From positions 1 through 26,257 of IMG/VR virus record IMGVR_UViG_3300009620_000043: DNA of 26,257 nt; one strand, written 5' to 3'. Shown piece by piece: positions 1 to 26,257 of this stretch. Every line of letters starts with the position of its first letter. The stretch's first letter is position 1. This DNA comes from a virus. The notes beneath the pieces are model-generated. The model had not been told where the DNA came from. It saw only the letters and a program-made list of their open reading frames with translations, and made no database searches. A program made the position numbers and the translations under genes.

Positions 1-765
1 ATACGCACCAAGTTCGTCCCAGACGAACTGTCAGGACCAGGAAATATTGAGTCCAGAGGTCTCTCCAGAGAGTTAAAGATCAAAGACAATGAACTAAACG
101 ATGTTCTTGGCGATGATATTGCGGAGAGAATTCGCGGGGATCGTCCACTCCTCGTCCTTAACCATCGCAGTCCTTACCTTGTAGATACTGAAGTTAACAA
201 TGAGATGATTCGGATTGCTCGAGAGGCGATGAGTCATCAACAGGTATCATACAATGACCTTCATGTGCTGATATCAAATGATATTGGAGTTTACGAGGCG
301 TTGATGCGGGCATACCCCACACTGGAGGATAATGAAAATTGGACGGAAAATGTAATTGAGAGTGTCTTCAGTGTTAGAGATACTGGTTATTCGGATCTTG
401 ACATCCGGTATGAAGCAAAGTGGACCAGGGAGCTATATGACAAGGCACACACTAATTACTTCAGGAAATTAGCGGAAGAATACGGTGTGGAGGTGCAGGA
501 GATCGATCTTGATACTGGTAAGTGGGGGATCTTTGATGAAGAGGGAAGAAGGATCACGGCAGAAGGTGTCGTATCCCACCTCTCTTTCGTCTTTGATAGC
601 CGGGATGCGGCTTTGCTATGGACAGCCAAAGAGGATCTAACATTAGATATGATAAAAAGAACTGGAGCGACGCCAGGTCGCGTAACGGTGGGACCAATAA
701 TAGAGAGAGTGTTTGGGATTCCAATCGTGGAAGGAATGAAGATCCCGCAGAATACGCGCACTTAA
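1..765 (+). CDS. Unrecognised phage protein, 5' end outside the window
   Basis: The frame is open from base 1 with no stop, so the ATG at 205 is internal and this is the C-terminal 254 residues of a longer protein. The visible part is soluble and acidic with no membrane segment; it ends in a hydrophobic stretch (residues like VGPIIERVFGIPIVEG) and a short polar tail. I do not recognise the family. In P22-like phages the gene just before scaffold is the portal, but the visible residues do not look like a portal C-terminus. A virion-associated or MuF-like protein encoded next to the portal is possible. A 38-base spacer with a strong ribosome-binding site separates it from scaffold, which suggests co-transcription with the head genes. 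Confidence 0.75.
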   Translation: MRTKFVPDELSGPGNIESRGLSRELKIKDNELNDVLGDDIAERIRGDRPLLVLNHRSPYLVDTEVNNEMIRIAREAMSHQQVSYNDLHVLISNDIGVYEALMRAYPTLEDNENWTENVIESVFSVRDTGYSDLDIRYEAKWTRELYDKAHTNYFRKLAEEYGVEVQEIDLDTGKWGIFDEEGRRITAEGVVSHLSFVFDSRDAALLWTAKEDLTLDMIKRTGATPGRVTVGPIIERVFGIPIVEGMKIPQNTRT

Positions 766-803
766 TGAGTGAATGATGATTCAGAGAATAGGGAAGGGAT
801 ACG

Positions 804-1610
804 ATGATCGACGAGACAGAGGGGCAAGATGCCACTGAGGTTGATACTACTCAGGAGGATGTGGGATCTAGTGAGACTGAGACTGAGGTTGAGGTCCGTG
901 CCAGGAAGGATGGATGGGTTCCAAGAGAAGAATGGCGGGGAGATCCAGACATCTGGCGTGATGCTGATGAATTTGTTGAACGCGGAGAGAATATCAAGGA
1001 GATCAGCCGAGAACGGCTCGATACTGCTCACAGCGAGATTGAACGTCTGAAGACTGTAGTTAATAATCTTGGCGGAGTGATTTCCCAGGTCAGTGAGCGT
1101 GAATACGCCAAGGCATTCGCTGACATTCAGCAGAGACAGCGTGCCGCAGTGCGGAACAGTGATCAAGGTGCATTTGAGGCTGCGGAACGTGATCGGAAGC
1201 TGGTTGAGAGCAGTCTGCGTGGTGATAACCCGGAATCTAAACCGCCAGCAGAAGTGTTGGCGTGGGAATCGAAAAATCAGTGGTTTAATAAAGATAGCGC
1301 GATGACGCGATTAGCGATTGGCTATCTGGATGATGTGCAAGCAGAGAAGCCTGGTCTGCCTTTATCAGGACAACTTGATGAAGTGAGCAATCTAGTCAGG
1401 AAGGCTTATCCTGCGAAATTTGGTGAGTCTGGCGGTAGGGGTGCTCCGCACGTTGAAGGTGGGGGACAACAGCGTGCCGGAACTGGGAGCGGGAAGGCTG
1501 CCGATCTTCCGCCAGAAGCTCGCGCACACGGTAAACGGTATGTGGAAGAGGGTCTCTTCAAATCTCTTGGGGAGTACGCTGCTGCATATTTTGAACAAGA
1601 GCGCAAATGA
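804..1610 (+). CDS. Phage scaffolding protein
   Basis: 268 residues. The N-terminus is highly acidic (rich in E, D and T), followed by the typical podoviral scaffold signature GWVPREEWRGDPDIWRDADE at about residues 37-56. A long predicted helical or coiled-coil region follows (EISRERLDTAHSEIERLK onward), then a glycine-rich linker and a short C-terminal helical segment that would bind coat. Such proteins guide procapsid assembly and leave the head before or during packaging. GGGAAGGGA just upstream of the ATG is a strong ribosome-binding site. Its place directly before the small head proteins and the coat gene agrees with the call. The family assignment rests on the conserved WxP/EWxGDP signature and on gene order. 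Confidence 0.85.
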   Translation: MIDETEGQDATEVDTTQEDVGSSETETEVEVRARKDGWVPREEWRGDPDIWRDADEFVERGENIKEISRERLDTAHSEIERLKTVVNNLGGVISQVSEREYAKAFADIQQRQRAAVRNSDQGAFEAAERDRKLVESSLRGDNPESKPPAEVLAWESKNQWFNKDSAMTRLAIGYLDDVQAEKPGLPLSGQLDEVSNLVRKAYPAKFGESGGRGAPHVEGGGQQRAGTGSGKAADLPPEARAHGKRYVEEGLFKSLGEYAAAYFEQERK

Positions 1611-1622
1611 GGGAGTCGCGTG

Positions 1623-2081
1623 ATGGCAGAAAAAGACGAAGTTCAGTTTGAGAGACGTGAGCGAAGGGAAAGGAAGCCAAGAAAGCCGGTTGGCGGCGTT
1701 CAGCAGAGGCTACAAGCGCCCGAACGTAAGGGCTACTATAGACGCTGGGTCAATGAAGATCCTGGGCGTCTTCAGAGATTTGAAGAAGCTGGATATCAGT
1801 TTGTTCAGGACAAAGAGGCAATTGAGAAGTCGTCGGGTGTTAAACTAGACACACGAATACGCCAGATAGTAGGCGTGCATGAGAACGGTAGCCCTAAGTA
1901 TGGCTTCCTAATGGAGCTTCCGATGAAATTCTATACCCAGGATCAGGCTGCCAAGCAGGCTGAACTGGATGAAGTTGATGAACAGCTGCGGGGAGGGTTG
2001 GTCAAAGGGGCTGACGGTTCAGACCGTAGCAAGTTCTATCCATCAAGTCAGGGCCGTGGAATCACAGTGGAGACACGATGA
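1623..2081 (+). CDS. Small basic head-region protein, function unknown
   Basis: 152 residues from the ATG at 1623. An in-frame GTG one codon earlier is possible, but GGGAG at 1611-1615 is better spaced for the ATG. The N-terminus is very basic (ERRERRERKPRKPVGG), which could contact DNA or the acidic scaffold. The middle contains a conserved-looking YYRRWVNEDPGRLQRFEEAGY segment, read here as two parts around residues 38-58. The C-terminal half is rich in D, E and Q. Proteins of this pattern occur between scaffold and coat genes in many phages without an established role. It starts 12 bases after the scaffold stop, so it is probably translated from the same message. Confidence 0.75.
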   Translation: MAEKDEVQFERRERRERKPRKPVGGVQQRLQAPERKGYYRRWVNEDPGRLQRFEEAGYQFVQDKEAIEKSSGVKLDTRIRQIVGVHENGSPKYGFLMELPMKFYTQDQAAKQAELDEVDEQLRGGLVKGADGSDRSKFYPSSQGRGITVETR

Positions 2082-2108
2082 TCACTCGGTCCTATTGGCA
2101 TAAACTCT

Positions 2109-2137
2109 AGTCCGCTTGAGATAAGCGGGCTTCATTT
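2109..2137 (+). terminator. Terminator-like hairpin before the decoration gene
   Basis: A 9-base stem (AGTCCGCTT at 2109-2117 with AAGCGGGCT at 2123-2131, one G-T wobble) closes a 5-base loop and is followed by TCATTTT. The U tract is interrupted, so it may be an attenuator or an mRNA-processing or stability hairpin rather than a full terminator. It sits in the 68-base gap between the small basic protein and the decoration gene and could help raise expression of the two downstream capsid genes relative to scaffold. Confidence 0.45.
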
Positions 2138-2149
2138 TGGGAGTAAAAC

Positions 2150-2791
2150 ATGGCGAATGTTGACAGGCCGAGTGGGCTTATGCCCATGCGGCATCGCAAT
2201 GGTGCCCCTTACAATGGAGCAGCGAACCCATATTATATTCCTGCCGCATACGGCACGGCATTATTCGTGGGAGATGCTGTTATCAAATCGGGCACGTCAA
2301 ATACCGCTGAAGTGAAGGTCCCAGGCGTGGGGGTCGCTCCGATTGGCACTTTGCCAGCGATCACTTCAGCAACGGTGGGAGATGGCAATCGCGTGACTGG
2401 CGTGATTGTTTCATTTGCCGCTGATCCGTCGAACCCTGATAGAGCCTATAGTCCTGCGTCCACAGAGGGCGTAGCGTGGGTCGCCGATGATCCTGATCTT
2501 GCTTTTGAAGTTCAGGCTGACGGGGCGATACCTGCGGCATCGATGGGCTTGAATGCAGTGTTGATTGCGACGCACTCCGGTAATACATCAACCGGGCGCT
2601 CTGGTATGGAGCTTGATACAACTTCGGATGCTCCGGCAGCGGACGCATCTAATCAACTCCTGATCATACGAGCGGTGAATCGTGATGATAACGACACAAC
2701 ACTCACTCATGCTCGGGTCGAGGTTCTGGTTTCCAACCATACCGAGGCCCACGGCAGCACTGCTGCCGGTGACGGCATCTTGGGCATCTAG
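2150..2791 (+). CDS. Putative head decoration/structural protein
   Basis: 213 residues, starting MANVDRPSGLMPMRHRNGAP, a beginning typical of small virion proteins encoded immediately before the coat gene in many podoviruses and siphoviruses. Composition is rich in A, G, S, T, V and D with alternating hydrophobic residues, so a beta-rich fold is likely. There is no signal peptide or membrane segment. GGGAG lies 8 bases before the ATG. The 15-base spacing to the coat gene suggests stoichiometric co-expression with coat. The role as decoration or head-stabilising protein is inferred from position and composition; I see no diagnostic motif. Confidence 0.7.
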   Translation: MANVDRPSGLMPMRHRNGAPYNGAANPYYIPAAYGTALFVGDAVIKSGTSNTAEVKVPGVGVAPIGTLPAITSATVGDGNRVTGVIVSFAADPSNPDRAYSPASTEGVAWVADDPDLAFEVQADGAIPAASMGLNAVLIATHSGNTSTGRSGMELDTTSDAPAADASNQLLIIRAVNRDDNDTTLTHARVEVLVSNHTEAHGSTAAGDGILGI

Positions 2792-2806
2792 GGGGGAGAC
2801 TGAACA

Positions 2807-3715
2807 ATGGCAGTTATCACAACTGGTAATCATCCGAAGGCTTTATGGCCTGGGGTGCAACAATTCTGGGGGCGTCAGTACAAACGCTATCCAGAACTCT
2901 ACCCTGGAATGTTTGAGGTCACATCCTCAAAGCAGAATTATGAGGAGGATGTGGAGGTCACTGGATTTGGAATGGTTCCGGCGAAACCGGAAGGTACATC
3001 CATTACATATGATTCAGAGACCCAGGGTGAGACGACTCGTTATACGCACACTGCGTATGCTCTTGGCTACATCGTGACGTATGAAGAATTGAGGGACAAT
3101 TTGTATGAAGTTGTCTCCCGGCGTCGGGCTTCGGCCTTGGCGTTCTCGGCGGCTAATTCCATCGAGACGATTGCAGCGAATGTTTACAATCGTGGATTCA
3201 ATAGTTCGTACACATTCGGTGATGCCAAGGAGATGCTGGCTACTGATCATCCAACCAGTTCTGGAGATCAGTCCAATGAGTTGACGACAGCAGCGGATCT
3301 CTCAGAAGCTTCTCTGGAAGATATCGTGATCAAGATTCGGAAGGCCAAGAACGACCGTGGATTGCGGGTACAGTTGCAATCTCGGAAGTTGATTGTGCCC
3401 CCTGATCTTGAGTTTGAGGCCAACCGTATATTGAAATCAGTGAATCAGAATGACACAGCGAACAATGCCGTGAACGCATTGCGCGTTACTGGTTCATTCC
3501 CGGAGGGGATTTTGGTTAATTCCTTCCTCAATGATACGGATGCTTGGTTTGTTAAGACTAATTGTCCTGAGGCTCAGAAGTTCATCTGGCGTGAGAGGAT
3601 TGATTTCAGCCAGGACAATGACTTCGATACGAAGAACGCCAAAGCGGCTATCTATTTCCGCCTTTCAGTAGGATCTACCGATTGGCGCGGCGTATATGGT
3701 TCGCCTGGTGCATAA
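2807..3715 (+). CDS. Major capsid protein, HK97-fold, Mu gpT-like family
   Basis: 302 residues. The layout matches Mu gpT-like coat proteins: an N-terminal segment with ALWPGVQQFWG, a central helix-rich part (EELRDNLYEVVSRRRASALAFSAA), a segment with LATDHPTSSGDQSN, then a C-terminal part with the typical beta strands (KLIVPPDLEFEANRIL, DAWFVKTNCPEAQKFIWRER). No cleavable delta domain is evident, and a separate scaffold gene is present upstream. A very strong ribosome-binding site (GGGGGGAG) precedes the ATG, as expected for the most abundant virion protein. It is followed by two hairpins that probably end or shape the head transcript. Confidence 0.88.
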   Translation: MAVITTGNHPKALWPGVQQFWGRQYKRYPELYPGMFEVTSSKQNYEEDVEVTGFGMVPAKPEGTSITYDSETQGETTRYTHTAYALGYIVTYEELRDNLYEVVSRRRASALAFSAANSIETIAANVYNRGFNSSYTFGDAKEMLATDHPTSSGDQSNELTTAADLSEASLEDIVIKIRKAKNDRGLRVQLQSRKLIVPPDLEFEANRILKSVNQNDTANNAVNALRVTGSFPEGILVNSFLNDTDAWFVKTNCPEAQKFIWRERIDFSQDNDFDTKNAKAAIYFRLSVGSTDWRGVYGSPGA

Positions 3716-3723
3716 CCACAAGT

Positions 3724-3777
3724 GCCGATATTGATCGGCGGATAGGGGCGGCTCTTTTATGAGTCGCCCCTCTTGTC
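3724..3777 (+). terminator. Tandem hairpins after the coat gene, probable terminator
   Basis: Two hairpins follow the coat stop codon. The first is GCCGAT/ATCGGC (3724-3729 with 3734-3739, loop ATTG). The second and stronger is an 11-base stem from 3744-3754 to 3761-3771 (AGGGGCGGCTC with GAGTCGCCCCT, one G-T wobble, loop TTTTAT), followed by CTTGTCT. The second resembles a rho-independent terminator with a poor U tract. Partial termination here would separate abundant head transcripts from the tail genes. Confidence 0.55.
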
Positions 3778-3789
3778 TGGAGAATAAAT

Positions 3790-4731
3790 ATGGCGACTAA
3801 AGGTTGGAAGGGGTCTCATTACCCTGGCGGGTTCGCCAACGGAGTGAGTATCCTTGGTATGCCTGTGCTGAACAGTTATGCAGGCAACGTATTTTGGGTG
3901 AATAGTGCCAATGGGTCAGATGGGAACAAAGGTTCCCGTGACAGGCCCTTTAGCACGTTTGATTATGCTATCGGTCAATGCACGGCCAACAATGGCGATG
4001 TCATTCTATTGATGCCGAACCACGCTGAGACTATTACGGGTGCGGCTGGGATTGCTCTTGATGTAGCTGGGATCACAGCTATTGGTCTCGGGAATTTCAA
4101 TCAACGCCCACGCTTCCTGATGGACGGTGGTACATCGGTGACGGCGGTGATATCAGCCGCCGACGTTACTTTGTCGAATATGGTCTTCGCATCAGGCCAT
4201 GCCGATGTGGTGGCGGGAGTTGGAGTAACGGCGGTTGGTGCCTGGTTTGATCAAATTGAATTCGTTGACAACACGGATGACGAGAATTTCCTTAGCCCAA
4301 TCAAGGCAACGGGGACGACAAACAATGAAGCTGATGGCCTGAAGGTCACCAACTGTCGTTGGGTGTCTCCTGACACTGCTGGGCTGGAGATGATTGAGAT
4401 CAATGCTGATCTTGCGGAGGGGATCTTCACTGGGAATTCAGTGATTTGCGATGGTGCGACCAGTTGCAAGCTTATTCTCTGTGCGACTGGGAAAGACCTG
4501 ACCGAGGTGGTTGTTGCCGACAATTATGTAGTGGTCGGCAATACCGCAGGAGACCTCCTGATTGATAATGATACAACCGCCAACACTGGTATTGTTGCCA
4601 ACAACTTCATCGGGCACCATGATACTGCGAGTGAGATCCTGGTCGATTGTGATGGAGTGCGACAGATCGAGAACTATGGTACGGCGACGGATACCGCCAG
4701 CGGATACATACTTCCGGCTGTGGACTCTTAA
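3790..4731 (+). CDS. Right-handed beta-helix (pectin-lyase-like) virion protein
   Basis: 313 residues. The segment WVNSANGSDGNKGSRDRPF at about residues 36-54 followed by a DY-A-I motif and GDVILLMPNHAETIT is the usual start of a parallel beta-helix domain. The rest is a ladder of short V/I/N-rich strands (such as GLKVTNCRW, IFTGNSVICDG, VVVADNYVVVGN, IVANNFIGHH) that fits about nine or more coils. Such domains occur in phage spikes and in head-associated proteins. Its place directly behind coat rather than among the tail fibres suggests a head-fibre or capsid-associated role, but a tailspike is not excluded. No catalytic residues can be assigned from sequence alone. GGAGAATAAAT lies just upstream of the start. 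Confidence 0.75.
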   Translation: MATKGWKGSHYPGGFANGVSILGMPVLNSYAGNVFWVNSANGSDGNKGSRDRPFSTFDYAIGQCTANNGDVILLMPNHAETITGAAGIALDVAGITAIGLGNFNQRPRFLMDGGTSVTAVISAADVTLSNMVFASGHADVVAGVGVTAVGAWFDQIEFVDNTDDENFLSPIKATGTTNNEADGLKVTNCRWVSPDTAGLEMIEINADLAEGIFTGNSVICDGATSCKLILCATGKDLTEVVVADNYVVVGNTAGDLLIDNDTTANTGIVANNFIGHHDTASEILVDCDGVRQIENYGTATDTASGYILPAVDS

Positions 4732-4800
4732 ATGGTGGAGATGATCTAATCACTTGGGAGTCAATCTTAATCATGCAGCCACACCTGTATGGTGATGGGT

Positions 4801-4821
4801 CGGGGGTAAGCGCTGCCCCCG
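4801..4821 (+). other. GC-rich hairpin in the 108-base spacer 4732-4839
   Basis: CGGGGG at 4801-4806 pairs with CCCCCG at 4816-4821 around a loop containing the palindrome AGCGCT. There is no U tract, so this is not a standard terminator. The spacer is otherwise featureless, and the next gene lacks an obvious ribosome-binding site within 15 bases of its ATG. Confidence 0.35.
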
Positions 4822-4839
4822 GCGCATCATAGTTAGCTT

Positions 4840-5487
4840 ATGCAGAGCCGCGTCATCATCGTTGGTGAGTATGGGCCTGCTGATGGTGATATTTCTGGTG
4901 CTGAAGTATGGGGGGCGAATTTAGCCTATCGGAAGCAGGTAGGTATCACTCACATCTTCGCAATGGATCATCTTGTCAGGATGGAGCGGAAGCACTCAGG
5001 ATTCGTTGAGGATGTGAATGATCTCAATGTTCCTGTAGTTATGCAACGACACTATGAGGAGATCCCTCTTTCGGTAGGATTTCCTCTACAGCCGGTGATT
5101 GAGAGATTCTTCGGGAATGACAAGAATAGGGCCTACCTGACTTCTACGATATGTTACATGATGGCTATGGCTATCCTTAATAAGTTTGATCGTATTGAGC
5201 TACATCATATTCTGACTGATCAACACTCGAATGAGTATTTCGCGCAGAAGAGCGGACTGGACTTCTTTTATGCCTGGGCGCTGGCTTCTGGGATAGAGAT
5301 TGCATTGACAGAGGATTGCCTGATTGGGAGGCCATACCCGTGGCAGCCGCCATTGTACGGATATCATCCGCGGTCAAAGGGTGCTTATCCTGATTATGTG
5401 TTGGCTACGGCAGTTGGGGCGATCACATTCATGCCTGACATTAGGGAACAGGCAGAAATCTTAACCATGGAACAGGAAGATGGCTGA
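4840..5487 (+). CDS. Rossmann-like conserved phage protein
   Basis: 215 residues. The N-terminus has a beta strand and glycine-rich turn (MQSRVIIVGEYGPADGD) followed by a pattern of alternating helices and strands. The middle segment STICYMMAMAILNKFDRIEL and the later NEYFAQKSGLDFFYAWALASG segment, ending in PLYGY, match a conserved protein found in the virion modules of many phages, where the strand after the helix usually ends in a GvDM-type motif (here ILTDQHSNEY). I infer a nucleotide-binding or transferase-like fold; substrate and role are unknown. The start has no clear ribosome-binding site, so it may depend on upstream structure or translation. Bases 5185-5205 are repeated exactly at 15384-15404. 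It overlaps the next gene by 8 bases. Confidence 0.7.
   Translation: MQSRVIIVGEYGPADGDISGAEVWGANLAYRKQVGITHIFAMDHLVRMERKHSGFVEDVNDLNVPVVMQRHYEEIPLSVGFPLQPVIERFFGNDKNRAYLTSTICYMMAMAILNKFDRIELHHILTDQHSNEYFAQKSGLDFFYAWALASGIEIALTEDCLIGRPYPWQPPLYGYHPRSKGAYPDYVLATAVGAITFMPDIREQAEILTMEQEDG
5185..5205 (+). repeat. 21-base direct repeat, copy A (inside the Rossmann-like gene)
   Basis: The 21 bases encode FDRIELH here and recur exactly at 15384-15404 in a non-coding spacer. Flanking bases keep weak similarity (TTAAT a few bases before, ATTCTGAC-like bases after). Confidence 0.9.
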
Positions 5488-5881
5488 CACAGTAGCGACA
5501 CGAACAATGGTTGATGATGAGCGTAGGCTCATTATCCAACTCAACAATACATCCGATGGAAATGGTGAGAGCGGTGTTACCAAGGTGGATGTATCCGCAT
5601 TGCAAGCTAATGAGGCTGGGCAGGCATGTGGTCAAGTCCGTATTATGCAGATATGGGCGTCCACGCATCTAATGGCTGTAGAGCTTCTCTGGGATGCAAC
5701 AACCAACATCACTGCGTTGACTATTCCACAAGATCGGACGATTCATTGGGATTTCCGGCATTTTGGTGGATTGAAGAATCCGGAGACTTCAGGATATACG
5801 GGCGATCTTCTACTCACCACCATAGGTGCTGCGTCTGGGGACAGATATACTATTGTCGTGGATATGGTGAAGGAATATTAG
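5480..5881 (+). CDS. Small conserved virion-module protein
   Basis: 133 residues, beta-rich. It contains the segments LWDATTNITALTIPQ and DFRHFGGLKNPETSGYTGD, a pattern that recurs in small proteins encoded between the coat and gp4-like genes of podoviruses from environmental samples. There is no membrane segment or signal peptide. It overlaps the upstream gene by 8 bases and its stop immediately precedes the ATG of the next gene, so translation is coupled. A structural role such as decoration or neck protein is inferred only from context. Confidence 0.72.
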   Translation: MADTVATRTMVDDERRLIIQLNNTSDGNGESGVTKVDVSALQANEAGQACGQVRIMQIWASTHLMAVELLWDATTNITALTIPQDRTIHWDFRHFGGLKNPETSGYTGDLLLTTIGAASGDRYTIVVDMVKEY

Positions 5882-6139
5882 ATGCCAGATCGCGGCGGGA
5901 ACCCTTGGTATAAGCCCGGTGATTACAACGTGATTTGTGACAGAACGGGATTCAAGGTCAAGGCATCCGAATGCCAACTGGAGTGGAATGGTCTACTTGT
6001 GCGGGGAAGGTCTTGGGAGCAGAGACATCCTCAAGATCAAGTTAGAGGCAGGCCCGATGATCAGAGTGTTCCTATTGTCAGGCCACCTGGAACGGATGTA
6101 TTTGTAGGGACTAATGAAGTTGAGGCAGATAGTCTCTAA
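5882..6139 (+). CDS. Small conserved phage protein with CDRTGFK motif
   Basis: 85 residues. The segment CDRTGFKVKASECQLEWNG followed by RHPQD, RGRPDDQSVP and a VRPP motif is a recognisable small phage protein that often lies next to head-tail genes. The two cysteines at about residues 19 and 30 are too far apart for a simple zinc knuckle on their own. Function is unknown. It begins directly after the preceding stop and ends in a TAATG overlap with the next gene, so it is part of a tightly coupled string of small genes. Confidence 0.72.
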   Translation: MPDRGGNPWYKPGDYNVICDRTGFKVKASECQLEWNGLLVRGRSWEQRHPQDQVRGRPDDQSVPIVRPPGTDVFVGTNEVEADSL

Positions 6140-6324
6140 TGATTCATCCTGCGGAGGGGGCTCGTGCCCCTGTCTGGATGACCTCTGTGCGGGATCAGCA
6201 TATACTACAAGATTGTGTGCACGACCTACATCACATGGCGATGTATCGTGACGGAGATCAGATTGCGCGGGCAATCGTGATCCTACCTGAGTTCGGCGAG
6301 CCCCTTATATTCTTGGTGCATTGA
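6139..6324 (+). CDS. Small hypothetical protein
   Basis: 61 residues. Its ATG overlaps the preceding TAA by one base, and the next gene begins 8 bases after its stop, so the reading frame fits the operon. The sequence has a central H/M-rich segment (HDLHHMAMYRDGDQIARA) and a hydrophobic C-terminus (IVILPEFGEPLIFLVH) too short for a confident membrane helix. No family is recognised. Confidence 0.6.
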   Translation: MIHPAEGARAPVWMTSVRDQHILQDCVHDLHHMAMYRDGDQIARAIVILPEFGEPLIFLVH

Positions 6325-6331
6325 TGATTGA

Positions 6332-7294
6332 ATGGCAACATCTGGAAGCGTTGATTACACACGTACACGCGACAACATAATCAATGATGCTTACCGGCTT
6401 TGCGGCGCGGTAGCGCTTGGCGAAACCCCATCGAGTGAAGAGAGTGCGGCAGGAGTCGCTGCATTGCAGGCCATGGTCAAGGCATGGCAGGCTGATGGAA
6501 CTAATCTATGGAAGATCGAAGACTGTGTTCTGTTCCTTACTAAAGGGACAGAGAGATACAGTTTAGGTGCTTCCGGTGATAGGGCGGCGCTGTCGAGCGA
6601 TACCGTGGTGACCAAAGTCAATGGTGATCATTCGTCGAGTGACACGACCATCCTAGTGGATTCTGTTACGGGAATGGCAGCGTCGGACGCGATTGGCATT
6701 GTCTTGGATGATGGGTCGATCCACTGGACGACCATCTCCTCAATCTCATCTCTGACGATAACGATTGCGTCCGGCATTGCCAGCGCTGCTGCTGACAATA
6801 ATATTGTTTTTACATATACAACCCTCTTAGCTCGTCCACTTCGCATCCTAGATGCACGCAGGCGCGTTTGGACTGATCCGACAGCCCCAGTGGACGTTCC
6901 ATTCTCAGACATGCTCTCACGAGAGGAGTATTTCGATCTCCCGAATAAGATGAGCGAGGGCAAGCCAGTGCAGGGATTTTATGACCCACAACTGAGCAAG
7001 GGAGATTTCTATTTGTGGAATGCCCCGGACAGCGCAGCCGAGACAGTCAACTTCACTGGTGCAATGCCGATTGAGGATTTTGACGCGGCTGGGAATGATC
7101 CTGACTTCCCACAGGAATGGATTGAGGCTGTAACCTGGAATCTAGCTGTCCGACTAGCCCCGGCAGTTGGGACCCCGATACAAGAGCGGGGCTGGTTAAA
7201 GAACGAAGCAGCGGAGAAGAAATATCTGCTGAGTATCTGGGATTCGGAGCCTGCGTCGGTGTTCTTCCAGCCTAGATTGGAGTCCAGTGAATGA
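6332..7294 (+). CDS. P22 gp4-like head completion / tail accessory factor
   Basis: 320 residues. The N-terminus TRTRDNIINDAYRLCGAVALG followed by a helix AALQAMVKAWQADGTNLWK is characteristic of the P22 gp4 family, which binds the portal ring after DNA packaging and starts the tail neck. The C-terminal part (FPQEWIEAVTWNLAVRLAPAVG then KYLLSIWDSE) also fits the family. A central insert of about 80 residues rich in S, T and I (KVNGDHSSSDTTILVDSVTG to FTYTTLLARP) looks like an inserted beta domain seen in environmental phage relatives. It overlaps the next gene by ATGA. The gp10-like partner is encoded about 3 kb downstream at 10311. Confidence 0.85.
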   Translation: MATSGSVDYTRTRDNIINDAYRLCGAVALGETPSSEESAAGVAALQAMVKAWQADGTNLWKIEDCVLFLTKGTERYSLGASGDRAALSSDTVVTKVNGDHSSSDTTILVDSVTGMAASDAIGIVLDDGSIHWTTISSISSLTITIASGIASAAADNNIVFTYTTLLARPLRILDARRRVWTDPTAPVDVPFSDMLSREEYFDLPNKMSEGKPVQGFYDPQLSKGDFYLWNAPDSAAETVNFTGAMPIEDFDAAGNDPDFPQEWIEAVTWNLAVRLAPAVGTPIQERGWLKNEAAEKKYLLSIWDSEPASVFFQPRLESSE

Positions 7295-8049
7295 CGAATA
7301 CCCTATTCATGCCCCCTGGCGTAGCACTATTGGATGCCACCAGCACCTCTCCATTGAATGCGGGGAAGGTCAACTTCTATCAAATCGGAACATCGACTCG
7401 TAAAGACACCTATCCCACTGAAGATGATGCCGTGGCGGGGACGAACGCAAATGCCAATCCGGTAGTCCTAGACTCCGCAGGGCGCTCTCAGATTTGGCTG
7501 GATGGTCAGTATAAGGTCGTAGTGACCGACTCATCTGACACGACAATACAGACCATTGACGAATACGGCCTGAGTTCGACATCAGTCTTCGACAAGGATC
7601 ACGTCGCTGGCATGTTGATCACCCTGGATACCGATACGGACCATGATGTGAATGTAACGGCTGGCGAAGCCAGAGATAGTGCGGATTCTGAGGATCTCAT
7701 TCTCTCAAGTGAAATTACGAAACAAATCGACGCCAGTTGGTCGGTCGGTGACAACGCTGGTGGGCTTGATACTGGCACGGTAGCGAATAACACAGTTTAT
7801 TATATCTGGTTGATCAAGCGTACGGATACGGCGGTTGTGGATGTATTGATCTCCACTTCTTCGTCAGGTCCGACGATGCCAACGAGTTACGACAAGAAGG
7901 TTGTCATAGGCATTGGCCGCACTGATGGTTCTGCAAATTTCGTATATGTAGCTGGTGCCAATCGGTCGGTACGCATTGACGCGGGTGGCGATGTCTCTTC
8001 AACTGTGAATCATCACGACCTGGCAATGGTGATGGAGGTATTTACTTAA
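7291..8049 (+). CDS. Tail fibre/spike N-terminal-type adsorption protein
   Basis: 252 residues. Residues about 8-85 (LNAGKVNFYQIGTSTRKDTYP through DSAGRSQIWLDGQYKVVVTD, given here in part) match the head-binding domain found at the start of many podoviral tailspikes and fibres, where it attaches the appendage to the virion. The remaining residues form a beta-rich domain (VYYIWLIKRTDTAVVDVLIS) of the kind that ends a short fibre segment. No enzymatic domain follows, so this may be an adaptor that carries the longer fibre encoded two genes downstream. It is translationally coupled to both neighbours (ATGA and TAATG overlaps). Confidence 0.75.
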   Translation: MTNTLFMPPGVALLDATSTSPLNAGKVNFYQIGTSTRKDTYPTEDDAVAGTNANANPVVLDSAGRSQIWLDGQYKVVVTDSSDTTIQTIDEYGLSSTSVFDKDHVAGMLITLDTDTDHDVNVTAGEARDSADSEDLILSSEITKQIDASWSVGDNAGGLDTGTVANNTVYYIWLIKRTDTAVVDVLISTSSSGPTMPTSYDKKVVIGIGRTDGSANFVYVAGANRSVRIDAGGDVSSTVNHHDLAMVMEVFT

Positions 8050-8390
8050 TGTCAGTCACAAAGAACTTTCTCTCAGGTAGTACGAACGGAAAAGGTATTA
8101 AGGTGGTTGCCACTGCATCTGCTGGGACAACCATCCACACGGCAGATGCGAATGACAAGGATGAGGTGTGGTTGTGGGCGATCAACTCAGATTCCAGTGA
8201 TCGAAAGCTCACTATCGAATTCGGCGGCACTACTTCGCCTGATGACTTGATCGAATATACCGTCCCGTCTGAGGACGGATTGCATCTTGTCATTCCTGGG
8301 CTCCCAATATCTGGGTCCGTAGTTGTCAAGGCATTCGCCGCATCTGCCAATGTTGTAATGATGCACGGATACGTGAACAGGATAGCATAA
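8049..8390 (+). CDS. Small beta-rich virion protein of the adsorption module
   Basis: 113 residues, with alternating hydrophobic strands (KVVATASAGTTIHTAD, EVWLWAINSDSS, KLTIEFGG, LVIPGLPISGSVVVKAFA). This resembles a single beta-sandwich domain similar to small proteins found beside tail-fibre genes. There is no signal peptide or transmembrane segment. It is coupled to the upstream gene by TAATG, and the fibre gene starts one base after its stop. A role as fibre accessory or decoration protein is inferred from context only. Confidence 0.65.
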   Translation: MSVTKNFLSGSTNGKGIKVVATASAGTTIHTADANDKDEVWLWAINSDSSDRKLTIEFGGTTSPDDLIEYTVPSEDGLHLVIPGLPISGSVVVKAFAASANVVMMHGYVNRIA

Positions 8391-8391
8391 T

Positions 8392-9681
8392 ATGTCCAGA
8401 CGCTTAATGGCACGTAGAGTCGGAGAAGTATTAGTCAGCAGCAAGATGCTTCCATCGAGCTTGACTGATGGTGGGGTATTATTGGGATCTGGAACCGATG
8501 CAATCACGGCGATGTCAGTGCTTGCAGATGGGGCCATCATAGTTGGCGATGGTTCTGGCGATCCTGTTGCTTTAAGTGCGTTCTCATCATCTACCGGCAC
8601 GCTCAACGTCGCCAAGGGGGGCACAGGAGCGAGCACGCTGACGGATGGGGGCATCCTCTTAGGGTCTGGCACTAACGCTGTCACAGCGATGTCAGTGCTT
8701 GCAGATGGGGCTATTGTGGTGGGAGACGGTAGCACTGACCCAGTAGCCTTGAGTGCGTTCTCGTCATCTACCGGGACATTGAACGTCAGTAGTGGTGGGA
8801 CCGGCGCTGCATCACTGACCGATGGAGGTGTGTTGCTGGGTTCTGGCACTGGCGGTGTCACAGCGATGTCTGTATTGGCCGATAGCGAGATAATCGTTGG
8901 CGATGGTTCTGGCGATCCTGTTGCTGAGAGCGGTGCGACACTGCGGACCTCAATAGGAGTAGGCACTGGCGATACCGTACAGTTTGCTCTTCTCAAGGTT
9001 GGCAGCGGATCTGCCTCGGCCCCGACAATTACGGACTCAGGCGATCCTGACACAGGTCTATTCTTCGACACAAACAAGGTGGTGGTTGCTACAGGTGGAG
9101 AGGAAGCGAGTCGGTTTGCAACGGGAAGTGGGGCGTTTGGTTATAAATTAACGAACGCTGGTGGAACCGATCCCAACGGAATCCACATAGATTTCTCGGC
9201 AGCAGATCGTGATAATAATACTGAGGTGTTCCTTAGATGTGAGGACTCAAGTGCAATTAGGGCAATTATATATGCTGACGGAGATTTGCAAAATCACGAT
9301 AATAGTTACGGTGCTATCTCAGATCGGAAGCTGAAACAGGACATCACGCCCGCCAACTCACAGTGGGAGGACATCAAAGCCCTTTCTGAAATCGCCGTTA
9401 ACTTCCGGTTTAAGTCGGATGTGATTGCTAACCCCGATGCGGGGGCGTTGCTTGGCTTGGTAGCGCAGGACGTAGAACCAATATCGCCCGGCCTGGTTAT
9501 TGATCATCCTGACATGGAGGAGGTGATTGATGAGTCTGGTCAGCCAGTCCAACGACCAACAGGAACTATTACAAAGAGCATCCAGTATTCTGTTCTCTAT
9601 ATGAAGGCAGTGAAGGCCCTGGGTGAGGCCCTAGAAAGGGTCGAAGCGCTAGAGCTTCGTGTAACTGCATTGGAAGGCTAA
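8392..9681 (+). CDS. Tail fibre with 59-residue repeats and C-terminal S74 chaperone domain
   Basis: 429 residues. Residues about 24-190 hold two full and one partial copy of a 59-residue repeat (LTDGGVLLGSGT, MSVLADGAIIVGDGS, FSSSTGTLNV, GGTGA). A variable region follows, then at about residues 309-429 a peptidase S74 intramolecular chaperone domain beginning SDRKLKQDI. The serine at about residue 310 is the expected autocleavage site, and the C-terminus is a coiled coil (LGEALERVEALELRVTALEG). The domain trimerises the fibre and is then cut off. The fibre probably binds the host receptor. The repeated DNA could allow length variation by recombination. It starts one base after the preceding stop. 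Confidence 0.88.
   Translation: MSRRLMARRVGEVLVSSKMLPSSLTDGGVLLGSGTDAITAMSVLADGAIIVGDGSGDPVALSAFSSSTGTLNVAKGGTGASTLTDGGILLGSGTNAVTAMSVLADGAIVVGDGSTDPVALSAFSSSTGTLNVSSGGTGAASLTDGGVLLGSGTGGVTAMSVLADSEIIVGDGSGDPVAESGATLRTSIGVGTGDTVQFALLKVGSGSASAPTITDSGDPDTGLFFDTNKVVVATGGEEASRFATGSGAFGYKLTNAGGTDPNGIHIDFSAADRDNNTEVFLRCEDSSAIRAIIYADGDLQNHDNSYGAISDRKLKQDITPANSQWEDIKALSEIAVNFRFKSDVIANPDAGALLGLVAQDVEPISPGLVIDHPDMEEVIDESGQPVQRPTGTITKSIQYSVLYMKAVKALGEALERVEALELRVTALEG
8461..8991 (+). repeat. 177-base tandem repeat in the fibre gene
   Basis: Units start at 8461, 8638 and 8815, exactly 177 bases apart (59 codons). The third unit diverges in its second half. A 30-base block is identical at 8542-8571 and 8896-8925, so part of the first and third copies is more alike than expected, suggesting recombination or recent gene conversion. 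Confidence 0.85.
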
Positions 9682-9686
9682 GCAAT

Positions 9687-9890
9687 ATGGCGGATAGAGA
9701 GGGAGATCGAAGGTCAGCAGCATCGGCCCATCGGCGCGTTGATGCGCTTCTCCTAGAAGTTCGGGAGCATGTCGTGGGCTGTGCTACCGAGACGCGCCAG
9801 CAGAACGCGAGGCTCCGTCGCGTAGAACGGATTCTGGTTAGTACCGCTGGCGCGACCATCCTTCTTCTGCTGACATTGGTAATTCGATGA
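9687..9890 (+). CDS. Small coiled-coil membrane protein, XhlA-like, lysis-associated
   Basis: 67 residues. A charged helical segment rich in R, E and Q (about residues 12-49) suits a coiled coil and is followed by one C-terminal membrane helix (VSTAGATILLLLTLVIR, about residues 51-67). This is the topology of haemolysin XhlA-type proteins, which sit beside holins. It overlaps the 3TM holin gene by ATGA, which supports a joint role in membrane permeabilisation. The assignment is by topology and neighbour, not by a diagnostic motif; it could instead be a holin regulator. Confidence 0.65.
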   Translation: MADREGDRRSAASAHRRVDALLLEVREHVVGCATETRQQNARLRRVERILVSTAGATILLLLTLVIR

Positions 9891-10291
9891 TTAGCACTCT
9901 TATTTCCTCGATCTTACCGGTTGCAGGCGAGGTTATTGATCGCATTGTGCCGGACAAGAATGCTCAGGCCAGCGCGAAGCGGGAACTGGAGAAGGCTCTT
10001 ATTGATGCAGAGGTTGCCGGACTCATTGGGCAGCTAGAGATTAACAAGATCGAAGCTGCGTCACGGACTCCATTTGTTAGTGCTTGGAGGCCCTTTATTG
10101 GTTGGACGTGCGGAGCAGCGATGGCCTACGCATACGTCGTCCAGCCGTTGTTGACATTTATTCTGGGGCAGACTGGGTATCTCATTGTGCTCCCGAGCGT
10201 TGAGTTAGGTGAAATGATGCCAGTGCTTCTCGGGCTTTTGGGTCTTGGCGGAATGAGATCGTTTGAGAAATATAAGGGCATCTCAAAATGA
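9887..10291 (+). CDS. Holin of the 3TM (gene-transfer-release) type
   Basis: 134 residues. The amphipathic N-terminal half (KRELEKALIDAEVAGLIGQLE) is followed by the conserved turn SRTPFVSAWRPFIGW and then membrane segments at about residues 68-95 and 98-126, ending in LLGLGGMRSFEKYKG. This matches the 3TM holin family first described for gene transfer agents of alphaproteobacteria and common in phages. It would permeabilise the inner membrane and release the endolysin encoded about 9.6 kb downstream. The spatial split between holin and endolysin genes is notable. Confidence 0.85.
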   Translation: MISTLISSILPVAGEVIDRIVPDKNAQASAKRELEKALIDAEVAGLIGQLEINKIEAASRTPFVSAWRPFIGWTCGAAMAYAYVVQPLLTFILGQTGYLIVLPSVELGEMMPVLLGLLGLGGMRSFEKYKGISK

Positions 10292-10310
10292 GCGGGAAGG
10301 ACACTGGTTA

Positions 10311-11720
10311 ATGCAGTTGGCGTTTGTCGGTAGTTCCAATGAATCCAGGTCAGTTAATATATCAGGCCAACGCTCGGTCAATCTTGTTCCGGAGATTGAT
10401 CAGCATGGCAAATACCCGATTTCTCTCTATGGGCGTCCCGGTCTGAAGACATGGGCTGCTGGTGGTGCTGCTGAGATCCGCGGTCTGATAGAGCTTGAGG
10501 GCGATTTGTACGCGGTGGTGGGTAGTGATCTGAAGAAGGTCACAACAGGGGGAGCCGTCAGCACGATTGGGACACTCAACACCGCGACGGGACGTGTTGG
10601 GCTTGCTGTCAATGCCAATGCCACTCCACAACTTATCATAGTGGATGGGGTGAATGGTTATACCACAACCGGAAGTTCAGTAACGGTGATCTCGGATAGT
10701 GATTTCCCGGACACTGCTACGCACGTGGTCTACATCGACGGATATTTCGTGGTTAATGATCCAACCAACAAAGGGCGGTTCTATATCTCCAACAGCGAAG
10801 ATGGGACTGCCTGGACCGCGACCGATTACGCCACGGCAATTCGTGATCCAGATAAGCTTTCTGCAATCATGGTCAATCACCGTGAGCTTTGGCTACTAGG
10901 AGAGCGGTCGAGTGAAGTTTGGTATAATTCTGGTAATCCAGACTTCCCATTTGAGCCGATTGAATCAGGATTTGTCGAATGGGGTATTGCTGCGCCGCAT
11001 TCCGCGTGCCGAATCTCTGGGCGTATTTATTGGCTGGCACAAGGGCCAGATGGTGATGGCATCATTATGCAGTCCGATGGATTGCAGGGCGTTCGCATCT
11101 CAACACATGCAGTGGAGAATGCGATTGCTGGGTATTCCAAGATTTCAGATGCTTTTGCCTACTGTCTGGAGATGGAGGGGCATATATTCTATATCCTGAC
11201 GTTCCCGACCGGGGATGCTACGTGGGTATTTGATGCTGCATCTGGGTTATGGGCCGAGTGGAAGTCCTATACGATTGGGAGATTCCGCGGTAATGCCCAT
11301 GCCTTCTTCAATGGCACGCATGTCATTGGAGATTACCAGGATGGGAACCTTTTCCAGCTATCGTGGACTCAATTCTCGGACGCTGGAGTACCGATTGAGC
11401 GTATCAGGCAAGATCGTCATGTCTTGTCACAGAATTTGCGAGAGAGGCTCTTTCATAGACGCCTTGAGATCGAATTCGAGTCTGGTACAGGCACAGCCAG
11501 TCTTGATCCCCAGGTTATGTTGCAGTGGTCGGATGATGGCGGTCACACATGGAGTAACGAACATTGGAGGGGAATTGGCAAGGTTGGCAAGTACGCCAAT
11601 CGTGCTAGATGGGGTCAACTTGGGCAATCCAGAGATCGGGTTTACCGTATAACGATGACGGATGACGCCAAGATGGTGATCGGCAGTGGCTTTTTACAGG
11701 CAGATTTTGGAGCACAATGA
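10311..11720 (+). CDS. P22 gp10-like packaged-DNA stabilisation / tail hub protein
   Basis: 469 residues from the ATG at 10311. An upstream in-frame start at 10263 would lie inside the holin gene and gives no recognisable family N-terminus. Conserved P22 gp10 features appear in order: an N-terminal QRSVNLVPEIDQ segment, GRPGLKTWA, LYAVVGSDLKKV, VVYIDGYFVVNDP, an ELWLLGERSSEVWYNSG block at about residues 200-216, DFPFEP, and ISTHAVENAI. This protein follows gp4 in the neck and helps seal packaged DNA and carry the tail tip. GGGAAGG lies 8 bases before the ATG. The two proteins together support a P22-type podoviral neck. Confidence 0.88.
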   Translation: MQLAFVGSSNESRSVNISGQRSVNLVPEIDQHGKYPISLYGRPGLKTWAAGGAAEIRGLIELEGDLYAVVGSDLKKVTTGGAVSTIGTLNTATGRVGLAVNANATPQLIIVDGVNGYTTTGSSVTVISDSDFPDTATHVVYIDGYFVVNDPTNKGRFYISNSEDGTAWTATDYATAIRDPDKLSAIMVNHRELWLLGERSSEVWYNSGNPDFPFEPIESGFVEWGIAAPHSACRISGRIYWLAQGPDGDGIIMQSDGLQGVRISTHAVENAIAGYSKISDAFAYCLEMEGHIFYILTFPTGDATWVFDAASGLWAEWKSYTIGRFRGNAHAFFNGTHVIGDYQDGNLFQLSWTQFSDAGVPIERIRQDRHVLSQNLRERLFHRRLEIEFESGTGTASLDPQVMLQWSDDGGHTWSNEHWRGIGKVGKYANRARWGQLGQSRDRVYRITMTDDAKMVIGSGFLQADFGAQ

Positions 11721-12355
11721 TGGTTATGGCTTATAACGTCTTGAACAACAGATTAGGTGGAAATCGACAACGACTCCTGACGGGTGGCATGACGGCTCCA
11801 CCGAATGGCAGAGTACTCACTCCGGAGGAGTACGAAAATCGCGGAGTGGAATCTCCGGCTGGCTTCTTGCCACCTCGAACTGATTTTGATGCGGAAAACA
11901 GGCGACGCATAGAGGGTATGCCACCAGTTCCTCCTGGAAATGGACTAGAATCAGACTTCGATCCGGGTGTGCTTAGGGAAAACTACCCCGAATTCCTCGC
12001 CCCACTGCCACAGAGTCCAATGGGTGGTCCAATGGGTGGTGGAATGGGTGTTCCAAATCACTTGCAACGACTCATCACCTATTTGGGTAGTCTAGCTAAC
12101 AAAATCACCACTGCGATTGATGCCGTTGAAGTTGCTGGGGGCAGGTTCGACCCCAGATCAGTAGGTAGGACGGGTGGAGTTGCTGGGGTCCAACAGGGGC
12201 CGATGTCAGGTCCGCCTGTGGAGAATCCCGACCCTAGATTAGTAGCGGGCAGGTTCGACCCCAGATCAGTAGTTAGGCGGGGTGAAAGGCAGCCGGTACA
12301 ACAGATGCGACGACCGATGGGACCGATGCAAGGCCCCAGAGGTCTTTATGGATGA
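11717..12355 (+). CDS. Low-complexity protein carrying DPRSVxR repeat peptides
   Basis: 212 residues, overlapping the gp10-like gene by ATGA; ATG codons at 11720 and 11726 are alternative starts. The protein is rich in P, G, R and M and probably largely disordered apart from one helix (NHLQRLITYLGSLANKITTAID). It contains a 4-residue PMGG repeat (12-base units at 12017-12052). Two clear copies of the GGRFDPRSV peptide, at 12137-12175 and 12248-12286, and one decayed copy (DPRLV at 12230-12244) follow. The peptide resembles DPxSVVRExEF in the internal virion protein at 16451. I infer a virion-assembly or ejection accessory role from this likeness and from position; no known domain is seen. Confidence 0.65.
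   Translation: MMVMAYNVLNNRLGGNRQRLLTGGMTAPPNGRVLTPEEYENRGVESPAGFLPPRTDFDAENRRRIEGMPPVPPGNGLESDFDPGVLRENYPEFLAPLPQSPMGGPMGGGMGVPNHLQRLITYLGSLANKITTAIDAVEVAGGRFDPRSVGRTGGVAGVQQGPMSGPPVENPDPRLVAGRFDPRSVVRRGERQPVQQMRRPMGPMQGPRGLYG
12017..12052 (+). repeat. 12-base tandem repeat encoding PMGG
   Basis: CCAATGGGTGGT occurs twice in tandem at 12017-12040 and is followed by a third unit with changes (12041-12052). It encodes PMGGPMGGGMGV. Confidence 0.8.
12137..12286 (+). repeat. DPRSV peptide repeat, copies 1 and 2
   Basis: Copy 1 (12137-12175) encodes GGRFDPRSVGRTG and copy 2 (12248-12286) encodes GRFDPRSVVRRGE. The two share GGCAGGTTCGACCCCAGATC and continue alike to GTA. A decayed copy (DPRLV) lies between them at 12230-12244. 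Confidence 0.85.
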
Positions 12356-12385
12356 GCAGGGATCAACATAATCTGAGGGACGACA

Positions 12386-12892
12386 ATGGCTAATAATGCA
12401 CTCTATAATCTGATAAGGATGGACCCCAGATCAGTAGGTAGGACGGGCGGGTTCGACCCCAGATCAGTAGTTAGGCGGGGTGAGTTCACTGATTATGAAG
12501 GTGGTCTGGATTTGCCGCCTGGAGATCCGGAGGAAACTGAGAGGGGGGCTATTGAGAGACGACTTGATCAGTATCTGCGTCGGAGAGAAGACCCCGGATC
12601 AGTAGTTAGGCCGGGTGAATTCCCTGGGGGCAGGTTCGACCCCGGATCAGTAGTTAGGCCGGGTGAGTTCACTGGGGGCAGGTTCGACCCCAGATCAGTA
12701 GGTAGGACGGGTGAATTCCCTGATTATGAAGGTGGTCTGGATTTATCTCTCCGCGAACAGAGGATGATGAACGCGCTTGCCCGTCTTCGGGCAGACAAAA
12801 TGAGGTGGGAGAGGGATGTAATGAATCCGGCTGCTGATTATGAAGGTCCGCTGCCTCCTCTTCCCAATCGCAGACGAAGCCAAAGATTCTAG
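12386..12892 (+). CDS. Protein built around five DPxSVxRxGEF repeats
   Basis: 168 residues. GAGGGACGAC just before the ATG gives a good ribosome-binding site. The N-terminus MANNALYNLIRMDPRSV resembles the segment before the single motif in the internal virion protein (ALIIQFNKTMDPESV). Five copies of the peptide lie at residues 12-21, 22-34, 68-79, 81-95 and 97-111. Two longer blocks, EFTDYEGGLDL and EFPDYEGGLDL, repeat at residues 33-43 and 110-120, with a weaker DYEG at 151. Between the repeat blocks is a charged helix (ERGAIERRLDQYLRRR), and another (REQRMMNALARLRADKMRWERD) follows. No known domain is seen. It could be a multivalent ligand for the partner that normally binds the virion-protein motif. 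The reading frame is supported by the repeats keeping one phase. Confidence 0.68.
   Translation: MANNALYNLIRMDPRSVGRTGGFDPRSVVRRGEFTDYEGGLDLPPGDPEETERGAIERRLDQYLRRREDPGSVVRPGEFPGGRFDPGSVVRPGEFTGGRFDPRSVGRTGEFPDYEGGLDLSLREQRMMNALARLRADKMRWERDVMNPAADYEGPLPPLPNRRRSQRF
12419..12718 (+). repeat. DPxSVxRxGEF peptide repeat, copies 3 to 7
   Basis: Copies at 12419-12448, 12449-12487, 12587-12622, 12626-12670 and 12674-12718. The last three have an exact 48-base period measured at the DP codons (12590, 12638, 12686). Two subtypes occur, SVGRTG (copies 3 and 7, and copy 1 upstream) and SVVRRG or SVVRPG (copies 4, 5, 6, and copy 2 upstream). The codons TCA GTA GTT AGG are kept in all SVVR copies. Confidence 0.88.
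12491..12744 (+). repeat. 23-base direct repeat encoding DYEGGLDL
   Basis: Identical 23-base blocks at 12491-12513 and 12722-12744, each directly after a DPxSV copy. A 12-base partial copy (GATTATGAAGGT) is at 12836-12847. This shows that motif plus flank was duplicated as a larger unit. Confidence 0.85.
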
Positions 12893-12929
12893 ATGCCTTG
12901 AGTACACCGATCACAGCGGATGATGATTG

Positions 12930-13301
12930 ATGCCCACGTTAAAACCATTACCGCAGCCTCCGGCATGGAATCCCATGGAGGAGAACGGACAGATCACTCG
13001 TCCATGGCATCGGTGGTTCCAGATCATCCAAGCACTTACGTTCAAGCATTTTGTAGTAGCGCCAACACTCGATCCCGCCTCTGTATCTGCCAACACCACA
13101 TCGGAACAGACATTCACGGTCAACGGGCTAACAACTGACATGGTGATATCAATTACCAAATCGAGTCACACCGCTGGTCTTGTTATAGGAAGCGCTCGGG
13201 TATCAGCAGCCGATACTGTGGCTATCACTTTCGGAAATCTTACTGGCAGTTCGATCAATCCTCCATCAGAGGAGTACAAGATTATGGGGACGAGAGAGTG
13301 A
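12930..13301 (+). CDS. Small conserved virion protein, function unknown
   Basis: 123 residues from the ATG at 12930; a TTG at 12927 is the only close alternative in frame. The N-terminus is proline-rich with PPAWNPMEENG and RPWHRWFQIIQAL, a pattern seen in short phage proteins encoded near tail or ejection genes. The C-terminal part is a small beta-sandwich-like domain (DPASVSANTTSEQTFTVNGL then DMVISITKSS and GLVIGSARVSAADTVAITF). It also happens to contain DPASV, but the flanking residues and the codons differ from the repeat family. There is no clear ribosome-binding site, so it may depend on read-through from upstream. Confidence 0.65.
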   Translation: MPTLKPLPQPPAWNPMEENGQITRPWHRWFQIIQALTFKHFVVAPTLDPASVSANTTSEQTFTVNGLTTDMVISITKSSHTAGLVIGSARVSAADTVAITFGNLTGSSINPPSEEYKIMGTRE

Positions 13302-13351
13302 AATGGTAGGTCCTATCGCAGCGATTGGCACATTACTGGAAGGGGTGAATA

Positions 13352-15382
13352 ATGGCATTTGATCCTCTGAGCCTCGCCTTATCGGTTGGCGGCAGCGTAC
13401 TAAGTACGGTGATCGGGTCTTCTGCTGCACGGAGCGCAACGAATGCACAGATTGCGGCAGCCGAAAGAGGTGCTAAAGCACAGGCAGAGGCTATGGACGC
13501 GGCAATGGCTGCCCAGATGGACCAATTTAATAGGTCTTTTAATTTCCAGGTAGCCAGCTATTTAGATCAAGTTGCTGCATATGCCCCAACAGTGGCTGTC
13601 AGAGAAGGGGCTCTCTTAGCATTGACGGGATATGAAGACGCAGGAGGAATATTCCCAGAAAGAGCCGGTCCTGGCTATCTCGAAACTCTAGCCAGACAGC
13701 AGCCTGGCCCCGGCGTTGCCATCCGTGGTGTCACTCCACCAGTTGGCCCCACAGTCACTCCACCAGTTGGCCCCACAGTCACTCCACCTGTTGCTGGTGT
13801 TCAAGCGCCCCCGGTAGCTATATCAAGGCAAGAGCTTGCCAGAAGATGGGAGACTGGTGATGTCCCGAGTTCAGGCAATAACTTCTGGGGTGCTGGAAGC
13901 TTCCAGGCGGCTTATCAGGGTGGCTTCTACCCGCCTACTCACGATGAGGCGAATACCAGAGCAAGAGAGCTAGGGCTGGCAGCCCCGGAGGGTCATCTTG
14001 AACAAGGAGTGCTTACGCGTCGGCTTAGTGCACTCCAATCGGACCTAAGAGATGCAGAATCGCAATACGAGGGCGGGGATCCGGGTCTTGAGGCTGAGAT
14101 CCTAGCATTACAACAAGAGATTCAGAGAACTACTGATGCTGCTCCAGCGGTAGTTACCGCACAAGCACCTGTGCCTGTCGCTCCTGGAGTAAGTCCTTTC
14201 GCAGACGTTGATCGCCCCACGTTCATCCCACCAGTACGTCCGAGGGGGCCGTTCTTTGATGAGAGAGAATTCACCCTACCAGAAGAATTAACGGGACCCC
14301 GGCAACTATATCCTACGGAGGATGAGTTTGTTGCGCCCCAACCGTTTGATGTAGGGGAATTCAGGGACAAAGAAGTGTTTGCGCCTGATGAATTTACTCA
14401 ACCTCAACGGTTGGCGGCTGGTGAATTCCTGGATCCCATAGTCTACGATCCAGGCAGATTCAGGGAACCATTCACTTTTGATACTGCTGATCTGGAAGCC
14501 GATCCAGGGTATCAGTTCCGCAGAACCGAAGCGGAGAACGCGCTTGCTAGGCTGGCAGCAGCCCGGGGAACAGCCTTCTCTGGCGGCGAAAAGCGGGAGC
14601 TTGCTCGTATCATTTCTGGACATGCAGCCCAGGAATATGGGGCAGCGTATGCGCGGCAGTATGCTGACTATCTGCGTCAGCAGAATATCAGCCAGACAGA
14701 ATTCGCAGCACTTCTCAATGATGCGGCGAGACGATGGGGAGTGACGCTTGATGTCTTTGGCGCTAATGCCGCAGACGTGGCGAGGCGTTACCAAGTGGCA
14801 AGAGATGTCGAGGCGTCTCGGCAGAGAGATATTGAGAGACGATATGGTATAGAGGCAGATATCTACGGTACACAAATCGCTGATATCCAGAGACGATATG
14901 ACATTCTCACGGATCAATTTGGCCTTGATGCTGCGGATGCTCAGAGGCGAATTGAACAAGAAATATATCTTGAGAATTTGAAAAGGGCCGGGGAGCAAAG
15001 CATATGGAATCGGTATGCGACTTTGGCTGGAATGCCAGCGATGGGAGAGACTGCACAGGCTGCGGCGGCAGCCGGGCTGGGATTGTCCGGGCTTGCCCAG
15101 CAGGCTGGTGCAACTACTGCTGGTATGCAGACCGCCAGGGGGAATGTCTTGGCTAATCTTTATGGGCAAGTCGGCGGGCTACAAGCGCAAGGCGCTCTCG
15201 CCCCGGCGACGATTATGGCGCAGGGGATACGTGGGCCTATCGACTACATGCAAGGGGCTATAAGGCGAGAAGAACAGATGGCGCACGAGCAAGAACTGGC
15301 CAAACTGATGGGAGTGGGAGGAATGCCGTCAGTTACCGGGACGGGCAATAGAGCATTTTCACTCCTGTCAGAGTATGATTAA
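13352..15382 (+). CDS. Large ejection-type internal virion protein
   Basis: 676 residues. The N-terminus (FDPLSLALSVGGSVLSTVIG) is a glycine/alanine-rich hydrophobic segment followed by a long helix (ATNAQIAAAERGAKAQAEAM), typical of proteins injected with the genome. Residues about 127-148 are a TPPVGPTV tandem repeat. Residues about 305-380 hold repeated short blocks around a [D/G]EF..P pattern. Residues about 380-425 (DPGYQFRRTEAENALARLA then RGTAFSGGEKRELA) match a segment common to phage DNA-transfer proteins. Residues about 465-535 hold three copies of an A-D-x-x-R-R-Y pattern and are strongly helical. The C-terminus is rich in A, G and Q. Probably part of the DNA ejection apparatus. 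GGGGTGAATA precedes the ATG. Confidence 0.75.
   Translation: MAFDPLSLALSVGGSVLSTVIGSSAARSATNAQIAAAERGAKAQAEAMDAAMAAQMDQFNRSFNFQVASYLDQVAAYAPTVAVREGALLALTGYEDAGGIFPERAGPGYLETLARQQPGPGVAIRGVTPPVGPTVTPPVGPTVTPPVAGVQAPPVAISRQELARRWETGDVPSSGNNFWGAGSFQAAYQGGFYPPTHDEANTRARELGLAAPEGHLEQGVLTRRLSALQSDLRDAESQYEGGDPGLEAEILALQQEIQRTTDAAPAVVTAQAPVPVAPGVSPFADVDRPTFIPPVRPRGPFFDEREFTLPEELTGPRQLYPTEDEFVAPQPFDVGEFRDKEVFAPDEFTQPQRLAAGEFLDPIVYDPGRFREPFTFDTADLEADPGYQFRRTEAENALARLAAARGTAFSGGEKRELARIISGHAAQEYGAAYARQYADYLRQQNISQTEFAALLNDAARRWGVTLDVFGANAADVARRYQVARDVEASRQRDIERRYGIEADIYGTQIADIQRRYDILTDQFGLDAADAQRRIEQEIYLENLKRAGEQSIWNRYATLAGMPAMGETAQAAAAAGLGLSGLAQQAGATTAGMQTARGNVLANLYGQVGGLQAQGALAPATIMAQGIRGPIDYMQGAIRREEQMAHEQELAKLMGVGGMPSVTGTGNRAFSLLSEYD
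13730..13788 (+). repeat. 24-base tandem repeat encoding a TPPVGPTV linker
   Basis: The unit GTCACTCCACC plus AGTTGGCCCCACA occurs twice in full (13730-13753 and 13754-13777), with a third partial copy at 13778-13788. It encodes a Pro/Thr/Val-rich linker, and its length is a multiple of three. Confidence 0.88.
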
Positions 15383-15383
15383 T

Positions 15384-15404
15384 TTTGATCGTATTGAGCT
15401 ACAT
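15384..15404 (+). repeat. 21-base direct repeat, copy B (spacer 15383-15484)
   Basis: Begins two bases after the stop of the 676-residue protein gene and is identical to 5185-5205. Read in the frame of copy A it gives FDRIELHS and then a stop, so it is not part of a gene here. The rest of the 102-base spacer holds no feature I can support other than the GAGAGGA ribosome-binding site of the next gene. Confidence 0.88.
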
Positions 15405-15484
15405 TCCTGACCCTTATCCTTTGTGATGGCTAACATCTTCTGTCTAACATTCTCACTGCCGATGGCATACGAGAGGAATATGTA

Positions 15485-17173
15485 ATGGCTTTACAGCCTG
15501 TGGATCTTGTGGCATTTGCGAAGACCTTTAAGCCATTTGGTTATAGTGATCTCGCGAAAGCACCAAAGAACGATCAGTTGGCGCGTTTGAATACGGTGCT
15601 TGGCATTAACGTAGAGAGGCATGAATTCGAGAGAGACCTAGCACGAACCAGCGCGCTTACTCCTCTAAGGGGTGCACTGCCATCGCCGCCACAGGGACTC
15701 CCGTGGATCGCAAGTGGAAGACTTACTCGTGATGACAATCAGCGATTGAATGGATGGGCTCATGGCGAATTGTATGAGGCGGCCGCACGGAGGCTCCTGG
15801 CGCTTGGCTATCCCGTGGACGCCAAGAATCTACTGACAGTGAATACAGAGTTGGCAGAACAATCGAGAGTGGCAACTAAGAATTTTGCTAAGAATTTCGC
15901 TCATACTGTTCTCACTACCCTGGAACTACAGACCGAGGGCAAGACAGTAGAAGCGGAGGAGTTATGGAATAGGGCGTTGTCCCAAATGCCAGGCACAGAA
16001 GCATTCTTAGGTGACGGGAATAATATGGCTGCACTTGAAGGTCATCTGGGTGACGCAATTAAGTGGTTCAACACGTTAGATTCCCCAGACCTTCAACAAT
16101 ACTTCGACGTGGATCTTGGACAGTTTGTTTATCTGCCTAAAGATGTGATCGGTGAGGAGGGACGCAAGGGATTTCGGACCTCTGCACAACAGAAGGACTT
16201 TGCACGTGAAACCAGAGAGCTAAGGAAAGAGTGGTACAACCAATCCAAACCGTTTGCCTCCAGAGTCACAGCATATAATACAGCGGCGGACGCAACTGGT
16301 TGGAAGGAAATTCTGTTAGGGATCAAAGATAACTCCGCGGAGTGGGATGATCTTGATCCAGCTACCATTAGAGAGAGACTCGAGAACACACTCGCAGCAC
16401 GGGCCACTGGAGCTAGTGACATTGCTCTCATCATTCAATTCAATAAGACGATGGACCCTGAATCAGTAGTTAGGGAAAGCGAGTTTGAAGTTGTTCAAAG
16501 GTCTGCGGGGATCATAGCGCAGGCGAGGCATTTGCTTGATGATTTGAGCAAGGGTCTGAAGTTGCCAAAAGCCGCGAGATTTGATCTGCTTAATACAATG
16601 ACAGCCATGATGGACGCTGGCATAGAAGACCAGCGGAGACAAACAGAGTTCTACACTAAGGTGGTTGAACGAGAAGGTCAAAACCCATCAGTCATCATTT
16701 TCGATTTCACGGAAGCTTTGTCGTATGCAGAAACCGTTCAGGATATTCTAGATCGAGTGGATATAACACCAGGGGGGGCTGCAACACCAGGGGGGGCTGC
16801 TCGCGAAGTGAGCGCTCTCGATCAGAAAGAAGCTCTTAAAGCTATGGTGATCGCTTTAGAGTCAGACCGGTGGCTAAATGTGGGTAATGGATTCGAGATA
16901 GTAGAAGAAGGAGGAGAGTTGTTTCGGAACCTTGAAGAGAGCGAACAGGATGCTTTGATAAGACAGCGTCTTATGGAGTTTCCTGAGTCGATGTTTCCCA
17001 ATGATATGGGCTTCAACGAGAGACTAGCACTATTTGGGGAAGTCGCTGGAGAAATGTCTCAAAATCAGCAAGGTGATCAGGGAGGGGATCGGTTGGGAGA
17101 GTTTCTGCAATCCCTTAAGGGATTGCCTCAAGCCGCAAGGCAGCTTTTGCCGAAAGCACTGGGGAATAACTAA
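15485..17173 (+). CDS. Internal virion protein with DPxSVVRExEF motif
   Basis: 562 residues, largely helical and charged, with no membrane segment. Residues about 305-334 (SDIALIIQFNKTMDPESVV then RESEF) carry a motif widespread in phage internal virion and ejection proteins, where it follows a hydrophobic helix. The motif itself is at 323-334 (bases 16451-16486). Residues 428-439 are an 18-base tandem repeat product (TPGGAA twice). The C-terminus is Q/G-rich and ends in a helix (LGEFLQSLKGLPQAARQLL). It probably forms the ejection complex with its two large neighbours. GAGAGGA lies about 8 bases before the ATG. The same motif is amplified in the two small genes at 11717 and 12386. Confidence 0.75.
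   Translation: MALQPVDLVAFAKTFKPFGYSDLAKAPKNDQLARLNTVLGINVERHEFERDLARTSALTPLRGALPSPPQGLPWIASGRLTRDDNQRLNGWAHGELYEAAARRLLALGYPVDAKNLLTVNTELAEQSRVATKNFAKNFAHTVLTTLELQTEGKTVEAEELWNRALSQMPGTEAFLGDGNNMAALEGHLGDAIKWFNTLDSPDLQQYFDVDLGQFVYLPKDVIGEEGRKGFRTSAQQKDFARETRELRKEWYNQSKPFASRVTAYNTAADATGWKEILLGIKDNSAEWDDLDPATIRERLENTLAARATGASDIALIIQFNKTMDPESVVRESEFEVVQRSAGIIAQARHLLDDLSKGLKLPKAARFDLLNTMTAMMDAGIEDQRRQTEFYTKVVEREGQNPSVIIFDFTEALSYAETVQDILDRVDITPGGAATPGGAAREVSALDQKEALKAMVIALESDRWLNVGNGFEIVEEGGELFRNLEESEQDALIRQRLMEFPESMFPNDMGFNERLALFGEVAGEMSQNQQGDQGGDRLGEFLQSLKGLPQAARQLLPKALGNN
16451..16486 (+). repeat. Single DPxSVVRExEF copy, probable parent of the repeat array
   Basis: Encodes MDPESVVRESEF. The core ATCAGTAGTTAGG is identical at base level to the SVVR-type copies in 12248-12670, although synonymous codons could differ freely. 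Confidence 0.7.
16766..16801 (+). repeat. 18-base tandem repeat encoding TPGGAA
   Basis: ACACCAGGGGGGGCTGC plus one base, present twice in tandem (16766-16783 and 16784-16801). Each unit contains a run of seven G, so frame errors or sequencing errors here are possible, but the frame is maintained on both sides. Confidence 0.85.
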
Positions 17174-17174
17174 C

Positions 17175-19886
17175 ATGGCCGACGCATTTCTTCCTGAAAA
17201 GACATCGCCGCCTACGCAATCTCCTAGATCCACTGAACCAGCACCAGATGGATTACCCTTCCCTGGGTGGGGTGGGCAACAACATGCACAGTCGTTAGTG
17301 GGCGGGTCACCGTTAGTGGGCGGGTCACCATATCAACCTATAGTTCCAGAAGGTGTCGGAGATAGTCTTCCCCTCGGGAGCTGGCCGAGGCCATTTCCCC
17401 AAGCAATGTCGAAAATCGTTCTTGATGCTGTTCGTCGTGCGCAAGCCGCCGAGCATGGAAGAGGAGTGCGGCAAGGATTTAAGGCAGCGCTCTGGAGGGG
17501 GTTTTTCTTTGGTTTTGGCGATGAACTCACGGGCCATGTGAGAGCCATACTTAACCCAGAAGATCCCAACGCAGCAACAGCCGCCAAAGAACTTGAGAGG
17601 GCAAGGTACGATTATCTGTATGACACTGAACCGGCGCTTGCTCACATTGGCGAATTCCTGGGGGCAATACCAAGTTCACTGGGAGGGGTTGCTGCTCTTG
17701 GAAGAGTGGGAATCCACATAGCCAGAAACATTGGGAAGTTGGGGGTGCTTCCGGGGGTGGCCCATGTGGGATCACGCATTAGACAAGAATCCAGAATTGG
17801 CCGCGTCGCGGCTGCCACACTCTTTGGCTACGCCGGTGGGGGTATTTACGGAGCGGGTGTTGGTGGTGAGCCGGAAGGCATGAGCCGATTGGAGAGTGCT
17901 GGATGGGGGGCTGGCGTTGGGGCTGGATTCGGTTTTGGGTTGAGATCGGCCACGGAAATAGTACGGATTCTCCCAAACGTAGCAAGATTTGCAACCCGGC
18001 TCGTCTTCCCTATCCCAGACCGAGTCCACGCGCAGATGGCATTTAGGGAGGCTCTTAGGAAGGACGGTGTGTCGGAGACAGAAGTGTACCGTATATTGGC
18101 AGATACACATAGACTTGAGGAATTGCAAGGCCCTGCACTGAGAGAAGTCCGAGAGACTCGACTGGCGAATAGTCAATCGGCTCGTGATGCTGTGGGAGGG
18201 GGAGAATTCATACCGGGTCTTCCAGCGCCTGAAAGGGCCGCGCAACTTGAAAGGCTCAGGCTGGAGAATGATGGTAGAGCTGGTATTGGTGGAAGGCCAG
18301 AAGTATACCTTCCTGGACCAGCAGAGCGTAGTGGGGCACTGAGAGAAGCCCTAGAGGATGTCCCAGCTATGGGGACCCCCAGAGAGGGCCCGGTCCCGGT
18401 GTCGAGGTTGTTTGATCTCCGCGAGAGATTACCCAACACCTCAAACTTAGTCTATCACGCTGCCCATAATCCGAGTCAAATGCCTTTTGCTAAACAATTA
18501 CTGTGGAATAGGAATCGTGGAACACGCGCAAGGATATCCCAAGCACTAGGTGAATATCTGGGTGCAGATCCGGATTACTTCTACAGTCTGGACGCGATTT
18601 CATCCTCGCAATATACCGCATCTCGACCGCTGTACCTCAAAGCTTTCGGAAGTGTCGAAAATCCGACAACCATGCCACTGGCTGACATTGCTGAACTCAT
18701 TGTGGGTGATGATACGTGGATCAAACAATATAGACACGTGCTGGATAATGACAAACGGGCGATGAGAAGTTTGCGTGCCGAGAGGGTTGCTGACTATGCT
18801 CTGAAGCACAATGTTTCCCGGGATGAGGCGGAGAGAGCTGTGGTTGTTACAGCATATCCGAGGATATCGGAGGACGACCTCACACTCCTGAAAGAATTGG
18901 GTCCTCCGGATAGCACTGATCCGGTTCTGAGAGCACAATGGCAAAAACGATTACGCATAGCGTTTGGTGATAAGCAAATCTCCTTCGCTCAGCTAGATCA
19001 TGTCAAGAGGGCTATCGACAGAGAGATCAACAAGGCGCAGTCTCTAATAAATGCGGGTAAGGGTGATCCAGACTATCTCAAGTCCTTGCAAGACCAGAGG
19101 CGTGCATTGCTCACTACGGTTGATACGTTTGGCGGTAACCCAGCCTATGCGAACGCACGAGCGGTATACGCTGGTTACGAACGGTTACTCGACGCCATGG
19201 AGGCTGGTAAGCGGATCTTTAAAACTGGTACTGACGCGGACGCAATTAGATACATTAATACACTATTTACACAAGTATACGGACAAAGCGAGAAAGACGC
19301 GATGTTGACTGGAGTATTGCACGCGGTATCCGAGCGATTTGACAGGGGTGTGGATGGCGCTAATGCAGTCAAGAATGTGTTCGGGACCGAGAACAGAAGA
19401 AAGCTTCTCCGCGCGTTCTTCCCGAACGAGAAATTGTTTGAGGAATTCGAAACGTTGATGGAAATATATGCCAACCATGTAATCACACATGGTTCCATGG
19501 GGGGAACCAAGACCGCACCTGTGTTGTTGGGGCAACAACTCTTCGATCCCAAACGCGTCACCAAAGGCCAGGCGGGTGACTATATTTTCCGATTCTTCAT
19601 AGACCCCACGAATCAAGATGCTTTGAGAGATGCCATCGCGGGCGCTGTTGTTGACCAGGGATTGGTACGAGAAGTGCCCAGAAGATTGATCGGACGTAGT
19701 AGGAATGTTCTTGAACAGGTAATGCAAACGCCAGTAGCCAGATTTGGACAGCTCGTTGGTGAGATTCCAATTTTAGAGCCCGGAGCGAGAGTGGCAGGTG
19801 GTGTGCCTTCCGATATTGAAAGGCGGGAAGAGCGACGGTTGTACGAATATGGACAGCCTCCACCAGCACAGCAAGCGGCTCCGTAA
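17175..19886 (+). CDS. Very large internal virion / ejection-type protein
   Basis: 903 residues from the ATG at 17175, directly after the preceding stop; the frame is open upstream to 17034, but that would lie inside the previous gene. The N-terminus is Pro-rich with LVGGSP twice (residues 41-52). Residues about 100-260 hold FKAALWRGFFFGFGDELTG and then several glycine/alanine-rich stretches (LFGYAGGGIYGAGVGG, WGAGVGAGFGFG), which look membrane-active as in proteins that form an ejection channel. The C-terminal two thirds are helical and charged (about 330-880), with no recognised enzyme domain. It ends with a proline-rich tail. By size and order it is the third ejection protein of this phage. 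Confidence 0.72.
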   Translation: MADAFLPEKTSPPTQSPRSTEPAPDGLPFPGWGGQQHAQSLVGGSPLVGGSPYQPIVPEGVGDSLPLGSWPRPFPQAMSKIVLDAVRRAQAAEHGRGVRQGFKAALWRGFFFGFGDELTGHVRAILNPEDPNAATAAKELERARYDYLYDTEPALAHIGEFLGAIPSSLGGVAALGRVGIHIARNIGKLGVLPGVAHVGSRIRQESRIGRVAAATLFGYAGGGIYGAGVGGEPEGMSRLESAGWGAGVGAGFGFGLRSATEIVRILPNVARFATRLVFPIPDRVHAQMAFREALRKDGVSETEVYRILADTHRLEELQGPALREVRETRLANSQSARDAVGGGEFIPGLPAPERAAQLERLRLENDGRAGIGGRPEVYLPGPAERSGALREALEDVPAMGTPREGPVPVSRLFDLRERLPNTSNLVYHAAHNPSQMPFAKQLLWNRNRGTRARISQALGEYLGADPDYFYSLDAISSSQYTASRPLYLKAFGSVENPTTMPLADIAELIVGDDTWIKQYRHVLDNDKRAMRSLRAERVADYALKHNVSRDEAERAVVVTAYPRISEDDLTLLKELGPPDSTDPVLRAQWQKRLRIAFGDKQISFAQLDHVKRAIDREINKAQSLINAGKGDPDYLKSLQDQRRALLTTVDTFGGNPAYANARAVYAGYERLLDAMEAGKRIFKTGTDADAIRYINTLFTQVYGQSEKDAMLTGVLHAVSERFDRGVDGANAVKNVFGTENRRKLLRAFFPNEKLFEEFETLMEIYANHVITHGSMGGTKTAPVLLGQQLFDPKRVTKGQAGDYIFRFFIDPTNQDALRDAIAGAVVDQGLVREVPRRLIGRSRNVLEQVMQTPVARFGQLVGEIPILEPGARVAGGVPSDIERREERRLYEYGQPPPAQQAAP
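17294..17329 (+). repeat. 18-base tandem repeat encoding LVGGSP
   Basis: GTTAGTGGGCGGGTCACC is present twice in direct succession (17294-17311 and 17312-17329) near the start of the 903-residue protein gene. Confidence 0.88.
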
Positions 19887-19894
19887 TAAACCAG

Positions 19895-20344
19895 ATGCGT
19901 CTATCCCAGAACTTCACCCTGGATGAACTGACAAAAAGTTCGACAGCGTTGCGACATGGGATTGAGAATATCCCGCGACGAATCGATGTCGAATCATTAG
20001 CGGCTCTGGTAGAGAACGTCCTTCAGCCAGTCAGAGACCACCATGGTCCAGTGATTGTCAGCAGTGGATATCGGTGTCCAGAGTTGAACACCAAGATAGG
20101 CTCCAAGAACACGAGTCAGCATGTTCGTGGACAAGCCGCGGATTTTGAGATTATGGGGCGCGACAATAGTGAGGTTGCTAAGTGGATTTATGACAATCTG
20201 GACTTCGATCAGTTGATTCTTGAGTTCTATGAGGCGGGGCAACCACGATCCGGATGGGTCCATTGCTCATATGTAGGCAGTGAGTCCAACAGAAACATGG
20301 CGCTGATCATCAATTCTAAGGGCGTCAGACCATTCCCGAATTAA
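19895..20344 (+). CDS. Endolysin, peptidase M15 (D-Ala-D-Ala carboxypeptidase-like)
   Basis: 149 residues. The start RLSQNFTLDELTKSSTALRH is typical of phage M15_3 peptidases. The zinc-binding motifs are complete: SQHVRGQAADFEI with H76 and D83, and GWVH with H123. SSGYRCPELN at 57-66 precedes them as in the family. The enzyme would cut peptide cross-bridges in peptidoglycan during lysis. There is no signal peptide, so export depends on the holin at 9887. It starts 8 bases after the upstream stop without a clear ribosome-binding site, so translation is probably coupled. Confidence 0.9.
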   Translation: MRLSQNFTLDELTKSSTALRHGIENIPRRIDVESLAALVENVLQPVRDHHGPVIVSSGYRCPELNTKIGSKNTSQHVRGQAADFEIMGRDNSEVAKWIYDNLDFDQLILEFYEAGQPRSGWVHCSYVGSESNRNMALIINSKGVRPFPN

Positions 20345-20356
20345 GGATTTGCCGTT

Positions 20357-20935
20357 ATGAACAAAGGTATAATCGCTATGGTATGTGCCTTCCTCACTGG
20401 AGCTTCCCCGATGGGGGTCATATTGCTCCAGGGCTGGATGGATCAAAGGAAACTGGAGTCAGGAGTCATTGACACTTCAGTACTCCTCAACCACAGCCTA
20501 TTTACTCATGCAAGTACATGGGTGGATCTCATCATTCCTCAGTTAAATGTGAGTGATGATGCTCGCAAATTCCTGACCATAAAGTTCACGGCATTCCAGG
20601 ATGCACTCGAGAGCTTGGTCGAGAATTCAGACTTTGAGACTATGAGTGATGCACAACTCAATCAGGTCGTCACGCGAAACCTGAACGAAACTGTGTCTAG
20701 TTATATCGCGGACGCAAGACGAGAAGGCATTCCAGAGGACTTCATCCTCATGTTCAACAAGTGGCATGAACAGGTGGTGAATATTTTGACTCAGTCGATT
20801 GAGGATAACGTGTATAGCGTGATCCACAAGAACCAACATTCAAAGATGTACGCAATCTTAACTGCTTACGACTCAGCCCTCGGGGCAACGCTCGAGGATG
20901 TCGAGAAGACACTTGAAACCCATATCGGCAACTGA
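20357..20935 (+). CDS. Membrane-anchored helical protein, function unknown
   Basis: 192 residues. One N-terminal hydrophobic segment (IIAMVCAFLTGASPMGVILLQGW, about residues 5-27) acts as membrane anchor or signal. The rest is helical and acidic (DALESLVENSDFETMSDAQLNQVV, KTLETHIGN). AAGGA lies 9 bases before the ATG. Its place straight after the endolysin suggests a spanin-like or lysis-timing role, but no lipoprotein box or spanin signature is seen. I do not recognise the family. Confidence 0.65.
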   Translation: MNKGIIAMVCAFLTGASPMGVILLQGWMDQRKLESGVIDTSVLLNHSLFTHASTWVDLIIPQLNVSDDARKFLTIKFTAFQDALESLVENSDFETMSDAQLNQVVTRNLNETVSSYIADARREGIPEDFILMFNKWHEQVVNILTQSIEDNVYSVIHKNQHSKMYAILTAYDSALGATLEDVEKTLETHIGN

Positions 20936-20955
20936 TGGAATGGAGGTGATGATGA

Positions 20956-21333
20956 ATGATGAACCTCTATGCAACGCTCATTGCTCTGCTGATTGGTGGC
21001 GGGGAGGGTCCACCTGAACCCCCATTCTTTGTAGGGCAGTTCGGGATTCCAAACTACGTTTGCAGGGATGCAAGGACGATCATGGCGGTCGTTGACCGGG
21101 CAACCGCAGGCGGTAGTCAGGAAGCGGGAGCGTCTGCGTTCTGGGATGCAATTAACAGCGGTGAGTGCGTATTTAATCAGAGTCGCCAGGTCTTTACGAT
21201 AATCTCGATTACTCATTTTCCATTCCTCGAGAGCGATGGGTGGCTTGTTGGTCAGAGGCACTCCGCTCACCCAGCCGCACCCGTTGTCTACAATGTAGAT
21301 ATCCCAGCGGGGGAGGTCGGAGTAGATATATAG
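20956..21333 (+). CDS. Small putatively exported protein, function unknown
   Basis: 125 residues. GGAGGTGAT at 20942-20950 is a very strong ribosome-binding site for the ATG at 20956 (an ATG one codon later is an alternative). The short hydrophobic start (LYATLIALLIGGG) could be a signal peptide or anchor. Two cysteines (about residues 36 and 70) could form a disulphide if exported. No domain is recognised. The strong initiation site suggests high expression. It belongs to the group of small proteins after the endolysin. Confidence 0.6.
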   Translation: MMNLYATLIALLIGGGEGPPEPPFFVGQFGIPNYVCRDARTIMAVVDRATAGGSQEAGASAFWDAINSGECVFNQSRQVFTIISITHFPFLESDGWLVGQRHSAHPAAPVVYNVDIPAGEVGVDI

Positions 21334-21367
21334 GGAACACTTCTGGAACGGGGTAATGGAGAAGCAT

Positions 21368-21593
21368 ATGGAAGCGTTAATACTGGCGATTGGTGCCAAA
21401 ACCTGTTGCATCGGGGCTGCTGGCTGTGGCGGTGGGCTGGATTGCAGCAGAATTCTTTATCCCACCGATCATGAAGCACTTCACCCTTGATATTGTCTGG
21501 GGACCGGCTATGGCCTTCGTAATTGGTTATTGTGGTATTAGAATCCTACCCGTGGTTGAGTCGAGGATTAAGAATCTGATCTCCAAGAGTTAA
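21368..21593 (+). CDS. Small two-segment membrane protein with apparent +1 frameshift
   Basis: GGAGAAG at 21358-21364 leads to the ATG at 21368, which reads MEALILAIGAK and then runs into an unrelated cysteine-rich frame that stops after about 30 more codons. From the AAAA run at 21398-21401 the next frame continues without interruption as PVASGLLAVAVGWIAAEFF to 21593. With one A fewer, the two parts join into one protein of 74 residues with two hydrophobic segments and a basic tail (SRIKNLISKS). Alternatively the second frame starts alone at the TTG at 21390 (67 residues), but that start has no ribosome-binding site. It may be a holin-like or antiholin-like protein. Confidence 0.6.
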
Positions 21594-21598
21594 GGTGC

Positions 21599-21625
21599 GA
21601 TCAGGCTCTCATCTGAAGCTTGATC
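21599..21625. other. Hairpin at the point of convergent transcription
   Basis: GATCAGGCT (21599-21607) pairs with AGCTTGATC (21617-21625) over a 9-base loop, with one wobble. It lies between the ends of the rightward late genes and the leftward operon and overlaps the 3' end of the HNH-like gene. There is no U tract in either direction, so termination is only a possibility. Confidence 0.3.
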
Positions 21626-21972
21626 AGATTCGCTTTCCGCCATATTTTGCTTTCCGGGCTGCCGGAAGCATACAACAGCGACAGCTTCAATAAATCTATC
21701 TTATGTTGCTTCTGGAACGTGATCTCTCCTAGACTGTGCTGTTCGTCATGGTGGGACCGACAAAGTGGAACAGTGAACGTGTCGTGAGGCTTTTGTCCCG
21801 TTCCAGCCTGCTCACCTTTAGGTAGTCCGCTCCGGACATGAGCGCAGATGATATTCCGGCTGGCACAACCAGGCACGACACACGCCTTTGAGCGTATGTA
21901 TTGCTGGTGTTTGGGGAAAGCCCTTTCGGGCATTTCCTTGGTCCTGGGAGGGGATGGCTTCCTCCGAATCAA
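21601..21972 (-). CDS. HNH-like / DUF968-type phage protein
   Basis: About 123 residues from a TTG at 21972 that overlaps the upstream stop (TTGA). An ATG at 21933 and an ATG at 22035 are alternatives; the last would overlap the upstream gene by 67 bases. Motifs: CVVPGC (metal-binding cysteines), AHVRSG, then TVPLCRSHHDEQHSLGE, the C/H pattern of DUF968 and HNH-type folds found beside phage recombination genes. This suggests a metal-dependent nuclease or DNA-binding protein that works with Erf in recombination or in resolving intermediates. It is the last gene of the leftward operon. Confidence 0.7.
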   Translation of the reverse strand: MIRRKPSPPRTKEMPERAFPKHQQYIRSKACVVPGCASRNIICAHVRSGLPKGEQAGTGQKPHDTFTVPLCRSHHDEQHSLGEITFQKQHKIDLLKLSLLYASGSPESKIWRKANLIKLQMRA

Positions 21973-22388
21973 AATATCATCTCTTCGATTTCCTGTCGTA
22001 ATGTTTCGGGTGCGACAGGCAGAACCGATCCGCAAATATAATCGATACAGCCGTCGATGAACTGATTAAATTCACCAGCCGGGAGGTTGCCCAAGGCTAT
22101 AGATTTTGGCCGTTGGATGACGACAGAGTTGGATAGCCTCAACTCGGTACAGTGGCCGAGCGCACATTTAATAGCATCAGAGAGATCCTGCCGGACGGCG
22201 AACCGAGTTTGATTCTCCCATATCTTGTTGATCAGCGCCCAATATAAGCGCAACTGCCTAGGAGATCGTACACGTCGGATATCGACACACATCGTCTGAC
22301 CAGGCTTCATCTTCTTGATTGCTTTGTGACCTGGTTCATCGACCGGTACCAGGGCCTCAGTATCCGACCGCTGTAGTAAGAACCTCAT
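21969..22388 (-). CDS. DUF1367-like / NinB-like recombination-associated protein
   Basis: 139 residues. The pattern KAIKKMKPGQTMCVDIRRVR then SPRQLRLYWALINKIWEN, a central helical segment (LSDAIKCALGH) and the segment RPKSIALGNLPAGEFNQFID are typical of DUF1367 and NinB-like proteins found next to HNH and Erf genes in temperate phages. Such proteins probably act with the annealing protein in DNA recombination. It overlaps both neighbours by 4 bases (ATGA), so the operon is tightly coupled. Confidence 0.65.
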   Translation of the reverse strand: MRFLLQRSDTEALVPVDEPGHKAIKKMKPGQTMCVDIRRVRSPRQLRLYWALINKIWENQTRFAVRQDLSDAIKCALGHCTELRLSNSVVIQRPKSIALGNLPAGEFNQFIDGCIDYICGSVLPVAPETLRQEIEEMIF

Positions 22389-22681
22389 AATGGCATCTCA
22401 TCGTCTAAGTTCGCGAATTCCGCGGCGTCCTCAGCCGATATACCCCTAGAGACTGGGCGGTATACTGCATCACGCCGGGCCGATGGCTGCTCCCTTTTCT
22501 CTTCGAGAAGGACAATTTTGTATGTCATATCACCATCGGTTGTTGACGCTGTTGGTAGAGGCATCAAGTGAAGTGACAGGGTGAAGCCATTGCCGGTTTT
22601 ATGGGGGAAGGCCTTGCCAATTTTCGTCCATTTCTCACCACCGGGATACTTGTGTACGGCCATTGCGTCAAAGGTTGTCAT
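22385..22681 (-). CDS. Small conserved phage protein of the recombination operon
   Basis: 98 residues from the ATG at 22681, with GGGAG 6 bases upstream on the minus strand. A GTG at 22699 is a weaker alternative. The segment WTKIGKAFPHKTGNGFTLSL followed by a short LMPLP strand matches a small beta-rich phage protein common near single-strand annealing or binding protein genes. The C-terminus is acidic (EFANLDDEMPL), like the acidic tails that bind replication partners in SSB-type proteins. A role with single-stranded DNA is suggested by the neighbour Erf but is not shown by any diagnostic motif. Confidence 0.65.
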   Translation of the reverse strand: MTTFDAMAVHKYPGGEKWTKIGKAFPHKTGNGFTLSLHLMPLPTASTTDGDMTYKIVLLEEKREQPSARRDAVYRPVSRGISAEDAAEFANLDDEMPL

Positions 22682-22691
22682 GTCTATCTCC

Positions 22692-23402
22692 CTATCCACC
22701 GCCCAAAATATTAGTTTCGTTATTCCGAAGCTCGATCTTCCTAGCCTCGATGCGGTCCATTAGCCCTGGCACATCTCCGTTCGGTGGAGGGTTGCCGAAA
22801 AACCAGTCGGGTTTCCGTGACTTGACGGCTGAGAGGAGATCGTGGTTGTGCGCCACTAGATCATCAACATCGGCGGTTGATTGGCAGTTAGAAAGATCGT
22901 CACGAAAAGACTTCAAGTCTTCCCTCAGCGCCGCTACGGTTGGCAGCCCCGCTGCTGGCGGCGTTCTCGGGTCGAAATCAAGCTTTCGTTTCTTGACTCC
23001 AGAGGCCAAGTTGCCATCGTCATCAATTTCTGAAGCGAGACACACTATGGATGATAGGCAAGCCCGTCGGGCGTATGTCAGAGACGACAACATCACATGT
23101 GGCTTACCTGTTTCAAGAGGCCAATCCGAGGCAATCCACTCCCCACTAGTGTGGATTAGCAGGGTTCTAAGTGTGAATGCTCCATCCACTCCCACCGATG
23201 TTGCCTGCGTCACCGCTAGTCCGTTATTGGTAAGAGAGGGTATGACTGAGTCTCTAACACTCTGTAGGTCGGCATATTTATAGAAGGTGCCGTCTGGTTT
23301 TTTGAAGAATGCGTTTGTCTGCGTCCGTTCCGCGCTGGGCATAGCCGCTTGAGCCTTGGCTAAGGCTTCAGAAAGCTTGCCGATAGACTGACTCCGTTCC
23401 AT
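22692..23402 (-). CDS. erf: Erf-family single-strand annealing recombinase
   Basis: 236 residues. The ERF core is clear: KYADLQSVRDSVIPSLTNNGL, LRTLLIHTSGEWIASDWPL, then SSLTYARRACLSSIVCL and DDDGN near residue 128. The core ends at about residue 135; the C-terminal 100 residues are a charged helical extension (TVAALREDLKSFRDDL, VAHNHDLLSAVKSRKPDWFFG) that differs from P22 Erf and may bind other operon products. The protein anneals complementary single strands in phage recombination and circularisation. GAGAGGATAAC before the ATG is a good ribosome-binding site, and it starts one base after the upstream stop. Confidence 0.88.
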   Translation of the reverse strand: MERSQSIGKLSEALAKAQAAMPSAERTQTNAFFKKPDGTFYKYADLQSVRDSVIPSLTNNGLAVTQATSVGVDGAFTLRTLLIHTSGEWIASDWPLETGKPHVMLSSLTYARRACLSSIVCLASEIDDDGNLASGVKKRKLDFDPRTPPAAGLPTVAALREDLKSFRDDLSNCQSTADVDDLVAHNHDLLSAVKSRKPDWFFGNPPPNGDVPGLMDRIEARKIELRNNETNILGGG

Positions 23403-23403
23403 G

Positions 23404-23769
23404 TTATCCTCTCTGAATTAGTTGGGTTTCGACCCTCCGATGATCCTCCCACGCCACAGCCTCACGCTCATCGGCTTCGATGGAGTCGATCTGCAAAGTT
23501 AAAATGTCAATGATGTGACAATAGATTTCCCGGAGACTGAATATTCTATTGGCGGCGGCTGCGGAATCGTTGGTAGATTTATCAATGTAATCGTCCAACT
23601 GTTGTCGCTTGCCAAGGACATCCTCCCTAGCTTCGAGAAGTAAGCCCTTGCTCATCGTTGTTCGGGAAATGTCGTCGCCGCGCCACTGACCATTTTCTGT
23701 TCCTATGTTCAACTGGTCCTCGATCTCAGTGAGCCAGCCCGCGATATCTGATTCATGTGTTCTTGGCAT
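23404..23769 (-). CDS. First gene of the leftward operon, hypothetical helical protein
   Basis: 121 residues, predicted mostly helical and acidic (WLTEIEDQLNIGTENGQW, LLLEAREDVLGKRQQLDDYI, IDILTLQIDSIEADEREAV). No cysteine pattern or known motif is seen. GGAGGACAG 5-13 bases before the ATG is a very strong ribosome-binding site, as expected for the first gene after the leftward promoter. It is followed directly by erf. A role with Erf (loader or inhibitor of host nuclease) is possible from position but not shown. Confidence 0.68.
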   Translation of the reverse strand: MPRTHESDIAGWLTEIEDQLNIGTENGQWRGDDISRTTMSKGLLLEAREDVLGKRQQLDDYIDKSTNDSAAAANRIFSLREIYCHIIDILTLQIDSIEADEREAVAWEDHRRVETQLIQRG

Positions 23770-23803
23770 GGTCTCTGTCCTCCAGGTTTCTCTCTTTCTA
23801 TGC

Positions 23804-23815
23804 GTTAATAGTAAC
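23804..23815. promoter_or_regulatory. Candidate operator OL, GTTAATAGTAAC
   Basis: An imperfect inverted repeat that covers the -10 box of the leftward promoter. It shares the pattern GTWAAYAGTWAC with a second site at 23984-23995, directly before the HTH gene. Placement over -10 fits a repressor site. Confidence 0.55.
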
Positions 23816-23836
23816 CGTTTTGGCTACGTCAGTCAA
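23808..23836 (-). promoter_or_regulatory. Leftward sigma70-type promoter for the erf operon
   Basis: On the minus strand TTGACT (23836-23831) is followed after exactly 17 bases by TACTAT (23813-23808). The expected start site is near 23800, about 30 bases before the ATG of the first leftward gene. The -35 matches five of six consensus bases. Confidence 0.7.
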
Positions 23837-23862
23837 TAACTTAGATGGGAGAATTCTACGAG

Positions 23863-23919
23863 CTGCAAGTTCTGCAAGTTCTGCAAGTTCCGGGGACGAA
23901 AACTTGCAGTCCTGCAACT
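23863..23919. repeat. CTGCAAGTT cluster in the divergent control region
   Basis: Three tandem copies of CTGCAAGTT (23863-23871, 23872-23880, 23881-23889), an inverted copy AACTTGCAG (23901-23909) after an 11-base spacer, then a partial CTGCAACT (23912-23919). A further GCAAGTT follows at 23964-23970. The third and the inverted copy can form a hairpin. Candidate binding sites for a regulator, or an origin-type iteron set, between the two divergent operons. The rest of 23770-24004 (235 bases without a gene) holds the two operators and the leftward promoter; a weak rightward -10 (TATAAA at 23934-23939) is possible. Confidence 0.65.
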
Positions 23920-23983
23920 CACTGTTCCCAAACTATAAATCCAAATCTTCCGTCAGTTGACCGGCAAGTTTGCATCTTCTTGC

Positions 23984-23995
23984 GTAAACAGTTAC
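23984..23995. promoter_or_regulatory. Candidate operator OR, GTAAACAGTTAC
   Basis: Inverted repeat of the same GTWAAYAGTWAC type as the site at 23804-23815, ending 9 bases before the ATG of the HTH gene. It is extended by GTTAC on the right side. Binding here would block transcription or translation initiation of the HTH gene itself (autoregulation). Confidence 0.55.
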
Positions 23996-24004
23996 GTTAC
24001 CTGC

Positions 24005-24196
24005 ATGAAGCTGAAAACGTACCTGACTGAAGAGAGCATCGGTGTGACGGAGTTTGCACGCCGTTTGGGTGTGTCCCGGCAAACCATCCACCGATACCTC
24101 GCCTCGAGGCGTTATCCAAACGCCAAGCATCTGCGTCGAATCTCGGAGGTCACGGATGGACAAGTTCTGCCGAACGATTTCTTCATGGGTCAATGA
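24005..24196 (+). CDS. Cro/CI-type helix-turn-helix regulator
   Basis: 63 residues from the ATG at 24005; a TTG at 23957 would extend it upstream through the operator, and the family start (MKLKTYLTEESIGVTEFARR) supports 24005. The HTH lies at about residues 15-34 (TEFARRLGVSRQTIHRYLAS) followed by NAKHLRRISEVTDG, a typical third helix and turn. It is Cro- or YdaS-like, with no C-terminal autocleavage domain. There is no clear ribosome-binding site, so the mRNA may be short-leadered or leaderless. It probably binds the GTWAAYAGTWAC sites and sets the choice between leftward and rightward transcription. It overlaps the next gene by 41 bases. Confidence 0.8.
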   Translation: MKLKTYLTEESIGVTEFARRLGVSRQTIHRYLASRRYPNAKHLRRISEVTDGQVLPNDFFMGQ

Positions 24197-24512
24197 ATTG
24201 GGCAAGCCGCAGCGCGATAAGGGTCTGCGCGAGGAACGAGATTTTGTCCGGTTCTGGCATGATAACGGTGTCCCTCCTGACGCTTGCGTGCGTGTGCCTC
24301 TCAGTGGCGCAATGCGTGGATACAAGGGTGATGTCACCCTTGCAGGGCTTCAGGGCGAGGTTAAGGTCCGGAGGAGTGGATACAAGACGATATACGATCA
24401 GCTCTCCGATAACGATTTCCTAGCTATCAGAATGAACAACAGAGAACGGCTGTATGTTCTGCCCGAGAAGATCATGCTGTCGTTCATCAAGTCGGTCATT
24501 CACGAATGGTGA
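24156..24512 (+). CDS. PD-(D/E)XK-type nuclease-like protein
   Basis: 118 residues from the ATG at 24156, chosen because GGAGG at 24145-24149 lies 6 bases upstream; this start overlaps the HTH gene in another frame. The catalytic pattern is GYKGDV (D59), then GEVKVRRSG with E68 and K70, preceded by helix REERDFVRFWHDNG (E26/E27). RVPLSGAMRG before the D is typical of a phage family related to Holliday-junction resolvases. It probably cuts branched or single-strand containing DNA in phage replication or recombination. The next gene overlaps it by 7 bases. Confidence 0.75.
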   Translation: MDKFCRTISSWVNELGKPQRDKGLREERDFVRFWHDNGVPPDACVRVPLSGAMRGYKGDVTLAGLQGEVKVRRSGYKTIYDQLSDNDFLAIRMNNRERLYVLPEKIMLSFIKSVIHEW

Positions 24513-24850
24513 TCATTAGAAAGCTGGGGATGGTCAATCGCGTGCAGGAACACATTTCCAACACATTTGGAGTCGACGCTGTTGTTCTGAGAGATGGTGC
24601 TGGGCGGGGAATGGCTGCCAGGCAGATGGCGACATGGGTATTCAGAGAGATGTTCAGCATGAAGTTCAGTGAGATAGCTCGTCTCTTTGGTGATGATCCT
24701 GTTAAGGGGAGCAAGTACTCATATTACACTCGACGATTCCAGTTGGTAACTCGGCAGCATGACCGTGATCTGCTGGTAGAGGAAATTCGTGGCATTCTGA
24801 AGGGGGATTCTGATGGCGAAAAAACTGCCATACTTGCCACTCTGGACTAA
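24506..24850 (+). CDS. DnaA domain IV-like DNA-binding protein
   Basis: 114 residues. The segment AARQMATWVFREMFSMKFSE followed by IARLFGDD and a KYSYYTRRFQ helix corresponds to the helix-turn-helix core of the DnaA C-terminal domain (in DnaA, AR.iA.YL.RE ... IG..FG.RDH.TV). The AAA+ part of DnaA is absent, so it cannot load helicase alone but could bind DnaA-box-like sites or compete with host DnaA. It overlaps the initiator gene by 38 bases. An ATG at 24530 is an alternative start. Confidence 0.68.
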   Translation: MVIIRKLGMVNRVQEHISNTFGVDAVVLRDGAGRGMAARQMATWVFREMFSMKFSEIARLFGDDPVKGSKYSYYTRRFQLVTRQHDRDLLVEEIRGILKGDSDGEKTAILATLD

Positions 24851-25937
24851 GGATTTCATCGCGGACACGCATTATCTGACGCCTGCCGAGGTTGGTGCAT
24901 ACGTGCGGTTATTACTAGAGGCATGGAATCAACCTGACTGCTCTCTTCCGGACGATGACACATTCCTGCGGAGGGTTGTTGGTGGCGATCCGAGGTCTTG
25001 GCGGAAGATGAAACCTAATGTCATGCGATTCTGGCAGCTCAATGACGGTCACTATCGGCAGAAGAGGTTATCCAGTGAACACAAAAATGCGGCCAGCAGA
25101 TCACGGTCTGCGAGTAAGAGTGCGAAAGCTAAGTGGTTGAAATTCCGAGAGAACGAGGATGCGTCCGCACAGCGAACGCACAGCGAACGCTCTGCTCTTA
25201 CAGAGTCCATACTTCAGAAAGAGAAAGAGGAAGAAAGAATCAATAGAAAGAAATCCATTTCTGATGAGGAGATTAGATTTCTCAAGTGGTACGAAAGCTA
25301 TCCGAGGAAGGTTGGTAAGGGCCGGGCCAGGACCGCATACATCAAGGCACTGAAGAAGACTACTGGGGATATTCTTCTGAAAGGGTCGGAGAGGTATGCT
25401 GGTGAGCGGGCAGGTGAGGACCAGAGCTTCACTAAGCACCCATCCACCTGGCTCAACTCTGAATGCTGGGACGACGATCCAGCACCACAGAAAGGGAATG
25501 AGAATGAGCATGGTTTCACAGCCTTACGACGTGGATCGGCAAAGGTCATCGAAGAAGCAGAGGCGATTGACAGTGATGCTGACCGAGTTGGCACTCATGT
25601 TCCCCGACCAAAAGCTGTCGGAAGGCGAATGGAAGACCCGATTGAAGGGGTATATCGCAGCCCTGGGGGGGTGGGACGAGAACACACTAGGAATGGCTCT
25701 AAACGAGGGAATTCAAGTATGGAGGTGGTTTCCAACGGTCGCGGAGATCACAGAACAAGCACGCACGGTAGCTCACGAGCAAGCCATGCTGAGGCAGATG
25801 ACATCGCCACGGATCAGCCAGGAGGAGGATTGTGTGCCGACGCCCAGCGAGAAAGAGAGGAATTTGAAGCTCTTTGCCGAGATGAAAGCGAGATTGTTGA
25901 ATGGTTCCCACCGAAAATCAGAGCTAGCTACGACTGA
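24813..25937 (+). CDS. DUF1376-type phage replication initiator (O-like)
   Basis: 374 residues as an open frame. Residues 1-90 (YLPLWTKDFIADTHYLTPAE then VGAYVRLLLEAWNQPD, RFWQLNDGHYRQKRL) match DUF1376, a winged-helix domain in phage replication proteins. A charged linker (about 90-150) follows, then FLKWYESYPRKVGKGRARTA and HPSTWLNSECW, the usual C-terminal domain of these initiators. Related proteins normally end soon after the W-L-N motif (about base 25490). The remaining 140 or so residues are overlapped out of frame by the loader-like gene and look low in conserved character. GGGGGAT precedes the ATG. The linker DNA holds a candidate origin. Confidence 0.75.
   Translation: MAKKLPYLPLWTKDFIADTHYLTPAEVGAYVRLLLEAWNQPDCSLPDDDTFLRRVVGGDPRSWRKMKPNVMRFWQLNDGHYRQKRLSSEHKNAASRSRSASKSAKAKWLKFRENEDASAQRTHSERSALTESILQKEKEEERINRKKSISDEEIRFLKWYESYPRKVGKGRARTAYIKALKKTTGDILLKGSERYAGERAGEDQSFTKHPSTWLNSECWDDDPAPQKGNENEHGFTALRRGSAKVIEEAEAIDSDADRVGTHVPRPKAVGRRMEDPIEGVYRSPGGVGREHTRNGSKRGNSSMEVVSNGRGDHRTSTHGSSRASHAEADDIATDQPGGGLCADAQREREEFEALCRDESEIVEWFPPKIRASYD
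25166..25260 (+). repeat. Candidate origin: 11-base iterons and purine-rich tract
   Basis: CGCACAGCGAA is present twice in tandem (25166-25176, 25177-25187), with CGC starting a third unit. A strongly A/G-rich, T-poor tract follows from about 25215 to 25260. This order (iterons, then an A-rich tract, inside the initiator gene linker) is that of the lambda origin within gene O. It encodes the linker SAQRTHSERSALTES, so simple coding slippage is the alternative. Confidence 0.45.
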
Positions 25938-25950
25938 ACACTCCAAATGA
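25504..25950 (+). CDS. Helicase loader / inhibitor-like protein (G39P-type)
   Basis: 148 residues from the ATG at 25504, with AGGGA 6 bases upstream; ATGs at 25498 and 25510 are alternatives. The segment RLTVMLTELALMFPDQKLSE followed by WKTRLKGYIAALGGWDENTL and WRWFPTVAEITEQART is the helical pattern of small phage proteins that recruit or restrain the replicative helicase, as in G39P and other loaders encoded after initiator genes. It overlaps the preceding open frame by 434 bases in another frame. It is coupled to the next gene by ATGATGA. Confidence 0.72.
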   Translation: MSMVSQPYDVDRQRSSKKQRRLTVMLTELALMFPDQKLSEGEWKTRLKGYIAALGGWDENTLGMALNEGIQVWRWFPTVAEITEQARTVAHEQAMLRQMTSPRISQEEDCVPTPSEKERNLKLFAEMKARLLNGSHRKSELATTEHSK

Positions 25951-26126
25951 TGGAGTCCTCTTCTCAGATATCTATTGAACAATTCTGGCAGTGGACGAGG
26001 CAGGGGTTGACCCATCACGAGATGATCATCGCTGTGGGCAGGACTTGGCCGGTGGGTGGGATGACTGGTGATGAGGTTATTGTCGAGTTAGCTGCGGCAT
26101 GGAATGGCTTGAACAGGCATGAGTAA
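25947..26126 (+). CDS. Small 59-residue hypothetical protein
   Basis: ATG at 25947 overlaps the preceding stop. The protein (MMESSSQISIEQFWQWTRQG, then a helical T-H-H-E segment and a C-terminal AAAWNGLNRHE) is coherent and acidic, with a likely helical fold. The coupling and normal amino-acid use support a real gene. No family is recognised. Confidence 0.55.
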   Translation: MMESSSQISIEQFWQWTRQGLTHHEMIIAVGRTWPVGGMTGDEVIVELAAAWNGLNRHE

Positions 26127-26135
26127 GACCCTCTG

Positions 26136-26257
26136 GTGATTAAACCCGCTCAGATCGGCAACGCCACGCTCTATCTGGGCGACTGCTTGAAGATTCTGCC
26201 GACGTTGGGGAAGGTGGATGCGGTAGTTACTTCCCCGCCATACAACACGTTAGGGGG
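26136..26257 (+). CDS. DNA methyltransferase (N4-cytosine or N6-adenine type), 3' end outside the window
   Basis: At least 40 residues, starting at a GTG at 26136 (an in-frame stop lies at 26124-26126). The segment [20 protein letters not shown] followed by TSPPYNTLG contains the catalytic TSPPYN motif of amino-methyltransferases of the beta class, with the preceding GDC segment typical of phage and plasmid enzymes. It would modify the phage DNA against host restriction or for regulation. Only the catalytic motif region is visible, so target sequence and base cannot be given. Confidence 0.85.

Follow-up and report, generated by a model that had tools for sequence, protein, structure and literature searches.

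The peptide DPxSVVR(E)xE, which occurs once in the gp20-type ejection protein of an environmental virus and in several copies in two small genes upstream of it, may serve as a docking peptide that engages the binding partner of the gp20 loop in assembly or ejection, offered in multivalent form by the arrays. We put the probability of this reading at roughly 45%. Such arrays recur in a further dozen or so unrelated phages from the environment, which suggests that a docking peptide is shared and not that one gene was copied once. We have high confidence in the sequence facts themselves: what the motif is and where it sits in gp20, that in-frame arrays recur, that their residues are preserved and that they go with gp20 genes. 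The window, i.e. the whole stretch of DNA that was analysed, is a virus record of 26,257 bases from IMG/VR.

The gp20-type gene and its motif

The 562-aa gene (15485..17173, + strand) probably encodes a P22 gp20-type ejection (DNA transfer) protein, for which presence in the virion and ejection into the host are predicted. Its product matches phrog_13634 (E 6.4e-7) with a domain at about residues 304-382, scores 83.6 bits against a gp20-domain HMM among whose members the sequence itself is counted, and is matched by Kapi1 gp20 at 41% over 63 aa around the motif (BLAST E 6e-11). The domain profile thus covers the motif, and the gene order Hc3 - gp7 - gp20 - gp16, with phrog_578 and phrog_598 upstream, is the same as in Kapi1 and P22. 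The neighbours on the + strand are a head closure protein Hc3 of P22 gp10 type (10305..11720, phrog_578, E 6e-118), a gp7-type ejection protein (13352..15382, phrog_598 'DNA ejection', E 3e-11) and a large protein placed by gene order at the gp16 position (17175..19886, phrog_5880 of unknown function, E 9e-24), which is not similar in sequence to any of the known gp16 proteins with which it was compared. Searches for close relatives found none for the 562-aa protein among annotated phages and none for it, the 168-aa or the 903-aa protein among viral contigs, and a sequence search of solved structures gave no relative.

The signature motif MDPESVVRESEF (16451..16486, + strand) lies in frame within the 562-aa ORF and reads DPESVVRESEF. 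AlphaFold places it in a predicted seven-residue loop, residues 324-330, between two helices. A scan with the pattern DPxSVVRxGEF matched at least 120 other viral contigs, and nearly all matches listed belong to a gp20 domain with the consensus GDLALIFxYMKMLDPGSVVREGEFATAQN. The motif likewise occurs in proteins of CRP-901, ct3Oc712 and the cultured phages Kapi1 and Mx8 (in the latter as SAVRE), which carry the annotation DNA transfer protein or virion structural protein, and it is an old feature and the signature of one gp20 module. It is absent from the gp20 of P22, Sf6 and HK620, where other modules occupy its place, so that the motif represents one module among alternatives. Neither motif nor domain has a Pfam family above the cut-off, SVVREGE did not occur in the literature searched, and no paper on the motif was found there.

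Published SieA-escape changes in P22 gp20 (L221) fall at residues 338-350 (PMC10883804), a segment that by eye replaces the motif loop of Kapi1-type gp20. The hand alignment that equates these positions with the loop is suggestive, but as no significant P22 gp20 profile match was found there it was not used.

The array genes as an insert

Two ORFs on the + strand carry the arrays, with seven motif copies and one decayed copy between them. The first (212 aa, 28% G+P; 11717..12355), whose start codon ATG and the stop codon of the head-closure gene overlap, contains two copies of SVVR/SVGR type, DPRSVGRTGGV (12149..12181) and DPRSVVRRGER (12257..12289), and between them the decayed DPRLVAG (12230..12250). 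The second (168 aa; 12386..12892), preceded by the ribosome-site-like GAGGGA, holds five copies: (M)DPRSVGRTGGF (12422..12454), DPRSVVRRGEF (12455..12487), two of DPGSVVRPGEF (12590..12622, the first unit of a 48-bp tandem array at 12590-12722, and 12638..12670) and DPRSVGRTGEF (12686..12718). SVGR replaces SVVR (V to G) in three of the seven, and the final E is lost in two. The copy types SVVR(R/P)GE and SVGRTG are intermixed along 12149-12718, and no SVGR-type copy was found in the other phages examined. With pS 0.19 and pN 0.07 (pN/pS about 0.36) the constraint is weaker than in arrays elsewhere, and this array appears to be young, partly decayed and an exception among the arrays.

Unlike the 562-aa gene, which shares both the domain and the signature motif of P22-like gp20 (the phrog_13634 module; Kapi1, SEN22, Mx8) in the shared order Hc3 ... 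gp7-like, gp20-like, large gene, the array ORFs carry the motif without the domain. A search for a helical gp20 domain around the motif in both ORFs returned motif-length matches only, the best single-stretch gp20-profile score being 13.1 bits. No family match was obtained for the first ORF and no convincing one for the second, and the array proteins found chance matches only among annotated phages.

In 54 of 58 Hc3 relatives the next gene begins at most 53 bases from the end of the Hc3 match and has a P-rich start followed by a WYRFF-like motif. Its likely counterpart in the window is the small gene at 12930..13301 (+ strand), recognised by a PxxNGQIxRPWxRWF-like start as a sequence pattern and with no PHROG match, which lies about 1.2 kb further downstream, past both array ORFs. 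The array ORFs are an extra insert between the head-closure gene, its upstream flank, and this usual neighbour, its downstream flank, that is absent from the relatives. The contig L145 combines an Hc3 gene 38% identical to that of the window with the gp20 motif DPQSVVRESEY, and shows no array. Together with the position of the insert, this contig supports the order in which the gp20 motif came first and the array later. The suggestion of the sequence-only reading that the virion gene had the motif first is thus borne out, both by the motif being the signature of a widespread gp20 domain and by the absence of the array ORFs from relatives. No array was seen among the first 120 gp20-motif contigs listed, and most gp20 phages seem to manage without one.

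The array ORFs occupy the same Hc3-gp7 interval as P22 gene 26 (needle) and gene 14 (head morphogenesis) but have no sequence similarity to either, and the usual occupant of this slot in the phage group of the window appears to be still present downstream of the arrays. A further contig, L122 (IMG/VR 3300009605_000583), has a 100% match to the Hc3 protein and ends about 266 bases past Hc3, just before the array, possibly because of an assembly break at the repeats.

The DNA link between array and gp20 gene

An unlikely alternative is that the array is a DNA-level copy of this phage's own gp20 gene, subsequently expanded, as had been proposed from the letters of the DNA. The 13 bases reported as common to the gp20 motif and the upstream copies are indeed shared: ATCAGTAGTTAGG occurs at 16462, 12265, 12463, 12598 and 12646, i.e. 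in the gp20 motif and in four array copies (DPRSVVRRGER, DPRSVVRRGEF and both copies of DPGSVVRPGEF), and nowhere else in a search of both strands. At 60% identity or more, the repeat family comprises eight motif copies, seven from the array and one from the 562-aa gene. Under the codon usage of the virus, and given the amino acids, the spelling TCA GTA GTT AGG for SVVR has P 0.0017 (0.006 to 0.10 for whole motif copies). In an empirical control of 120 gp20 motifs from other phages, among the matches listed, the same four codons were found once and a 13-base run shared with the array not at all. Copying at the DNA level is further favoured by ATGGACCC, which is also kept in the first copy of the second ORF, and by codon sharing above expectation in L211 and L209.

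However, the gp20 motif of the window agrees with the array DNA at 24-25 of 36 positions, where the median of the 120 unrelated gp20 motifs listed is 24 of 36, and most of the DNA likeness is therefore dictated by the amino acids. The residues of the array are nearer to the family consensus DPGSVVRPGEF than to DPESVVRESEF of its own gp20. Elsewhere, array and gp20 differ in codons in L212 and L202 and in residues in L213 and L214. The proposed resemblance between the N-terminus of the 168-residue protein and the lead-in to the motif in the virion protein (NNALYNLIRM against DIALIIQFNKTM) was not significant at the protein level, with an ungapped profile score below 99% of background windows and P 0.70 to 0.76 in a gapped shuffle, nor in a local DNA test (P 0.70); a right-anchored DNA test gave P 0.017. 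Arrays with diverged codons, which the earlier reading had itself named as speaking for convergence, occur in many of the 15 further array contigs described below.

The DNA link is accordingly real but slight and is no proof of copying. From the proposed history, expansion by DNA duplication is retained in view of the 48-bp unit; derivation from this particular gp20 gene is not, given the mild DNA match and the non-significant lead-in. An ultimate origin of the array from some gp20 gene is plausible, since a gp20-like helix still precedes the motif in array copies of L212 and L232.

Arrays in other phages and apparent selection on the peptide

Three double-motif scans of viral contigs yielded 15 contigs beyond that of the window (L202-L214, L231, L232), about 13 of them distinct, since one array sequence is common to L207 and L208 along the length that both cover, and one ORF to L210 and L214 (L230 is identical with L214). 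Both motif copies are in frame in one ORF in all 15, where by a rough estimate about 0.01 such contigs would be expected by chance. Outside the motif the array ORFs of different phages are mostly dissimilar, with some plainly related, e.g., those that form gp20 N-terminal tails in L209 and L213. The array forms the N-terminal tail of a gp20-like protein with its own domain copy in L209, L211 and L213; array ORF and gp20-domain ORF overlap in different frames in L202, and in L210/L214 the array ORF lies immediately upstream of gp20 and overlaps it. The gp20 family phrog_13634 was detected in eight of 13 array contigs tested; the remaining five measure 4.6 to 11.9 kb. The Hc3 family was found in none of these array contigs, only in the window.

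L231 (2511-2792) and L232 (2441-2848; both in reverse-strand coordinates) encode tiny, strongly basic proteins with little beyond two motif copies, and the ORF of L232 has an internal start MPSHY as does the array protein of L212. Two candidates were rejected: the sole double-motif match in genome contigs, L215 from an Acidobacteria bin, lies in a repetitive stretch and is not a gp20-type array, and OR846606 has a VVEPGS repeat instead of the motif.

The copies differ mainly at synonymous positions (pS 1.07 and pN 0 in L212 including its gp20 copy; pS 0.60 and pN 0 in L204; pS 0.93 and pN 0.08 in L230 including its gp20 copy), although some of the core conservation follows from having searched for copies with the core pattern itself. 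R7 and E10 are invariant in the tabulated array copies; E10 lies outside the scan patterns, and a few degenerate copies were recognised by their final E. The array copy and gp20 of L212 encode the same twelve residues with three of twelve codons shared, and in L213 and L230 the phage's own gp20 reads STVRE where the arrays read SVVR. Synonymous divergence with a kept core and arrays that read SVVR beside a STVRE gp20 make the arrays look selected as peptides.

This pattern bears on the question whether the window array arose recently by replication slippage as a repeat expansion without function, which we regard as distinctly improbable. The 48-bp tandem unit would be in line with such an origin, as would the low pS of 0.19 combined with amino-acid changes in the core and the further slippage-type repeats near 13730, 16765 and 17293. 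But two ORFs, both with plausible start signals, preserve the frame, and in other phages arrays of this kind persist despite synonymous divergence. The short tandem repeats in question are perfect or near-perfect and in frame, at 13730-13793 (24 bp) in the gp7-position gene, 16765-16800 (18 bp) in the gp20-position gene and 17293-17329 (18 bp) in the gp16-position gene, which suggests slippage-prone coding in this phage.

Proposed docking role and its alternatives

Under the docking reading, the gp20 motif loop between two helices likely contacts a conserved partner during head loading or conduit assembly, candidates being gp16, gp7, the portal or gp20 itself. Extra copies of the peptide would be carried on apparently disordered chains, either separate small proteins or gp20 N-terminal tails, and such arrays could act as multivalent adaptors, binding several partner copies and thereby helping to collect ejection proteins close to the portal or keep them there. 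Partner binding by the motif, its multivalence and the step served are all three what we infer. P22 gp16 and gp20 are reported to have to match in order to function (PMC10883804), and gp20 to be the conduit protein like T7 gp15 (PMC8954989). Against the docking reading stand the rarity of arrays among gp20 phages, the lack of the motif in the gp20 of P22, Sf6 and HK620, and the V to G changes, lost final E and weaker constraint in the window array. Still more tentatively, tailed phages may share an undescribed linear docking code, DPxSVVRxxE, present in the gp20-type ejection protein and, independently and in many lineages, in disordered accessory chains that would scaffold the loading of ejection proteins or the assembly of the conduit.

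In the AlphaFold prediction for L213, the motif (568-574) is likewise a loop between helices, and pLDDT exceeds 90 in the domain and is 32-45 in the array part, low pLDDT with a thin alignment being weak evidence of disorder. Compared with known scaffolds, which have several conserved short-motif copies per flexible chain, the repeats are present, and flexibility is suggested by the low pLDDT in L213 and in the window by composition only. Fold searches gave no PDB match at E 0.001, and fold matches in BFVD were mostly uncharacterised phage proteins. A match to the cyanophage A4 pre-ejectosome (Z 5.7) lies within the stated noise of the tool and was discarded; Z scores of other helical bundles were middling.

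We give little credence to the idea that the array proteins work as decoys by titrating away the gp20 partner, for instance to keep the DNA of a second phage out (superinfection exclusion) or to stop assembly from starting too early. The stretch repeated in the arrays is indeed the best conserved of a protein that is injected, and P22 SieA blocks infection via gp16 and gp20 (PMC10883804). The fusion or adjacency of array and gp20, however, argues for joint action and against a decoy: the array belongs to gp20 itself in L209, L211 and L213. Moreover, the array ORFs of the window are located among late head genes and have no match to defence families.

Least probable is that a protease or a modifying enzyme recognises or cuts the motif, as a short charged loop, the cleavage of P22 gp7 by the host OpdA (according to a database record note) and the suggested processing of gp20 (PMC8954989) might indicate, because conserved residues span ten positions, many sites on one disordered chain would destroy that chain and the gp20 motif caps a helix in a confidently folded predicted domain.

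Comparison with known repeat scaffolds

If the motif is a docking peptide, as we prefer, the arrays would resemble the multivalent scaffolds of carboxysomes in mode of action. CcmM repeats are similar to part of its cargo enzyme. The similarity of the arrays to CsoS2 and CcmM is that of works-alikes only, i.e. repeats along a flexible chain (PMC11365436, PMC8580825); there is no sequence relationship, and the phage system differs in its 10-residue loop repeat and its virion setting. The recruitment of ejection proteins to the portal and their assembly into a DNA conduit are poorly understood, and the motif provides a defined handle on this process: it spans ten residues, is the best-conserved stretch of a widespread gp20 module and is repeated by a number of phages in separate chains.

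Repeats of another kind occur in the tail-fibre-like protein at 8392-9681 of the window, which has degenerate internal repeats (LTDGGxLLGSGT...AMSVLADGAIIVGDGS) and a chaperone-like C-terminus (SDRKLKQDI).
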